A stretch of 64,000 bases of DNA, from NCBI GenBank assembly GCA_015484845.1, contig WFUT01000020.1, forward strand, positions 1 through 64,000, given 5' to 3'. The notes beneath the pieces are model-generated. The model searched no databases, was not told the DNA's origin, and worked only from the letters and a program-made list of their open reading frames with translations. How positions within the stretch are numbered: position 1 is the first letter of the stretch; each line of letters begins with the position of its first letter. The stretch is from Desulfobulbaceae bacterium (GTDB lineage Bacteria > Desulfobacterota > Desulfobulbia > Desulfobulbales > Desulfobulbaceae). The position numbers and the translations under genes are program-made. Shown here piece by piece: positions 1 to 64,000 of the stretch.

Positions 1-312
1 AAGCACGGGCCGATTTTCCCGGGCCCTTCGAAATCCGATCTACAATGCACTTGCATTCCCCCCTTGAGTGGCTTAGTCTGTTAAGGTTGTTCGTTGAAGC
101 CTCCTTTCTCGTAACGTTGAAGAGTACACGGGATCGGAGGCTTCGGCATTTTGCCGAAACCGTTAGTCACTTGCTGCCCCGGCAAAGCCGGATGAGCCAC
201 CCGGCCGGAATTATCGCACCCGTTCTTCCCGGAGTTGGCCGTTTTCAGGTCCCGGACAGGTACGGGATAATGGCCTTCTGGAGCGAATAATCACAGCAAC
301 GAGGTATCTGCT

Positions 313-3300
313 TTGGAATCATTGGGAATCTGTTTAGGGGCTTCTTCAATAAGCCTTGTTCGCCTGCGGAAAACCGAACAGAAAATCGAGGTCCTCTGGT
401 CCAGGAATCAATCCCATGAAGGTAATCCCAGGCGCTGCCTGGGAGCAATGCTTGCCCAGGTAGACGGCCTTGACGACCTGAAGATCGGGGTGACGGGCCG
501 CAAGTTCAGGAAGCTGCTTTCCCTCTCCTCCATCTCCGAGCCAGAGGCCGTGGAGCTGGCCTATGGTCATATCCTGCCGCCGGACAATCCCTATCGGGTC
601 ATCATCAGTGTCGGCGGTGAAACCTTCATGGCCTACCACCTGGATAAAAACGGCAGGATCGAAAATATCCATACCGGCAACAAGTGCGCCTCTGGTACGG
701 GCGAATTCTTCCTGCAGCAACTGGGCCGCATGGGGATCGACCTGGAAGAGGCAAGCCGCCAAAAACGGCCAGCCTCCATCTACAAGCTCTCGGGCCGCTG
801 CTCGGTCTTCTGCAAGAGCGACTGCACCCATGCCCTCAACAAGGGGGTTCCCAAGGCAGAGGTCATTGCCGGCCTCTCCTCCATGATGGCCGGCAAGATC
901 GTCGAGCTGCTCAAAAAACTCCCCAAGACCTCGGTCATGCTGGTCGGTGGCTGTACGCAGAACGCCTCCATGGTGCACTATCTCAGGGAAGAGATCGGCG
1001 ATGTCTTCATCCCCGGGGAGGCCGCATGGTTTGAGGCGCTGGGCGCGGCGATATGGGCCCTGGACCACGAGACCGTCCCCTTCCCCGGCCTCGGGCAGAT
1101 ATTTCACGAGCACTCCTCAACCATTTCCTTTCTCAAGCCGCTGAGCCAGTTCACGGACAAGGTACACTTCAAGGAACAGCCACCGGCCACCGCCGTTGCC
1201 GGCGACCGGACCATACTCGGCATGGACGTGGGCTCGACCACCACGAAAGGCGTCATCATGCGGCGACGGGACAAGGCGATCCTGGCCTCCGAATACCTGC
1301 GGACCAATGGCGACCCGGTCAGGGCCTCTCGCGAGGTCTACCGGAGCCTGGCCGCGCAACTGGACGTACCGGTCTCCATCGAGGGGCTGGGCGTCACGGG
1401 CTCCGGCCGCCAGATCGCCGGCCTGCACGCCATGACCGACGGTGTCATCAACGAGATCATTGCCCATGCCACGGCCGCAGTCTACTTTGATCCCGAGGTG
1501 GACACCATCTTTGAGATCGGCGGCCAGGACGCCAAGTACACCTACATCACCAACGGCGTGCCAAGCGACTATGCCATGAACGAGGCCTGCAGCGCCGGCA
1601 CCGGCTCCTTTCTCGAGGAGGCGGCCAAGGAAAGCCTGGGCCTGGATGTCACCGAGATCGGCCAGACCGCCTACCAGGCCGCCAACCCGGCCAACTTCAG
1701 CGATCAATGCGCCGCCTTTATCAGCTCGGACATCAAGGGCGCGGTCCAGGAGAATATCCCCCTGCCCGATATCATTGCCGGCCTGGTCTACTCGATCTGC
1801 ATGAACTACACCAACCGGGTGAAGGGCAACCGGCCGGTGGGTAACAAGGTCTTTATCCAGGGCGGAGTCTGCTACAACAAGGCCATTCCGGCGGCCATGG
1901 CCGCCCTGACCGGCAAGGAGATGGTGGTCCCGCCGGAACCGGGGCTCATGGGCGCCTTTGGCGTGGCCCTCGAGGTGGAACACCGGCTGGAGCAGGGACT
2001 ACTGGAGCCGCAGGAGTTTGACCTGCAGGACCTCATTGACCGCGAGGTCAGGTACGGCCAGCCCTTCACCTGTGGCGGCGGCAAGGAGTGCGACCGCAAG
2101 TGCAAGATCTTCCGCATCGAGATCAACGACAAGGTCTACCCCTTTGGCGGCATCTGCAACCGGTATGACAACATCATCCACAAGCGGAAAATCGACCGGG
2201 GCGCGCTTGACCTGGTGGCCAAGCGCGAACGGCGGGTATTCCGTGACCTGGCCGCGGCCAACCCCGACGATGCACGGCCGACCGTGGGCATGAACCGCTC
2301 CTTCCTGGTCAACACCTATTTTCCCTTTTACAACCGTTTTTTTGCCGAGCTCGGCTTTCGCCTGGTGCTCCCCGACGTGCCCGACCCGGAAGGCATCAAC
2401 CAGCAGCGGGCAGCCTTCTGCTACCCGGTGGAACTGGCCCACGGCTATGCGATCACCCTGCTCAAGCAACGGCCGGATTTTTACTTCCTGCCGCACCTGA
2501 AAGGCATTGACACCGACAGCGGCACGGATACCTCCTGTGCCTGCGTCCTGGTCCAGGGCGAACCCTTTTACCTCCGCTCCACCTTTCCCGGCCTTGCCAC
2601 TGCTCAGACCCTCTCGCCCACCCTTGATTTTGCCAGGGGCGTGATGGCCAACCTGCCGGCCTTTCAGGAGGTGGCCAGGCGGATGGGTGTGGATCCGGCC
2701 AGGGTGGAGGGGGCCCTCAAGGAGGCCATGGCGGCACAGGAGAGCTTTCATGCCGATATCCGGCACCTTGGCAGGGAGGCCCTGGCAACGCTGGGGGAAG
2801 ACCCTGAAAGGCCGGCCGTGGTGCTGTTCGGGCGGCCGTACAACAGTTTTACCGGCGAGGCCAACAAGGGAATCCCTGCCAAGTTCGCCTCCCGCGGCAA
2901 CCTGGTCATCCCCTTTGACATGCTGCCCTATGGCAACGAAGAACTGGAGGACGATCACAACATGTACTGGGCCATGGGACGGATGATCCTCAAGGCAGCC
3001 CACTACGTCAAAAAAAACCCGAACCTCTTCGCCACCTATATTACCAACTTCTCCTGCGGCCCGGACTCCTTCATCATCGGCTACTTCCGTGACATCATGC
3101 AACGCAAGCCCTCGCTCTTCCTCGAGCTTGACAGCCACACCGCAGACGCCGGCATCGAGACCAGGATCGAGGCATTTCTTGACATTGTCGGTAATTATCG
3201 GCAGGCAAGCAGAAAACCTGCTCCCCAGAAAGAGGCAGGCGGTTTCCGACCAGCCCTTATCGAGATGCGGGGCGGCAAGGCCGGCGTGGTGACATCGGCC

Positions 3301-4575
3301 GGGCACTGGCTACCCCTTGCCGATGAGCGGGTCAAGCTGATCCTGCCGGCCATGGGACATTATGGCACCCCCCTGCTGGCCAGGGCCTTTGCCAAGGCCG
3401 GTATCCGGGCCGAGGCCCTGCCGCCGGCCGACGAAGAGGTCCTGAAGCTGGGACGCGGCAACTCCACCTGCAAGGAGTGTCTCCCGCTCCAGATCACAGT
3501 GGGCTCGCTTTTGCACTATCTTCAGCATCGTCCTTCGGGAGAGGTCACGGCCTTTTTCATGGCCAGCGCCGACGGCCCTTGCCGCTTCGGGCAGTATCAC
3601 GTCTTTTCCAAAAGGATCCTTGCCAAGCACCGGATACCGGATGTGGCGGTCCTCTCCCTCTCCTCCACCAACAGTTACGGTGGCCTGGGCGACCGCTTTA
3701 CCCTGGCGGCCTGGCGGGCCATTGTCATCGGCGATATCCTGGAGGAAATCCGGGCAACGATCATGGCCGCCGCCAGGGACCGGGAGCAGGGTCTTGCCCT
3801 CCTGGACAGGGAATTCCAGGCCATCCACGCCACCATCGACAGGGGCTGGTCAACCATTGCCCGGCAACTGAGCAGGAGCGCGCGGGCCCTTGCCACCATC
3901 GAACTCGAGAGGCCCTATCACGAGATCCCCAAGATCTCGCTCATCGGCGAGATCTATGTCCGCCATGATCCCATTGCCCTGCAGAGGCTGATTGAACGGT
4001 TGGCCGCCCGCGGCTTCAGTGTCCGCACCGCCCCCAACAGCGAGTGGCTCAAGTACGTGGACTGGCTGATCAGGGAGGGAATCGAGGGAGAGGTCACCCT
4101 TGGTTTCCGGGTCCGGCACCAGGTCAAGACATACTTTGACAGGAAGATCAGGCAACGACTGGCCCCCTGCGGCCTCTTTCACTGCGATGACGACCATGGC
4201 GTGGAAAAGGCCATTGCGGCGGGAAGCAGGTTCATCTCGCCAAACCTCACCTGCGAGGCCATCCTGACCGTGGGCTCTGCCCTGCACGAGATCCTGGAGC
4301 CTGCCTGCGGCATCATCTCCATCGGCCCCTTCGGCTGCATGCCAAGCCGGGTGGCCGAGTCCATACTCAACGAAAAATTCACCAGCCGGGAAAAGAGAAA
4401 GCTGATCAATGGCAGGGACAACCAGGGGCTGGCCAACCTGATGGCCCAGGAACGGAAGCTGCCGTTCCTGGCCATCGAGACGGACGGCAATGCCTTCTCC
4501 CACATCACCGAGGCACGCCTGGAGGCCTTCTGCCTGCAGGCGGAACGTCTCAACGAGCAACTTCTCCATGCATAA
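313..4575 (+). CDS. Giant acyl-CoA dehydratase activase-like protein (two BadF/BadG/BcrA/BcrD ATPase modules + DUF2229 + HgdB-like region)
   Basis: 1420-aa ORF. Two ASKHA-type modules (LGICLGASSISLVRL..., ILGMDVGSTTTKGVIM...), 'GGQDAKYTYI' and 'NEACSAGTGSFLEEAA' activase motifs, Cys-rich HgdB-like C-terminal half. Confidence 0.9.
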   Translation: MESLGICLGASSISLVRLRKTEQKIEVLWSRNQSHEGNPRRCLGAMLAQVDGLDDLKIGVTGRKFRKLLSLSSISEPEAVELAYGHILPPDNPYRVIISVGGETFMAYHLDKNGRIENIHTGNKCASGTGEFFLQQLGRMGIDLEEASRQKRPASIYKLSGRCSVFCKSDCTHALNKGVPKAEVIAGLSSMMAGKIVELLKKLPKTSVMLVGGCTQNASMVHYLREEIGDVFIPGEAAWFEALGAAIWALDHETVPFPGLGQIFHEHSSTISFLKPLSQFTDKVHFKEQPPATAVAGDRTILGMDVGSTTTKGVIMRRRDKAILASEYLRTNGDPVRASREVYRSLAAQLDVPVSIEGLGVTGSGRQIAGLHAMTDGVINEIIAHATAAVYFDPEVDTIFEIGGQDAKYTYITNGVPSDYAMNEACSAGTGSFLEEAAKESLGLDVTEIGQTAYQAANPANFSDQCAAFISSDIKGAVQENIPLPDIIAGLVYSICMNYTNRVKGNRPVGNKVFIQGGVCYNKAIPAAMAALTGKEMVVPPEPGLMGAFGVALEVEHRLEQGLLEPQEFDLQDLIDREVRYGQPFTCGGGKECDRKCKIFRIEINDKVYPFGGICNRYDNIIHKRKIDRGALDLVAKRERRVFRDLAAANPDDARPTVGMNRSFLVNTYFPFYNRFFAELGFRLVLPDVPDPEGINQQRAAFCYPVELAHGYAITLLKQRPDFYFLPHLKGIDTDSGTDTSCACVLVQGEPFYLRSTFPGLATAQTLSPTLDFARGVMANLPAFQEVARRMGVDPARVEGALKEAMAAQESFHADIRHLGREALATLGEDPERPAVVLFGRPYNSFTGEANKGIPAKFASRGNLVIPFDMLPYGNEELEDDHNMYWAMGRMILKAAHYVKKNPNLFATYITNFSCGPDSFIIGYFRDIMQRKPSLFLELDSHTADAGIETRIEAFLDIVGNYRQASRKPAPQKEAGGFRPALIEMRGGKAGVVTSAGHWLPLADERVKLILPAMGHYGTPLLARAFAKAGIRAEALPPADEEVLKLGRGNSTCKECLPLQITVGSLLHYLQHRPSGEVTAFFMASADGPCRFGQYHVFSKRILAKHRIPDVAVLSLSSTNSYGGLGDRFTLAAWRAIVIGDILEEIRATIMAAARDREQGLALLDREFQAIHATIDRGWSTIARQLSRSARALATIELERPYHEIPKISLIGEIYVRHDPIALQRLIERLAARGFSVRTAPNSEWLKYVDWLIREGIEGEVTLGFRVRHQVKTYFDRKIRQRLAPCGLFHCDDDHGVEKAIAAGSRFISPNLTCEAILTVGSALHEILEPACGIISIGPFGCMPSRVAESILNEKFTSREKRKLINGRDNQGLANLMAQERKLPFLAIETDGNAFSHITEARLEAFCLQAERLNEQLLHA

Positions 4576-4693
4576 CCGGGGCCGCGGCCGTCTCCCGCGC
4601 CCGCGGCCCGGAGAAGCAACGGACCGCACGGCGTGGCACTTCTTCATTGACATGAGGCGCCCGGGAAGATACACCAATAAAAAGGCCTTTTTT

Positions 4694-4716
4694 CTGCCGG
4701 TTATGGGAACCGGCAG
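4694..4716. repeat. Strong perfect hairpin (CTGCCGGTT-atggg-AACCGGCAG) upstream of the omptin-like gene
   Basis: Inverted repeat read directly. The T-run is on the wrong side for an intrinsic terminator on the + strand. Confidence 0.5.
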
Positions 4717-4883
4717 CGCGAGGGCGGCAGGTGAAACGGCCAGGGCTCCTGCGGCCAGGCACGATCACGCCCACCCCCGGCGATGGACCATGGCGGCCGG
4801 GTGCTGCCGTGCACGACCGGGGCACACGGAAAGACGCCGCGCACGGGCCTGAAACGGTGCACAGGTCTGAAAAAGGAGGGAGA

Positions 4884-5882
4884 ATGAAGAAGAGTGCAAG
4901 AACCCGGGACAGGCTTGCCCTGAGCATGGCCGGAGCTGCCGCTCTTGTCCTTGCGTTTGCGAACAGCGGCCATGCCGCCTCGCCGCAGACGAGCGTGCAG
5001 GGCACAACAACGTTGAACATCCATCATCCCATTGTCATCACCGGCCGCCTGGGCGCGGGCTACCTGACCGGCCAGTCCTACGAGAATGTCTACGATCCGG
5101 ACAGCGGCCGGAAGATCAGCCAGTTGAACTGGGATCTTTCCGACATCTTCATGCTGGGCGGCGGCCTCTCCATCCAGCCCGTTTCCTGGGCAAAGCTCAA
5201 CATGGACATCTGGCTCAAGATCAATGACGGTGACGGCGACATGGTCGATTACGACTGGTTTGTCGAGGGACTGGACTGGACCCACCGTTCCTATACCACG
5301 GACGTGGATCTCAACACGGGCTACATGTACGACATCAATGTCGAGTTCCCGGTGTTTGCGCTCGAGGGAACGGAGTTCAGCCTCTTTGCCGGCTACAAGT
5401 ACGACAAGTGGGAATGGGAGGCCACGGGCGGCACCTATATCTATTCAACCTACTACCTGCGGGACACCATCGGCACCCTGCCCGACAACGAGACCGGTAT
5501 CACCTATGAACAGTGGTACCATGTCCCCTACCTGGGTATCGGCTTCAATGCCGAGCTGACCAACGTCACCCTGAGCGGCCGGTTCATCGCCTCGCCGTTT
5601 GTACAGGCAGGGGACAAGGACCAGCACCACCTGCGCAACCTGGTCTTCGAAGAAGACTTTGACAACGGCTCCATGATCGGTGTCGACCTCAACGGCGGCT
5701 ACCACTTCACCAGCCAGCTTGCCCTGCTGTTCAACTACCACTACCAGAAGTACTACGAGATGAAGGGAGAGACCACCATCACCGACCAGGTCACCGGCGA
5801 GCAGTACTTCATCTCCGGCGATGCGGCCAGCATCGAGCACTACTCCCACCTCTTCTCCCTGACCATGCAGTACACGTTCTGA
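4884..5882 (+). CDS. Omptin-family outer membrane aspartyl protease homologue
   Basis: Signal peptide (MKKSARTRDRLALSMAGAAALVLAFANSGHA) and SD (ggaggga) at ATG 4884. Resembles OmpT/Pla: 'MVDYDW' (OmpT MVDQDW, catalytic Asp pair), 'GGTYIYS', 'DKDQHH' (OmpT DNDEHY, catalytic Asp-His), C-terminal 'TMQYTF'. Confidence 0.82.
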   Translation: MKKSARTRDRLALSMAGAAALVLAFANSGHAASPQTSVQGTTTLNIHHPIVITGRLGAGYLTGQSYENVYDPDSGRKISQLNWDLSDIFMLGGGLSIQPVSWAKLNMDIWLKINDGDGDMVDYDWFVEGLDWTHRSYTTDVDLNTGYMYDINVEFPVFALEGTEFSLFAGYKYDKWEWEATGGTYIYSTYYLRDTIGTLPDNETGITYEQWYHVPYLGIGFNAELTNVTLSGRFIASPFVQAGDKDQHHLRNLVFEEDFDNGSMIGVDLNGGYHFTSQLALLFNYHYQKYYEMKGETTITDQVTGEQYFISGDAASIEHYSHLFSLTMQYTF

Positions 5883-5936
5883 GCAGGGGGAACAATTCGG
5901 AGGAATTCCGTCCGTCTCCGGCGGGATGGGCCAAAT

Positions 5937-7637
5937 TCAGGAACCCTGTCCGTTCGTTTTCCTGCGGAGAAACGGCAGGTAGATGGCCACGATATTGGCC
6001 GCGAAAAAACCGAGAAACCGGCACAGGGTGCGCCTGCGCCCGGAGGCGGTGGCACTGTTCAGGGCGGTGAAGGTCGTCACCAAACGGAACAGGCCGAAAA
6101 GAGAGAGCCGGACCTTGCCCTTGCCCAGCACCCGGCCACCGGCGTCTTCGCCCTCGTACAGGGTGACAAAGAGGGTGGTGGTGTCCGGCCAGAGATCCAG
6201 GTACCAGTCGTTGCGGAGCCACTTCCTGCCGGCCAGGAAGTAGCTGACCCCGTCGCAGGTGAAGCCGAACTCGTAGACCATCAGCCTGGTCGCCGGGTCC
6301 TCGGTGGGGGCGAAGAGCTTGAAGACCCCGTGATCGACGAGCACCGGCGCGCCGAACATGGGATGGCTGACTGTGCCGCTCAACACGCCCCGGTGCTCCG
6401 GGTCCCTGATAAAGCCGGCCAGGTCGGCAAGGGTGATGGCCAGGGAGAGTGTCAGCCGGCCCCTGAGAGCCTCTGCCGACGTGGTGCCGCCTCCCCTGCT
6501 GGCCGCGAACCGGCCCGACATCCTCTCCCGGAAGGTGATGCCGGCCGCGACAGAGACCTCCGGCGCCCCGGCCCGGCCGGGACGGACGGCCCGGGTTTCG
6601 TCGAGGTGCGCGACAATGGCCGGGAAGACGTCCCGGTGGGCATTCTTGCCAAAGATACAGTCGATGTGACCGTAACCCGGCACCACGACGCGGTTGTACA
6701 GGTCCCTGCCGTTGTATTTTCCAAGAAGGTTGCAACTGATCTCCGTGCTTTCAGGATAAAAGCAGATATTGTCACTGCCGTGGATAAAGGTGATCGGGAT
6801 GTTCAGCCGCCGCAGCTGCGGCAGGTAGATGTCCGAACCCTTGCGGTTGACGACAAAGCCGGTCCGGACCATGGTCGCCAGGTGCATGAAGGCACTGATA
6901 TTGGCCACGCCGAAGAGGTCGTCCAGGTGCGCATGCAGCTCCCCGGACAGGTTGGCGTGGTTGTACAGCTCGGCATACATGAAGGCGATCCGCCGGCAGA
7001 CCGGGTTGGAACACCGCTCCTTCCGGCGTATGGGGTAGAGGTAGAGCAACAGGTCCAGGAGCCGGTCCCGGAACCTCTCGGGCCTGGGCGGCGAGGCGTC
7101 AAAGGCGTCGATGCCGACAAGACGGGAGAGGCGGGCAAGGCGAAGGGCCGCCTTCATGCGGGTCAGGCGCGAGGTCACCATGTGGGTCGCCACCTGGGAG
7201 CAGACCGCGCTCCGCACGCCCTGCAGCCCGGCGAGCATGGACATGAAAAAGGTGGTGGCGCCGAAACAGTGGACCACGACCTGGATGTCGGCGGCGCCGG
7301 TGAGCCGCCTGACCTCGGCCACGGCGGCCGGGTAGTCGTGAAAGGCCACATCGTCGCCGGTGAACTGCGTCCGGCAGGCCGGCAACAGGATCGAGGCCCT
7401 GAAATCGAGCAGCCAGACATCATAGCCTGCCTGGTAGAGAAAGGCGGCCAGGCTGGTCTCGATGGTGCCGGTGGTGAAGATCTCGCTGGAGACGCCCAGG
7501 CCATGGCTGAGCAGCACCGGGCCCCGGTCCCCTCCCCTGCACCGGGTCAGCAGGAGCTGGACATTGTCGTCAGTGGTCAGCGGATACCTGGCGGTGTCCT
7601 TTTCCTCGATGCCTTTGAAATGAACGTGACCGGTCAT
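5937..7637 (-). CDS. Alpha/beta hydrolase with C-terminal extension, partner of GMC oxidoreductase
   Basis: 566-aa ORF. 'VLLSHGLGVSSEIFTTG', 'VVHCFGATTFFMSM' nucleophile-elbow-like, 'YGHIDCIFG' His region. ATGA overlap with the upstream GMC gene. Confidence 0.75.
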   Translation of the reverse strand: MTGHVHFKGIEEKDTARYPLTTDDNVQLLLTRCRGGDRGPVLLSHGLGVSSEIFTTGTIETSLAAFLYQAGYDVWLLDFRASILLPACRTQFTGDDVAFHDYPAAVAEVRRLTGAADIQVVVHCFGATTFFMSMLAGLQGVRSAVCSQVATHMVTSRLTRMKAALRLARLSRLVGIDAFDASPPRPERFRDRLLDLLLYLYPIRRKERCSNPVCRRIAFMYAELYNHANLSGELHAHLDDLFGVANISAFMHLATMVRTGFVVNRKGSDIYLPQLRRLNIPITFIHGSDNICFYPESTEISCNLLGKYNGRDLYNRVVVPGYGHIDCIFGKNAHRDVFPAIVAHLDETRAVRPGRAGAPEVSVAAGITFRERMSGRFAASRGGGTTSAEALRGRLTLSLAITLADLAGFIRDPEHRGVLSGTVSHPMFGAPVLVDHGVFKLFAPTEDPATRLMVYEFGFTCDGVSYFLAGRKWLRNDWYLDLWPDTTTLFVTLYEGEDAGGRVLGKGKVRLSLFGLFRLVTTFTALNSATASGRRRTLCRFLGFFAANIVAIYLPFLRRKTNGQGS

Positions 7638-9319
7638 CGGTTCTTCTCCGGGAATCTCTCCGCGATCCGCTCGGCCATGGCGGCGATGGTCAGGGAGGGA
7701 TTGGGTCCTGTGGAGGTGGGCAGGATGCTGGCGTCGACAACGTACAGGCCGGGATGGCCGAAGACCTGGCCATCGACATCCACCACCCCCTCTTGTTCTG
7801 TTTCCGCCATGACGCAGCCGCCCAGGGGATGGACCGCGATAACCTTGTCAAACCAGGTCAGCGGGTTGTCGACAAACTTGCCGCCCACGGCACGGGCGAT
7901 CTTGCGCATCTCCCGCCGCACCCGGTCATAGTGCAGCTTGCTGGCCTCCATCCGCCAGCGGATGACCGGCTGGTCGTCCGGCGACAGCTCGACGGTACCG
8001 GTGGAGCGGTCCCGCCCCATGCCCAGCAGGATGAGGAATCGGCGCAGGTAATCGTCCTTGTCGATCATGGCGGCGATGTCGTCGCCGATGTTGATCTCCC
8101 GCCGGAAACGGCGCGTGATGCGGACCTGGAAAAACCGGGCCAGCATCCTGGCACCGAAGCGCAGCGAGGGCAGGAAGACCGAGGGCGAGGGCAGCCGTCC
8201 CACCGCGTACCAGGCCACGAAGGCCGGGATGCCGGCGTCCTGGATGTAGAGACCGTGCGGAAACCCGTCCGGGTAGTCCTGGAAACGGTACTCCAGGGCG
8301 CAGGTGATGACCGGCCCCTTGGTCGGCAGCAGCTGGTCATCGGTCCTGAAGACCATGCCCTCCAGGTCGCCGTTGCCGCACCACCGTTTCCCCAGCATGG
8401 AACTCAGGTTGTTGAGCCGGCCATACTTGCGCATCTTGAGGAGCATGGCGGTGGAACCGATGGTGCCGGCCGAGAGGACAACCCTTTCCGCGGTCACGCG
8501 CCGCCGGTCCGCCAGCTGCCGCGGATGCGCGTAGAAGACCTCGTAACCGCCGCCCGCCAGGGGGATGATCTCCTGGACCAGGGACTCGGTCCGGATCTCG
8601 GCGGCAACCCCGCCCGGCCCCAGCAGGTCGGGATCAGAGGCCCGGGCGAGGTAGTTCAGGTCCAGGGTGTTCTTGGCATGGATGTTACAGCCCAGGTCGC
8701 ACTCGCCGCACTTGGTACAGCGCGACTGGGTCACACCCTGCCTGTTGACCCCCTGCTGGCCGGGAAAATCACCCTCGAACCGGACCGCCAGGTGTGGCAG
8801 CCGGAACCTGTGCGGGCCCATGGCGTCCGGCGCGTCCCCGATCTCTGCCGAGGCCCGCTGCATGGCGGCGGTCTTGGGGGTGTCGTAGTAGTAGGGGTTG
8901 TCAGGGGTAAAGGGATACGGGCTCGCCTCCAGCATCTCCAGGGCCCGGTCGTAGAAGGGATCCAGGGTCTCCCTGGTAATGCCGCCGGGCCAGCCGGCAA
9001 AAAAATCCGCCGGCATCCGCATCAGGACATTGGCATAGATCAGGGAGCCGCCGCCGAGGCCGCTGGCAGCGACCGAGAAGGTGTCGCTCTGGTAATAGGA
9101 GTGGAACTGCATGAAGCCGAACTTGCCGTCTTCGGGATCCCAGAAGAGCCGCCTGCGCACCTCGTCCATGCGCCGGGGAAACTCGAACATGCCGTACCGC
9201 CTGCCCCGTTCGAGCAGGCAGACCCGGTAACCCTTTTCCGCCAACCGGCAGGTCATCACCGAGCCACCGAACCCGGAACCAATGACCACCACGTCAAAGT
9301 CGAAACCTGTATCCGTCAT
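7634..9319 (-). CDS. GMC-family oxidoreductase (cholesterol-oxidase-like) with CxxCxxCxxxC insert
   Basis: N-terminal 'DVVVIGSGFGGSVMTCRLAEKGYRVCLLERG' FAD motif, 'GGGSLIYANVLMRMP', C-terminal 'HPLGGCVMAETEQEGVVDVDGQVFGHPGLYVVDASILPTSTGPNPSLTIAAMAERIAE'. Confidence 0.88.
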   Translation of the reverse strand: MTDTGFDFDVVVIGSGFGGSVMTCRLAEKGYRVCLLERGRRYGMFEFPRRMDEVRRRLFWDPEDGKFGFMQFHSYYQSDTFSVAASGLGGGSLIYANVLMRMPADFFAGWPGGITRETLDPFYDRALEMLEASPYPFTPDNPYYYDTPKTAAMQRASAEIGDAPDAMGPHRFRLPHLAVRFEGDFPGQQGVNRQGVTQSRCTKCGECDLGCNIHAKNTLDLNYLARASDPDLLGPGGVAAEIRTESLVQEIIPLAGGGYEVFYAHPRQLADRRRVTAERVVLSAGTIGSTAMLLKMRKYGRLNNLSSMLGKRWCGNGDLEGMVFRTDDQLLPTKGPVITCALEYRFQDYPDGFPHGLYIQDAGIPAFVAWYAVGRLPSPSVFLPSLRFGARMLARFFQVRITRRFRREINIGDDIAAMIDKDDYLRRFLILLGMGRDRSTGTVELSPDDQPVIRWRMEASKLHYDRVRREMRKIARAVGGKFVDNPLTWFDKVIAVHPLGGCVMAETEQEGVVDVDGQVFGHPGLYVVDASILPTSTGPNPSLTIAAMAERIAERFPEKNR

Positions 9320-9559
9320 CGCCGCTCACCTGACAATATTTATGATTTCAACAGAGTACCAGAGTCTGCCAGGAATGGCGAGAACTATTCCGCGCCGGGC
9401 CGGCCGCCCATGCGGCGAGGTTCCGCTGCCAGGTCTTCACGGTTTACGGACAGCAGCAAACAGGGTATAGAGGAGGAATGCGGACCTGGTTGCCTCTCCA
9501 TCCCTCAGCGGCTCTGCCCCCTTGCCGGCGCCGCCCTGCCCTGTCCCCGGTTTCCGGTC

Positions 9560-11179
9560 ATGCCCGCTGACGGCACGGGACCGGTCGATCCCGTCCGGCT
9601 GCAGCCCTGGCTCGACAGGATAGCGGCCATGACCAGGGCCGTGCGCCTGCGTGACCTGGACATGCAGCTCGGTCGCAGGCCGGCGTGGGATACCGGCGCG
9701 CCGCTCACCCGGGCCGACCTGGCGGCGATCCGGCAACTTGACCGGAGCAGGGCTGGCGACCGGCTCTACTTCCAGGCCGTTGACCATTTCCTGCGCGTGC
9801 GGGTGGAACCGCTGCAGGCCATGCTCACCTCCTGGATGAAGGGGGCCAGGGCCCAGGTGAACGGCGAGGAGATCCCCTTCAACCAGGTCATCACCTGGTG
9901 CCAGGACACCGCCGACCACCAGGCCCGGCGCCTGCTCACCCGCGAGGTGCGCACCCTGTGCCGCTTCCTGGCCCCGCTCAGCCATGCCACCTGGCAGGGA
10001 CTGCTCGCCCTGGTGGAGGAGGAGCTGGGCTATGCCGGCTATCTCGAGTTCTGCGAACAGAAACGGGGCGTGCGCCTTGAAGAGGCCGCCGCCCTGGCCA
10101 CCGCCTTCCTCGAAGCGGGACGGGAACAACATCTCAGGCGGGTTGACGCCCTGCTCCGGGAGGTGACCGGCATCGAGCTCGGCCAGGCCTCCCGGTTCGA
10201 CGCCATCTACCTGCTGGGGTTGCGCTACCTGGACCGCTGTTTCCCCCGGTCCCTGCGCGTTGACGACATCCTCGCCTTTTTTGAGAAGGCCGGCTTTGAC
10301 CGAATCCGCAGCCCGGCCCTCACCATCCACCACCAGGGCCGGCCGGGCCGCCAGTCCTACTGCATGCCGGTGGCCGTCCCCGGCGAGATCCACATCGTCC
10401 TGGGCCCGCTGCAGGGCTGGCTGGATCTCGAGGCCCTCTGCCACGAGCTGGGTCATGCCCTCTCCTTCCTCTACACCGACAAGGGGCTCTCACCTCTGCA
10501 GACCGACTTCTTTCCCTCCAGCGGCCTGTCGGAGGCATTTGCCTTCCTGTTCCAGAAGATGGCCATGTCCGGGGAATTCCTCGAGGAGATCATCGGCCTT
10601 GACAGCGACGATGCCGCCGCCGTTGCCACGGTCCACCAGGTCAAGTGGGTGACGCTTGCCCGGAGGTACGCGGCCAAGATGGTCATCGAGTTCGAAAACT
10701 TCCGCCAACGCAGGCTCCGCAACGGGGAACCATTCTATGCCCGCACCATGCAGCGGGAGACCGGGTTCCACTATGATCCCGAGACCTATCTCTTTGACCT
10801 GATGCCGGACTTCTACACCCTGGATTACTTCCAGGGCTTCCTGGCCGCCGCCATCCTGGACGACCGGCTGCGGGATGCGGCCGGCAGCCGCTGGTACCGG
10901 CAGCCCGCGGCCGTGGCCCTGCTCATCTCCTGGTGGCGGCAGGGAAACCGCAGGGACCTGGTATCGTTTCTCAACAGGGAACTGGATCGTCCCCTGGACA
11001 TGGCCCCCTTTCTGGACATGGCCAGGCAGGCGCAGTGGACAGGGACGCTGCCGGCCGATGCTGCAGGACCGGCGAAGGGTGGTAAAAGAGATAAAAAAAG
11101 GGAGGCCGCCCCAAGGGCTGCCTCCCTGTCACCTGCTGCGGGGGATACGCGCAGGCACAAGCCATCAGGGGGCAGGTAA
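9560..11179 (+). CDS. M3-like (oligoendopeptidase F-type) zinc metallopeptidase
   Basis: 'LEALCHELGHALSFLYTDKG...SGLSEAFAFLFQKM' = HExxH plus downstream Glu, gluzincin architecture. Start placed at ATG 9560 because the upstream part of the 7754..11179 ORF is antisense to the GMC gene. Confidence 0.72.
   Translation: MPADGTGPVDPVRLQPWLDRIAAMTRAVRLRDLDMQLGRRPAWDTGAPLTRADLAAIRQLDRSRAGDRLYFQAVDHFLRVRVEPLQAMLTSWMKGARAQVNGEEIPFNQVITWCQDTADHQARRLLTREVRTLCRFLAPLSHATWQGLLALVEEELGYAGYLEFCEQKRGVRLEEAAALATAFLEAGREQHLRRVDALLREVTGIELGQASRFDAIYLLGLRYLDRCFPRSLRVDDILAFFEKAGFDRIRSPALTIHHQGRPGRQSYCMPVAVPGEIHIVLGPLQGWLDLEALCHELGHALSFLYTDKGLSPLQTDFFPSSGLSEAFAFLFQKMAMSGEFLEEIIGLDSDDAAAVATVHQVKWVTLARRYAAKMVIEFENFRQRRLRNGEPFYARTMQRETGFHYDPETYLFDLMPDFYTLDYFQGFLAAAILDDRLRDAAGSRWYRQPAAVALLISWWRQGNRRDLVSFLNRELDRPLDMAPFLDMARQAQWTGTLPADAAGPAKGGKRDKKREAAPRAASLSPAAGDTRRHKPSGGR
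11093..11126 (-). terminator. Intrinsic terminator of the 12170..11211 gene, lying inside the 3' end of the convergent peptidase CDS
   Basis: Minus strand GGGAGGCaGCCC-ttgg-GGCgGCCTCCC followed by TTTTTTT. Confidence 0.7.
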
Positions 11180-11210
11180 CCACCGGTTACGGCCCCGCCG
11201 ACGCGTTGGG

Positions 11211-12170
11211 TTACCTGCTGTCGGCCTTCTTGGCCTCGCGCTCCTTTTTCCGCCGTTCGTACTCGGCCTTGAGTTCCTGGTACTCCTTTTCGGCCTCCTG
11301 CAGGACCTTGTCCTGGCGCTCCTTGATCTCCCTGACCTTGGCCTCGATCTTCTCGGGCCTGATCTTCATGCCCTCGGCGCCGAACAGGGTGTTGGCCAGG
11401 TACTTGAAGGAAAAGAGCATCAGCTCCACGTCGTCCTCCCTGATCTTGGCCAGGGTCTCGTCGTCGACAACATAGGTGTCGAGAAAAGAGCTCTCAAAGA
11501 CAAAATTACGGAAAGAGTCCAGGTCGGTGGATGCCATGAAGAACATGCGCTTGGCCGCCTCGCTGAGTGAGGCCTGGTAGCCGAAGGACTTGCGGCGCAT
11601 GACCAGGCGCAGCCATTCCTTGTTCATCTCGTCGCGGACATCGACCCCCTGGTCGGCCCGCCACTCGCCGATGGTCCACTCCTTTGGCTCCTCGAACCCC
11701 TTGCAGTGCGGTTCCTTGACGATAAAGAAAAACTTCTCTTCCGCAGCGTCGTCGGTTCCGCCCTCGTGGAAATCGGCCATGCCCACGGGGTAATAGCGGC
11801 AGGCCGAAGGACGATCACTGTAGACCGTACAGCCATCGGGCGTGACAAAGGGGCAGGCCTTCTTGTCCCCGGTGAGCTTGATCTGGACGCCGGGCATGTC
11901 AGTCTTTTCCAGGTAGGTCGGCTGGGTATACCTGGTGATGAACTCGTGCGCCGGAATCCCCAGCCGCTTGCGCAGGATCAGGATGTCATAGGGTGTAAGG
12001 ATAATCTTGATGTTATGGCAGCAGGCCGTGAAACAGCTGACCCCCGGATGGCACTCGAACTTGAGCCGGGAATCGAGGCTCAGCTTCTCCGGCAGGATAT
12101 GGGACGGGTTCTTGTCTGTACTCTTGAAGGCCTCCTCTTTGTCAAGGGGCTGTTCCTTGTTCTGGCTCAT
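11211..12170 (-). CDS. YkgJ-family cysteine cluster protein
   Basis: 'CHPGVSCFTACCHNIKIILTPYDILILRKRLG...CPFVTPDGCTVYSDRPSACRYYPVG' Cys-cluster signature. Confidence 0.85.
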   Translation of the reverse strand: MSQNKEQPLDKEEAFKSTDKNPSHILPEKLSLDSRLKFECHPGVSCFTACCHNIKIILTPYDILILRKRLGIPAHEFITRYTQPTYLEKTDMPGVQIKLTGDKKACPFVTPDGCTVYSDRPSACRYYPVGMADFHEGGTDDAAEEKFFFIVKEPHCKGFEEPKEWTIGEWRADQGVDVRDEMNKEWLRLVMRRKSFGYQASLSEAAKRMFFMASTDLDSFRNFVFESSFLDTYVVDDETLAKIREDDVELMLFSFKYLANTLFGAEGMKIRPEKIEAKVREIKERQDKVLQEAEKEYQELKAEYERRKKEREAKKADSR

Positions 12171-12487
12171 TGCGGGCTAATCCTCTTCAGGGTTTGATAT
12201 ACGATATCCTGGACCCGGCCCGGCCCAGGCCGGCGGGCTTGCTGATCTCACATTGGACAAGGCATGGTATTCTACCATCTCCCCCTCTTCTGTCAAACCG
12301 AAATGGTGGCAGGGACGATGTTTTTCAACCGCCTGCCCGCACGGCCTCTTTTTTCGCTGCCGCAAGACCCTGCTTCCTTGCCATTTGCCCAAAAAGAATT
12401 TATAAAGAAAGAAAGAGAAACCGGGAATGGTTCCGGCGGCCCGCCGGCCGACAGCAAGGGACTTCCCGCATACCGCATCAGCTGCTC

Positions 12488-12709
12488 ATGAAAGCAAGAC
12501 AACCACTCTCCATGAAAAATATCTTCCTGACCCCCATCGACCTGAGCAAGGTCGAAACCCTCATCTATCACCTCCCGGATGGTCCGTCCTTTTCCGTGGA
12601 GATGGAAGGAATCGAGGGGCTTCTTGACCTGGAAATGGAGATGGGCGACATCTGCGACACCTCGGACATCGACGGTGTCATCCATTTCTTTCCCAAGGGC
12701 AACGCCTGA
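12488..12709 (+). CDS. Small hypothetical protein
   Basis: Short ORF (MKARQPLSMKNIFLTPIDLSKVETLIYHLPDGPSFSVEMEG...); could instead start at ATG 12512. Confidence 0.4.
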   Translation: MKARQPLSMKNIFLTPIDLSKVETLIYHLPDGPSFSVEMEGIEGLLDLEMEMGDICDTSDIDGVIHFFPKGNA

Positions 12710-12829
12710 TCCTGCCTGACAGGCTCCCTGCCCGCTCCCTGACCAGTCGTCCCGCCCGTGCCGGGACGGATCAGTACACTTCTTTTCCCTGGCCCTTCTG
12801 TTCAGCGGGGCCGGACCCTGGCCACCTCC

Positions 12830-13618
12830 ATGCTGAAGATCATCGACACCGGCAGTGACGGCCATATCCACACCCGTCTCTGCAACCACGCCGTCGGTAC
12901 CATGGAGGAGTATGTCCTGGCCGCCATGGACCGTGGCCTGCACTCCATGACCTTCCTGGAACACCTGGAGGTGGGCATCCACTCCAGCCCCAGGACCTGG
13001 CTCAGCAGGACCGACTTCGAGGAATACTTTCGCGAAGGCAACCGCCTCAGGGCCAGGTACGCCGACCGCATCACCATCAAGCTGGGCGTGGAGGCGGGCT
13101 ACAACCCGCACGAGACCGGGAACCTGCGTGCCGCCCTCCGGCAGTATCCATGGGACAGGGTCGGCCTTTCCTACCATTTCTACCTGGTGGGGGAGCGCCA
13201 CTGCAACCTGGTCAGTCGACGCCGGGAAAACCTGGACCTGCTGGCCGCGGAAGGCATCGACCGGGTGGTCACGGCCTACCTGGACGGCCTGCTGGCAGGT
13301 CTCGAGGTGGTGCAGCCCGACGTTGTCTGCCACCTGGACGCGGTCCTGCGCCACCACCCGGACATCCGCCTCGGCAAAGATCACCTGCGCCAGGTCGACA
13401 CCCTGCTGGCAGCCATGGCCGAGCGGGGCGTCGCTCTCGAGATCAACACCTCGGGCTACTCCATCCGCAACTGTCCCTTTCCCGAACCAGGCATCCTGGG
13501 CAGGGCAATGGCGCTGCACATCCCGCTCGTCGCCGGGTCCGACGCCCACCGGCCCGAGGACGTGGGCCGTTTTTTCCAGCGGCTGCCCGACTACGTGACA
13601 GACGCTGCTGCCGCCTGA
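12830..13618 (+). CDS. PHP-domain histidinol-phosphatase-like protein
   Basis: 'GSDGHIHTRLCNHAVGTMEEYVLAAMDRGL' (HxH), 'FLEH', 'VGLSYHF', 'CHLDAVLRHH', 'VAGSDAHRPEDVG' PHP motifs. Confidence 0.82.
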   Translation: MLKIIDTGSDGHIHTRLCNHAVGTMEEYVLAAMDRGLHSMTFLEHLEVGIHSSPRTWLSRTDFEEYFREGNRLRARYADRITIKLGVEAGYNPHETGNLRAALRQYPWDRVGLSYHFYLVGERHCNLVSRRRENLDLLAAEGIDRVVTAYLDGLLAGLEVVQPDVVCHLDAVLRHHPDIRLGKDHLRQVDTLLAAMAERGVALEINTSGYSIRNCPFPEPGILGRAMALHIPLVAGSDAHRPEDVGRFFQRLPDYVTDAAAA

Positions 13619-13956
13619 TCGCCGCTGACCCGTTGTACGTCATCCCGGGCTCCCCGTCCCTGCCCGGCCACCCGCCTGGCTGACAAATCCCTGACTCCCG
13701 GGAATCCTTCCCGGCCCAGGCCTTCCCGCCCTGCTGCCCACCACTGGCACCCACAACGCCACGATGCAGAAAAAAGACGAAAATACGGAACAATAAAAAA
13801 ACAAGCGGTCCAGGACCACGGCAAGCCAGGTTTTTTTCCCACCTGCGACCCTGTGTAAGAATTCTGTAAGGCTCTGTTGGTATACTTGCATACACTGGGG
13901 AGACAAGAGCCGGGCCACGGCCGAAAGAGCCAGTGCCGCCAGGGGAGGAAAACAGG

Positions 13957-14418
13957 ATGAAGAACGTGCACGCGGAAAAAGAGGAATGGATATCTGTTTC
14001 CGAGAGGATACTCCACGAACAGCCGGAAAGGCTGCAGGAACTGCTTCTTGACATCTCGAGAAGACATCCCGAGATGAGCTTTTACGCCGCCGACCTTGCC
14101 CGCCTGCGCATGGCCGGCAGGGAACGTGAAAAAGAGCTGGAGGAACTCTGGCAGGCACGGTCCGAGGACCGCATCGACGCCATTGTCAACAACCATTTCC
14201 CGGCAGGGGACCCGCTCTGCCGGGCCCTGTCCTTCCTGGCCGGCCTGGTCAGGACCAGGCTGACCGGCCGGGAAAGGGGGCAGGCCGGCAGAGACCTCTG
14301 CCACCGGGGAGAGGACTCTCCCCGCCTGTCGCGGTCTTGTCCGGAAGGAACTACCGCCTTCGGGCTCAGGGCACCGGGAGGTACTTCTCCATCACCCCCT
14401 TCAGGGAGGCCGCATTGA
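13957..14418 (+). CDS. Hypothetical protein
   Basis: ORF with acidic/Arg-rich N-terminal half after SD 'gggaggaaaacagg'. The 3' end overlaps the convergent HEAT/REC gene, so the C-terminus is uncertain. Confidence 0.4.
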   Translation: MKNVHAEKEEWISVSERILHEQPERLQELLLDISRRHPEMSFYAADLARLRMAGREREKELEELWQARSEDRIDAIVNNHFPAGDPLCRALSFLAGLVRTRLTGRERGQAGRDLCHRGEDSPRLSRSCPEGTTAFGLRAPGGTSPSPPSGRPH

Positions 14419-15997
14419 AGGGCTTGATCAGGATATCGTCGACCCCTGCCGCCTGGGCTGCCTCGTGGTCCTGGCTGTCGCTCTGGGTGGTGACCATGAT
14501 GACCGGCAGCTCTCCGGCCGGATAGATCTTCCGGATTCCCTCGGTCAGCTGGATACCGGATATCTCGGGCATGTTGAGGTCGGTCAGGACCAGGGCCGGC
14601 TTTTCTTCTTCCAGCCACTTCAACGCCCCGGCCGGGAACTCGAACAGGACCGGCTCAAAACCGAGCTCGTGCAGGGTCGCCTTGTAGATATTCAGGATCA
14701 TTCGCGAGTCGTCGACAGCGCAGATCTTTGCCCGCGCTCCGCCGGAATCGATGGTCCCGCCGGCCACCAGGGCGGCGAACTCCTCGAAACCGTTCTTCTT
14801 CAGCAGCCCGGCGTAATGGTCACGGATGTCCTGGTGGGCATGGGGCAGGTAGACCAGGGCCATTTCCCGGAAATAGTCCTCGCCGGCCAGGCTGAGGAAG
14901 ATATTGTCCACCTGGGCATTGACGATGATCTTGACGATGTGACGGGCCTCGTCGTTCCGGGCCTTGATCATGTTCTTGATGCCGGCGGCAAGTATCTCGT
15001 TGAAGTTACGATCAATGGCCCGTGCGGCAGCAATACAGACATGGTCTTCCGGGTCAGTGAGGCCCGCGGCCAGGGTATAGGCCCCCTTGCGCAGGGGCAG
15101 CATGGCCAGGGCCTCGTAGGCAGCGAACCGGACATTGGCGTTGCGCGGCTCGGAGTTGAGCAGCTTCCTGATCGGCATGATGGCGGACTCGTCACCGATC
15201 TCGCCGAGCACGTTGAGGGTGTGGATGAGGAGGTCGTCGTCCGCCTCCTTCAGGTTCTCGATCAGCACCGGCACGCACTTGCTGCCGATCCTGATCAATT
15301 CGTCCTTGGCATAGATGCGCATGTGCGCATGGTGGGAGCGCAGGGTATCGTTGAGTTTCTCCAGGGAGACCTGGTCCTGGACATCGGCAAAGATCCCCAG
15401 GATCAGCAGGTCCAGCTCGTTGTCGGTTCCCATCCGTTCCGCCAGCCGGTGCATGGCGGTCTGGGTGCCCACCTGGCCCAGGGCATGGATGGCGGCGATG
15501 ATCAGCTCCCGGTCCGCTGAATAGAGGTAGTCGGTCAGGGTATTGATCGACTGCGGGTCGCCGATCAGGCCGAGGGTCTCGATGATCAGCTTGATGGTGG
15601 GGCTGTCATCGGTCTGGCCCAGGAGGTCGATGAGGGCCAGGGTGGCGTCCTCGAGCCGCAGTTCACCCGCGGTCTGGATCATGATGGTCTTGTCGGTGAT
15701 CTCCGGGTCGCGCAGGCTGCGGATCAGGAGCTCGGGATAGGCGATCAGGTGCGAGATGAGGGTCTCCCGGATCACCGGCAGGCTTTCCGCCAGGTCCGGG
15801 TACTCGGTGAGGAGGTAGTTGAACAGGGGAATGGTGAAGTCGGCCTCACCCCGGGACAATTCATAGAGAAGCCGGTTCTGGGTCTTCTTGTCCACGCTGC
15901 CGAGATGATCAAGGACCAGCCGGGCCTTGATCCGGTCGCCGGTCTGGATATTGGCCCTGATCTCCTCAACCATATGTTCGGTATTGACGTCTGCCAT
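14366..15997 (-). CDS. HEAT-repeat protein with C-terminal response-regulator receiver domain
   Basis: Helical HEAT-like repeats ('LGLIGDPQSINTLTDYL', 'LNVLGEIGDESAIMPIRKLL') followed by REC 'KICAVDDSRMILNIYKATL...LVLTDLNMPEISGIQL...VIMVTTQ...DDILIKPF'. Confidence 0.88.
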   Translation of the reverse strand: MADVNTEHMVEEIRANIQTGDRIKARLVLDHLGSVDKKTQNRLLYELSRGEADFTIPLFNYLLTEYPDLAESLPVIRETLISHLIAYPELLIRSLRDPEITDKTIMIQTAGELRLEDATLALIDLLGQTDDSPTIKLIIETLGLIGDPQSINTLTDYLYSADRELIIAAIHALGQVGTQTAMHRLAERMGTDNELDLLILGIFADVQDQVSLEKLNDTLRSHHAHMRIYAKDELIRIGSKCVPVLIENLKEADDDLLIHTLNVLGEIGDESAIMPIRKLLNSEPRNANVRFAAYEALAMLPLRKGAYTLAAGLTDPEDHVCIAAARAIDRNFNEILAAGIKNMIKARNDEARHIVKIIVNAQVDNIFLSLAGEDYFREMALVYLPHAHQDIRDHYAGLLKKNGFEEFAALVAGGTIDSGGARAKICAVDDSRMILNIYKATLHELGFEPVLFEFPAGALKWLEEEKPALVLTDLNMPEISGIQLTEGIRKIYPAGELPVIMVTTQSDSQDHEAAQAAGVDDILIKPFNAASLKGVMEKYLPVP

Positions 15998-16023
15998 GCT
16001 TTTTCTCTCCCAGCCTTCAGCCG

Positions 16024-16044
16024 GCCGGGCACACCGGTGCCCGG
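16024..16044. repeat. Strong inverted repeat GCCGGGCAC/GTGCCCGGC
   Basis: Read directly, in the intergenic region upstream of the HEAT/REC gene. Confidence 0.5.
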
Positions 16045-16084
16045 CGTTTCCAGATCCGGACCGGCCCCAGGCAGGGCTCGCCCG

Positions 16085-16112
16085 CGGCAGAAAGGATTTT
16101 GCCTTCTGCCGC
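16085..16112. repeat. Strong inverted repeat GCGGCAGAA/TTCTGCCGC
   Basis: Read directly; contains 'GGATTTTGCCTTC', shared with the complement of repeat copy at 17907..18061. Confidence 0.5.
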
Positions 16113-16134
16113 AGGCGATTGCAGCCAGGACGTC

Positions 16135-17865
16135 TTACCCGGGCAGCCAGTCCACGCCGATTCGGCGGATCACGTTGAACCCACCGCTTAATACCATGGT
16201 ATTCTTTTTGCCGATATGGTCAAGGAATACCTGCACTTCGTAGGAACGGGTACCGGCATCGCAGAGGATAATCATGGTCTTGTCGTCCGGGATCTCCCGG
16301 TACCGGTCACGTACCTCGTTGTAGGGGATGGCCAGCCACCTGTCCTCGCCGAACTTGTCGACAAAGGGTCCGGTCTCCAGGGGATGGCGAATGTCCAGGG
16401 CCATCCAGCCGGGCTCGGCGTCAAAATCCTCCATCCAGGCCAGGAACCGGTCCATCTCCATCTTGCGCAACCGGCCGGCACAGAGGTTGTCGGCCACGTA
16501 GGCCGCGGCGTTGATGGAGTCGATGGCAGCGGAAAAGGGCGGCGCGTAGGCCATCTCGGCGACCATGAAGTCCTCGATGGTGGCGCCCTTGGCGATCATG
16601 ACCGCGGCCGCGTCGATGCGGGCGGAGATGGAATCGTTCATGACCCCGAAGCCCTGCAACCCCAGGACCCTGCGCGTCCTGCGGTCAAAGACCAGCAGGT
16701 AGACGACAATGGCCTCGCCGGGAAAGAAGTGGGCCCGGTCCGAGGGGGCGGTCAGGGCATAGTCGGCGTCAAAGCCCTCGGCAACAGCGGTCTCGTAGCT
16801 GATGCCGGTGGCGGCGATGCAGCGCTCAAAGGCCTTCATGATGAACGAGCCCACCACGCCGTCAAAGGTGGTGGGAATGCCGGCCATGTTGTCGGCCACG
16901 ATCCGGCCCTCCCGGTTGGCCAGGGAGCCCAGCGGCGCATAGGTCTCCTTGCCGGTCACCAGGTTGACCGTGGCGATGCAGTCGCCGGCCGCGTAGATAT
17001 CCGGGTCCGAGGTCTGCAGCCGCCGGTTGACCACGATGCCGCCCCAGGGCGCCACCAGCAGGCCGGCATCGCGGGCCAGGTCACTGCGGGGCCGCACGCC
17101 GGCGGCCATGATGACCAGGTCCGCCTCCAGGGTCCGCTGCGGCGTCTTGACCGCCACCACCCGGCCCTGGTCGTCGCCCACGATCTCCGAGGCCCCTTCG
17201 CCGGTATAGACGGCCACGTCCTTTTCCTGCAGGTGGTTCTTGAGCATGGCCGCCATCTGCCAGTCGACGATGCGCGGCAGGAGCTGGGGCATGAACTCCA
17301 CCAGCGCGGTCTCCACGCCCCAGAGATCGGTCAGGGCCTCGGCCATCTCGATACCGATGGCGCCGCCGCCGATGACCACGGCCTTGCCCACCTGGCCCCG
17401 GGCGATGCGTTTCTTGATTTCAATGGCCTTGTGCAGGTTGGCGATGGTGAACACGCCGTCCAGGTCGGTGCCGGGAATGGGCAGGACAAAGGGACTGGCG
17501 CCGGTGGCCAGCATCAACCGGTCCCAGGGCAGGTCCTTCTTCTCGCCGCTCTCCAGGTCCTCCACCTGCACGGTCCGGGCCTTGCGGTCGATGGCCAGGG
17601 CACGGGTGCCGGTCAGGACGCGAACGCCCTTGGCCTTTTCAAAGAACTTCGCGTCCCGCACCATGTGAAAGCTGGTGGAGCGCAGCTCGGCCTCGTCGGA
17701 GACATCGCCGCAGACATAGTAGGGGATGCCGCAGCCGCCATAGGAGATCAGGGTGTCCTGGTCGACCACGGTGACGTCCCAGTCCGGCCGCAGCCGTTTC
17801 AGGTGGCAGGCGGCCTTGGGCCCCGCGGCCACACCACCGATAATCACGATCTTCTTGCTCATCAC
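16135..17865 (-). CDS. FAD-dependent pyridine nucleotide-disulfide oxidoreductase (CoA-disulfide reductase-like) with C-terminal rhodanese domain
   Basis: 'KKIVIIGGVAAGPKAACHLKRLRP...ISYGGCGIPYYVCGDV' and 'VIGGGAIGIEMAEALTD'; rhodanese tail 'MIILCDAGTRSYEVQVFLDHIGKKNTMVLSGGF'. Confidence 0.9.
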   Translation of the reverse strand: MMSKKIVIIGGVAAGPKAACHLKRLRPDWDVTVVDQDTLISYGGCGIPYYVCGDVSDEAELRSTSFHMVRDAKFFEKAKGVRVLTGTRALAIDRKARTVQVEDLESGEKKDLPWDRLMLATGASPFVLPIPGTDLDGVFTIANLHKAIEIKKRIARGQVGKAVVIGGGAIGIEMAEALTDLWGVETALVEFMPQLLPRIVDWQMAAMLKNHLQEKDVAVYTGEGASEIVGDDQGRVVAVKTPQRTLEADLVIMAAGVRPRSDLARDAGLLVAPWGGIVVNRRLQTSDPDIYAAGDCIATVNLVTGKETYAPLGSLANREGRIVADNMAGIPTTFDGVVGSFIMKAFERCIAATGISYETAVAEGFDADYALTAPSDRAHFFPGEAIVVYLLVFDRRTRRVLGLQGFGVMNDSISARIDAAAVMIAKGATIEDFMVAEMAYAPPFSAAIDSINAAAYVADNLCAGRLRKMEMDRFLAWMEDFDAEPGWMALDIRHPLETGPFVDKFGEDRWLAIPYNEVRDRYREIPDDKTMIILCDAGTRSYEVQVFLDHIGKKNTMVLSGGFNVIRRIGVDWLPG

Positions 17866-17906
17866 AATCCTCCATGAAAAGTTGGTCCCTCAATCCCGCG
17901 ATTGAC

Positions 17907-18061
17907 CATCCCGGGGGACGGGAAAATGAAGGCAAAATCCCCTTGCGCGGCCAGTGCGCCGAAAAAACCGGACACGTTCACATAAGCCGCTGCTACGGCA
18001 AGGGAGATCCATTCTCCATCCTCGAAGGGCAGGATGCGGGTGGTAATAATTGACAGTCTGC
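17907..18061 (+). repeat. Intergenic structured repeat, copy D
   Basis: Aligns with copies A, B, C, E: 'GGACGGGAAAATGAAG' (also in A), 'GCGGCCAGTGCGCCGAAAAAACCGGAC', 'GGGAGAtccatTCTCC' hairpin, tail 'TCGAAGGGCAGGATGCGGGTGGTAATAATTGACAGTCTGC'. Confidence 0.7.
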
Positions 18062-18104
18062 GACCCGGCCCCGGCCGGTGACGGCGGCGCCGGGCCGTGA
18101 ACCG

Positions 18105-18452
18105 TCAACTATGTTTTTCCCGGTTGTGGCGGTACATGTGGATATGCATCTTCTCGAAGGTCACCAGCCCCTCCTCGATGACCGGGTCGATCACCTCGAG
18201 AAACTCCTCCAGCATGCGCCTGGTATCCACCAGTTCGATGATCACCGGCAGGTCCTCGGACAGGCGGAGGATCGACGCGGTCTTGATCCGCGAGTTAGCG
18301 CCATAGCCCATCATGCCCCGCAGCACGGTGGCGCCGGCGATCCCGCACTCGCGGGCCTTGACCACGATCCACTCGTAGAGCTGCCGGCCCTCGCAGCGGC
18401 TGCTCTCGCCGATGATGATGCGCAGCATGTATCCTTCCTGCGGTAACTCCAT
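18105..18452 (-). CDS. DUF190 domain protein (CrcB-associated)
   Basis: 'MLRIIIGESSRCEGRQLYEWIVVKARECGIAGATVLRGMMGYGANSRIKTASILRLSEDLPVIIELVD' is DUF190-like. Confidence 0.88.
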   Translation of the reverse strand: MELPQEGYMLRIIIGESSRCEGRQLYEWIVVKARECGIAGATVLRGMMGYGANSRIKTASILRLSEDLPVIIELVDTRRMLEEFLEVIDPVIEEGLVTFEKMHIHMYRHNREKHS

Positions 18453-18454
18453 AA

Positions 18455-18847
18455 CTACCTCCAGATCCCGGAAGCAATGACCCTGCCCAGCCAGACCATG
18501 ACCAGGCCGACAAGCACCTGGGTGGTGGCGTTGATGGCGGCCAGGTCCACCCGCCCGTTACGGATCAGGGCCAGGGTCTCATTGCCAAAGGTGGAAAACG
18601 TGGTAAAGGCCCCGAGCAGGCCGATGAGAATAAAGGAACGGGCCTCCACGGAGAGAAATCCGCGGCTCTCGACCAGGAAACTCAGGAAACCGATAACAAA
18701 ACAGCCGATCAGGTTAACGGCCATGGTACCGAAGGGAAACAGGATCGAACCCGACCAGGCCTGGACCCAGCCACTGACCAGGTACCGCAGGACGGCCCCG
18801 ACAAATCCTCCCGAGCCGATTACAGACAGCCTGAGCAAAGTATTCAT
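18455..18847 (-). CDS. crcB: Fluoride efflux channel CrcB/Fluc
   Basis: 'GGFVGAVLRYLVS', 'PFGTMAVNLIGCFVIGFL', 'GLLGAFTTFSTFGNETLALI' CrcB signatures. Confidence 0.95.
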   Translation of the reverse strand: MNTLLRLSVIGSGGFVGAVLRYLVSGWVQAWSGSILFPFGTMAVNLIGCFVIGFLSFLVESRGFLSVEARSFILIGLLGAFTTFSTFGNETLALIRNGRVDLAAINATTQVLVGLVMVWLGRVIASGIWR

Positions 18848-19001
18848 GGATCAAGCGGCTCCTCATCCCCGCACATCGCACGCACCTCCGTTTTGCAGAC
18901 AACCCGGCCCGGCGTACCGGATTCCTGTCATCAATCCTCCGATGGTCGGCAACAGTCTCCGGCCGGATGCCACTGTTGCCTCCCTCAAGACACCTGTCGA
19001 A

Positions 19002-22000
19002 CTACTTGCCCATCAACCCCTTGAGGAGACCGGGCAGGGCCTTTTCGACCTCCTTCTTGATGGCCTTGCCCGCCGCCTGCCGGGCGAGATCAGAGACCGC
19101 GGCGGTCACCATCTGCCGGTTGAAGACCGGCTGGCCCAGGGTTCCCCTGACGGGTACCTTGATGGTCGTCCCCTTGAGCACGCGGTATCCCTCCCTGCCG
19201 ACCAGGTTCCGGGTCACCGGCACCTGGAGCAGGTAATCGAGCGTCCCGTCCATGCCCAGGGAACCGCTGATCACCATGTCCGAACCGGCCACCAGGATAT
19301 GGACCGGTGTACAGCGGATCCTGCCCCCGGCGCCGGTGCAGGTGATGGTGGAATCCTTAAGCCGCAGTTTTTCCCGGTCCAGTCCGGCCAGGGCCAGTAC
19401 CTCGCGCAGGACGCCGACACTGTCCAGGTTGACCCGGCTGACATCAAACACCGCCTGGAACCGGGCCTGCTTGGCTCCCTTCTCGGCCAGGGGCCAGGAA
19501 AAGGTTGCAAGATCCATGTCCAGGGTGCCGGTGGGCCTGGCAAGGACGCCGAACAGGGGATGGAGCCGGCTCAGCACACCCTCCACCAGGGGCCGCTGCA
19601 GCTGGACCCCGGTCAGGACCCGCGAATTGTCCGGGATGCTGAGCAGCGGCGGCTCGGCGGTGAATCGACAGACAGGGTCCACGGCCAGGGTGCCGCCGTT
19701 GAGACCGGCGTGAATCCTGGTCTCCAGGACGCCGTCCCCCATGCGCACCGGGACGGTCAGGTCCTTGAGATCAATGCCCCTGTACCGGATGGCGTCGGCC
19801 TGCAGGTCGATGGAGAGGCGGGCCTGCCTGGCGCGCTTCTCCGCGGGCAGGTCCAGGGGCAGGCGCAGGTCGAACTGTGACGTGTGCCGGCCCTTCATGA
19901 CCAGGGGCGTGCCGCTTACCGCCTCTGCTATCGGCGCCAGGAGGGCCAGGTCAGGGGTCACGCTTCCCTTCAGGGCAAGGACGGACCGCCGCTCACGGCC
20001 AAGCAGGCCGCTGGCCGCCAGGGTAAGCGGCCTGGAGACGAACTCGATCTTTTTGAAGACAAGATCCTCGGAGTTGGTGTTGCGCCGGGCATCAACGGTG
20101 AGGGCAACACGTTCCCGGTCCAGGATCTTCCTGCCGTCCCGGGCCAGGGTCAGGGGCGCCTCCAGGTCCAGGGCAAGGCGCTGGCCCTTGTCCTGCGTCA
20201 CCCGCAGGTCGAGATCGGCACGACCGGCCAGGGCGAGCTTTTTGTCCAGCACCCCGCCCGCATGGAGCAGCCGGGCCAGGGAATCCAGTTGCAGGCCGGC
20301 ACGGACATCGGTGGTCAGGGTCTCCGGGAGCCGCTGCCAGTCGGCGACATCCAGTCTACCGATCCTTACGACGCCCAGGCCGGAGACGAGCCGCAGGTTG
20401 CGCAGGTAGAGACCGCGGCCGGCCGGGTTCACCGCCGAGTTGCCGTTGCCGGTCCAGAGGAACTCCTCGGGGCTGCCGCTCACCACCAGTTTTCGCACCC
20501 GGATGGGAACGCCGGCGACCGCGGCCGGCAACACGCTGGAAAGCCGGACATGCGCATCCCGGTAGGTGAAACCGTCGGCAAGGTAGAGGAGGCGGTCCAC
20601 GCCGACGTCAAGCTGCCGCACCGCCACCACACCCTGCTCCAGGAATCCGGCGGCCAGCATATCCAGGCCACCGGTCACGGTTGTCTGCCGGGGCAGGATC
20701 TCCAGGTTGTGCAGCAGGTCGGTCAACCGGGCCAGGTCCAGGGAACCGTTCAGCCGGTAGCGGCTCGTCAGGCCGCCCTCCTGCCGCGACAGGTTGTCGG
20801 CCGTGAGCCGCAGGGTTCCCGGCCAGGCGGCGACATCACAGCGAAAGGCCATGGTGCCCCTGCCCCTGGTAAGCGCCTCGGGCGAGCCGCTGCCATGCAG
20901 CGCCAGGGTGAGGCGGTGGGGGGGCAGGATCTCCTGGCCGGCCCGCTTGAGGGAAAAACCAGCCACGGTGGAGGAGAGATCCATGACATAGCGGTTTCCG
21001 CCCAGGGCCTTTGACGTGGCCTCCATGACCAGGGTGCCGGTGCCGCGCCAGTCCAGGTCGAACAGGAGGCCCAGCTCGCGGGATCCCTTGTCCAGGTCCC
21101 CCCTGGCGCGCAGGAAGAAGTTGTCCAGTTCGCCGCGGCCGGTGATGGTGAGAAAGGAGGAGGCAAGGCGCAGGTCCTGGACCTTCACCCTGCCGCCGGC
21201 TGCTTCGCCCTTCAGGGCCAGGGTCATGGGCGTGGTCCAGGCAAAGGAGCGCTTGTCGATCTGCCCGCCGAGCTGCTCCAGGCGGGTATTGGCATCAACG
21301 CGCACCGTGCCGTCCCGGTCCGCGAGATCAAGGGAGAAACCGAGCTGTCCCGACTTCATGACCACACCCTTCCGGATCCGCAGCAGCCCGGGCACCTGGG
21401 CCATGAGCACCGGCAGTTTCAGCCGGCCCGAGGCTTCGAGACGACGGCCGGCGGCAGCAAGGGCTCCCTTGGCCTTGATGGTGCCGGCGTCCGAGGTCAG
21501 GGTGAGGGAGTTCAGTGTCCAGTCCCGGCCCTTTTTCCTGTCCGCGTCAAGCTGGAGATCCACCCTGGCCAGGGCGGGACGGTCATTGCCGAGGAAACCG
21601 CCGTTCAAACGAAGCTCCCGCAGTTTCAGGTTACCCTTGACGGTCAGGTTGGCAAGACCGGCGGTCTTCAGGGTCAGGTTGCCGGAGAGGTCCCCACGGC
21701 CCCGGGGGAGCGCATCCGTGCGGCCAGCGGCGGTCGCGAGCAGTCCCTGCAGATCATAATTGTTAATCTGCAGGTTGACCATGGAGACCAGGGCGTCGAG
21801 AAACCCGGACTGGCGCACCGGCAGGTTGATGAAGCCGGTGGCCGCAAGCCTCCCCTTCCCGGAACCGTCCTGCAGGCCGAGGGAATAGGCGATGCTTCCA
21901 TCGGAAAGGCCCGAGGTGAGCTGCAGGTCACGGGCGATGACCTGCGGCGGCTGCAGGTGCAGGCGGCTGGTCACGGTGCCGCCCTGGACCAGGAGACGGA

Positions 22001-22493
22001 CACGCATGCCTTCCCAGAACGGTGTGCCGGCAGACCCGCCGTCCTGCCGGGAGGCCGCTGCGCCGGCAGTCGCCCTGTGGTCCTTTTTCTCTCCCCTGCC
22101 GGCCGTGGTTCCGCCCCTGTTGCCGCCTTTCCTGCCGCCCTTCCCGGCAGGCCGGGTCCCGGTGAGCACGATGGCGGGCCTGCTGATGACGATCTGGCCC
22201 AGGTTCTTCGGGGCCACCAGCAGGGCGAGCAGGCCCTGGCTGCCGCTCAGGCCGGGGATGGTCATCTTCAGGCCGGCGGCCGGATCATCCAGCCGGATGT
22301 TGCGGCACACAAGGCCGCTTTTCCAGCCGATGGAACAGGAATCGATGCTGATGGTGGCGGGCGAGGCGGCATTGACCCGGTCCAGTGCCATGCGCAGGAC
22401 CATGGAGGAGGAGAGCACCACGGGCAGGAACATGACAGCGACCACCAGCAGGAGAACAACAGCCAGCAGGATGACGAGCCCTTTTTTCTTCAC
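19002..22493 (-). CDS. AsmA-family / large envelope-biogenesis protein
   Basis: About 1160 aa with one N-terminal TM (KKKGLVILLAVVLLLVVAVMFLP), then long beta-rich AsmA-like repeats and a 'GSLGMDGTLDYLLQVPV' C-terminal region. GTG start inferred at 22493; the longer ORF to 22625 would read through repeat copy E. Confidence 0.65.
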   Translation of the reverse strand: MKKKGLVILLAVVLLLVVAVMFLPVVLSSSMVLRMALDRVNAASPATISIDSCSIGWKSGLVCRNIRLDDPAAGLKMTIPGLSGSQGLLALLVAPKNLGQIVISRPAIVLTGTRPAGKGGRKGGNRGGTTAGRGEKKDHRATAGAAASRQDGGSAGTPFWEGMRVRLLVQGGTVTSRLHLQPPQVIARDLQLTSGLSDGSIAYSLGLQDGSGKGRLAATGFINLPVRQSGFLDALVSMVNLQINNYDLQGLLATAAGRTDALPRGRGDLSGNLTLKTAGLANLTVKGNLKLRELRLNGGFLGNDRPALARVDLQLDADRKKGRDWTLNSLTLTSDAGTIKAKGALAAAGRRLEASGRLKLPVLMAQVPGLLRIRKGVVMKSGQLGFSLDLADRDGTVRVDANTRLEQLGGQIDKRSFAWTTPMTLALKGEAAGGRVKVQDLRLASSFLTITGRGELDNFFLRARGDLDKGSRELGLLFDLDWRGTGTLVMEATSKALGGNRYVMDLSSTVAGFSLKRAGQEILPPHRLTLALHGSGSPEALTRGRGTMAFRCDVAAWPGTLRLTADNLSRQEGGLTSRYRLNGSLDLARLTDLLHNLEILPRQTTVTGGLDMLAAGFLEQGVVAVRQLDVGVDRLLYLADGFTYRDAHVRLSSVLPAAVAGVPIRVRKLVVSGSPEEFLWTGNGNSAVNPAGRGLYLRNLRLVSGLGVVRIGRLDVADWQRLPETLTTDVRAGLQLDSLARLLHAGGVLDKKLALAGRADLDLRVTQDKGQRLALDLEAPLTLARDGRKILDRERVALTVDARRNTNSEDLVFKKIEFVSRPLTLAASGLLGRERRSVLALKGSVTPDLALLAPIAEAVSGTPLVMKGRHTSQFDLRLPLDLPAEKRARQARLSIDLQADAIRYRGIDLKDLTVPVRMGDGVLETRIHAGLNGGTLAVDPVCRFTAEPPLLSIPDNSRVLTGVQLQRPLVEGVLSRLHPLFGVLARPTGTLDMDLATFSWPLAEKGAKQARFQAVFDVSRVNLDSVGVLREVLALAGLDREKLRLKDSTITCTGAGGRIRCTPVHILVAGSDMVISGSLGMDGTLDYLLQVPVTRNLVGREGYRVLKGTTIKVPVRGTLGQPVFNRQMVTAAVSDLARQAAGKAIKKEVEKALPGLLKGLMGK

Positions 22494-22558
22494 AACCAAA
22501 CCCCGATAAGCCGGTACGGCCGGACCAGGTTTCCAGGTCACGGCCCAGACAGACCATG

Positions 22559-22710
22559 ATACCCTGCCCCCCTCTTCCGGGGGCAGGTATTTTCGGACAG
22601 CCCTTCGTGCCCGCGGGGCGGCCATGAAGGGCGAAAAAACCGGGACAAACCTCTCCAGGTGATGCCCTGGCCGGTATCGCGGGGGAGAGGTCGTCCCCGC
22701 CGCAGGCGCG
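22559..22710 (+). repeat. Intergenic structured repeat, copy E (more diverged)
   Basis: Strong first hairpin CCTGCCCCC/GGGGGCAGG, then 'GCGGCCATGAAGGGCGAAAAAACCGGGACA' (compare D 'GCGGCCAGTGCGCCGAAAAAACCGGACA'), hairpins CCAGG/CCTGG and GGGGA/TCCCC in the same order. Confidence 0.5.
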
Positions 22711-22776
22711 GACCGATCCGGCGCCTCTTTTCTGACATGCTGTCAACTTGCCGTGAAACAGGTCCCTTGTCAATAT

Positions 22777-22935
22777 GCAGAAACAAATAATTCCACCTAA
22801 TTCCTGCACTTCGAAAATAAAGAAAAGATTTTCTTTTGCCGGATCACCGGATCAAACAAATATGTTCGTTTTTATTTCGGCCCGCCGGCTGCGAGAAAGA
22901 GTGCTTTCTTCATTTTCCCGTCCGTAGGGACTGGC
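22777..22935 (-). repeat. Intergenic structured repeat, copy A
   Basis: Reverse complement '...GTCCctacGGACGGGAAAATGAAG...CGAAATAAAAACGAAC...GGCAAAAGAAAATCTTTTCTTTATTTTCGAAGTGCAGGAATTAGGT...' aligns with B and C. Confidence 0.8.
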
Positions 22936-23043
22936 AACCTGCCGAATATGATTTGTTATCAGTGAGTTGAAGTATACACAGGAGGAGAGGGCGGGCATGT
23001 CCCGGCCTGGCGGGAGGACAGGACGTATAGCTGCCGTGGGAAG

Positions 23044-23078
23044 GAAAAAAGCACCCCCGGCGGACGGTCCACCGGGGG
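23044..23078 (-). terminator. Intrinsic terminator of the RND-TolC operon
   Basis: Minus strand CCCCCGG-tggaccgtccg-CCGGGGG-tgc-TTTTTT, about 40 nt past the TolC stop. Confidence 0.8.
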
Positions 23079-23116
23079 CAAAGGCCCGGAAAATAAGAGG
23101 GCTGCCTGCCGCGGCT

Positions 23117-25522
23117 CTACCTGGCCGGGGCCGCGGCGGCAAGTTGCTGGCGCATGTACTTTTCCGCCTCCTTCTGCCACTGCCTGCGTTGCTCGGTGGG
23201 CAGGAAGGTGACAAACTCGCCCATGGCCCGCTCCACGCCCATCAGGTCGACCAGGAAGTTGTAGACCGCGTTGGCCGCGGCCTGGTCGGCGGTGAGGGCC
23301 TGGTTCTGGGCGTCGAGCAGGTCGATGATGGACTTGATGCCTTGGACATAGGAATCGGTGATCAGGTTCAGGTTGCGGCGGGCCGCGTCGGCGGCCTCCC
23401 GCGCCAGCGAGATACCCGGGTAGGAGGCCCGGGTCCGGTTCAGGGCGCTGAGCACGTTCTGGCCCACCCGTTCGGCCAGGGCCGCGTGTTCGATCTTCAG
23501 CCGGGCCAGCTCCTCGCGGGTCCGGTTCAGGGCCGAGCTCTTGCGACCGCCCTCGAACAGCGGCAGCCGCGCAAAGACACCGATCTGCCAGTCGGTGTCA
23601 TCGAGACCGTCCCGGACATCGCTGCGCTGGCCGGCGCCATCCTGGGCAAAATACTGGTCCACGTTGCCCTCGATGGTGAACTCGGGCAGCCAGAACTCGC
23701 GGGCCGCGGCGGTCTCCTGCCGTTTCTTGGCCGCAATGGCCGCGTCGATGGCCTTGAGCTCCGGCCGCAGGCGCAGGGCCTGGTCCACGGCAAAATTGCG
23801 GAAGTTTTTCAGGTATTTCGGATTTTTCATCATCTGAAAAAAGAGCTGGTCACTGACCATGAGCAGGGGATCGCTGAGATCCGTCTCCTCGGCAATGAAC
23901 TGCTCCTGCAGGGGCCGGTGCAGGATCCGGTTCAGGGCCTCCATGGCGTCCAGGGTGATGGACTCCCGGTTGAGCACGTCGATCCGGTCCTGGGCGAACT
24001 TGGTCTCCCAGCGGTAGACCTCGTCCGGTCCGGCCACGCCCGTGGACATCCTGATCCTGGCCCGGTCCAGGTTGGCCCGGGTCAACTTCAGGTTGTCCTT
24101 GTAGAGCTGCTCGATGGTCTTGGCCCGCAGGACATCGAAATAGGCCACCGATGCCTGGTAGATCACGTCCAGCCGCACCGACTCCCGGTCCATGACCCGG
24201 CCGGCCTGGTTGTGCTGCTCCACCTTGTAGGCAGCCCAGCTCCGCTCGGAATAGATCTGCTGGCGGCCGCTGGCCGAACCGGTCCAGGCCCGTTCCGGGC
24301 TGGCACCGCCGGAGAGCCGCGCCCTGTCCTCGTCCACGGCCCGGGCGCCGGTGGCAATATCGATACGGGGCAGCAGGGAGGAGCGGGCCTCGGCCACGGC
24401 CTGCTCGCCCGCCCTGACCATCCGGCCGGCGGACTGCAGGTCCAGGTTGGCCTGCAGGGCCTCCTGCACCGCCTGCTGCAGGGTGAGCCGGCGGCGGATA
24501 TTCTGCTGTTTTTCGTGGAGCAGGTTGGCGCCGGTCATGATGGCCAGGCTGGGATAGATATCAAGACTCCTGGCCGTGGCCATGTTGATGGTCAGCTCCG
24601 AGCCCCTGGCAAAGGCGATGTTGAGGGTACCGGCCTCGTCGCCGAGCAGGATATCCTGGACAGCCACCGCGGTGCGGCGGGCCAGGTTCTCCTGGAGATC
24701 GCCGGGCACGTCCCCGGCCAGAACCCCCTTCTCTACCAGGCTCTTGCTCCAGAGCGAGTAGCTGGGCAGGTGCCGCTGGATAAACCCCTGTACCAGGAGA
24801 CGGAGCTGATCGTCGGAGAGATGGTAGAGAAAGGCCAGCATCACGGCCTGGGTCCCCTTGGGGATGGCGGCCAGTGCCTCCCTGGCCGAGTCGCCCACCT
24901 CCACCAGGTTCACGGTTATCGTGAACTCGTTGGCCAGCCGGCGGGCAAAACGCCGGATGCCGGGAATGGCCTCCACGTCCCGCCTGTCCACGAGCAGGGC
25001 CAGGTTCTTGAAGGGCACGATCTTGCGGAAATTCTCAACCTCCCGGTCAACGAGAAAGCGGGAATCGATATAGGCCAGGTTGTGGACACCGGAGGTATTG
25101 TCCCTGCGCGGGATGTTGGGGGTGATGCTGTCCGAGACAAAGGGGACCACCACCGGCTTGGCAAAGGACCCGCGGCGGAAGACCTCCTCGGAGGCGATAA
25201 GGCCCAGGGCGACCACCAGGTCGGTGTCCGGGTTGGCCAGCAGGCGGTCCAGGGCCTTCTTTGTTCCGGCCGCTGTATCGCCGCCCGAGAGCTGCATGGA
25301 GCGGGGAAAACGCACCCTGAACTCGCCCTCGGCAAGGGCGGAGATCTCCTTGCGGAACAGGGCCGCCGTCTCCTGGTCCCAGGCGGTGTTGCCGTCGGTG
25401 ACGATACCCACCCGGTAGAGGGGCAGCGGCTCGGCGGCAGTGGAGGGCGGCACCACGAGCAGACCCGGCAGCACCATCGCGCAGCAGAGGAGGAAAAGAC
25501 GAAAGCTCGAAAATTTCACCAT
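23117..25522 (-). CDS. TolC-family outer-membrane efflux protein with N-terminal ABC-substrate-binding-like domain
   Basis: N-terminal 'LYRVGIVTDGNTAWDQETAALFRKEI...LVVALGLIASEEVFRRGSFAKPVVVPFVSDS' (PF04392-like) after a signal peptide; C-terminal half 'RRLTLQQAVQEALQANLDLQSA...GIKSIIDLLDAQNQALTADQAAANAVYNFLVDLMGVERAMG' is TolC-like. Confidence 0.85.
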   Translation of the reverse strand: MVKFSSFRLFLLCCAMVLPGLLVVPPSTAAEPLPLYRVGIVTDGNTAWDQETAALFRKEISALAEGEFRVRFPRSMQLSGGDTAAGTKKALDRLLANPDTDLVVALGLIASEEVFRRGSFAKPVVVPFVSDSITPNIPRRDNTSGVHNLAYIDSRFLVDREVENFRKIVPFKNLALLVDRRDVEAIPGIRRFARRLANEFTITVNLVEVGDSAREALAAIPKGTQAVMLAFLYHLSDDQLRLLVQGFIQRHLPSYSLWSKSLVEKGVLAGDVPGDLQENLARRTAVAVQDILLGDEAGTLNIAFARGSELTINMATARSLDIYPSLAIMTGANLLHEKQQNIRRRLTLQQAVQEALQANLDLQSAGRMVRAGEQAVAEARSSLLPRIDIATGARAVDEDRARLSGGASPERAWTGSASGRQQIYSERSWAAYKVEQHNQAGRVMDRESVRLDVIYQASVAYFDVLRAKTIEQLYKDNLKLTRANLDRARIRMSTGVAGPDEVYRWETKFAQDRIDVLNRESITLDAMEALNRILHRPLQEQFIAEETDLSDPLLMVSDQLFFQMMKNPKYLKNFRNFAVDQALRLRPELKAIDAAIAAKKRQETAAAREFWLPEFTIEGNVDQYFAQDGAGQRSDVRDGLDDTDWQIGVFARLPLFEGGRKSSALNRTREELARLKIEHAALAERVGQNVLSALNRTRASYPGISLAREAADAARRNLNLITDSYVQGIKSIIDLLDAQNQALTADQAAANAVYNFLVDLMGVERAMGEFVTFLPTEQRRQWQKEAEKYMRQQLAAAAPAR

Positions 25523-25532
25523 AATACCCCCG

Positions 25533-28500
25533 TTAGCGTATCTTGAAAAATGTGGCATAGAGCACGGGCACAAAGACCAGTGTCAGCACGGACGCGAAAC
25601 CGAGGCCAAAGACGATGGTCACTGCCATGGCCACGAAAAAGGCATCGGTAAAGAGCGGGATCATGCCCATCATCGTGGTCAGGGCCGCCATCATCACCGG
25701 CTGCATCCTGGAGACACCGGACTCCACCACCGCCGCCATGCCGTCCATGCCGTCTTTCAGGTTCAGGTCGATCTGGTCGATGAGCACAATGGCATTCTTG
25801 ATCAGCATGCCCGAGAGACTCATCAGGCCGAGCAGGGCCATGAAGCCGAAGGGCTGCTTGAGGAGCAGCAACCCGGCGGTGACACCGATGAGCGACAGCG
25901 GCACGGTCAGCCAGATGATCAACGGCTGCCGGAAGGCGTTGAACAGGAAGATGACCACCAGGACCATCATGCCGAAGTAGAGGGGGATGTTGGCCGCCAG
26001 CTGCTTGGTGGAATCGGCCGAGGTCTCCAGCTCGCCACCCCAGGCAATGAAGTAGCCCGGCTTGCCCTTGATGGGCAGGATATCGTCATACTTGAGGGGG
26101 ATGGTATCGGCGGTGTACTTCTCGCCCTTCTTGAGCGGATAGCCGCGGTAGGCCGCCAGGTCCACGCCCAGGAGCTGCTCGATGCGCGGTTTGACGCGGG
26201 CAAAGAGCTCGGCCGGCAGTTCGTCGCGCGGATCGCAGTGGATCTTGATCATCTGCCGCCGGTGCCAGCGGGAGATACGCGCGTTCTCCCAGCCGGTCCT
26301 GATCCCGTTGAGCACCTGGAGGATGGGAACATTGGCCCGGGCGGTGGGGCTGTAGATCTGCAGTTCTTCCAGGTCCTCCATGGTGTGCCGCTCGCTTGCC
26401 GGCGCGCGGGCGATGATGGGGATCAGGTCGATTCCCTCCCGGAAGAGGCCGGTGGTGGTGCCCGAGTAGTTGGCCTGGATCGCCCGGGCCACCATGGGCC
26501 GGGTGATGCCCAGCTTGCGGGCCCGGTCCTCGGCCAGGACCGGGATCGGCACCTTGACCTTGGCGCCCCATTCCGAACGGATCGCCTTGGCGCCCTCCTC
26601 GCGGAAGACCGCCATGGCCTTTTCGGCCATGGCCCGGAGGACCTCGGGGTCCGGACCATTGATGCGCAGCTGGATCTTGCCGCCCAGGGCCGGCCCGAGG
26701 TTGAACTTCTTGACGTTGACCACGGCGTCGGGCAGCATCTGTTCCAGGTGATCCTGGATCTTGTCCTGCACCTTGTCGATCATCCGGTAGTCGCGCATCG
26801 TGACCAGGATGTTGGCGTACTGGCTCGAGGCCTCCACCGGGGTATCGTAGGTGAGAATGAAGCGGGGATGGCCGCCGCCGATGGCCGAGGCCACCATCTT
26901 CACGCCGTCGATCTTCATCAGGTACTTCTCGATGCCGATCACCTTCTGTTCCGTCACGCGGATGTGGGTGCCTTCACGGAACTGGACCTCCACCTGGAAC
27001 ATGGGACTGGTGGAGGCGGGGAAAAACAGGTTCTCCACGTGGCCGAATCCGTAGAGGGCAAGGCCGAACATGGCCACCACCACGCCGATGGTGATCCAGC
27101 GCCAGCGGATCGCCAGGGTGAGAAAGGCCCGGTAGACCCGGTAGAACCGGTTGTCGTAGGGATCCTTCCGGTTCTCCTCCCGGCTGGAGGCCAGGGCCTT
27201 CCTGCTGAGCACGAACTGCTTGGTCATCAGCGGCGTTATGGTGACCGCGGTGAGCCAGGAGAGGGAGAGCGAGATCAGGATCACGTAGTAGAGCGAACGG
27301 GTGTACTCGCCGGTGGAGTTGGTCATGCCGCCGATGGAGGCAAAGGCGAGCACGGCCACGGCCGTGGCGCCGAACAGGGGGACGGCGTTCTGGCCCACCA
27401 CCTCCCTGGCCGCGGTGAGACCATCAACACCCTTCTGCATGCGGATCTTCATGCCGTCCACCACCACGATGGCGTTGTCCACCAGCATGCCCAGGGCGAT
27501 GATCAGCGCGCCGAGCGATATCCTCTCCAGGGTGATCTGGTAGTAGCCCATGACCACGAAGGTGGCGGCGATGGTGAGAACCAGGATAAAGCCGATGATG
27601 ATCGCCGGCCGCATGCCCATGAAGATAAAGAGCACCACGATGACGATGGCCACCGCCTCCAGCAGGTTGACGATAAAGCCGTTCACCGCCTTGGTCACGC
27701 TCTTGGACTGCATGGAGATCTCCACCAGGTCCATGCCCAGCGGGATCTGGTCCATCAGCTCGTTGACCTTGGCGAGCACGCCCTCGCCCATGGTGACGGC
27801 GTTACCGCCCGAGACAGTGGACACGGCAATGCCGATGGCCGGTTTGCCGTTGACGCGCAGGATCTTGGAGGGTGGATCGACATAGCCGCGCCGGATGTCG
27901 GCCACGTCGCGCAGGTAGATGAGCCGGCCGTTCTTGGCCGCGATGAAGAGGCCGCCGAAGTCCTTTTCCGACGTGAAGAGCCCCGTGGGATTGAAGGCCA
28001 TGTACTCGGGCCCGATCTTGACCCGGCCCGCGTCAACGGGCAGGTTCTTGGCCTTGAGGGCGGCAAAGATCTCCTCCTGGGTGATGCCGAGCGCCGCCAT
28101 CTTGACCCGGGACATCTCCACGTAGATGGCCTCCTTCTGCTCGCCGAAGAAGGTGACCTTTTTCACGTCCTTGACCGTGAGCAGTTCCCGCTTGAGCAGC
28201 TCGGCCACGTCTTTCAGCTCGGCATAGGTGAAGCCGTCGCCGGTGAGCCCGAAATAGACGCCGTAGACATCGCCGAACGAGTCATTGACCATGGGTGGCC
28301 CGGAGCCCGGCGGCAGCTGCGGCGTGACATCGAGGATCTTGCGCCGCAGCTCGTCCCAGACCGCGGGCAGGGCGTTCTTGTCGTACTTGTCCTTGATCTC
28401 CAGCTTGACAATGGAGAGCCCGCGCGAGGAGTAGGACTCCACCCGCTTGAGCTGGCCCAGTTCCTGGCAGGCCTTCTCGATCTTGTCAGTGACCTCCTCC

Positions 28501-28685
28501 TGCACTTCCTTGGGCGAAGCACCGGGATAGGGAGTGATGATCACCGCGTTCTTGATGGCGAATTCCGGATCTTCCAGCCGTGGCAACCCCTGGTAGGAGA
28601 AAAATCCCAGGACCAGGACCACCACGGTGAGCGTCCAGGTGATGACCGACTTCCTGATGGAAAATTCAGCGATATTCATGGCCAC
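25533..28685 (-). CDS. RND-family efflux permease (AcrB/HAE1-like)
   Basis: 1050-aa ORF: 'FSIRKSVITWTLTVVVLVLGFFSYQGLPRLEDPEF', 'ALIIALGMLVDNAIVVVDGM', 'GMIPLFTDAFFVAMAVTIVFGLGFASVLTLVFVPVLYATFF'. Confidence 0.95.
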   Translation of the reverse strand: MAMNIAEFSIRKSVITWTLTVVVLVLGFFSYQGLPRLEDPEFAIKNAVIITPYPGASPKEVQEEVTDKIEKACQELGQLKRVESYSSRGLSIVKLEIKDKYDKNALPAVWDELRRKILDVTPQLPPGSGPPMVNDSFGDVYGVYFGLTGDGFTYAELKDVAELLKRELLTVKDVKKVTFFGEQKEAIYVEMSRVKMAALGITQEEIFAALKAKNLPVDAGRVKIGPEYMAFNPTGLFTSEKDFGGLFIAAKNGRLIYLRDVADIRRGYVDPPSKILRVNGKPAIGIAVSTVSGGNAVTMGEGVLAKVNELMDQIPLGMDLVEISMQSKSVTKAVNGFIVNLLEAVAIVIVVLFIFMGMRPAIIIGFILVLTIAATFVVMGYYQITLERISLGALIIALGMLVDNAIVVVDGMKIRMQKGVDGLTAAREVVGQNAVPLFGATAVAVLAFASIGGMTNSTGEYTRSLYYVILISLSLSWLTAVTITPLMTKQFVLSRKALASSREENRKDPYDNRFYRVYRAFLTLAIRWRWITIGVVVAMFGLALYGFGHVENLFFPASTSPMFQVEVQFREGTHIRVTEQKVIGIEKYLMKIDGVKMVASAIGGGHPRFILTYDTPVEASSQYANILVTMRDYRMIDKVQDKIQDHLEQMLPDAVVNVKKFNLGPALGGKIQLRINGPDPEVLRAMAEKAMAVFREEGAKAIRSEWGAKVKVPIPVLAEDRARKLGITRPMVARAIQANYSGTTTGLFREGIDLIPIIARAPASERHTMEDLEELQIYSPTARANVPILQVLNGIRTGWENARISRWHRRQMIKIHCDPRDELPAELFARVKPRIEQLLGVDLAAYRGYPLKKGEKYTADTIPLKYDDILPIKGKPGYFIAWGGELETSADSTKQLAANIPLYFGMMVLVVIFLFNAFRQPLIIWLTVPLSLIGVTAGLLLLKQPFGFMALLGLMSLSGMLIKNAIVLIDQIDLNLKDGMDGMAAVVESGVSRMQPVMMAALTTMMGMIPLFTDAFFVAMAVTIVFGLGFASVLTLVFVPVLYATFFKIR

Positions 28686-28688
28686 CCC

Positions 28689-29804
28689 TTACTTTCCTTC
28701 TCGCTGCTTTTCCCAGGGACGCACCTTCATCCCCTCCTCGAGCTGGGTGACGCCGGCAATGACGATGGTCTCGCCCCCCTTGAGGCCCTTGCGGATCACG
28801 ATGTTCCTGGAGCCGGTGATGGGACCGACGGTGACAAACCGCCTGTGCACGGTGCCGGTCTTCCTGTCCAGGACCCAGACATAGGGCCGGTTGCCGGCCG
28901 CGTCCATCACCGCGATGGCCGGGACGGTGATGGTCCGGGTGCCGGCGCCCGCCTCGAGGGTGGAGCGGGCCGTGACCAGGGCGGTCATACCGGGCAGGAT
29001 ATTGGCCTCCCCGGGCTGGTCCATGATCAGGACAACCTGGTAGGTCTGGGTGGCAGGGTCGGCCTGGGTGGAGTACTCCTTGACCTTGACAGGAAACTCC
29101 TTGCCCGGGATGGCGTCAAAGGAGGCAACGATCTCGAGCTTTTCCTCCTTGTCCCGGATCTCGGCCATGACCTGCTCCGGCACATCGATCAGGATCTCGA
29201 TCCGGGTGATGTCCTGCAGGTTGACGATGGGCTCCTGGGCCTGGACCTTCTGGAAGTTCTCCACGTAGCGCTTGGAAATGACGCCGTCAAACGGCGCCAG
29301 CAGCGAGGTGTCCCGCAGTTGGTTGCGGGCATCCTCGAGCTGGGCCCTGGCCACGTCGCGGGCCGCCCGGTACCGGTCGTAATCGGCCCGGGAGACCTGC
29401 TTCCTGGCATAGAGCTCCTTGTAGCGGCGGAACTGCCGTTCCGCCTCCAGGGCCCTGGCCCTGGCCTCCTCCAGGGCGGTCTGGAAGTCGCGCTTCTGGA
29501 TCTGGGCGATGAGATCACCCTTTTTCACGCGCTGCCCCTCCTCCACGGGCAGCTTGACCAGCGGCCCCGAGACCTTGAACGAGAGAACCGCGCGCCGGGC
29601 GGCCCGCACCGTGCCGGGAAAGCTGAGGGTGAAAGTGGTTGGGCCCGAGCGGACGGTCATGACCTTCACCGGCCGGATCACCTCTCTCCTGACCTCCTTC
29701 TTCTCCCTGTTGCAGCCGGCCAGCAGCAGGACCGCGGCCAGGAAAACCGCGACCGGCAGGCAAACGGCCCGCAAACCCGTGACAACTCTCTGTGCGTGCA
29801 CCAT
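28689..29804 (-). CDS. RND periplasmic adaptor (MFP/HlyD family) lipoprotein
   Basis: Lipobox 'LLLAGC', 'GPLVKLPVEEGQRVKKGDLIAQI', 'APFDGVISKRYVENFQKVQAQEPIVNLQD'. SD ggaggagag just before ATG 29804. Confidence 0.93.
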   Translation of the reverse strand: MVHAQRVVTGLRAVCLPVAVFLAAVLLLAGCNREKKEVRREVIRPVKVMTVRSGPTTFTLSFPGTVRAARRAVLSFKVSGPLVKLPVEEGQRVKKGDLIAQIQKRDFQTALEEARARALEAERQFRRYKELYARKQVSRADYDRYRAARDVARAQLEDARNQLRDTSLLAPFDGVISKRYVENFQKVQAQEPIVNLQDITRIEILIDVPEQVMAEIRDKEEKLEIVASFDAIPGKEFPVKVKEYSTQADPATQTYQVVLIMDQPGEANILPGMTALVTARSTLEAGAGTRTITVPAIAVMDAAGNRPYVWVLDRKTGTVHRRFVTVGPITGSRNIVIRKGLKGGETIVIAGVTQLEEGMKVRPWEKQREGK

Positions 29805-29813
29805 CTCTCCTCC

Positions 29814-29915
29814 CTGTACAGAAAACAATGACCTCAATCCTGCACTTCGAAAATGAAAAAAATTTTCTTTTCCCGTATCAGCGGATTCTACGAACGTGGT
29901 CGTTTTTTTCGACTC
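29814..29915 (-). repeat. Intergenic structured repeat, copy B (truncated at its head; hairpins continue to about 29990)
   Basis: Reverse complement 'GTCGAAAAAAACGACCACGTTCGTAGAATCCGCTGATACGGGAAAAGAAAATT...CATTTTCGAAGTGCAGGATTGAGGT' is close to copy C. Confidence 0.8.
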
Positions 29916-29977
29916 ACTGGAGGTAAACACTCACCCGGGCCCGGGTTACCCACTGCCGCCGGGCAACCGGAGAACGA

Positions 29978-30023
29978 GAATTTTTCTTTCATAGTACCTT
30001 CTTTCGTATACTAGGAAAAATTC
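29978..30023. repeat. Long interrupted palindrome (GAATTTTTC...TAGTA...TACTA...GAAAAATTC)
   Basis: Outer arms are 9/9 complementary and inner arms 5/5; lies between the CAP gene 3' end and the RND operon. Confidence 0.55.
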
Positions 30024-30073
30024 GCCAATGCAAGAAAACCCGCAACAGTTCCCCCTCTTTTCATGCCACTGAT

Positions 30074-30767
30074 CTACCTGCTCGCGCCGGATGCAGGGGC
30101 TGCAAACTCGGCGGCAAAATAGTGGCGGGTCCGGCCGCCCCTCTCCCTGACGGCACAGTACCCCACCCCGATGTCGGTGATGCCGGGCAGCAGGATGTTC
30201 TTCCGGTGGCCGGCCGAGCCCATCCAGCCGCCCCGGCCTCCTGCCAGGCGCTGCCACTGGTTCCAGTCGCTGTCATCCCATCCCTGCCCGACATCGGACC
30301 AGGTCCGCGGCAGGGGCAGTCCCTGTCTCCCGGCAAAGGAGCGCAGCCTGTCCAGGTGATCGCTGCCGAACAGGACCCGGCGGCCCAGGTTGCCCGGTTT
30401 TCCGTTCAGGACCAGCAGGGCCACGTTCTCCCCGATCCTCTGCCAGCGGTAGCCCTGTGCCTCGGCCCGCTGCGCGAAATCGCGTCCGTCCGGGCTGTTA
30501 TGCCCCAGGTAGCGATGGGCGGCCATCTCCCGGCAGTGGAGGAAAGCGGCCCGGTGCAGCCGCGCATCGGGCCGCAGGGAAGAGAGATGATGCAGCATGC
30601 GCTGCCGGTTGACCAGGGCCAGGACCTCGCGCTCCACGGGGCTCCAGGAAGCCGGCCCCGCGCCCGCAGCCGACGGCGCAGCGCGGTGCGCCAGGCGAGG
30701 CACCGAGACGCAGCCGGCCAGGCAGGTGAGAACAGCGCAGATTGCAACAACAGCACATCTCCTCACC
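30074..30767 (-). CDS. CAP-domain (SCP-like) extracytoplasmic protein, putative lipoprotein
   Basis: 'VVAICAVLTCLAGC' lipobox, 'LALVNRQRMLHHLSSLRPDARLHRAAFLHCREMAAHRYLGHNSPDG', 'WMGSAGHRKNILLPGITDIGVGY' CAP signatures. GTG start inferred. Confidence 0.82.
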
Positions 30768-30770
30768 GGT

Positions 30771-31571
30771 TCACTCCCTGCTGACCAGGACATCGAGCCG
30801 GAGCCGGTGGCGCTGGTCAAAGAGTTTCTTCCGGCTCAGCCAGATGGCGCACAGCACGCCGAAGCCGGTGCCGGCACAGATGAGGAACATGATCAGGATC
30901 TGGTACATGACCGCGTCCATGGGCGAGGAGCCGCCCAGGATCTGGCCGGTCATCATGCCGGGCAGGGAGACGATGCCGGCCGCGGCCATGGCATTGGTGA
31001 TGGGGATCAGGCCCGAGCGGATGGCCTGCTGGCTGATCTCGCGGCTGGCCTCGGTGGCGGTCTCGCCGAGCAGGAGCCGCTGTTCCACCACCTGGCGCTG
31101 CTGCCAGAGGGTCTCGGTCATGCGGTCCATGCTCAGGGCTATGCCGTTCATGGTGTTGCCCAGCAGCATGCCGAGCAGGGGGATGGCGTAGCGGGGGGTA
31201 TACCAGGGATCGTTGTTGATGATGACCAGGAGGGCGAGCAGGGCCACGGCAAAGGAGGAGATGAACATGGAGCCGGTGCCGAGCAGCCAGCCCTGCAGGC
31301 CGCGGATCCGCCGGTGCTGCCGGGCCATGACCTCGCGGCCGGCCACGGCGAGCATGACCAGGGAGACAAGGATGATAAAGCCGAGATGGACATAGGCAAA
31401 GAGCAGGCGCAGGACCTGGCCGATGAGCAGGAGCTGGACCACGGTGCGGGCCGAGGCCACGAGCAGCCGCCTCGAGAGCCCCAGGCGCAGGTGCCAGCCG
31501 AGCAGGGCAAGCAGGAGCACCAGGCCGGCGGCAATGGCGAGATCCAGGGGGGAGAGCGGCTGCACGCCCAT
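30771..31571 (-). CDS. UPF0014/FetB-like ABC transporter permease
   Basis: 'LLVASARTVVQLLLIGQVLRLLF', 'PLLGMLLGNTMNGIALSMDRM', 'GIVSLPGMMTGQILGGSSPMDAVMYQILIMFLI'. Confidence 0.92.
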   Translation of the reverse strand: MGVQPLSPLDLAIAAGLVLLLALLGWHLRLGLSRRLLVASARTVVQLLLIGQVLRLLFAYVHLGFIILVSLVMLAVAGREVMARQHRRIRGLQGWLLGTGSMFISSFAVALLALLVIINNDPWYTPRYAIPLLGMLLGNTMNGIALSMDRMTETLWQQRQVVEQRLLLGETATEASREISQQAIRSGLIPITNAMAAAGIVSLPGMMTGQILGGSSPMDAVMYQILIMFLICAGTGFGVLCAIWLSRKKLFDQRHRLRLDVLVSRE

Positions 31572-31574
31572 GGT

Positions 31575-32183
31575 CTAGTCCCCTGCCAGGAGCCGGCCGT
31601 TGGCCATCATGACCATCCGGTGGTCGGCCACCCGGTCGAGCTGGTCCGGATCATGGCTCACCCAGAGCACCGGGGCCCGGTGCTGTTGCCGGTAGTCCAT
31701 GAGCAGTTCCTCCACGCGAGAGATATTGTCCGCATCCAGGCTGGCCGTGGGCTCGTCGAGCAGCAGGGCGCCGGGACGATTCTGGAGCAGGCGCAGGATG
31801 GCCAGTCGCTGCTTTTCGCCGGTGGAGAGCCGGCTGACCTGCCAGTCGCCAACCGAAGGGTCAAAGCCGAGCAGGGCCAGGGACCGGGACGGGATCCGGT
31901 CAAAATCCGTGAAGTGGTCCCCCACCCGGTCATGCCACCAGAGGCTCTCGGCCGGCAGCATGGCGACCTTCTGCCGCCAGAGCGGCGCCGGCACCTGCTC
32001 GCAGACCAGGGAGCCGAGCCGGGCCGTGCCCGCGTGCGGATCGAGATCGGCCAGGGCCCGCAGGAGCAGCGTCTTGCCGGCCCCGGACGGCCCGGCAAGG
32101 CCCAGGCACTCGCCACCCTTGATGGTGAGGGAATAGGGTCCCCTTCCCTGGAAGGTGAGATCGGCCACTTCCAGACAGGGCAC
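31575..32183 (-). CDS. FetA-like ABC transporter ATP-binding protein
   Basis: Walker A 'GPSGAGKTLL', signature 'LSTGEKQRLAILR', Walker B 'GALLLDEPTASLD', 'LWVSHD'. Confidence 0.93.
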   Translation of the reverse strand: MPCLEVADLTFQGRGPYSLTIKGGECLGLAGPSGAGKTLLLRALADLDPHAGTARLGSLVCEQVPAPLWRQKVAMLPAESLWWHDRVGDHFTDFDRIPSRSLALLGFDPSVGDWQVSRLSTGEKQRLAILRLLQNRPGALLLDEPTASLDADNISRVEELLMDYRQQHRAPVLWVSHDPDQLDRVADHRMVMMANGRLLAGD

Positions 32184-32195
32184 GCTACGGCCTCC

Positions 32196-33278
32196 TCACG
32201 CTTGCCCCAGGATCCGGGCAAGGAAACGGGCCGCGTCCGGGGCCCCGTTCCCGCGCCTGCCATCCTTTCCCGCCCCTGCCAGGCGGTCAAGGTCCTCGAC
32301 CCAGGCACCGTCCAGGAACCGGGAGAGCGCTATCTCGGTGCCGGTCATGGTCCGGTCGATGAAGCGCGCCAGGGGCGCGGACTCGGGAAAATCCGGGCGA
32401 CAGACATAGGCAAGGGGCGTGCCGGCGGCATGGACCTCGGCCAGGGTGGAATAGCCCACCTTGGCGACCACCACGTCCGCGGCCGCGATGAGATCGGGAT
32501 GGTGGAGGCCCGAGTCCAGGGGCAGCAGGCGGAGATTTTCCCTGATCGTCACTCCCTCCACCGGGCTGCCGGGCAGGACAAACACCTGCTCCGGCCTGGC
32601 CAGCATGGGGGCCGGGTTCAGGGGCTCGCCCCCGATTCCGCCCATGGTCACCAGGACCATCCGCTGCCCCTGCTCCACCCGGAGCAGACGCCGGATGTCC
32701 TCTGCCGGCCGGCGCGGCGCCCTGCTCACCGGCGCCACCCGCAGGTCGCAGTCCGACTCCCTGCAGACCGGCTCCGTCTGCAGGTGGTAGTCCGCCCGCC
32801 GGTAGACCGCGGCCAGGGACTCGACATGGGGCGCCAGGGCCGGCCAGCGGTCCAGGTAGCCCTCGTAGATCCAGTCCCAGGTGAAGTTCTCCACCAGCAC
32901 CGAGGGGATGCCGAGCCGGGCCGCGGCCTCGATGCCCAGGGGCGCGATATCCGAAAGCAGCAGCCGGCAGCCGGCAAAGAGCGAGGCCACCTGGCCGACG
33001 AACTCCGGTTTCAGGGGATAGAACCGGTCCAGGGCCTCCCGGGTCGCGGCCATCTCCTCGCGCAGGGCCGAGGACTGGACCAGGCCGACATCGGCCTGCA
33101 GGGGATGGAGGGCGGCCAGGCGGATACCGGAGCCGGCAAAGAACCAGGCCGGCACTGCCCCCACCACCACGAACTCCACGTCCAGCAGCCGGTCCAGGGC
33201 CTCCATGATCGCCGCGGCCCTGGCCGCGTGGCCAAGCCCGTGCGCCGTGATACAGTACCCTATGCGCAGACGCGCCAT
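32196..33278 (-). CDS. Glycosyltransferase-like protein (GT-B fold, MurG/UDP-glycosyltransferase type)
   Basis: 'RIGYCITAHGLGHAARAAAIMEAL', 'PSVLVENFTWDWIYEGY', 'AAADVVVAKVGYSTLAEVHAAGTPLAYVCR'. SD aggagg before ATG 33278. Confidence 0.7.
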   Translation of the reverse strand: MARLRIGYCITAHGLGHAARAAAIMEALDRLLDVEFVVVGAVPAWFFAGSGIRLAALHPLQADVGLVQSSALREEMAATREALDRFYPLKPEFVGQVASLFAGCRLLLSDIAPLGIEAAARLGIPSVLVENFTWDWIYEGYLDRWPALAPHVESLAAVYRRADYHLQTEPVCRESDCDLRVAPVSRAPRRPAEDIRRLLRVEQGQRMVLVTMGGIGGEPLNPAPMLARPEQVFVLPGSPVEGVTIRENLRLLPLDSGLHHPDLIAAADVVVAKVGYSTLAEVHAAGTPLAYVCRPDFPESAPLARFIDRTMTGTEIALSRFLDGAWVEDLDRLAGAGKDGRRGNGAPDAARFLARILGQA

Positions 33279-33318
33279 GGCACTCCTCCTCCCGGCGTGC
33301 GTGCCGGCGGTTTTCCGT

Positions 33319-34899
33319 TCATTTGCCACGGCCCCCGGCACCGGTGTCTTCTCCTGGACGGTCTGCCGGCAGGATGACCGTGAAGGTGGTCCCCTCCCCT
33401 TCCCGGCTCTCCACCTCGATCCTGCCGCCGTGTTTCTCGACAATATTCCTGGCAATGGCGAGCCCCAGGCCCGTGCCCCGGTTCTTGTCCGTGTAGAACG
33501 GGGTAAAGATCTGGTCCAGCTTGTCCGCTGGCATGCCGACCCCGGTATCGATCACCTGGAACAGGATGCCCCCCTCCCCTGCCCCGCGGGTGCGGATGGT
33601 GAGCGTACCGCCTTCGGGCATGGCCTGGACGGCGTTGAAGACCATGTTGAAGAGCACCTGGTAGATCTGCTCCGCGTCCATGGCGACCTGCGGCAGGTCG
33701 CTGTCCAGGTCCGGGACAAAGGTGATGGACCGGCTGCGGAACTCCGATTCCATGAAACGGGCCAGCCGCTGCACGATCTCGTTGCCCGAGGCAGGCTCCG
33801 GCCGCGGCTCGCGGGGCCGGGCAAAGTCGAGAAATTCACGGACAATGGCGTCCAGGCGCAGGGTCTCCTCGACGATGATGGCCGCCAGGTGCTCGTTGCC
33901 CGGCGCCACCTTGCTGATCCGCTTGCCCAGGATCTCGGCCGTGGAGCGGACAATACCCAGGGGATTCTTGATCTCGTGCGAGACCGCGGCGATCATCTTG
34001 CCCAGGGTGGCCAGCCGCTGCGCCTCGTTGAGCCGCTCCTCCAGGAGCAGCCGTTCCCGGGCCCGCTCGGCCATGATCCGGTTGGCCCGGACCACGATCA
34101 CCGACAGGATGACAAAGAGGATGCCGAGGATGACCAGGGAGAGCAGGATGATCCTGGCCTGGAGCTGGATGATGGCGGTGAGATCGCCGGACAGGTCCTG
34201 CACCACCTCGATCACGCCCATGATGTCGCCGGTCCGCTCGCCGAGCCGGTTCTCCTGGCGAAAGGGGACATAGGTCTTGAGGGTGCAGTAGACCGGCGGC
34301 GTGCCGGGCAACAGGTTGAAGAGGGAACCGCTGGAGATGAGGATGGAGCTGTCCTCGCCCTTGAGCGCCTTCTGGTACTCCAGGCCGCCCACGTTCCGCT
34401 TGCCCACCAGCTCGGGAATGGTGGAGTAGGAGATCACGTTTTCACTGGAATCAAAGATGGTCACCGAGTCGATGTGCATGCCGCGGGTGATGTTGCGGAC
34501 AATGGTGTCCAACCGCTCGAACTGGCGCCGGTCCGACAGCCGGATGCGACCGTAGCGGACCACGGTGGGCAGGACGAACTGGAGAAAGACCTGCCGGTTC
34601 AGGTTCTCGGCAAAGAGGGTGGAATAGGCCTCGCTCCGCTTGAGCAGCACGTGGCGGGCATTGTTGGAGAGCACCCAGGACAGGGCCAGGGAGGCGACAA
34701 GGATCAGGCCCAGGCTGGTGAAGGCAAAATACTTGACCAGTTCAAAGGGCAGCAGCCCCTCCCTGCGCTCGCCGCGGCCGCGATCCTGCCACCAGGAGAG
34801 CACAAAGCGCAGGTCCGGCCGCAGGGAGCGGGGACGGCCGCGCCGGCGGTTGGCACGCCGCCGCCAGCGGCTGAAGAGCTCAACCGTCGGCCGTCGCAT
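33319..34899 (-). CDS. Membrane sensor histidine kinase
   Basis: Two TM segments flanking a sensor region; 'IAAVSHEIKNPLGIVRSTAEIL' H-box, 'NMVFNAVQAMP' N-box, 'DTGVGMPADKLDQIFTPFYTDKNRGTGLGLAIARNIVEKHGG'. Confidence 0.93.
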   Translation of the reverse strand: MRRPTVELFSRWRRRANRRRGRPRSLRPDLRFVLSWWQDRGRGERREGLLPFELVKYFAFTSLGLILVASLALSWVLSNNARHVLLKRSEAYSTLFAENLNRQVFLQFVLPTVVRYGRIRLSDRRQFERLDTIVRNITRGMHIDSVTIFDSSENVISYSTIPELVGKRNVGGLEYQKALKGEDSSILISSGSLFNLLPGTPPVYCTLKTYVPFRQENRLGERTGDIMGVIEVVQDLSGDLTAIIQLQARIILLSLVILGILFVILSVIVVRANRIMAERARERLLLEERLNEAQRLATLGKMIAAVSHEIKNPLGIVRSTAEILGKRISKVAPGNEHLAAIIVEETLRLDAIVREFLDFARPREPRPEPASGNEIVQRLARFMESEFRSRSITFVPDLDSDLPQVAMDAEQIYQVLFNMVFNAVQAMPEGGTLTIRTRGAGEGGILFQVIDTGVGMPADKLDQIFTPFYTDKNRGTGLGLAIARNIVEKHGGRIEVESREGEGTTFTVILPADRPGEDTGAGGRGK

Positions 34900-36634
34900 C
34901 ACACACTCCACAGCGGCGACACCTGGCCGTATCACAGGGTATGGTCTGTTTTTCCTGCATTGCCTTCTGATATTCCTGCCAGAGATAGCCATCCCGGATG
35001 CCATGGTCCAGGACCTGCCAGCACATCCGTTCGTCCCGCTGCCGGGGCCTGACCGCGTACTGCCAGGCGTCAAGGCCGTGGTCGCGCATGGCGCGGCGAA
35101 ACGGCCTGCCCCTGCCCATGGCCAGGAGCACCGGCGCCAGCCGCCGGTCGCCGCGGGAGAAGACCGCCTGCTGCAGGACCCGTTCCGGCCGGTCGACCCT
35201 GATCCGCAGGTTGGCGACCCGTTGCAGTCCCTTGCGAAGGTACCGGATTTTTTCCTTGAGCGCCACAAGGGATCGGCTGCAGTCCCGGTCCGCCATGGCC
35301 GCCTCCGGGTCGAGACCGCCGTAGGAGACATACTGGAACGGGGTCCAGGGCTTGGGCACGAAACTGTTCACCGACAGGGTGATTTCGGCAACCCGGCCCC
35401 GCCGCCTGCCCACGGGCAGGAGCCGGGCGCGCAGGGCCTGGACCAGGCTGATCAGTTCGTCGAGATCCTGGTTGGTCTCGGTGGGCAGGCCGAGCATCAC
35501 GTAGAGCTTCAGGTGGACGATACCGGCCCCGACCAGGGCCAGGGCGGCGTCCAGCAGGTCGCGCTCGGTGAGCCCCTTGTTGATGACCCTGCGCAGCCGT
35601 TCGGAGCACCCGTCCGGGGCAATGGCCACGCTCTTCAGGTTCGATGCCGCAAGCAGGGCGAGGAGCCGGTCCGAGATGCGGTCGGCCCGGAGCGAGGAGA
35701 ACGAGAGCGAACACCGGTTCTCCTGGAGATAGCCGGCGATCTCCTCCAGGGTCCCGGCCCGGGCCATCTCCATGCCCAGGAGCCCCACCCGGTCCACCCG
35801 GCGCGGCCGCTCTTCCAGGGCGGCCAGGATCGCCTCGCCGCTCCAGAGACGCGGCGGCCGGTAGATGAAGCCGGCGGCGCAGAAGCGGCAGCCCCGGCTG
35901 CAGCCCCGGCCCAGCTCGGTCATGTACATGCCCAGTTCCGCCTCCGGCGAGAGCTGCATGGAGTGGGCGGCCACCCTGGTGTCGGCGAGCACCACCTTGC
36001 CCACCCGGTCAGGGACCCCGGCCGGATGTTCCACCGCGGTAACGGCCCCGGTGTCGGCAAAGGTGAACCAATACAGGGAGGGCACGTAACAGCCCGGCCT
36101 CCCGGCCAGGCGCTGCTGCATGTCGCGGCGCGGGGCCCCCTGCGCCACCATGGCGGCCAGGTCCCGCACCAGGTCGGCCAGGACCGGCTCGGCCTCGCCG
36201 ATCACCATCAGGTCGGCAAAGGGCGCCAGGGGCTCGGGATTCATGAAGACCGCGACCCCGCCCAGGGCCACGAGCGGCGCACCCGGCGCGACCCGTTGCG
36301 GCCGGTCGGCGGCATAGGGCTCGATGCCGCCCGCGGCCAGCATGCCGGCCAGCCGGAAGAAGTCATGCTCAAAGCTGATGGAGCCGAGCACCAGGGGAAA
36401 GTCGGCCAGGGGCCGGCCCGACTCCAGGGAGCGGAGCGGACCGGGGGAGGCGGGGTAGACAAACCGCTCGCAGACCACCTGGTCGCATTCGTTGAGCAGG
36501 CTGTAGACCAACTGGAACCCCAGGTTGGAGATCGCCAGCGGATAGGTATTGGGATAGAGCAACGCAACGGGAAACCGGCCCTTCCAGCGTTTGCGGACCG
36601 TGCCGGTTTCCCCGGCCAGGAATGGCGTGGACAA
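34880..36634 (-). CDS. B12-binding/radical SAM domain protein (TIGR03960-like)
   Basis: 'ELGRGCSRGCRFCAAGFIYRPPR' CxxxCxxC and 'VALLYPNTYPLAISNLGFQLVYSLLN'; distal Cys tail 'RCRRCGVC'. Confidence 0.83.
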   Translation of the reverse strand: MSTPFLAGETGTVRKRWKGRFPVALLYPNTYPLAISNLGFQLVYSLLNECDQVVCERFVYPASPGPLRSLESGRPLADFPLVLGSISFEHDFFRLAGMLAAGGIEPYAADRPQRVAPGAPLVALGGVAVFMNPEPLAPFADLMVIGEAEPVLADLVRDLAAMVAQGAPRRDMQQRLAGRPGCYVPSLYWFTFADTGAVTAVEHPAGVPDRVGKVVLADTRVAAHSMQLSPEAELGMYMTELGRGCSRGCRFCAAGFIYRPPRLWSGEAILAALEERPRRVDRVGLLGMEMARAGTLEEIAGYLQENRCSLSFSSLRADRISDRLLALLAASNLKSVAIAPDGCSERLRRVINKGLTERDLLDAALALVGAGIVHLKLYVMLGLPTETNQDLDELISLVQALRARLLPVGRRRGRVAEITLSVNSFVPKPWTPFQYVSYGGLDPEAAMADRDCSRSLVALKEKIRYLRKGLQRVANLRIRVDRPERVLQQAVFSRGDRRLAPVLLAMGRGRPFRRAMRDHGLDAWQYAVRPRQRDERMCWQVLDHGIRDGYLWQEYQKAMQEKQTIPCDTARCRRCGVCDATADG

Positions 36635-36642
36635 CGGATGGC

Positions 36643-37848
36643 TTAATTGGCCTTTTTCCTCAGGTAGGCCGGCTCGTCGTAGTCATCCTGCTCATGGTCG
36701 TCAAAGATCGGCTTGGGCATGGGCCGCAGGCCGGCGGGCGCCGGGTTGGGCTTGGCCATGCTCACCGGCCTGCTCTCCGGCTGCGGCGGCTCCTCGGCCA
36801 GCTTGCTGGAAAGCGACGGACCGCCCTCTTCCCTGCTCGCCGGGGTCGAGTGCACCATGTCGATCTGGGAGATGGTCTCGGACTCCTCGATGCTGGAGAT
36901 GCCGGTGGCGATCACGGTCACCCGCAGCTCGTCGCCCAGGGACTCGTCGAACAGGGCGCCGATGATGATATTGGCGTCGTCGTGGGCCTTGTCCTGGATC
37001 AGGGCCGAGGCCTCCATGAACTCGGCCATGGTCAGGGTCTCCTGGGCCGCGGAGATATTGATCAGGATACCGCGGGCGCCGTCGATGCCCACGTCCTCCA
37101 GGAGCTGGTTGTCGATGGCGCGCTTGGCCGCCTCGCTGGCCCGGTTCTCGCCCGATGCCGAGCCGGTGCCCATGATGGCCGGTCCCACCTCCTTCATGAC
37201 GGTCTTGAGGTCGGCAAAGTCGACATTGATGTGGCCGGGCAGGTTGATCAGGTCGGTGATGCCCTTGACCGCCTGCAGCAGCACGTGGTCCACCATCTTC
37301 ATCATGTCGACCAGGGTGGAGTTCTTCTGCATCAGGCTCAGCAGCCGGTCGTTGGGCACGGTGATGATGGTGTCGGCGTATTCCTTGAGTTTCTCCCAGC
37401 CCTCCTCGGCGTTGCGCATCCGCCGCTTGGCCTCGAAATAAAAGGGCTTGGTGACAACGGCCACGGTGAGCGCGCCCGACTCCTTGCTCAGCTTGGCGAT
37501 GATCGGTGCCGCGCCCGTGCCGGTGCCGCCGCCGAGGCCGGCGGTGATAAACACCATGTCAGCGCCCTTGAGCGCGTTCTTCAGGTCATCGTAGCTCTCC
37601 AGGGCGGATTCGCGGCCCATCTGCGGGTCCGCGCCGGCGCCCATGCCCTTGGTGATACCGGGCCCGAGCTGCAGACGAATGTCGGCGCGAGACTTGTCCA
37701 GGGCCTGCAGGTCGGTATTGGCGACAATGAACTCGACCCCGGAAAGCCGGTTCTCCACCATGGTATTGATGGCATTGCCACCGCCACCACCAACGCCGAT
37801 AACCTTGATAACAGCTACAGATTCTTCTTCCGCCATTCTAAACGGCAT
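36643..37848 (-). CDS. ftsZ: Cell division protein FtsZ
   Basis: '[16 protein letters not shown]', '[13 protein letters not shown]' tubulin signature, C-terminal conserved peptide 'EPAYLRKK'. Confidence 0.98.
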
Positions 37849-37942
37849 GACTTCCCCCCACGCTCTTTGTTCCCTGTTCTTCCCTTATCTCTATACCATC
37901 AACCCATCTGATACAGAAGCACTTTCCTTGGCAACAGTCCTC

Positions 37943-39175
37943 TCAGACAATATTGCGCACCCAGTTCCGCAACTTGTTCACCACGCTGCCCCGTTCCCGG
38001 CGGGGACGGCCGCTGTTCCGGCTGCCATAGAGGACCAGGCCCACGGCGGTGGTACAGCGGGGCGACTGCACGTCCTCGACCCGGCCGGAGATGCCCTGCG
38101 GGTAGGCGATGCGCACCGGCATGTCAAACACCTGCTCGGCCATCTCGACGATATTGGCCAGCAGGGCCGTGCCGCCGGTGATGACCACGCCGGCATTGAT
38201 CCGGTTGCGATAGCCGGAGGCACAGATGTTCTGGTTGACCAGTTGCAGGATCTCTTCCATCCTGGCCTCGAGGATCTCCACCATCACCCGCTGCGAGACC
38301 TTGCGCGGCTTGCGGTCGCCCACCGTGGGCACCTCGATGATGTGGTTCTCCCGGACCATGGAGGAGAGCGCGCCGCCGTACATGTACTTGAGTTCCTCGG
38401 CCTCCTGCAGCGGGGTGCGCAGGCCCACCGACAGGTCGCTGGTCAGGTTGTTGCCACCCAGGGCCAGCTCCCAGGTATGCTTGATGGTCCCGTTGCAGAA
38501 GACGGCCAGGTCCGTGGTGCCGCCGCCGATATCGAGCAGGAGCACGCCCAGCTCCATCTCGTCGCGTCCGAGCACGCAATGGGAGGAGGCCACCGACTCG
38601 AGCACGATCTCGGACACGGCCAGGCCGGCCCGGTTACAGCTGGTGACCAGGTTGTGCAGGGCGGTGTTGTCGGCGGTCACGATGTGGACGTTGGTCACCA
38701 GGCGGACCCCGGCCATGCCCAGCGGGTTCTGGATGCCGGTATGGTCATCCACCATGTACTCCTGGGGGAGCACGTGGATGATCTGCTGGTTATCGGAGAT
38801 CTTGACCGTCTGCGCGGCCTGGATCACGGCCTCGATATCCTTTTCCTTGATCTCCTGGTTGTTGATCGCGATGATGCCCGGCGAATTGAACCCCTTGATA
38901 TGGTTGCCGGCAATGCCCACGTAGACCGTCTCGATATCGCATCCGGCCATGTCGGACGCGTCATCCACTGCCTGGCGGATGGCCCGGACCGTGGCCTCGA
39001 TGTTGACCACCACCCCCTTTTTCATGCCCGAGGAGGCAGCGGTGCCCACGCCGATGATATCGACCCGGTCGTCGAAGACCTCGCCGATGACCACGCAGAT
39101 CTTGGTGGTGCCGATATCAAGCCCGGCGACCAGTTCGCCGGGTTCCTGAAACTCCTTTTCTTCCATTCTTCTCAC
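37943..39175 (-). CDS. ftsA: Cell division protein FtsA
   Basis: 'LVAGLDIGTTKICVVIGE', 'LLLDIGGGTTDLAVFCNG', 'GVVITGGTALL' actin-like motifs; adjacent to ftsZ. Confidence 0.98.
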   Translation of the reverse strand: MRRMEEKEFQEPGELVAGLDIGTTKICVVIGEVFDDRVDIIGVGTAASSGMKKGVVVNIEATVRAIRQAVDDASDMAGCDIETVYVGIAGNHIKGFNSPGIIAINNQEIKEKDIEAVIQAAQTVKISDNQQIIHVLPQEYMVDDHTGIQNPLGMAGVRLVTNVHIVTADNTALHNLVTSCNRAGLAVSEIVLESVASSHCVLGRDEMELGVLLLDIGGGTTDLAVFCNGTIKHTWELALGGNNLTSDLSVGLRTPLQEAEELKYMYGGALSSMVRENHIIEVPTVGDRKPRKVSQRVMVEILEARMEEILQLVNQNICASGYRNRINAGVVITGGTALLANIVEMAEQVFDMPVRIAYPQGISGRVEDVQSPRCTTAVGLVLYGSRNSGRPRRERGSVVNKLRNWVRNIV

Positions 39176-39237
39176 CCGTTATGGTGTCACTCGCCACAGG
39201 GTCCGGGTACGCCGTTGCAGGCTCGCCATCCTCTGCC

Positions 39238-40146
39238 TTACGGCGCGACCCTTGCCACCAGGACCCTGTTTTCCATGTAATCCATGTCGATCTCCCTTAT
39301 GCCGTCGACCCTGTCCCGACGGTAGAGCCGCTCGAGAATCCGCACCAGCCGGTAGTACTTCTTCCTGATCCTCTCCCGGCCGAAGTAGATGGGAAAGGGC
39401 CGGTCCACCAAGTAGAGAACAAGGCCCCGGTCCCGGCTGACATGGATCTCGGAGATCGCCTGTACCGGGACAATGGGCTTGCCGCGGGTCGCCAGCAGGA
39501 GCAGGCCGAGGGCCTCGCGCAGCGGCGTGTCTTCGGCAATCCGGCCCTTTGCCGGTACCTCGAAATCTGACGACAGCACCGGGTAGTCCATGTCCTGTCC
39601 GGGGCGGACCCGGGCAAAGATCTCGCCATGCCGGTCGACATAGAACAGGCCGCCGCCATGCCGGAGTATGGCCAGCGGCCGGTACTCCTGCACCTGGACC
39701 AGGACCGTGGAGGGCCACTGCCGCTCCACCCGCGCCGACCTGATCCAGGGATTGGCCCGGATGCGCCGGCCGGCAAGGTCCGTGTCCAGGGTCAGCAGGC
39801 TCATCCCCTGTTCCAGGCCGGCCGCATCGAGGATCGCACCGGTGCGGACCACGCGGTTGCCCTGGACCGTGACCCCGGTCAGGCGGAAGATCTCGGAGCG
39901 GGCCAGCATCCGCCAGCCGCTCCATGCCGCGGCCCCGGCCAGGACCGCCAGGAAGAGGAAAACCACCATGCTGCGGGAGATCCGGCGAAAGAACCATTCC
40001 CGCTGCACGTGGGCCACCGTGGCCTGGCGTGGAGGCGGCGCAGGCCGGCGGCGGGCGGCGAGGCGGCCGCGCAGGCCGGCGGCCAGGCGTCCGAACAGCC
40101 CCCTGCGGTCGGAACCGCCACTGTATCTGGACCTGTATTGCGGCAT
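39238..40146 (-). CDS. ftsQ: Cell division protein FtsQ
   Basis: Single TM, POTRA-like 'IFRLTGVTVQGNRVVRTGAILDAAGLEQG', dcw position. Confidence 0.88.
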   Translation of the reverse strand: MPQYRSRYSGGSDRRGLFGRLAAGLRGRLAARRRPAPPPRQATVAHVQREWFFRRISRSMVVFLFLAVLAGAAAWSGWRMLARSEIFRLTGVTVQGNRVVRTGAILDAAGLEQGMSLLTLDTDLAGRRIRANPWIRSARVERQWPSTVLVQVQEYRPLAILRHGGGLFYVDRHGEIFARVRPGQDMDYPVLSSDFEVPAKGRIAEDTPLREALGLLLLATRGKPIVPVQAISEIHVSRDRGLVLYLVDRPFPIYFGRERIRKKYYRLVRILERLYRRDRVDGIREIDMDYMENRVLVARVAP

Positions 40147-40225
40147 ATTCTGCCCCGTTGGAAGACTGGCACCAGAGGACAGGAGCCGGGTCTGCCGGCC
40201 CTCTCCTCCCCGGCCCGCGGCCGGT

Positions 40226-41161
40226 TCAGAAAATACACACCTCCGGCTCCAACCGGATGCCGGAATCCCGGTACACCCGCTCCTGGACCTCCACCATCAG
40301 GGCGGCGATATCATCGGCCGTTGCCCTGCCGGTGTTGACGATGAAATTGGCATGCCTGGGCGAGACCATGGCATCCCCCCTGGCAAGCCCCTTCAGGCCC
40401 GCGGCCTCGATCAGGCGGCCGGCATGGTCACCGGCGGGATTCTTGAAAAAGGAGCCGGCCGAGCCGACACCGGCCGGCTGCTTTTCCCGCCGCCGGGCCA
40501 GGTAGTCACGACAGCGGGCCACGATCTCCGTCTGCCTGCCCAACCGGAGGCCGAACCAGGCAGAGACAATGATCACCCGGTCCGGATCCAGGCCGGCCAG
40601 TTCCAGGCGGCGGTAGGAAAACCTCAGCTCCCCGGCCTCCAGGCGAAAGAGCCGGCCCCGGTCGTCCAGCACCTCCAGGGCCTGCAGCAGCCCGCCCATG
40701 GCCTGGCCCCAGGCGCCGGCGTTCATGCGCACCCCGCCGCCGACACTGCCCGGGATGCCGGCCAGGAATTCCAGGCCGGCCAGGGAACGTCCCGTGCACC
40801 AGGCAAGCAGGCGGGCCATGGAACAGCCGCCCCCGGCCCGGACCGGCACTGTCCCGGCACCGGCATGGCCGGCGCCGCGCTCCTGTTTCACCGAGGCCAG
40901 CTCACCCTGCAGGCGGACGATGACACCGGCAAAACCCTGCCCGGAGACCAGGATGTTGGAGCCGCGGCCGATGATCCGCCAGGGCACGCCGCTGTTGCGC
41001 AGCCACCGCACCAGGGCCTGCAGTTCCTCCCGGTCGCCGACATCGGCCAGGGCCTCGGCGCGGCCGCCGGCGCGGAAGGTCGAATGCTCGGCCATGGACA
41101 CGTCCCAGCGGACGCGGTCGCCGAGCAGTTTTTTCAGTGCCTCTTTCTGTTGCCTGTTCAT
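40226..41161 (-). CDS. murB: UDP-N-acetylmuramate dehydrogenase MurB
   Basis: 'ISWGSNILV'-equivalent '[21 protein letters not shown]', '[24 protein letters not shown]', '[12 protein letters not shown]'. Confidence 0.97.
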
Positions 41162-42570
41162 GACGCCTCGGACACGGCCCCTTCCTTTTCCCTGGCAGCC
41201 AGCAGCTCCAGGACCTGGTCCCCCACCCGGACGATGTTGCCCGCGCCCAGGGTGAGCAGCAGGTCGCCCGGCCGCAGGATCGCCAGCAGTGCGCCGGGCA
41301 GTTCCTCCAGGGCCGGCACCAGGGAGACCCGGCGCTGGCCGTGCCGCCGGATCGCCTCGAGCAGGGCCTGGCTGTCCACCCCCTCGATGGGCGCCTCGCT
41401 GGCAGCGTAGATATCGGTCAGGACCAGGACATCGGCCCGGCGAAAGGCGGTGGTGAACTCGTCGAACAGGGCCCTGGTCCGGGTATAGCGATGGGGCTGG
41501 AAGGCGACCACCAGGCGGTGGTCGGGCCAGCCCTCGCGGATGGCGTCCAGGGTGACCCGGATCTCGGTGGGATGGTGCCCGTAGTCATCCACCACCAGGA
41601 CCCCGGCCTCCTCGCCCTTGACCTGCAACCGCCGCTGCACACCGCCAAAGCCTTCCAGAGCCCGGGCGATGACCGCAAAGTCGATCTCCAGCTCGAGCCC
41701 CACCGCCACCGCGGCCAGGCTGTTGTAGATGATGTGCCGGCCCGGCCGGTTCAGCCGGATCCGTCCCAGCTCGCCCGCGCGGCCGCGGACCGTGAACTCG
41801 CTGCCGCCGCTGCCCGAGGTGATGCGCGTGGCCTGGAGATCCGCCTGCTCGGTGAGGCCGTAGGTGATGATCCGCCGCCGGATGCGCGGCAGGAGCCGGG
41901 CAATGTTGGCATCGTCAAAGCAGAGGATGGCGGCGCCGTAAAAGGGCAACCGGTCGATGAAGCGGAGAAACATCTCCCTGATATGTTCCAGGTCGCGGTA
42001 GTAATCCAGGTGTTCCCGGTCAATGTTGGTCACCACCTCGATCACCGGCGACAGCTTGAGAAAGGAACCGTCGCTCTCGTCGGCCTCGGCCACGAGGAAC
42101 TCGCCCTCGCCCAACCGGGCGTTGTTGCCGCCCAGGCTGTCCACCTTGCCGCCCACCACCACGGTGGGATCCAGGCCCGCCTCGGCCAGCACCGCCGCCA
42201 CCATGGAGGTGGTGGAGGTCTTGCCGTGGCTGCCGGCAATGGCGATGCCATACTTCTTGAGCCGCATGAGCTCGGCCAGCATCTCGGCCCGCTGGATCAC
42301 CGGCACGTGGTTGGCCACGGCGCCGGCGACCTCGGGATTGTCGGCCGGGATGGCGGACGAGGTCACCACCACGTCGGCGCCCTCGACCCACTGCCCGGCA
42401 TGGCCCTGGTGCACCACCGCGCCCAGGGACTCGAGATGCCGGGTGATGTCGGAGCGGTTCAGGTCCGATCCCGTGACCCGGTAGCCCAGGTTCAGCAGCA
42501 GTTCGGCAATGCCGGACATACCGATACCGCCGATGCCAACAAAATGTATCTGCTTGGTCTTGTTATACAT
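41158..42570 (-). CDS. murC: UDP-N-acetylmuramate--L-alanine ligase MurC
   Basis: '[29 protein letters not shown]', '[18 protein letters not shown]', '[12 protein letters not shown]'. Confidence 0.97.
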
Positions 42571-42622
42571 TGACTCCCAATCACCAGGCCAGCGCTGCAA
42601 CGCCCGCCCCTGGCCGTTGCCT

Positions 42623-43720
42623 TCAGCGGCGCCGGCCGCGGGCCGCCACCATCTCCAGGCATTCGTCGATGATCCGCTCCGTGGCCCCGGGCCGCCCCAG
42701 GGCCTTCATCCTGGCGCCCATACCCTGAAGATTCTGATTATTATACAGGAGAGTGGTTATCTCTTCAGCCAGAATATTTCCATTGAGTAAAGATTCCCGC
42801 AACAGGACCGCGCCGCCGCCCTCCACGTAGAAGCGGGCATTGCGCTCCTGGTGGTTGTCGGCGGCATGGGGATAGGGAATCAGCAGGGCCGGCAGTCCCA
42901 TGACCGCCAGCTCGGCCAGGGTGGTGGCCCCGGCCCTGGAGACCACCAGGTCGGCCTGCTGGTAGATCGCGGCCATGTCCCTGAAAAAATCACCGGTCTC
43001 CGCCGCCACCCCCATCTCCCTGTATGCCTGCCTGACCTCCTCCAGGTCACGGCTGCCGGTCTGGTGGATGACGCGAAAGGCGCCACCGTCCTCCCGCATC
43101 CGTGCCACGGCGGCCGTCACCAGGGTATTGACCCGGTGCGCCCCCTGGCTGCCGCCCAGGACCAGCAGGGTCGGCGGCCGGTCCGCCGGCCGGGGGAGCC
43201 GCTGCGCTGCCGCGGCCAGGATCTCCCCGCGGACCGGGTTGCCGGTCATCCTGGTGCGCGCCGCCGGGAAAGGCGGCGTGCAGGGCAGGGAGATGAAGAT
43301 CCGGTCCGCGAGCCGGCCGGCCAGCCGGTTGGCCAGGCCGGGCACCGAGTTCTGCTCGTGGATGCAGACCGGGATTTTCTGCAGCTTTGCCGCGAGCAGC
43401 ACCGGCCCGGTGACGTAACCGCCGACCCCGATGACCAGCTCCGGCCGGAAGCGGGCCAGGATGCGCATTGCCTGGCCAACGGCCAGGGGCAGCAGGCCCA
43501 CGGCGCGCAGCCGGGAGAGGATCCCCTTGCCCTTGAGGCCGGCGCTCCGGATGGTAGCCTGGTCAAAACCAAGCCCCTGCAGGCCGATCCGGTCCACCTG
43601 CCGGCTGGTGCCGATGAACAGGATCTCGGTTGCCGGCACCCTCTCCCGCATACCGCATGCAACCGCGATGCCGGGAAAGAGGTGGCCGCCGGTACCGCCG
43701 CCGGTGACGATCAGGCGCAC
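42623..43720 (-). CDS. murG: UDP-GlcNAc:undecaprenyl-PP-MurNAc-pentapeptide GlcNAc transferase MurG
   Basis: '[19 protein letters not shown]', '[11 protein letters not shown]', '[14 protein letters not shown]'. Confidence 0.97.
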
Positions 43721-43932
43721 AGGACCCCCACCAGCATGGGACAGGAATCGCTGGCCACGGCGGAGCGGATCATCTGCTGTTTCCTGATGAACTCGTCCAG
43801 GGCCGCCATGGCCTCGGAAAAGCAGTCCGGGCAGTAGCCGTGCGTCACCCGCTCGTCCGCGGGCAGCGCATTGGTCATGGACCAGTGGTCACCATCCTGT
43901 ACCCGCTGGCAGACACAACATACCTTGGTCAT
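43711..43932 (-). CDS. Small Cys-rich (zinc-ribbon-like) protein occupying the usual ftsW position
   Basis: 73 aa 'MTKVCCVCQRVQDGDHWSMTNALPADERVTHGYCPDCFSEAM...'; overlaps the murG start and adjoins the murD stop. Confidence 0.65.
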   Translation of the reverse strand: MTKVCCVCQRVQDGDHWSMTNALPADERVTHGYCPDCFSEAMAALDEFIRKQQMIRSAVASDSCPMLVGVLCA

Positions 43933-45331
43933 GGTCCTTCCTCGCAACCGGCCTCCCCGGCCGCCGCACTCCCCGGCACGGCCCCGGCAGCCAGCATCTC
44001 CCGCGCAAGCCGCGTAAAGACCCGGCCCCGCTGTTCGTAACTGTCAAACATGTCAAAACTGGCACATCCCGGGGCCAAGAGGACCGTGTCCCCGGCCCTG
44101 GCCGCGGCCGCGGCCGAGCGCACGGCCCCTGCCATGTCACCGGCCCGGATCACCGGCGCCAGGTCACCCAACTGGTCAGCGATGATCCCGGCCGCCTCGC
44201 CGATGAGGACCAGGGCCCGGACCCGGTCGCGGACCAGGGGCCGCACAACGGAAAAATCGCCGCCCTTGTCCCGGCCGCCGGCGATCAGGACCACGGGGGA
44301 ATCGCAGCTTGCCAGGGCCGCGGCCATGGCGCCCACGTTGGTGGCCTTGGAGTCATTGATCCACCTGATTCCGTCCCGGCTCCCGACCAGGCTCATCCTG
44401 TGCTCCGGGGGCCTGAAACCACGGAGCCCGCGGCCGATGGCATCGGCGCCGCAGCCCGCTGCCCGCGCCGCCAGGATGGCGGCGGCGGCGTTGAGCCGGT
44501 TGACGGCGCTGTCCAGGCGGCTGCCGGCCAGGTCAAAGGAGAGCGTCTTCCCCTGTCCCGGCACCAGGACCCGGCTGCCGCTGACCACCGCGTCGCCGCC
44601 CGCGGCCCGGCCAAAGGTGCGCCGCGCGGCCCGGCCCGTGTCAGCGGCCAGGGCCAGGGCATCGTCGGCGCCGAGGATGGCGACATCATCCTCCTGCTGG
44701 CCGGCAAAGATGCGGTACTTGGCCGCCGCGTACCGCTCCATGCTGCCGTGCCGGTCGAGATGATCGGGCGTGATGTTGAGCAGCAGCCCGATATTGGCCC
44801 GGAAATCGCCGGCCAGCTCGAGCTGGAAGCTGGACAGCTCCAGGACCACGAAGTCCGCCCGGCCGGGGCCGGCAAAAAATCGAGCAGCGGCGTGCCGATA
44901 TTGCCGCCGACAAAGACCCTAAAGCCGGCTGTCTCCAGGAGTTCGCCGATCAGGCCGGTGACCGTGGTCTTGCCGTTGGACCCGGTCACCGCGATCACCG
45001 GCGCCGGGAACCTGCCGGCCGCCAGGGCCAGCTCGCCCAGGACCGGGATTCGCCGCTGCCGGGCCCGGGCCAGGATATCGAGATCCAGGGGAACGCCGGG
45101 ACCGGCCACCACCAGGTCGGCGCCGGCCAGGTACCGCCCGCTGTGGCCGCCGGTCTCCAGGCGAACGTCCATGGTCTCGACCAGTTCCAGCTCCCCGGCT
45201 GTCAGCCTGTCCATGGGCCGGTGCTCGGAGACCGCCACCTCCAGGCCCTGGCCGCGCAGGAAGCGGACCACCGACCGTCCCGATACCCCCAGGCCCAGGA
45301 CAAGGGCCTTCATTCCCGCCTGCAGCCGCAT
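43929..45331 (-). pseudogene. murD: UDP-N-acetylmuramoylalanine--D-glutamate ligase MurD, reading frame broken by an apparent 1-nt deletion (likely sequencing indel or slippage site)
   Basis: N-terminal half (44393..45331 ORF) 'KALVLGLGVSGRSVVRFL...VTGSNGKTTVTGLIGELLE' continues in the 43929..44849 frame as 'VLELSSFQLELA...ITPDHLDRHGSMERY...WINDSKATNVGAM'. Switch at the T6 run (A6 on +, 44874-44879). Confidence 0.85.
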
Positions 45332-45334
45332 GAC

Positions 45335-46414
45335 TCAGCGCAACTTCAGGGTGGCCAGGGCCACCAGGCCGAGGATGATGGAGATGATCCAGAACCGGAC
45401 CACCACCTTGGGCTCCTGCCACCCCTTTTTCTCGAAGTGGTGGTGGAACGGCGCCATGAGAAAGATCCTCCTGCCGCCGGAAATCTTGAAAAATCCCACC
45501 TGCAGGATCACGGACAGGGCCTCCATCACGAAGATGCCACCCACTATGGCGAGCAGGATCTCCTGCTTGGTGATGATGGCCACCGTGCCCAGGATACCGC
45601 CCAGGGACAGGGAACCGACGTCGCCCATGAAGATCTGCGCCGGGTAGCAGTTGAACCAGAGAAACCCGAGGCAGGCCCCCACCATGGCGCCGCAGAAGAC
45701 CGCGACCTCGCCGGCGCCCAGGATAAAGGGGATGTGGAGGTAGTTGGCGACGATCACGTTGCCGGCCACGTAGGAAAAGACCAGGTAGACCGAGCCGCTG
45801 ATCACCACCGGCCCGGCGGCCAGGCCGTCCAGGCCGTCGGTGAGGTTGACGGCATTGGAGGCGCCGACGATCACCAGCACGGCAAAGGGGACATACCACC
45901 AGCCCAGGTCAGGATGAAACCCCTTGAAAAAGGGCACGCTCAGGGTGCCGTCATACTCCGGGTGCAGCAGGAGGTAGACGGCCACCAGGCAGGCGCCGAT
46001 CACCTGCAGGAGCAGCTTGCCCCGGGCCGAAAGGCCGCGGCTGTTACCCTTGCTGATCTTGCGCAGGTCGTCCAGGGAGCCGATCAGGCCGAAGAAGAGG
46101 CCGATGGCCAGGAGCAGCCAGACCAGGCCGCTCCCCGGGTCCGCCCAGAGCAGGGTGGAGAGGGTGAGCGCGGCCAGGATCAGGACACCGCCCATGGTGG
46201 GCACCCCCTGCTTGCTGAAGTGGGACTCGGGCCCGTCGCTGCGCACCACCTGGCCGATCTGTTTCGCCTGCAGCCAGGCGATGAAGCGGGGACCAATGAC
46301 AAGGAGGATGAGAAAGGCGGTCACCGCGCTGCCGATGGAGCGGAAGGTGATGTAGCGGAAGACGTTGAGCCAGCCGTACTGGGTATGCAGGGGATAGAGG
46401 AGCAGGTAGAGCAT
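45335..46414 (-). CDS. mraY: Phospho-N-acetylmuramoyl-pentapeptide transferase MraY
   Basis: 'QGVPTMGGVLILAALTLSTLLW', 'NAVNLTDGLDGLAAGPV', 'FMGDVGSLSLGGILGTVAI', 'MAPFHHHFEKKGWQEPKVVVRFWI'. Confidence 0.98.
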   Translation of the reverse strand: MLYLLLYPLHTQYGWLNVFRYITFRSIGSAVTAFLILLVIGPRFIAWLQAKQIGQVVRSDGPESHFSKQGVPTMGGVLILAALTLSTLLWADPGSGLVWLLLAIGLFFGLIGSLDDLRKISKGNSRGLSARGKLLLQVIGACLVAVYLLLHPEYDGTLSVPFFKGFHPDLGWWYVPFAVLVIVGASNAVNLTDGLDGLAAGPVVISGSVYLVFSYVAGNVIVANYLHIPFILGAGEVAVFCGAMVGACLGFLWFNCYPAQIFMGDVGSLSLGGILGTVAIITKQEILLAIVGGIFVMEALSVILQVGFFKISGGRRIFLMAPFHHHFEKKGWQEPKVVVRFWIISIILGLVALATLKLR

Positions 46415-46416
46415 GG

Positions 46417-49400
46417 TTATTCCTCCCCGATCCGGGGATCGAAACGGTGCTGCAGCCCCTCGATGACCCGTTCCATCCGCATTCCCCGGGACCCCTTGAC
46501 CAGCAGCCAGTCACCACCGACCAGCTCGCCGCTGACCAGGAGCATGTAGAGCCAGTCCGTGATGCCCTCGGTGTCGGAAAAGACGCGCACTGCTTCCCTG
46601 CGCATTCCAGCGGCCCGTGCCGCCACAGCCACCTCCTCGGCCTGGTGGCCGGTGACGGCCAGCAGGTCATAGCCCAGCTCGGCGACCAGGCGGCCGATCC
46701 GGCGGTGGGCCCGCACCGTCTCTTCGCCCAGCTCCAGCATGTCGCCCAGGGCAGCGACCCGGCGGCAGCGGCTGCCGAAGCCGGCCACGGTCCTGAGGGC
46801 GGCGGCCATGGAGGCCGGGTTGGCGTTGTAGGCATCGTTGACCACCTCCAGGCCGCCGGCGAGCTGCAGCCGCTGCATCCGCTTGTCAATGGCCTTAAAC
46901 CGCTCAAGGCCGCGGACAATGGTCTCGATGTCAATGCCGGCAGCATGGGCGATGGCCGCGGCAGCGGCACAGTTGCTCACCGTATGTTCCCCTGGCGCGG
47001 CCACGGTCAGGCGGCGCCGCTCCTCGCCGACGTGGAGGGTAAAGCGCATCCCCTCTTCACCCCTGGCCAGGATCCTGGTCGCCCGGACCTCCGGGTGGTG
47101 GCGACGGCCGGCCGGGGTGACGGCAAAGGTGATCCTGCGTCCCTGCCGCTGCGCGGCCAGGCGCCGCACCAGGGGATCGTCACAGTTGACCACGCAGACC
47201 GCCTCCGGCCGCATGGTGGCAAAGAGCTCGCCCTTGGCCTCGGCAACCCCCTCGATGGTGCCCAGCCCTTCCAGGTGGGCGGCCTGGACATTGGTGATGC
47301 AGCCGATATCCGGGTCAGCGATCCCGGCAAGACGGCTGATCTCGCCGGGCCGGTTCATGCCCATCTCCACCACCGCCACCCGGTGCCTGGCCCGGAGGCC
47401 GAGCAGGGTCAGGGGCAGGCCGACCAGGTTATTGAAGTTGCCCTCGGTCCTGAGCACCGTGCCGCTGTCGCCGCGCGCCTCGGCGTGGGCGGCAAAGATG
47501 GCCGCGGTCATCTCCTTGACCGTGGTCTTGCCCGAGCTGCCGGTGATGGCCGCGACCGTAAGGTCCGGGGCCAGCAGGCGCCGGCGGTAGGCGGCCAGCG
47601 CACCCAGGGCCTCTTCCGTGTCCCGGACCCGGAGGACCAGGACGTCCCGGCCGGCCGGCAGCGTGACGGGCCGGTGCACGATGAGCGCCCCGGCGCCGGC
47701 CTGCACAGCAGCGGCGACAAAATCATGGCCATCAAACCGCTCGCCCTGCAGGGCGACAAAGAGATCGCCCGCGGCCAGCGCCCTGGTGTCGGTGACGACG
47801 CGGCCGGAGAGCAGGGGGCAATGCCCCTGCACCTGTTCAGCGCCGGTGGCGGCCAGCAGGTGGGCGGGATTCCAGGACATGAGCCCGTCCGCGGCCTGCA
47901 GCCGGTCATCGAAAAAGATCCGTTCCCTGCCCCGGTCCTGGTAGGTCTCGTGCCCCTTGCCGGCGATCACCACGATATCGTCCGGACCGGCCCAGCTGCA
48001 GGCCCGGCGGATCGCCTCCTGCCGGTCCTCCACGACCATGAAGCCATGGCGCCGCCCTTCCGGGCAGAAGAGTTCTTCCGGCGCCAGCTCCTCCATGCCG
48101 CCGGCGCGGAGCCCGGGCAGGATCTCGCCGATGATCGCGGCCGGTTCCTCACGGCGCGGGTTGTCCGAGGTGACGATGACCACGTCGGCGCGCCGGGCCG
48201 CGGCCTCGCCCATGAGCGGCCGTTTGCCCCGGTCGCGGTCGCCGCCGCAGCCAAAGACGCAGACCAGCCGTTTTCCCAGGCCGGCCAGGGCAGCGAGCAC
48301 GTTGGCCAGGGCATCCGGGGTATGGGCGTAATCGACAAACACGGCCGGCTGCGCTTTCCGGCCCGGCAGCCGCACCCGTTCCAGGCGGCCCGGCACCCGG
48401 GTCACCCGGGCCAGGCCCCTGCAGATCGTCTTGGCATCAAGACCCAGGGCATGGCCCACCCCGGCCGCTGTGAGGAGATTGAGCAGGTTGTACTGGCCGG
48501 CCAGCGGTGAACGGAGCAGGCAGGAGGAACCGGGCAGAACGAGCTCGGCCTCCAGGCCGTCGATGCCGTGACGCAGCGTCCGGGCGCTGACCATGGCGTC
48601 CGGCGCCGGGCCGCAGCGGATCACCGGCCGGCCGGCGAGCCGGTCCGCCAGGCGGCGGCCCCAGTCCTCCCCTTTCCCGGGTGCGCCGACCACCACCACG
48701 GCCGGCGCACCCGGCTTCAGGTAGTGGTCAAAGAGGAGCTGCTTGGCAGCAAAGTACTCCTCCATGGTGTGGTGGAAGTCCAGGTGATCGCGGCTCAGGT
48801 TGGTAAAGACGGCCACGTCAAGGGCGAGCCCGGCCAACCGCCTGCGGACGAGCCCGTGCGACGAGACCTCCATGATGACGTGGCTTGCGCCGCCATCCGC
48901 CATCCGGCGCAGGAGCTTCTGCATCCGGACCGGATCCGGGGTGGTCAGGTTCGCCTCCTCGGTCACCTGGTTGCCGCCGGCGTCGGTATACCGGTAATTG
49001 ACCGTGCCGATGACCCCGGTGGCCATGCCCGCCTCTTCGAGCATCTGCTCGATGAGCCAGGAGGTGGTGGTCTTGCCGTTGGTGCCGGTCAGGCCGATCA
49101 GGGTCAGGCCGGTGGCCGGGAAGCCGTAAAAGGCCGCGGCCAGCAACCCCAGGGCCTCCTGGCTGTCCGGGACGAGGACCAGGGGCACACCAGGACCGGG
49201 CGCAGGGGGCCGGGTCTCGGCCACCACGGCCAGGCAGCCGCGGGCCACGGCCTGGTCGATGAAGTCGTGGCCGTCGGCCTGTTCGCCCCGCACGGCGACA
49301 AAGACAAAGCCCTCCTCCACCAGCCGGGAATCACAGGTAATGCCGCGCACCTCCTGCTCCGGCAGCCCCCCGGCGATCACGGGCGGCGAAACCGAGGGCA

Positions 49401-49431
49401 GGATCCGGAGAAGGCGGGCCAGGGTCGTCAT
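46417..49431 (-). CDS. Bifunctional MurE-MurF fusion (UDP-MurNAc-tripeptide synthetase / D-Ala-D-Ala ligase)
   Basis: One ORF with two Mur-ligase modules: 'LTGTNGKTTTSWLIEQML' (MurE, N-term) and 'ITGSSGKTTVKEMTAAIF...EMGMNRPGEISRLAGIADPDIGCITNVQAAHLEGLG...NDAYNANPASMAAAL' (MurF, C-term). Start codon just after the ftsI stop. Confidence 0.95.
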   Translation of the reverse strand: MTTLARLLRILPSVSPPVIAGGLPEQEVRGITCDSRLVEEGFVFVAVRGEQADGHDFIDQAVARGCLAVVAETRPPAPGPGVPLVLVPDSQEALGLLAAAFYGFPATGLTLIGLTGTNGKTTTSWLIEQMLEEAGMATGVIGTVNYRYTDAGGNQVTEEANLTTPDPVRMQKLLRRMADGGASHVIMEVSSHGLVRRRLAGLALDVAVFTNLSRDHLDFHHTMEEYFAAKQLLFDHYLKPGAPAVVVVGAPGKGEDWGRRLADRLAGRPVIRCGPAPDAMVSARTLRHGIDGLEAELVLPGSSCLLRSPLAGQYNLLNLLTAAGVGHALGLDAKTICRGLARVTRVPGRLERVRLPGRKAQPAVFVDYAHTPDALANVLAALAGLGKRLVCVFGCGGDRDRGKRPLMGEAAARRADVVIVTSDNPRREEPAAIIGEILPGLRAGGMEELAPEELFCPEGRRHGFMVVEDRQEAIRRACSWAGPDDIVVIAGKGHETYQDRGRERIFFDDRLQAADGLMSWNPAHLLAATGAEQVQGHCPLLSGRVVTDTRALAAGDLFVALQGERFDGHDFVAAAVQAGAGALIVHRPVTLPAGRDVLVLRVRDTEEALGALAAYRRRLLAPDLTVAAITGSSGKTTVKEMTAAIFAAHAEARGDSGTVLRTEGNFNNLVGLPLTLLGLRARHRVAVVEMGMNRPGEISRLAGIADPDIGCITNVQAAHLEGLGTIEGVAEAKGELFATMRPEAVCVVNCDDPLVRRLAAQRQGRRITFAVTPAGRRHHPEVRATRILARGEEGMRFTLHVGEERRRLTVAAPGEHTVSNCAAAAAIAHAAGIDIETIVRGLERFKAIDKRMQRLQLAGGLEVVNDAYNANPASMAAALRTVAGFGSRCRRVAALGDMLELGEETVRAHRRIGRLVAELGYDLLAVTGHQAEEVAVAARAAGMRREAVRVFSDTEGITDWLYMLLVSGELVGGDWLLVKGSRGMRMERVIEGLQHRFDPRIGEE

Positions 49432-49432
49432 G

Positions 49433-51277
49433 TCACTTGCTGTTCGAGATGGTCGGTTCCAGGGTAAGTACACAGTCTGTCACGTCGTGGAGCGGCGTTC
49501 CCGCCGCCGGTTTCTGGGCTATGATCCGTCCTGAACCCCTGATGGTCAGCCTGAAGGGCTGCCGGCCGAGGCGCTGCAGCCCCTGCCGCAGGCTGAGGCC
49601 GATCACATCGGGCATCAGGGCTCCCTGTTCCGTGGTGGTGCCCGGCTGTTCCTGGTAGTCTATACGGCGGCTGATCAGGAACTGGCGGAAATTCTCCTGG
49701 TTCCTGCCGCCGGGGGACCCGGTTGCCGACGGCCGCGCCTGCATGCGGTACAGCCTGGGCAGCAGTTCCCTGCCCAGGGCGGCCAGGGACGGGCTCCGGA
49801 GCCTGCGCCGGGACAGCGGATCCAGGCCGTCACGTTCCACCACCATCAGCAGCAGCAGGCGGGGGGAACCGGCCGGAATCACGCCCACCATGGCCTCCTG
49901 CCGCACGTAGCGGCTGAAGACCCCTTCCCGCACCACCTTGTTGACCGTGCCGGTGAAAATCCTGGCCGCATCCCTCTTCCCGCGCCCGGCCAGGAGCAGG
50001 GACCGGCGCATCAGGATACCCATGGCCGGCTCCAGGACCAGCTCCCGCCTTGTTGCGTCCCGACGGCGGCCGTAGCGCCGGGCCGTGGCATGATCGTAGA
50101 GGGAACCGAGCAGCCAGGGGGCGATATGCCAGCCACCGTTGACCAGGCACGCCAGGCCGACGGCCAGCTGCATGCCGTCAACCCCTCCCCTGTTCCCGTC
50201 CGGGGCCGGGGTGCCGCTCCTGCCGCCGGTGACGAGCAGGTCCCTGCCCACGGGCCGGAACATGCCGACCAGCCGGGCGAGGTCACTGATGCCGGTGGCG
50301 CTGATGCCGAAATCCGGCGCGGCCACGGTCTCGGGCAAAAGATCCATGCCCCTGCCGCCGTCCCGCAGCACCGCCGCCGCCCGCACCAGCAGGCCGTGGA
50401 CCAGGTCAAGGTCCAGCCGGTCCGCGAACAGCCGGTTGCGGCGGCTCTCCCGGTCGGCCTGCCAGAAATAGTTGGGATTGAAGGCCGGCTGGCTGGCCAT
50501 GGCCAGGATTCTGCCGTCGGCCGGATCGAGCAGCAGGGCCATGCCGCGGCGCGATGACCGGCTCTTCAGGTACCGGCGCAGCCGCTGCTCGACCAGTTTT
50601 TCCATGTCCAGGTCAACGGTCAGGACCAGGTCGGTGCTGGTTCTGCCCAGGACCTGGTGGCCGGCAAAATCGATCTCCGGGACATCACTGCTCCGGAACT
50701 CGCCGGGTTCGAGCACGATATCATAGCGTCCCTCGACCCCGGCCAGCCCCACGCCGTCGCTGGTAAACCCGAGCAGGTGCGCGGCCACGGTATGGGCCGG
50801 GTAGAAGCGCTCCTCCCGGGGCCGCAGGTAGAGACCGGCCATGTGCAACCGGGCAACGGCCCTGGCCTGGCCCTCATCCAGGTCGTCGGCCACCTCGATG
50901 ACCTGCTGCGGCTTTTTCAGCAGGCCGAGCAGTTTTTCCCTGTCCTCTCCCAGGATGCCGGCCAGGGCGCGGGCGGTCTCTTCGCGACCACCCAGCTCCA
51001 CCGGGTGCACGGACAGGGTGAAGAGCCGGTAGGAGACCGCCATCTCGTTGAGCCGGCGGTCGTACACGGTTCCTCTTAAAACAGGTTCAGCGGACGTGTC
51101 GTCCGCTGAAGTTCCGGAAATCCTGCCGGCAGCAAGATCAAATATCCTGCCGATATCCTGGAGGGAGAGGGGTAATCTATACAGGATACCGCCACCTGCT
51201 GCCAGCAGAATCACCAGCAAACCGAGAAGGTAGAGACGCCGTTTTCTCCGTTTTCTTATTCGCTCCGATCTGATCAT
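49433..51277 (-). CDS. ftsI: FtsI/PBP2x-type division protein with PASTA domain; transpeptidase motifs appear degenerate
   Basis: dcw position, N-terminal TM, dimerization region 'RGTVYDRRLNEMAVS', 'GVGLAGVEGRYD', 'LVLTVDLDMEKLVEQRL', 'GMALLLDPADGRILAMASQPAFNPNYF', PASTA 'MPDVIGLSLRQGLQRLG'. SxxK and KTG motifs not present at the expected positions. Confidence 0.88.
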   Translation of the reverse strand: MIRSERIRKRRKRRLYLLGLLVILLAAGGGILYRLPLSLQDIGRIFDLAAGRISGTSADDTSAEPVLRGTVYDRRLNEMAVSYRLFTLSVHPVELGGREETARALAGILGEDREKLLGLLKKPQQVIEVADDLDEGQARAVARLHMAGLYLRPREERFYPAHTVAAHLLGFTSDGVGLAGVEGRYDIVLEPGEFRSSDVPEIDFAGHQVLGRTSTDLVLTVDLDMEKLVEQRLRRYLKSRSSRRGMALLLDPADGRILAMASQPAFNPNYFWQADRESRRNRLFADRLDLDLVHGLLVRAAAVLRDGGRGMDLLPETVAAPDFGISATGISDLARLVGMFRPVGRDLLVTGGRSGTPAPDGNRGGVDGMQLAVGLACLVNGGWHIAPWLLGSLYDHATARRYGRRRDATRRELVLEPAMGILMRRSLLLAGRGKRDAARIFTGTVNKVVREGVFSRYVRQEAMVGVIPAGSPRLLLLMVVERDGLDPLSRRRLRSPSLAALGRELLPRLYRMQARPSATGSPGGRNQENFRQFLISRRIDYQEQPGTTTEQGALMPDVIGLSLRQGLQRLGRQPFRLTIRGSGRIIAQKPAAGTPLHDVTDCVLTLEPTISNSK

Positions 51278-51304
51278 GATCGCCCAACCAGCCGCCGCCG
51301 CTGG

Positions 51305-51673
51305 TCAGAAGAAACGATGCACCTGTCCCCTGGTCGGTTCCAGCAGGCCGAACTTCACCGCCGCCACCGCCTCCACCCGCTGCCGGGAGGCCAGTTTGGC
51401 ACGGGTGGCCAGGAGATCGACGTGGCTGGATCCCAGCTCGGAACGGACCTTTTCCAGCTGGTCCAGCTGCTCCGAGACAGTGGCGATCCGCCACTGCATG
51501 AACTGGCCGGCGGCCAGGACCACCACCAGGATCGCCAGCAGCCACAGCCCCATGCGCTGGACGAGTTCCGCGGACCAGGCACGGCCGCTGCCCCGGGCGA
51601 CCCGCTGCCGGACGCCGACCGGTGCCGTCTGCGGGCGATAGCTCCGTACGTTCATGTTGGTCATCATGGTCAT
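51305..51673 (-). CDS. ftsL: FtsL-like cell division protein
   Basis: Short protein with one TM and a coiled coil between rsmH and ftsI. Confidence 0.7.
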   Translation of the reverse strand: MTMMTNMNVRSYRPQTAPVGVRQRVARGSGRAWSAELVQRMGLWLLAILVVVLAAGQFMQWRIATVSEQLDQLEKVRSELGSSHVDLLATRAKLASRQRVEAVAAVKFGLLEPTRGQVHRFF

Positions 51674-52605
51674 CTCCTCCCTCTCTTCTTCTCATCTGTC
51701 CCTGGCCGGGGAGCGGCTGCCCGCTCCGCGACCCGGAGCCTGGCGCTGCGCGCCCTGGGATTACGACCGATCTCGTCGTCCGACGGCGACAGGGGCCGGC
51801 GGGTGATCACCCTCCAGGCAGGATCCGTGGCAAAGGCCTGCTTGACCATGCGGTCCTCCAGGGAATGGAAGGTGATGATACAGAACCTGCCGCCCGGAAC
51901 CAGCAGGTGCGGCGCTTCCTGCAGCAGCCGGGCCAGGTTGTCCAGCTCGCGGTTGACCGCTATGCGCAGCCCCTGGAAGACCCGGGTCGCCACGTGGATC
52001 CGGCGGGGATGGTAGCGGCGGGGCACGGCCGCGGCCACGATCTCCGCCAGCCGGGCCGTGGTGGTCACCGGCCGCTCCTGCCGGGCCCGGACCAGGAAGC
52101 GGGCGATCCGTCGCGCCTGGCGCTCCTGGCCGTAGTGATAAAAGATATCGGCCAGCTGGTCCTCGGAAAGGGTGGCGACCAGCTCGGCCGCCGTGCGGCC
52201 GCGGCGCCGGTCCATGCGCATATCCAGGGGGGCATCGCCCTGGAAGCTGAAGCCGCGCTCCTTCCTGTCAAGCTGCAGCGAGGAGACACCGAGATCGGCC
52301 AGCAGGCCGTTGATCCCTGCCAGCCCCAGCCGTGCAAGTTCCGGCCGGATGTCGGCGTAGGAGGCCTCCACCAGCAGGAAGCGCCCGCCAAAGCAGGCCA
52401 GCCGCCGGCGGGCCAGCTCGGCCGCCTGCCGGTCCCACTCGAAACCGACAAGCCGCCCGTCCGGGGCCGATGCCCGGAGGATGGCCTCGCCATGGCCGCC
52501 AAGCCCCAGGGTTCCGTCCACGTAGATGCCGCCGGCACGGGGCTGCAGGTGGGCAAGGACCTCGGCAAGCAGCACCGGCGTGTGCAGCGTGGCGGCGGCA
52601 TCCAT
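51670..52605 (-). CDS. rsmH: 16S rRNA (cytosine-1402-N4)-methyltransferase RsmH (MraW)
   Basis: 'HTPVLLAEVLAHLQPRAGGIYVDGTLGLGGHGEAIL', 'LLADLGVSSLQLDRKERGFSFQGDAPLDMRMD', 'FCIITFHSLEDRMVKQ'. Confidence 0.97.
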   Translation of the reverse strand: MDAAATLHTPVLLAEVLAHLQPRAGGIYVDGTLGLGGHGEAILRASAPDGRLVGFEWDRQAAELARRRLACFGGRFLLVEASYADIRPELARLGLAGINGLLADLGVSSLQLDRKERGFSFQGDAPLDMRMDRRRGRTAAELVATLSEDQLADIFYHYGQERQARRIARFLVRARQERPVTTTARLAEIVAAAVPRRYHPRRIHVATRVFQGLRIAVNRELDNLARLLQEAPHLLVPGGRFCIITFHSLEDRMVKQAFATDPAWRVITRRPLSPSDDEIGRNPRARSARLRVAERAAAPRPGTDEKKRGRR

Positions 52606-52619
52606 GGTCGGCGCCGGCC

Positions 52620-53117
52620 TCAAAGGATGCCCAGCGAGGAGAGTCCCTGCTCGAAATCCTTGAAGTTCTCCCTGGCCCGCCGGGTCTCGAGCTGCCAGGC
52701 GCCCTTGTCCCAGATCTCGAAGTGGTCCAGCATGCCGTTGAGGACCACCTCCTTGTCTATACCGAACTCGCTGCGCAGGGAGCCGGGGACCAGGATCCGT
52801 CCCTGCCGGTCCAGGGTGCACTCGGTGACCCCGGAGATGACGTAGCGGACAAAGTCGCCGAATCCCGGCTGCTGCCGCCCCTCGGTGAGGAGTTTTTCCT
52901 CCAGCCGTTCCCACTCGGGCACGGGAAAGGCCTTGAGGCTCTTCTGCCAGTTGGTGACGATGAGGGTCTCGGTGTAGACCTCGCGCAGGACCTCGCGGAA
53001 ACGGCTCGGGATATTGAGCCGCCCCTTGGCGTCCAGCGTATGTTCCGACCTGCTGCGAAACCGCAGCTCTGCGACCCGTTCCTTCACATCTCCCACCGAG
53101 CTCCGCCCCCGCCACAC
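52620..53117 (-). CDS. mraZ: Transcriptional regulator MraZ
   Basis: 'SEHTLDAKGRLNIPSRFREVL' and 'CTLDRQGRILVPGSLRSEFGIDKEVVLNGMLDHFEIWD' double AbrB-like motifs. Start codon uncertain. Confidence 0.94.
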   Translation of the reverse strand: MWRGRSSVGDVKERVAELRFRSRSEHTLDAKGRLNIPSRFREVLREVYTETLIVTNWQKSLKAFPVPEWERLEEKLLTEGRQQPGFGDFVRYVISGVTECTLDRQGRILVPGSLRSEFGIDKEVVLNGMLDHFEIWDKGAWQLETRRARENFKDFEQGLSSLGIL

Positions 53118-53120
53118 CCC

Positions 53121-53152
53121 GGAGACCCTCTTTGCACCACTTTACACCACTT
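53121..53152 (-). promoter_or_regulatory. Putative MraZ-box direct repeats upstream of mraZ
   Basis: Minus strand 'TAAGTGGTG-TAAAGTGGTG-CAAAGAGGG': GTGG-like units at 10-bp period just upstream of mraZ, as expected for MraZ autoregulatory repeats. Confidence 0.6.
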
Positions 53153-53475
53153 ACGTATGGTTCTATACGAACTCCCCCTTTGAGTCAAGAAAAAACAGGC
53201 AGAAGATCAACCAGTTGAACCGCCCGGGAAACGGCGACATCACACTACATGTTGTGCCATCCCGGACGACATGCCACAATTTCCAGGACAGGCAGGAGAC
53301 CTCCGCAGCGGTGCCGCCGGAGAGCAACGGCCGCAGGCCGGGGACAAGATGCTGTTTATATTTGAATAAAAAAATGGAGGAAAAAACGGCTCACCAGGAG
53401 GTGGCACAAGGTGGGGAAAAAGCGGGGTGCAAAGTGGGGCGGCAGAAAAAAACGCCGGTCCGCCGGGCCGGGGAG

Positions 53476-54813
53476 CTACCTCTTTTTCTTCCTGCTGCGC
53501 TCCTTGAACAGGAGGCGCACCGGCACCCGGTCCAGGCCGAGACCTTCCCGGAACCGGTTGGCCAGGTAGCGCTGGTAGGAGAAGTGGATGCCCCGGGGCT
53601 GGCTGGCCACCACGGCAAAGGTGGGCGGTGCCGTGCCCAGCTGGGCGGTGTAGAAGAGCTTGAGCCGACGGCCCCGGTACAGGGGCGGCTCGTGGTGGGC
53701 CACCGCCGCCTCCAGGAGGCGGTTGAGGGCGGCGGTGGGAAAACGGGCCCGGAACTGACGATGGACCCTGCCGATCTCGGGAAAGATCCGCGGGATGCCG
53801 TAACCGGTCATGGCCGAGACCCTGAGCACCGGCGCAAAGGGAACAAAGGTGGTTGCCATCCTGACCTCTTCGAGGAGCAGCTTCTGGCGTTTTTTGTCGT
53901 CCCGGACCAGGTCCCACTTGTTGACCAGGATGATCAGGGCCCGTCCCTGTTCCTGGGTATAGCCGATCACGCGGACATCCTGTTCAGTGATGCCCTCGGC
54001 GGCGTCGATGAGGACCAGGGCGATGTCGCAGCGTCCCAGGGCCTTGAGCGCCTTGAGAATGGAAAACTTCTCCAGCTTGTCCCGGGTCTTGCCCTTACGG
54101 CGGATACCGGCGGTGTCGATGAGCAGGTAGCTGTAGGGGTCCCGGGTGAGCAGGGTGTCCACCGAATCCCGGGTCGTGCCCGAGATATCGGAGACCACCA
54201 TCCTCTCCTGGCCGATAATGGCGTTGATCATGGAGGACTTGCCCACGTTGGGCCGGCCGAGGAAGGCCAGCCGCACCGTGTCCTCGGGCACCTCCCGGAT
54301 CCTGCCTCCTGGCAGCTCATCGGCCAGGGCCGCCATCAGGGTGCGGTAGCCGAAGCCGTGGTCCGCTGACAGGGGCCACAGCCTGTCCACCCCCAGCTCG
54401 TAGAAGGGGGGCAGGAGCATGGCCTCCAGCTCCGGGCTGTCCACCTTGTTGACAACATAAAAAACCGTTTTCTCCGTCCGGCGCAGGAGATCGACGATCT
54501 CGAGGTCGGCCGGGATCAGGCCCTGGCGGCCGTCCATGAGAAAGAGGATGATGTCGGCCTCCTCCATGGCCCGCATGGCCTGGGTCCGGATGTGGCTGGT
54601 GATGGTGTCGTCCTCGTCGGCGATGCCGCCGGTATCCACCAGGAGAAACGACCGTTCCTCCCAGGTGACCGTGGCATAGTGCCGATCCCGGGTCACGCCG
54701 GGGGTGGGATCGACCAGGGCGTTGCGGCTCCGGGTCATCCGGTTGAACAGGGTCGATTTTCCCACGTTGGGCCGGCCGATGAGGGCGACGAGGGTCGGGG
54801 TGTCAGGGGTCAT
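53476..54813 (-). CDS. der: Ribosome biogenesis GTPase Der (EngA)
   Basis: Two GTPase domains: 'LIGRPNVGKSTLFNRMT' and 'FLGRPNVGKSSMINAII', KH-like C-terminus. Confidence 0.97.
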   Translation of the reverse strand: MTPDTPTLVALIGRPNVGKSTLFNRMTRSRNALVDPTPGVTRDRHYATVTWEERSFLLVDTGGIADEDDTITSHIRTQAMRAMEEADIILFLMDGRQGLIPADLEIVDLLRRTEKTVFYVVNKVDSPELEAMLLPPFYELGVDRLWPLSADHGFGYRTLMAALADELPGGRIREVPEDTVRLAFLGRPNVGKSSMINAIIGQERMVVSDISGTTRDSVDTLLTRDPYSYLLIDTAGIRRKGKTRDKLEKFSILKALKALGRCDIALVLIDAAEGITEQDVRVIGYTQEQGRALIILVNKWDLVRDDKKRQKLLLEEVRMATTFVPFAPVLRVSAMTGYGIPRIFPEIGRVHRQFRARFPTAALNRLLEAAVAHHEPPLYRGRRLKLFYTAQLGTAPPTFAVVASQPRGIHFSYQRYLANRFREGLGLDRVPVRLLFKERSRKKKR

Positions 54814-55849
54814 AAAAATCCTTCAGTTGTCGGCTGCACTGGTCGGCAAGGTGCCGCAGGGCAGGATACCCGGCCGCCCCGGGTTTGGCAAGCAGCGTCT
54901 GCAGGCCGGCGATGGCCGGCCGCAGGTAGGGACGGAAAAACGCCTTGCCCCGCTGCTGGCTGAGAAAGGCGAAGGCCCCCAGGATCTGCAGGTTGCGCTG
55001 CAGGGCCAGGACAAGGAACTCTGCCTCGAACTGCTGCCGGTCATAGGGGATATATTGGTTCACGGCATCGAGATAGACCGGGACCAGTGCCTCCTGCAGG
55101 GTATTGTCCAGGCCGGCATAGGGATCGATGAGCAGGGAGGCCAGGTCATAGGCCAGGGGACCGAAACGGCCTGCCTGGAAGTCGATGAAAAAGACCTGCC
55201 CGTCCCGGACCATGATGTTGCGGCTCTGGAAATCGCGGTGCAGGAAGAACCCGGCCGGTGCCCCTGACGCGGCCGCGGCCAGGGTCTCGAACTCGGCCGC
55301 CAGGGCCGTGCTGTCCACCTCCAGGCCGAGCAGGTCCCGGCACAGGGCACGGGCAAAGTAGCCCGATTCCCGCTCCAGCATGAGCGCCCGGTCGTACCGG
55401 CTCCCCTGCCAGCACCAGGAGGGATCCAGGCCGCGGCCGGCCAGGACCTGCATGCGGGCCAGCTCCGTCACCACCTGCCGGTAGAGGGCCCGGATACGCT
55501 CATCGCCTGGAGCGGCGGCCAGGAGCACGTCGTGCAGCCGCCTGTCGCCCAGGTCCTCGCAGAGGAACAGGCCCGTGCCGGGATCAAACCCGTACGGTGC
55601 CGGCACCGGCACGTCCCGGCCTGCCAGGTGGCGGCCTATCTTCCAGGCCGCGCGCGCCTCCCGCATGGCCGCGGCGTCGCCCGGCGGCGGCAGCACGGCC
55701 ACGGCAGTGGTCCCGTCGCGGGCATGGACCCGGAAAAACCGGCGCGTGGAACCGTCCGGAGTCAGGGCCTCGACCCGCTCCGCGGCCCGGGGATCAAAGC
55801 CGGCACAGGGGGCGAGCCGCCGGATTATGTTGACAAGATCGTTTCCCAT
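54803..55849 (-). CDS. AmgK-like sugar kinase / aminoglycoside phosphotransferase family protein
   Basis: 'DGSTRRFFRV', 'LFLCEDLGDRRLHDVL', 'FFLHRDFQSRNIMVRDGQVFFIDFQAGRFGPLAYDLASLLIDPY'. Confidence 0.85.
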   Translation of the reverse strand: MGNDLVNIIRRLAPCAGFDPRAAERVEALTPDGSTRRFFRVHARDGTTAVAVLPPPGDAAAMREARAAWKIGRHLAGRDVPVPAPYGFDPGTGLFLCEDLGDRRLHDVLLAAAPGDERIRALYRQVVTELARMQVLAGRGLDPSWCWQGSRYDRALMLERESGYFARALCRDLLGLEVDSTALAAEFETLAAAASGAPAGFFLHRDFQSRNIMVRDGQVFFIDFQAGRFGPLAYDLASLLIDPYAGLDNTLQEALVPVYLDAVNQYIPYDRQQFEAEFLVLALQRNLQILGAFAFLSQQRGKAFFRPYLRPAIAGLQTLLAKPGAAGYPALRHLADQCSRQLKDFYDP

Positions 55850-55925
55850 TGTATCGTTGCAAGGCTATGATACGACTTCGCAGCAGCGGACGGCACCAAC
55901 CCACCCGCATCACCCGGCCAACGCC

Positions 55926-57455
55926 ATGAGCCCGACCGAACGTTTCCGCAATTCACTCCTCGATCCGAGCGAGTTCACCATCACCTACGAGCTTGTCCCG
56001 GGCCAGGGTTCGGGCGGCAAGCAGATCGAGCGGCTGCTGGACTTTGCCGCCCGCGCCCGGGACGACGGCCGGATCAAGGCCCTGTCCATCACCGACAATG
56101 CCGGCGGCCACCCGGCCCTGGCACCGGTGGCCATCGGCTCCGATGTCCAGAAGATCGGCATCGAGCCCCTGATCCACTTCTCGCTCAAGGACAAGAACCG
56201 CAACCAGGTCAAGAGCCACATCTTCCTCTACCAGCGGCAGGGATTCCACTCCCTCCTCGTCCTGGGCGGCGACTATCCCAGGTCGGACTACTACGGCCAG
56301 GCCAAGCCGGTCTTTGACCTGGACTCCATCCAGACCCTGCGCATGATGCGGGCCATGGAGGAGGGCCGGGGCCTGTCGCCCGCCCATGAGCAGGCAGCGG
56401 AACTTCCGCCCTACCGCTTCCTGCGCGGCTGCGTGGTCTCGCCGTTCAAGGCCACCGAGGCCGAGCAGGTCTGGCAGTATGCGCGCCTGCTGCGCAAGGT
56501 CCGGGCCGGGGCGAGCTTCATCGTCACCCAGCTCGGCTATGACATGTGCAAGTTCGAGGAGCTGATCCGTTTCCTGCGCCAGGAGAATATCACCATCCCG
56601 GTGCTGGCCAATGTCTTCATCCCCTCGCTCTCCGTGGCCCGGCTCATGGCCCGGGGCGGCGTGCCCGGCATCATCTTTCCCGATCCCCTGATCCGGGCCA
56701 TGGAAGAGGAGGCCGCGGCCAACGACCGCAGGGCCCGCCTGGTGCGGGCGGCGCGGATGATCGCCGTCCTCCGGGGCCTGGGCTATGACGGCGTCCACAT
56801 CGGCGGCAACTGCCTGGACTTCGACGACATCCGCCTTGTCATGGACCTGGCCGAGGAGATCGGCGAGCAGTGGCCCCGGCACCGGGACACGATCCACTTT
56901 CCGGCCGGCCCGAGCTGGTACCTCTACGGCGAGCCGTCCGGCACTGCCTGCGCCACCACGCCGCAGCCCCTGGCCCCCGGCAGGCGGCCCGGCGGCCTGG
57001 CCCTGCACCGGTTCATGCACAGGCTGCTCTTTTCCAGGCAGACCCTGACCGGCAGGCTCTTCGGCCGCCTGTGCCTGCGGCTGGGCGCCACCCGGGGCAG
57101 TGGCCTGCTGCGGCTTGTCGAGCGGGTGAGCAAGGAGGTCCTCTTTGCCTGCCGGATGTGCGGCGACTGCACCCTGGCGGAATCCACCTATCTCTGTCCC
57201 CAGTCGGGCTGTCCCAAGAAACTGACCAACGGTCCCTGCGGCGGCAGCCGCAACATGGCCTGCGAGGTCCACCCGGAGCGGCGCTGCTTCTGGGTCCGGG
57301 TCTACGACCGCCTCGACCCTGCCACCACCATCCACGAGCTGGGCCACGGCCCGGTGCTGCCGCCCAAGGACTGGTCCCTGGACCAGAGCTCCTCCTGGTT
57401 CAACTATTTTTCCGGACGCGACCACACCACCAGGACGAAAGACTTCCTGGAATAG
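55926..57455 (+). CDS. Methylenetetrahydrofolate reductase-like protein with MTHFR C-terminal Cys-rich domain
   Basis: 'FTITYELVPGQGSGGKQIERLLDFA', 'LLVLGGDYP', 'GASFIVTQLGYDMCKFEELIRFL'; C-terminal 'CRMCGDCTLAESTYLCPQSGCPKKLTNGPCGGS'. Confidence 0.88.
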   Translation: MSPTERFRNSLLDPSEFTITYELVPGQGSGGKQIERLLDFAARARDDGRIKALSITDNAGGHPALAPVAIGSDVQKIGIEPLIHFSLKDKNRNQVKSHIFLYQRQGFHSLLVLGGDYPRSDYYGQAKPVFDLDSIQTLRMMRAMEEGRGLSPAHEQAAELPPYRFLRGCVVSPFKATEAEQVWQYARLLRKVRAGASFIVTQLGYDMCKFEELIRFLRQENITIPVLANVFIPSLSVARLMARGGVPGIIFPDPLIRAMEEEAAANDRRARLVRAARMIAVLRGLGYDGVHIGGNCLDFDDIRLVMDLAEEIGEQWPRHRDTIHFPAGPSWYLYGEPSGTACATTPQPLAPGRRPGGLALHRFMHRLLFSRQTLTGRLFGRLCLRLGATRGSGLLRLVERVSKEVLFACRMCGDCTLAESTYLCPQSGCPKKLTNGPCGGSRNMACEVHPERRCFWVRVYDRLDPATTIHELGHGPVLPPKDWSLDQSSSWFNYFSGRDHTTRTKDFLE

Positions 57456-57466
57456 ACGGCCGGGGC

Positions 57467-58384
57467 CTATCCTTCTCCTCCCTGGCCGGAGACGAACAGG
57501 TGCGGCGCAAGGATCATGTCGCAAAAGGTGCCGCCGTCCGGAATGCGGGTTCCCTCCCAGACCACGCAGCGCCGCAGGCAGACGCCCCTGCCCACCCGGA
57601 CATGGTCGCCCAGGCAGCCCCACTCCTCGAGCGCCGCCTCCCCTGCCAGCTCCACGCCCTCCCCGCGCAGCCAGGGCGTCGCCACCGGCGCCCTGCCCGG
57701 GATCGCGGCCCTGCCGGTGAGAAGATCGTGGTGCAGGACCAGGTAGTCCTCCGGCGTGCCCATGTCACGCCAATAGCTGCCATCGGCGCGCATGACACCG
57801 ATGGCCTCGCCCTGGCGGGCCATCTCCCTGTACAGGTCGATGACGTGGTAGAAGGTATTGTCCGGGATCCGGCCGATGACCCACGGCTCGAGGACATGGA
57901 TGCCGGTGAAGGCCAGCAGTTTCTCGCCCGGGCCGGGGGCGGAAAAGGAACATACCCGGTCCCGGCGGACCGCCACGGAGTTGAAGCGGGGGCAGTCATG
58001 GAGGACCATGGTCACGGCGTTGCCGGAGCAACAGTGATATTCATAGACCGCCCGCAGGTCGATATCGTGAAAGATATCGCCGTTCATGACCAGGAGCGGC
58101 CGGTCGGCGAGAAGCGGCAGGGCCCGGCGCAGGCTGCCGCCGGTGCCGAGGATCACTGGTTCGAACTGGAGCGTGACCCGCGGCCGGACGGCCGCCGCCT
58201 GCCTGACCTGGTCTGCCAGGTGATGGCAGTTGACGATGATCCGGCCACAGCCGGCCTGCTCCAGCATGTCGAGCAGGATGTCGAGCAGCGGCCGGTTCAG
58301 GACCGGGAACAGGGGCTTGGGCCGGACCAGGGTATGGGGACGCAGCCGGGTGCCGAACCCGGCGGCAAGAAGCATTGCCTGCAT
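57467..58384 (-). CDS. Sugar nucleotidyltransferase (MurU-like)
   Basis: 'AMLLAAGFGTRLRPHTLVRPKPLFPVLNRPLLDILLDML', 'LLVMNGDIFHDIDL', 'YWRDMGTPEDYL'. Confidence 0.88.
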   Translation of the reverse strand: MQAMLLAAGFGTRLRPHTLVRPKPLFPVLNRPLLDILLDMLEQAGCGRIIVNCHHLADQVRQAAAVRPRVTLQFEPVILGTGGSLRRALPLLADRPLLVMNGDIFHDIDLRAVYEYHCCSGNAVTMVLHDCPRFNSVAVRRDRVCSFSAPGPGEKLLAFTGIHVLEPWVIGRIPDNTFYHVIDLYREMARQGEAIGVMRADGSYWRDMGTPEDYLVLHHDLLTGRAAIPGRAPVATPWLRGEGVELAGEAALEEWGCLGDHVRVGRGVCLRRCVVWEGTRIPDGGTFCDMILAPHLFVSGQGGEG

Positions 58385-58577
58385 GGTGAATGATCAGGCC
58401 CCGACGGCCGGCAGGGACAATGACAATTACCTTGCCTTTTCCGGTGGGGATACGATAGATTGTTGATCTTGACCGCGATCCTGCAACCACCACTTTTACC
58501 GGCCATGCCAGGTACCGGGGGCGCAGAGGCATAAAAACACTTCAAGCCCTTGACAAGAAAAAAGATTTGGTGAATTT

Positions 58578-58733
58578 CCCCTCCCGAGGGGCGGAAAAAC
58601 AGAGAAAAGATCCTCTCACGCGGCCGGTGCGTCGAAAAAAAACGACCACGCCTGTCGCATCCGCTGATGCGGCAAAAGAGAATCTTTTCTTCATTTTCAA
58701 CGTGCAGGATCGAGGTACAAGGTATTTCACTGC
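58578..58733 (+). repeat. Intergenic structured repeat, copy C (reference copy)
   Basis: Hairpins CCCCTC/GAGGGG, GTCG-A8-CGAC, GCATC/GATGC and AAAAGA/TCTTTT, then tail 'CATTTTCAACGTGCAGGATCGAGGT'; aligns with A, B, D. Confidence 0.82.
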
Positions 58734-58754
58734 AACGACCCACAGGTACAGATC

Positions 58755-60338
58755 ATGATATCGCTGCTTGATTACGGCGCCGGCAATGTCCGCTCCATCG
58801 TCAACGCCCTGGAACACCTGGGCGAGACCGTACAGACCGTGCAGACCCCGGACGACATCCGCCGGGCGGACCGCCTGGTCTTCCCCGGCGTGGGCAACTT
58901 CGGTGCCATGATGGAGATCCTGCGCCGGAGAGACTTTGTCGATCCCCTGGTTGAATATATCGGCTCCGGCCGTCCCTTTTTCGGCATCTGCGTCGCCCTG
59001 CAGGCCCTGTTCGAGGGCAGCGAGGAGGCACCGGACCAGCCCGGCCTGGGGATCATTCCCGGCCGGGTCAGGCGGTTTGCCACCGGGCTCGCCGTGCCGC
59101 ACATGGGCTGGAACGGCATCAAGGTACACCAGCCATCCCGGATCTTCAACGGTTTCCGGGGTGACGAGAAGCTCTACTTTGTCCACTCCTATCACGTGGT
59201 GCCCGAATCGCGGCAGTGCGTGCTCGCCACCACCGACTATGGCGAGGAATTCGTCAGCGCCGTCCAGCAGGGCAACATGGTGGCCACCCAGTTCCACCCG
59301 GAAAAGAGCGGCAGGGCCGGCCTCAGGCTCCTGGAGAACTTCCTCGACCAGACACGCGAGGCCATCGTGCCTGCCCACTGCCCTGACACCACGCGGCTCG
59401 CCCGGCGGATCATCGCCTGTCTCGATGTCCGTTCCAACGACCAGGGTGACCTGGTGGTGACCAAGGGCGACCAGTACGACGTGCGCGAAAACGGGGATGT
59501 CCGCAACCTGGGCAAGCCGGTGCAGCTCGCCCGCGAGTACTACGAGCAGGGCGCCGACGAGATCACCTTTCTCAACATTACCGCCTTCAGGGACTTCCCC
59601 CTCCAGGACATGCCCATGCTGGAGGTCCTGCGCGCGACATCGAAAAACGTCTTCGTGCCGCTGACCATCGGCGGCGGCATCCGCGACTTCACCGACCGCA
59701 ACGGCCGCCATTACTCGGCCCTGGAGGTGGCCGCGGAATACTTCCGTTCCGGCGCCGACAAGATCTCCATCGGCTCGGACGCGGTGCTCATCGTCGAGGA
59801 GGTCCTGCAAAGCGGCCGCAGCACCGGCATGAGTTCCATCGAGCAGATCGCCCGGGTCTATGGCAACCAGGCCGTGGTGATCTCGGTGGATCCGCGCCGG
59901 GTCTACGTGGACAGTCCCGACGCCGTGCCCCACCACACCATCGAAACCGAGATTCCCGGCCCGGCCGGCGAACGATACTGCTGGTACCAGTGCACCATCA
60001 GGGGCGGCCGCGAGGGCCGGGACCTGGACGCCGTCACCCTGGCCAGGACCTGTGAACAGCTCGGGGCCGGCGAGATCCTGCTCAACTGCATCGACCGCGA
60101 CGGCACCAACCAGGGCTTTGACCTGGAACTGATCCGCGCGGTCAAGGCCGCGGTCACCATCCCGGTTATCGCCTCCAGCGGCGCCGGCAGCGCGGCCCAC
60201 TTCCTGGAGGTCTTCACCCGGACCGACGCCGACGCGGCCCTGGCGGCCGGGATCTTCCACCGCCGCGAGGTCCCCATCGGCGAGGTCAAATCCTTTCTCC
60301 AGGGCAAGGTGGAGATCTCCTACCCCCCGTCCAGGTAG
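58755..60338 (+). CDS. Fused imidazole glycerol phosphate synthase (HisH glutaminase + HisF cyclase; HIS7-like)
   Basis: Single 527-aa ORF: HisH 'LLDYGAGNVRSIVNALEHLG...FFGICVALQALFEGSEE...QFHPEKSG' then HisF 'RRIIACLDVRSNDQGDLVVTKGDQYDV...LTIGGGIRDF...GADKISIGSDAV...ILLNCIDRDGTNQGFDLELI...IPVIASSGAG'. Confidence 0.96.
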   Translation: MISLLDYGAGNVRSIVNALEHLGETVQTVQTPDDIRRADRLVFPGVGNFGAMMEILRRRDFVDPLVEYIGSGRPFFGICVALQALFEGSEEAPDQPGLGIIPGRVRRFATGLAVPHMGWNGIKVHQPSRIFNGFRGDEKLYFVHSYHVVPESRQCVLATTDYGEEFVSAVQQGNMVATQFHPEKSGRAGLRLLENFLDQTREAIVPAHCPDTTRLARRIIACLDVRSNDQGDLVVTKGDQYDVRENGDVRNLGKPVQLAREYYEQGADEITFLNITAFRDFPLQDMPMLEVLRATSKNVFVPLTIGGGIRDFTDRNGRHYSALEVAAEYFRSGADKISIGSDAVLIVEEVLQSGRSTGMSSIEQIARVYGNQAVVISVDPRRVYVDSPDAVPHHTIETEIPGPAGERYCWYQCTIRGGREGRDLDAVTLARTCEQLGAGEILLNCIDRDGTNQGFDLELIRAVKAAVTIPVIASSGAGSAAHFLEVFTRTDADAALAAGIFHRREVPIGEVKSFLQGKVEISYPPSR

Positions 60339-60345
60339 CGTGCCC

Positions 60346-60382
60346 CCGGCAGGAACCGCTGCGGGGCAACGCTTCCTGCCGG
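60346..60382. repeat. 10-bp perfect inverted repeat CCGGCAGGAA/TTCCTGCCGG between convergent genes
   Basis: Read directly; no clear U-tract, possibly a rho-independent-like or mRNA-stabilising hairpin. Confidence 0.5.
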
Positions 60383-60432
60383 ATCTCGTCGCGGGCCGGG
60401 GAAGTCAGGCCCCGGCCTGGCGGCGATGCCTG

Positions 60433-61275
60433 TTACGGCTCCGGCACTCCCTCCCGATTCTCTGCAAGGCCCACCACCACCAGGCCGGCCCGGTCGGCGG
60501 CGGCCACCATGGCCCGGCGGTCAAAGAGCAGGGACTGGCCGGCCTCCACGGCCAGCACGCTGCCATGGACCGCGGCCAGGGTCTTAATGGTATTGGTGCC
60601 GGTGGCCGGCAGGTCGAAACGGAAGTCCTGGCCCGGCTTTTTCAGCTTGACCACCACCGCCCCCTTTCCGGCCAGCTCACCCCCCCGGCGGATGGCGGCA
60701 TCGGTGCCCTCGATGGCCTCCACGGCCAGGACGCTGCGGCCGCGGACCACCACGCACTGGCCGATATCCAGCCTGCCGATCTCGCGGGCGATACGCCAGC
60801 CGAACCGGATATCCTCCATCTGTTCCCGGCTCGGTTTTTTCCGGGTCAGGATGCCGCGGGGAAAGAAGAGATGGTCCAGGTAGCAGGTGGAGGCCAGGAC
60901 CCGGATACCTTCCTCCTCCAGGGTGGCGGCCACGGCCCGGAGGATGGCGTCGTCCTGGCGGGCGTCGATCCGGTTCCAGAGGGCCAGGCCCTTGAGGTCG
61001 GGCAGGACGTCCCGGAAGATGCGGGTCTTGGTGATGGTGCCGCAGAAGACGGTCTCGCGCACGCCCTGCCTGCGGAAATGCTCTATTATCCTGCCGAGCT
61101 GGCCGAGTTTTACCCAGAAGATGACGTCGGCCCGCTGCCCGAGCTCGGGCAGGGTCTCGTTGACATGGGCGATGGCCACCACCCTTCTGCCGCGGGCCCG
61201 GGCCGCGTCGGCAAAGAGCAGCGGAAACTGCCCGCCGCCGGCAATGAGTCCGATGGGGGATCGCTTCTCAGGCAT
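60433..61275 (-). CDS. lpxI: UDP-2,3-diacylglucosamine diphosphatase LpxI (DUF1009)
   Basis: 'IGLIAGGGQFPLLFADAARARGRRVVAIAH', 'DDAILRAVAATLEEEGIRVL', 'AIEGTDAAIRRGGELAG', 'DLPATGTNTIKTLAAVHGSVLAVEAG'; adjacent to lpxA. Confidence 0.93.
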   Translation of the reverse strand: MPEKRSPIGLIAGGGQFPLLFADAARARGRRVVAIAHVNETLPELGQRADVIFWVKLGQLGRIIEHFRRQGVRETVFCGTITKTRIFRDVLPDLKGLALWNRIDARQDDAILRAVAATLEEEGIRVLASTCYLDHLFFPRGILTRKKPSREQMEDIRFGWRIAREIGRLDIGQCVVVRGRSVLAVEAIEGTDAAIRRGGELAGKGAVVVKLKKPGQDFRFDLPATGTNTIKTLAAVHGSVLAVEAGQSLLFDRRAMVAAADRAGLVVVGLAENREGVPEP

Positions 61276-61283
61276 GACCGGGA

Positions 61284-62093
61284 TCAGTCGTCGCTGGTCC
61301 TCTTCACCACGCCCCGCTTGCTGGCCTGGAAGAACTCCACCATGTTGCGCACCTCGGGGCAGTCGGGAATCTCCTCCAGCGTCCTGGCCAGGGCGTCCTT
61401 GAGCAGCAGCTCCGGCGAGCGGAAGATGATCCTGAAGGCGTGTTCCAGCTTGGAGATGGTCTCCCTGGACATACCGCTGCGGCGCAGGCCGATCTTGTTG
61501 ATGCCGGCGATGCGCATCCGGTTCCGGGTCCCGGTGAGGATCACGTAGGGCGGGACATCGAGGCTGATGCCGGACATGCCGCCCACGTAGGTGTAGGCGC
61601 CGATGCGGCAGAACTGGTGCACGGCGACAAGCCCGCCCAGGCTGACATGATCGTCGATGCGGACATGACCGGCCAGGGTGGCGACGTTGGCCATTACCAC
61701 GTGGTTGCTGATGGTGCAGTCGTGGGCAATGTGGGAGTAGGCCATGATCATGTTGGAATCGCCGATCACGGTCCTGCCGTTGCCGGCCACGGTGCCGCGG
61801 TGGATGGAGACGTACTCGCGCACCAGGTTGTCGTTGCCGATGATCAGCTCGGTGGGCTCGCCCCGGTAGTGGATATCCTGGGGCGGGGCGCCGATGGAGC
61901 CAAACGAGCCGATCCGGTTGCGCGCCCCGATGGTGGTGTTGCCGGAGACCACGGTATGGGCGTCGATCACGGTCTCCGGCCCGATGGTCACCGGCCCGTC
62001 GATAACGGCATAGGGCCCGATGGTGACGGTTTCATGAACTTCCGCCCGGGCGTCGACCACGGCGGTTGGGTGTATATTCATATTGCTGTCCAT
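61284..62093 (-). CDS. lpxA: UDP-N-acetylglucosamine acyltransferase LpxA
   Basis: Hexapeptide repeats: 'IHPTAVVDARAEVHETVTIGPYAVIDG', 'HDCTISNHVVMANVATLAGHVRIDDHVSLGGLVAVHQFCRIG', 'GLRRSGMS'. Confidence 0.96.
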   Translation of the reverse strand: MDSNMNIHPTAVVDARAEVHETVTIGPYAVIDGPVTIGPETVIDAHTVVSGNTTIGARNRIGSFGSIGAPPQDIHYRGEPTELIIGNDNLVREYVSIHRGTVAGNGRTVIGDSNMIMAYSHIAHDCTISNHVVMANVATLAGHVRIDDHVSLGGLVAVHQFCRIGAYTYVGGMSGISLDVPPYVILTGTRNRMRIAGINKIGLRRSGMSRETISKLEHAFRIIFRSPELLLKDALARTLEEIPDCPEVRNMVEFFQASKRGVVKRTSDD

Positions 62094-62144
62094 TGTCCCT
62101 GCCGGCTCGGGCAGGTTGCGCATTGTCCGGCGCCACTCTCCGGC

Positions 62145-62600
62145 TCAGGAAAAGGTGGCCATCAGTTCGGCCTCGGCAGCCAGCTGCTCGTCCACGTAGG
62201 CCCTGCCGGTCATCTTGGTCAGGCGGCTCTTCTGCCGGATCAGTTCAAGTTTGAAGATCAGCTGGTCCCCGGGCCGGACCACCCTGCGAAAGCGCACCTT
62301 GTCGAGACCGGCGAAGTAGACCAGCTTCTCGCCGATCATCTCCGGCGCCGACAGGTAGGCCAGGAGCCCGCCGGCCTGGGCCATGCCCTCCATGATCAGG
62401 ACCCCGGGCATGACCGGCTCGCCGGGAAAGTGGCCCTGAAAAAAGGGCTCCCCCATGGAGACGTTCTTCAGGCCGACGATGCTCCTGCCCTTCTCGAAGT
62501 CCAGGATCCGGTCCACGAGAATAAAGGGGTACCGGTGCGGTAGCAGTTCAAGGATACCCCGGATGTCGATGGGTGGTTCCCACTGGCGCTCTTCACTCAT
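62145..62600 (-). CDS. fabZ: 3-hydroxyacyl-[ACP] dehydratase FabZ
   Basis: 'ILELLPHRYPFILVDRILDFEKG', 'PFFQGHFPGEPVMPGVLIMEGMAQAGG'. Confidence 0.97.
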   Translation of the reverse strand: MSEERQWEPPIDIRGILELLPHRYPFILVDRILDFEKGRSIVGLKNVSMGEPFFQGHFPGEPVMPGVLIMEGMAQAGGLLAYLSAPEMIGEKLVYFAGLDKVRFRRVVRPGDQLIFKLELIRQKSRLTKMTGRAYVDEQLAAEAELMATFS

Positions 62601-62738
62601 TGTCCTCTTCCTCTCCATCTCTCAAAAAAACAGGGACCGGGAGACCGGGCGGAGTCCCCCCCTGCTCCCGGTGACCGTGAAATTGTATCACCTGACTCGG
62701 CCGCGGGCCGGCAGTCGCCCGCCAGCCGGGGCGCCCTG

Positions 62739-63788
62739 TCACGTATCCTGCGACGAGTTGCCCTTGACGAGCCGGTCCAGCTCGCGGCGCAGGCGGCGCA
62801 CTTCCCTGACCAGGCCGGGCAGGCGGCTGTAGGCGGCCGAGGCCCGGCCCCAGGTCTTGATCTCCATGGCCGGCGTGCCGCCCACCACCGCGCCCTCGGG
62901 CTGGCTGTTGTGCACCCCGCCCTTGGCCGCGACCATGACCCGGTCCGCGAGATGCAGGTGCCCCGCGATCCCGGCCTTGGCGCCCAGGACCACGTTGCGG
63001 CCCAGGGTCGTGCTGCCGGCGATGCCCACCTGGGCGACCAGGATGGAGTTTTCGCCGATGTCCACGTTATGGGCCACCTGGACCAGGTTGTCGATCTTGA
63101 CCCCGGAACGGATGCGGGTGGTGCCGAAGGCGGCCCGGTCGATGCAGGTATTGGCCCCGATCTCCACGTCGTCGTCGATACGCACCGTGCCGACCTGCGG
63201 TTTTTTTACGTGGCAGCCCCGGGTATCGGTGGCGAACCCGAAACCGTCGCTGCCGATAACCGCGCCATGGTGGATGATGACCCGGCTGCCGATCCGGCAG
63301 CCGCGGGCCACGACCACGTTGGCATGCAACACGGTGTCATCGCCGATCTCCACGTCATCGCCGATCACCACCCCCGGCTCCAGGGTGACCCGGCTGCCCA
63401 GCCGGACCCGGTCGCCGATACAGACCAGGGGACCGATGGCGACCTCGGCCGGAATGGCGCACTCCTTCCCCACCACGGCCGACGGATGGACACCAGTGGC
63501 GACAAAGGGCCCTGCCAGCAGGTGGTTGTGGATCACTGCCGCGGCCAGGTCGGGATCATCGACCCTGATGAGCGGCATGGGCCCCTCGCGCACCGCCATG
63601 GGCACGATACAGGCCGATGCCCGGCACGCCTGCAGGCGGGGGACCATCTTCGGGCTGGTGATAAAGGTGAGCTCGCCCGGGCCGGCCAGTTCGATCCCGT
63701 TGAAACCGTGGATGACGGTATCGCTGTCGCCACTCACGTCGCCGGCCACCAGGGCGGCCAGTTCCGCCAGGGTATGTGGAGGTGCCAT
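62739..63788 (-). CDS. lpxD: UDP-3-O-acyl-glucosamine N-acyltransferase LpxD
   Basis: Hexapeptide repeats: '[28 protein letters not shown]', '[19 protein letters not shown]', '[24 protein letters not shown]'. Confidence 0.96.
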
Positions 63789-63857
63789 GCCGCAGTCTCC
63801 TGCTTCGGTTTGCTCGGTTCCAAGTGGACCCGACCTTAGTCCATTTTCCGGCAATGC

Positions 63858-64000
63858 TCAACGGTAAAGAAGGACCGGCTCACACTGCTCCCTGTATGCC
63901 GCCAGCTCCTGCTGCCAGGAGGCCTCCAGCTCGAGGATATCGACGCCATCCTCCAGGGCGAGGCGCACCTGCCGATCGCCCAGGATCAGGTCCATGGGCA
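63858..64000 (-). CDS. C-terminal fragment of an unidentified protein, truncated by the window edge
   Basis: Open minus frame '...MDLILGDRQVRLALEDGVDILELEASWQQELAAYREQCEPVLLYR*' to the window end. Confidence 0.45.
   Translation of the reverse strand, partial: PMDLILGDRQVRLALEDGVDILELEASWQQELAAYREQCEPVLLYR

Follow-up and report, generated by a model that had tools for sequence, protein, structure and literature searches.

Loss of the FtsI active site goes together with loss of FtsW in the Desulfobulbales and elsewhere in their phylum

In nearly all walled bacteria, the FtsW-FtsI pair is considered to be the synthase of the septal wall. In Pseudomonas aeruginosa, FtsI contacts FtsL through its pedestal and FtsW through its transmembrane helix (PMC7614612). 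Catalytically dead PBP2B can sustain division in Bacillus subtilis, given another transpeptidase (PMC5656894). Clostridioides difficile divides without FtsW/FtsI by means of a class A penicillin-binding protein (PBP) (PMC10693644), and a class B PBP that need not be catalytically active assists its septation (PMC12539705). A survey of four Desulfobulbaceae genomes, from two cable bacteria and two Desulfobulbus species, reports ftsW to be missing, as it is here, together with ftsN and zipA (PMC7873302); in the available text of that survey, FtsI is taken as present, septal synthesis via FtsI activity is discussed, and the lost FtsI active site goes unmentioned. The absence of ftsW from four Desulfobulbaceae is therefore known, whereas a search of the open-licence literature, to the extent of its available text, turned up neither the dead FtsI nor the linked loss.

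The window, that is, the whole stretch of DNA analysed here, comprises 64,000 nucleotides from a member of the Desulfobulbaceae, the family of the cable bacteria. Its FtsI homologue shares with FtsI/PBP3 the slot in the dcw cluster, the membrane anchor, the pedestal, the transpeptidase-like fold and the PASTA domain, but it has no SxxK, SxN or KTG motif and no FtsW partner in the genome. The S309A variant of B. subtilis PBP2B is likewise a dead division class B PBP that supports assembly; that variant, however, is a laboratory mutant in a cell with FtsW (PMC5656894), whereas the state described here is natural, order-wide and FtsW-less. The C. difficile divisome also has no canonical FtsW/FtsI pair and uses a class B PBP without catalysis. 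There, however, the SEDS/class B pair of the dcw cluster has been turned over to sporulation, division can do without FtsQ, FtsL and FtsB, and, unlike in the window's order, no dead FtsI occupies the dcw slot (PMC10693644, PMC12539705).

The cluster in the window runs mraZ, rsmH, ftsL, ftsI, a fused murE-murF, mraY, murD, murG, murC, murB, ftsQ, ftsA and ftsZ (Table 1), with rsmH, murC and murB named from sequence, without a profile scan. Both ftsL and ftsQ are thus retained, and the murD-murG interval of the window contains no ftsW. The gap at the site expected for ftsW (43721-43928, minus strand) holds a short frame with paired CxxC motifs that is zinc-ribbon-like. A frameshift near 44850 splits murD into two overlapping frames; because murD should be an essential gene, this probably reflects an error in the assembly. 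The MurE-MurF fusion is shared by the two Desulfogranum type strains and by the FtsW-less families f66 and f76, and does not occur in the FtsW-less families f39, f40 and f65.

Table 1. Features of the FtsI homologue and its dcw neighbours, in window coordinates
Feature	Coordinates	Strand	Basis or remark
FtsI homologue without active-site motif	49433..51277	-	614 aa
N-terminal transmembrane segment, residues 14-36	51170..51238	-	read from sequence; helix in model
Pedestal / dimerisation domain, residues 60-215	50633..51100	-	PF03717; with PASTA, the most conserved part
Transpeptidase-like domain, residues 216-514	49736..50632	-	fold partly retained, active site gone
SxxK position, reads L-V-H-G, residues 292-295	50393..50404	-	alignment
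KTG position, reads IFTGTVNK, residues 440-447	49937..49960	-	alignment and literal scan
C-terminal PASTA domain, residues 549-614	49436..49633	-	PF03793; conservation
FtsL, expected partner of the FtsI pedestal	51305..51673	-	TIGR02209, weak match under cut-off; position
Fused MurE-MurF, 1018 aa	46417..49473	-	
murD, frameshifted in assembly; murG follows without ftsW in between	43929..45331	-	
murG	42623..43720	-	
FtsQ	39238..40146	-	
FtsA	37943..39175	-	
FtsZ	36643..37848	-	

The reading frame in the FtsI slot is unbroken from 49433 to 51277 on the minus strand. The original prediction had placed an FtsI homologue here and was right in this, although it did not state the strand. The Pfam models PBP_dimer and PASTA match the protein, whereas the Transpeptidase model matches with only the first 39 of its 299 positions, slightly under the cut-off. 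When the protein is aligned with 112 intact FtsIs, the SxxK column reads L292-V-H-G295, with leucine for serine and glycine for lysine, the stretch that bears SxN is deleted, and the KTG column reads F-TG within IFTGT, with phenylalanine for lysine. The pedestal sequence RGTVYDR, the NPNYF strand region and the PASTA domain are kept. The alignment to the FtsI family thus bears out what had been proposed: that the dimerization region, an RGxVYDRR-type motif and PASTA are retained, that the serine and lysine of SxxK are lost, that the SxN region is shortened and holds no SSN-like motif, and that KTGT has become IFTGT. In a literal scan of the whole protein, S.N and K[TS]G do not occur at all and S..K occurs solely at residue 611, in the C-terminal tail, so the motifs have not simply been displaced, and the presence of intact motifs at shifted positions is ruled out.

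Homology is equally clear at the level of families, as a profile of the 112 intact FtsIs aligns with a profile of 53 members of the window's order over 551 columns (hhalign, probability 100%, E = 4e-88). An AlphaFold model trimmed to residues 60-516 is of middling confidence (pLDDT 65, pTM 0.59), and its best Foldseek match is PBP3 of P. aeruginosa (E 1e-22, probability 1.00, TM about 0.53). The modelling suggested with the original prediction therefore points to a partly retained FtsI fold without its active site. With pedestal, transpeptidase-like region, PASTA and dcw slot in place, and with none of the SxxK, SxN and KTG/KSG motifs of an active class B PBP or D,D-transpeptidase, the protein is confirmed as an FtsI homologue that lacks the whole active site.

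A check of conservation in relatives had also been suggested. The motif loss is present in two congeneric genomes, at 81% and 72% identity, and none of the 53 FtsI homologues read in the order has SxxK; these homologues represent family f1 and 14 other families (15 in all) and include single-contig and type-strain genomes. At the aligned SxN column, S.N is found in 2/53, probably by chance, and the aligned KTG column holds the motif in 0/53. Cultured members of the order include Desulfogranum marinum DSM 2058 and D. mediterraneum DSM 13871. An FtsI homologue is present in 115/115 genomes of a class-wide sample, all belonging to the window's order. With a profile built on intact FtsIs only, scores of 605 bits or more are obtained for intact FtsIs that were not used in training, against no more than 397 for dead FtsIs and no more than 339 for MrdA. 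The best match among 258 genomes of the order reached 287 bits, so no intact FtsI is detectable in these assemblies, many of which are drafts; genome counts such as these include relatives and do not represent independent events. The dead-FtsI state is fixed across the order. In one single-contig genome (G006, C1:2301500-2304400), the FtsI homologue is split by a stop or frameshift into frames of 509 and 176 aa.

FtsW is gone as well. No cognate FtsW is found in the window organism's own genome, a 97%-complete draft, whose sole SEDS gene is RodA, beside MrdA. The same genome yields no second, intact FtsI, and the search for other class B PBPs with intact motifs, also suggested earlier, finds MrdA as the only one. 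Across the order, the SEDS family (PF01098) is represented by one gene per genome with few exceptions: in G008 the gene is broken in two, G019 and G031 each have an additional fragment, 43-51 residues long, where a contig begins, and in four genomes the family has no match. In each of the 21 FtsW-less genomes inspected, the lone SEDS gene is RodA, located directly beside MrdA, and the MrdA motifs are intact.

The two losses are linked beyond the order. Most of the 158 genomes in a phylum-wide sample have two SEDS genes. The 112 FtsIs with intact SxxK, SxN and KTG all lie outside the window's order, and at least two SEDS genes are found in 101 of their genomes; 5 of the other 11 have their one SEDS gene at a distance of about 7 kb from ftsI, which makes it FtsW by position. 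A further ten families have RodA as their only SEDS protein. Their FtsI is dead, with 538-643 aa (f28, f66, f72, f76), or reduced to a stump of 248-457 aa in the FtsI slot before murE (f35, f39, f40, f65, f75), or could not be found (f59). Pfam detects traces of the pedestal in the stumps of f39 and f40 and PASTA in those of f35, f65 and f75, several of them below cut-off. Some stumps consist of a membrane anchor and PASTA only. On a tree of MrdA, the FtsW-less label needs a minimum of 2 changes, against a mean of 13.8 for shuffled labels, in a single-gene tree with open branches that does not separate one FtsW loss from several. Across the phylum, a missing FtsW and a dead FtsI coincide. The original prediction had missed the loss of FtsW, the order-wide extent of the state and its recurrence in other FtsW-less families. 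It is likely that several lineages of the phylum, including the window's whole class, divide without FtsW/FtsI enzymatic activity, and that FtsI serves them as a pure scaffold, shrunk in some families to an anchor with PASTA or to a pedestal remnant.

For the window's own protein, the explanation that we favour, with good though not full confidence, is that a divisome FtsI has turned into a pseudoenzyme and acts as a non-catalytic scaffold. With the active site and FtsW gone, the division wall must be built by other enzymes. FtsW and the FtsI active site would have been given up as a unit, so that other enzymes would provide both polymerisation and cross-linking. The likeliest provider is a class A PBP, with RodA-MrdA acting at sidewall and septum as the alternative. 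The membrane anchor, pedestal and PASTA domain would dock FtsI to FtsL and FtsQ(B) at the Z-ring, where it may recruit or activate septal peptidoglycan synthases without chemistry of its own. In short, docking and activation would be what FtsI was kept for after its chemistry and FtsW were abandoned. We infer that the protein is a divisome component from its synteny with ftsL and its conserved pedestal, and we likewise infer its septal localisation, its binding to FtsL, the activation of a partner and the identity of that partner. The original suggestions of a structural divisome pseudoenzyme, and of another PBP that performs septal cross-linking, are supported by the evidence as a whole; the latter fits the intact MrdA and class A PBPs of the same genome.

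An artefact of frameshift, assembly or alignment can practically be dismissed. A frameshift does exist in the murD of the same assembly, but the FtsI frame is continuous, as first pointed out, the same loss recurs in 53 genomes from the order, single-contig and type-strain genomes among them, which refutes such an artefact, and MrdA reads as intact by the same method. It is also quite improbable that the protein is a decaying relic without function. That the protein has become progressively shorter in other FtsW-less families, down to 248-457 aa, would suit a relic, but dN/dS against the two congeneric genomes (Nei-Gojobori) is 0.30 and 0.33 overall and 0.33-0.35 in the transpeptidase-like region, thus about 0.3 in all domains, which indicates that the homologue is under selection rather than decaying. 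The open frame and its slot, moreover, are retained across 15 families. The pedestal ranks with the best conserved regions of the protein, and invariant residues across the order are found both there (R68, D73, G148, R157, Y159, P160, G170, E182) and in PASTA (M555, P556, G560, S562, R564, G581, G583, Q588, P590); the first strands of the transpeptidase-like domain are conserved order-wide too. A partly retained fold under purifying selection might instead suggest a transpeptidase that works through other residues. This is more improbable still, given that the SxN segment is deleted, that no Ser, Cys, Lys, His or Tyr is conserved order-wide in the transpeptidase-like region, and that region 290-530 offers no conserved candidate for a substitute nucleophile across the order. 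Slot, purifying selection, conserved pedestal and PASTA, and the lack of an alternative nucleophile all make a structural role probable.

The alternative that deserves most weight concerns the supplier of the septal wall. RodA-MrdA, as the last SEDS/class B pair, may make both sidewall and septum, with the dead FtsI as its midcell adaptor, a possibility that we take seriously and yet lean against. All inspected FtsW-less genomes have an intact RodA next to an intact MrdA, and the window organism's genome has no intact class B PBP other than MrdA. However, C. difficile uses RodA-PBP2 for elongation and a class A PBP for the septum (PMC10693644), and no duplication of mrdA or rodA was seen in the order. 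Because of the C. difficile precedent, a class A PBP is our preferred candidate for the replacement, with RodA-MrdA as its main rival.

The class of sulfur-metabolising bacteria to which the Desulfobulbaceae belong may serve as a natural experiment that separates the structural from the catalytic role of FtsI, in which the activities of FtsW and FtsI were lost as a unit. It makes testable what FtsI does beyond its chemistry and which synthases can replace FtsW-FtsI. PBP3-selective beta-lactams are predicted to be without their usual target in these organisms.

If the preferred reading of a scaffold FtsI served by a class A PBP is followed, the window organism's genome offers two such enzymes, one of a standard 629 aa and a giant of 1238 aa with both Transgly and Transpeptidase domains. 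Giants of this kind (1100-1240 aa) occur in nearly all genomes of the order that were searched, and also in the FtsW-bearing families f31, f44, f60 and f79, and are absent from the FtsW-less families outside the order, a distribution that rules the giant out as a universal replacement of FtsW and FtsI. Although the most distinctive of the candidates, it is a candidate septal enzyme within the order, and no general substitute. In the window organism, the giant is encoded on contig C190 (L073:555-4268) and carries a long insert.
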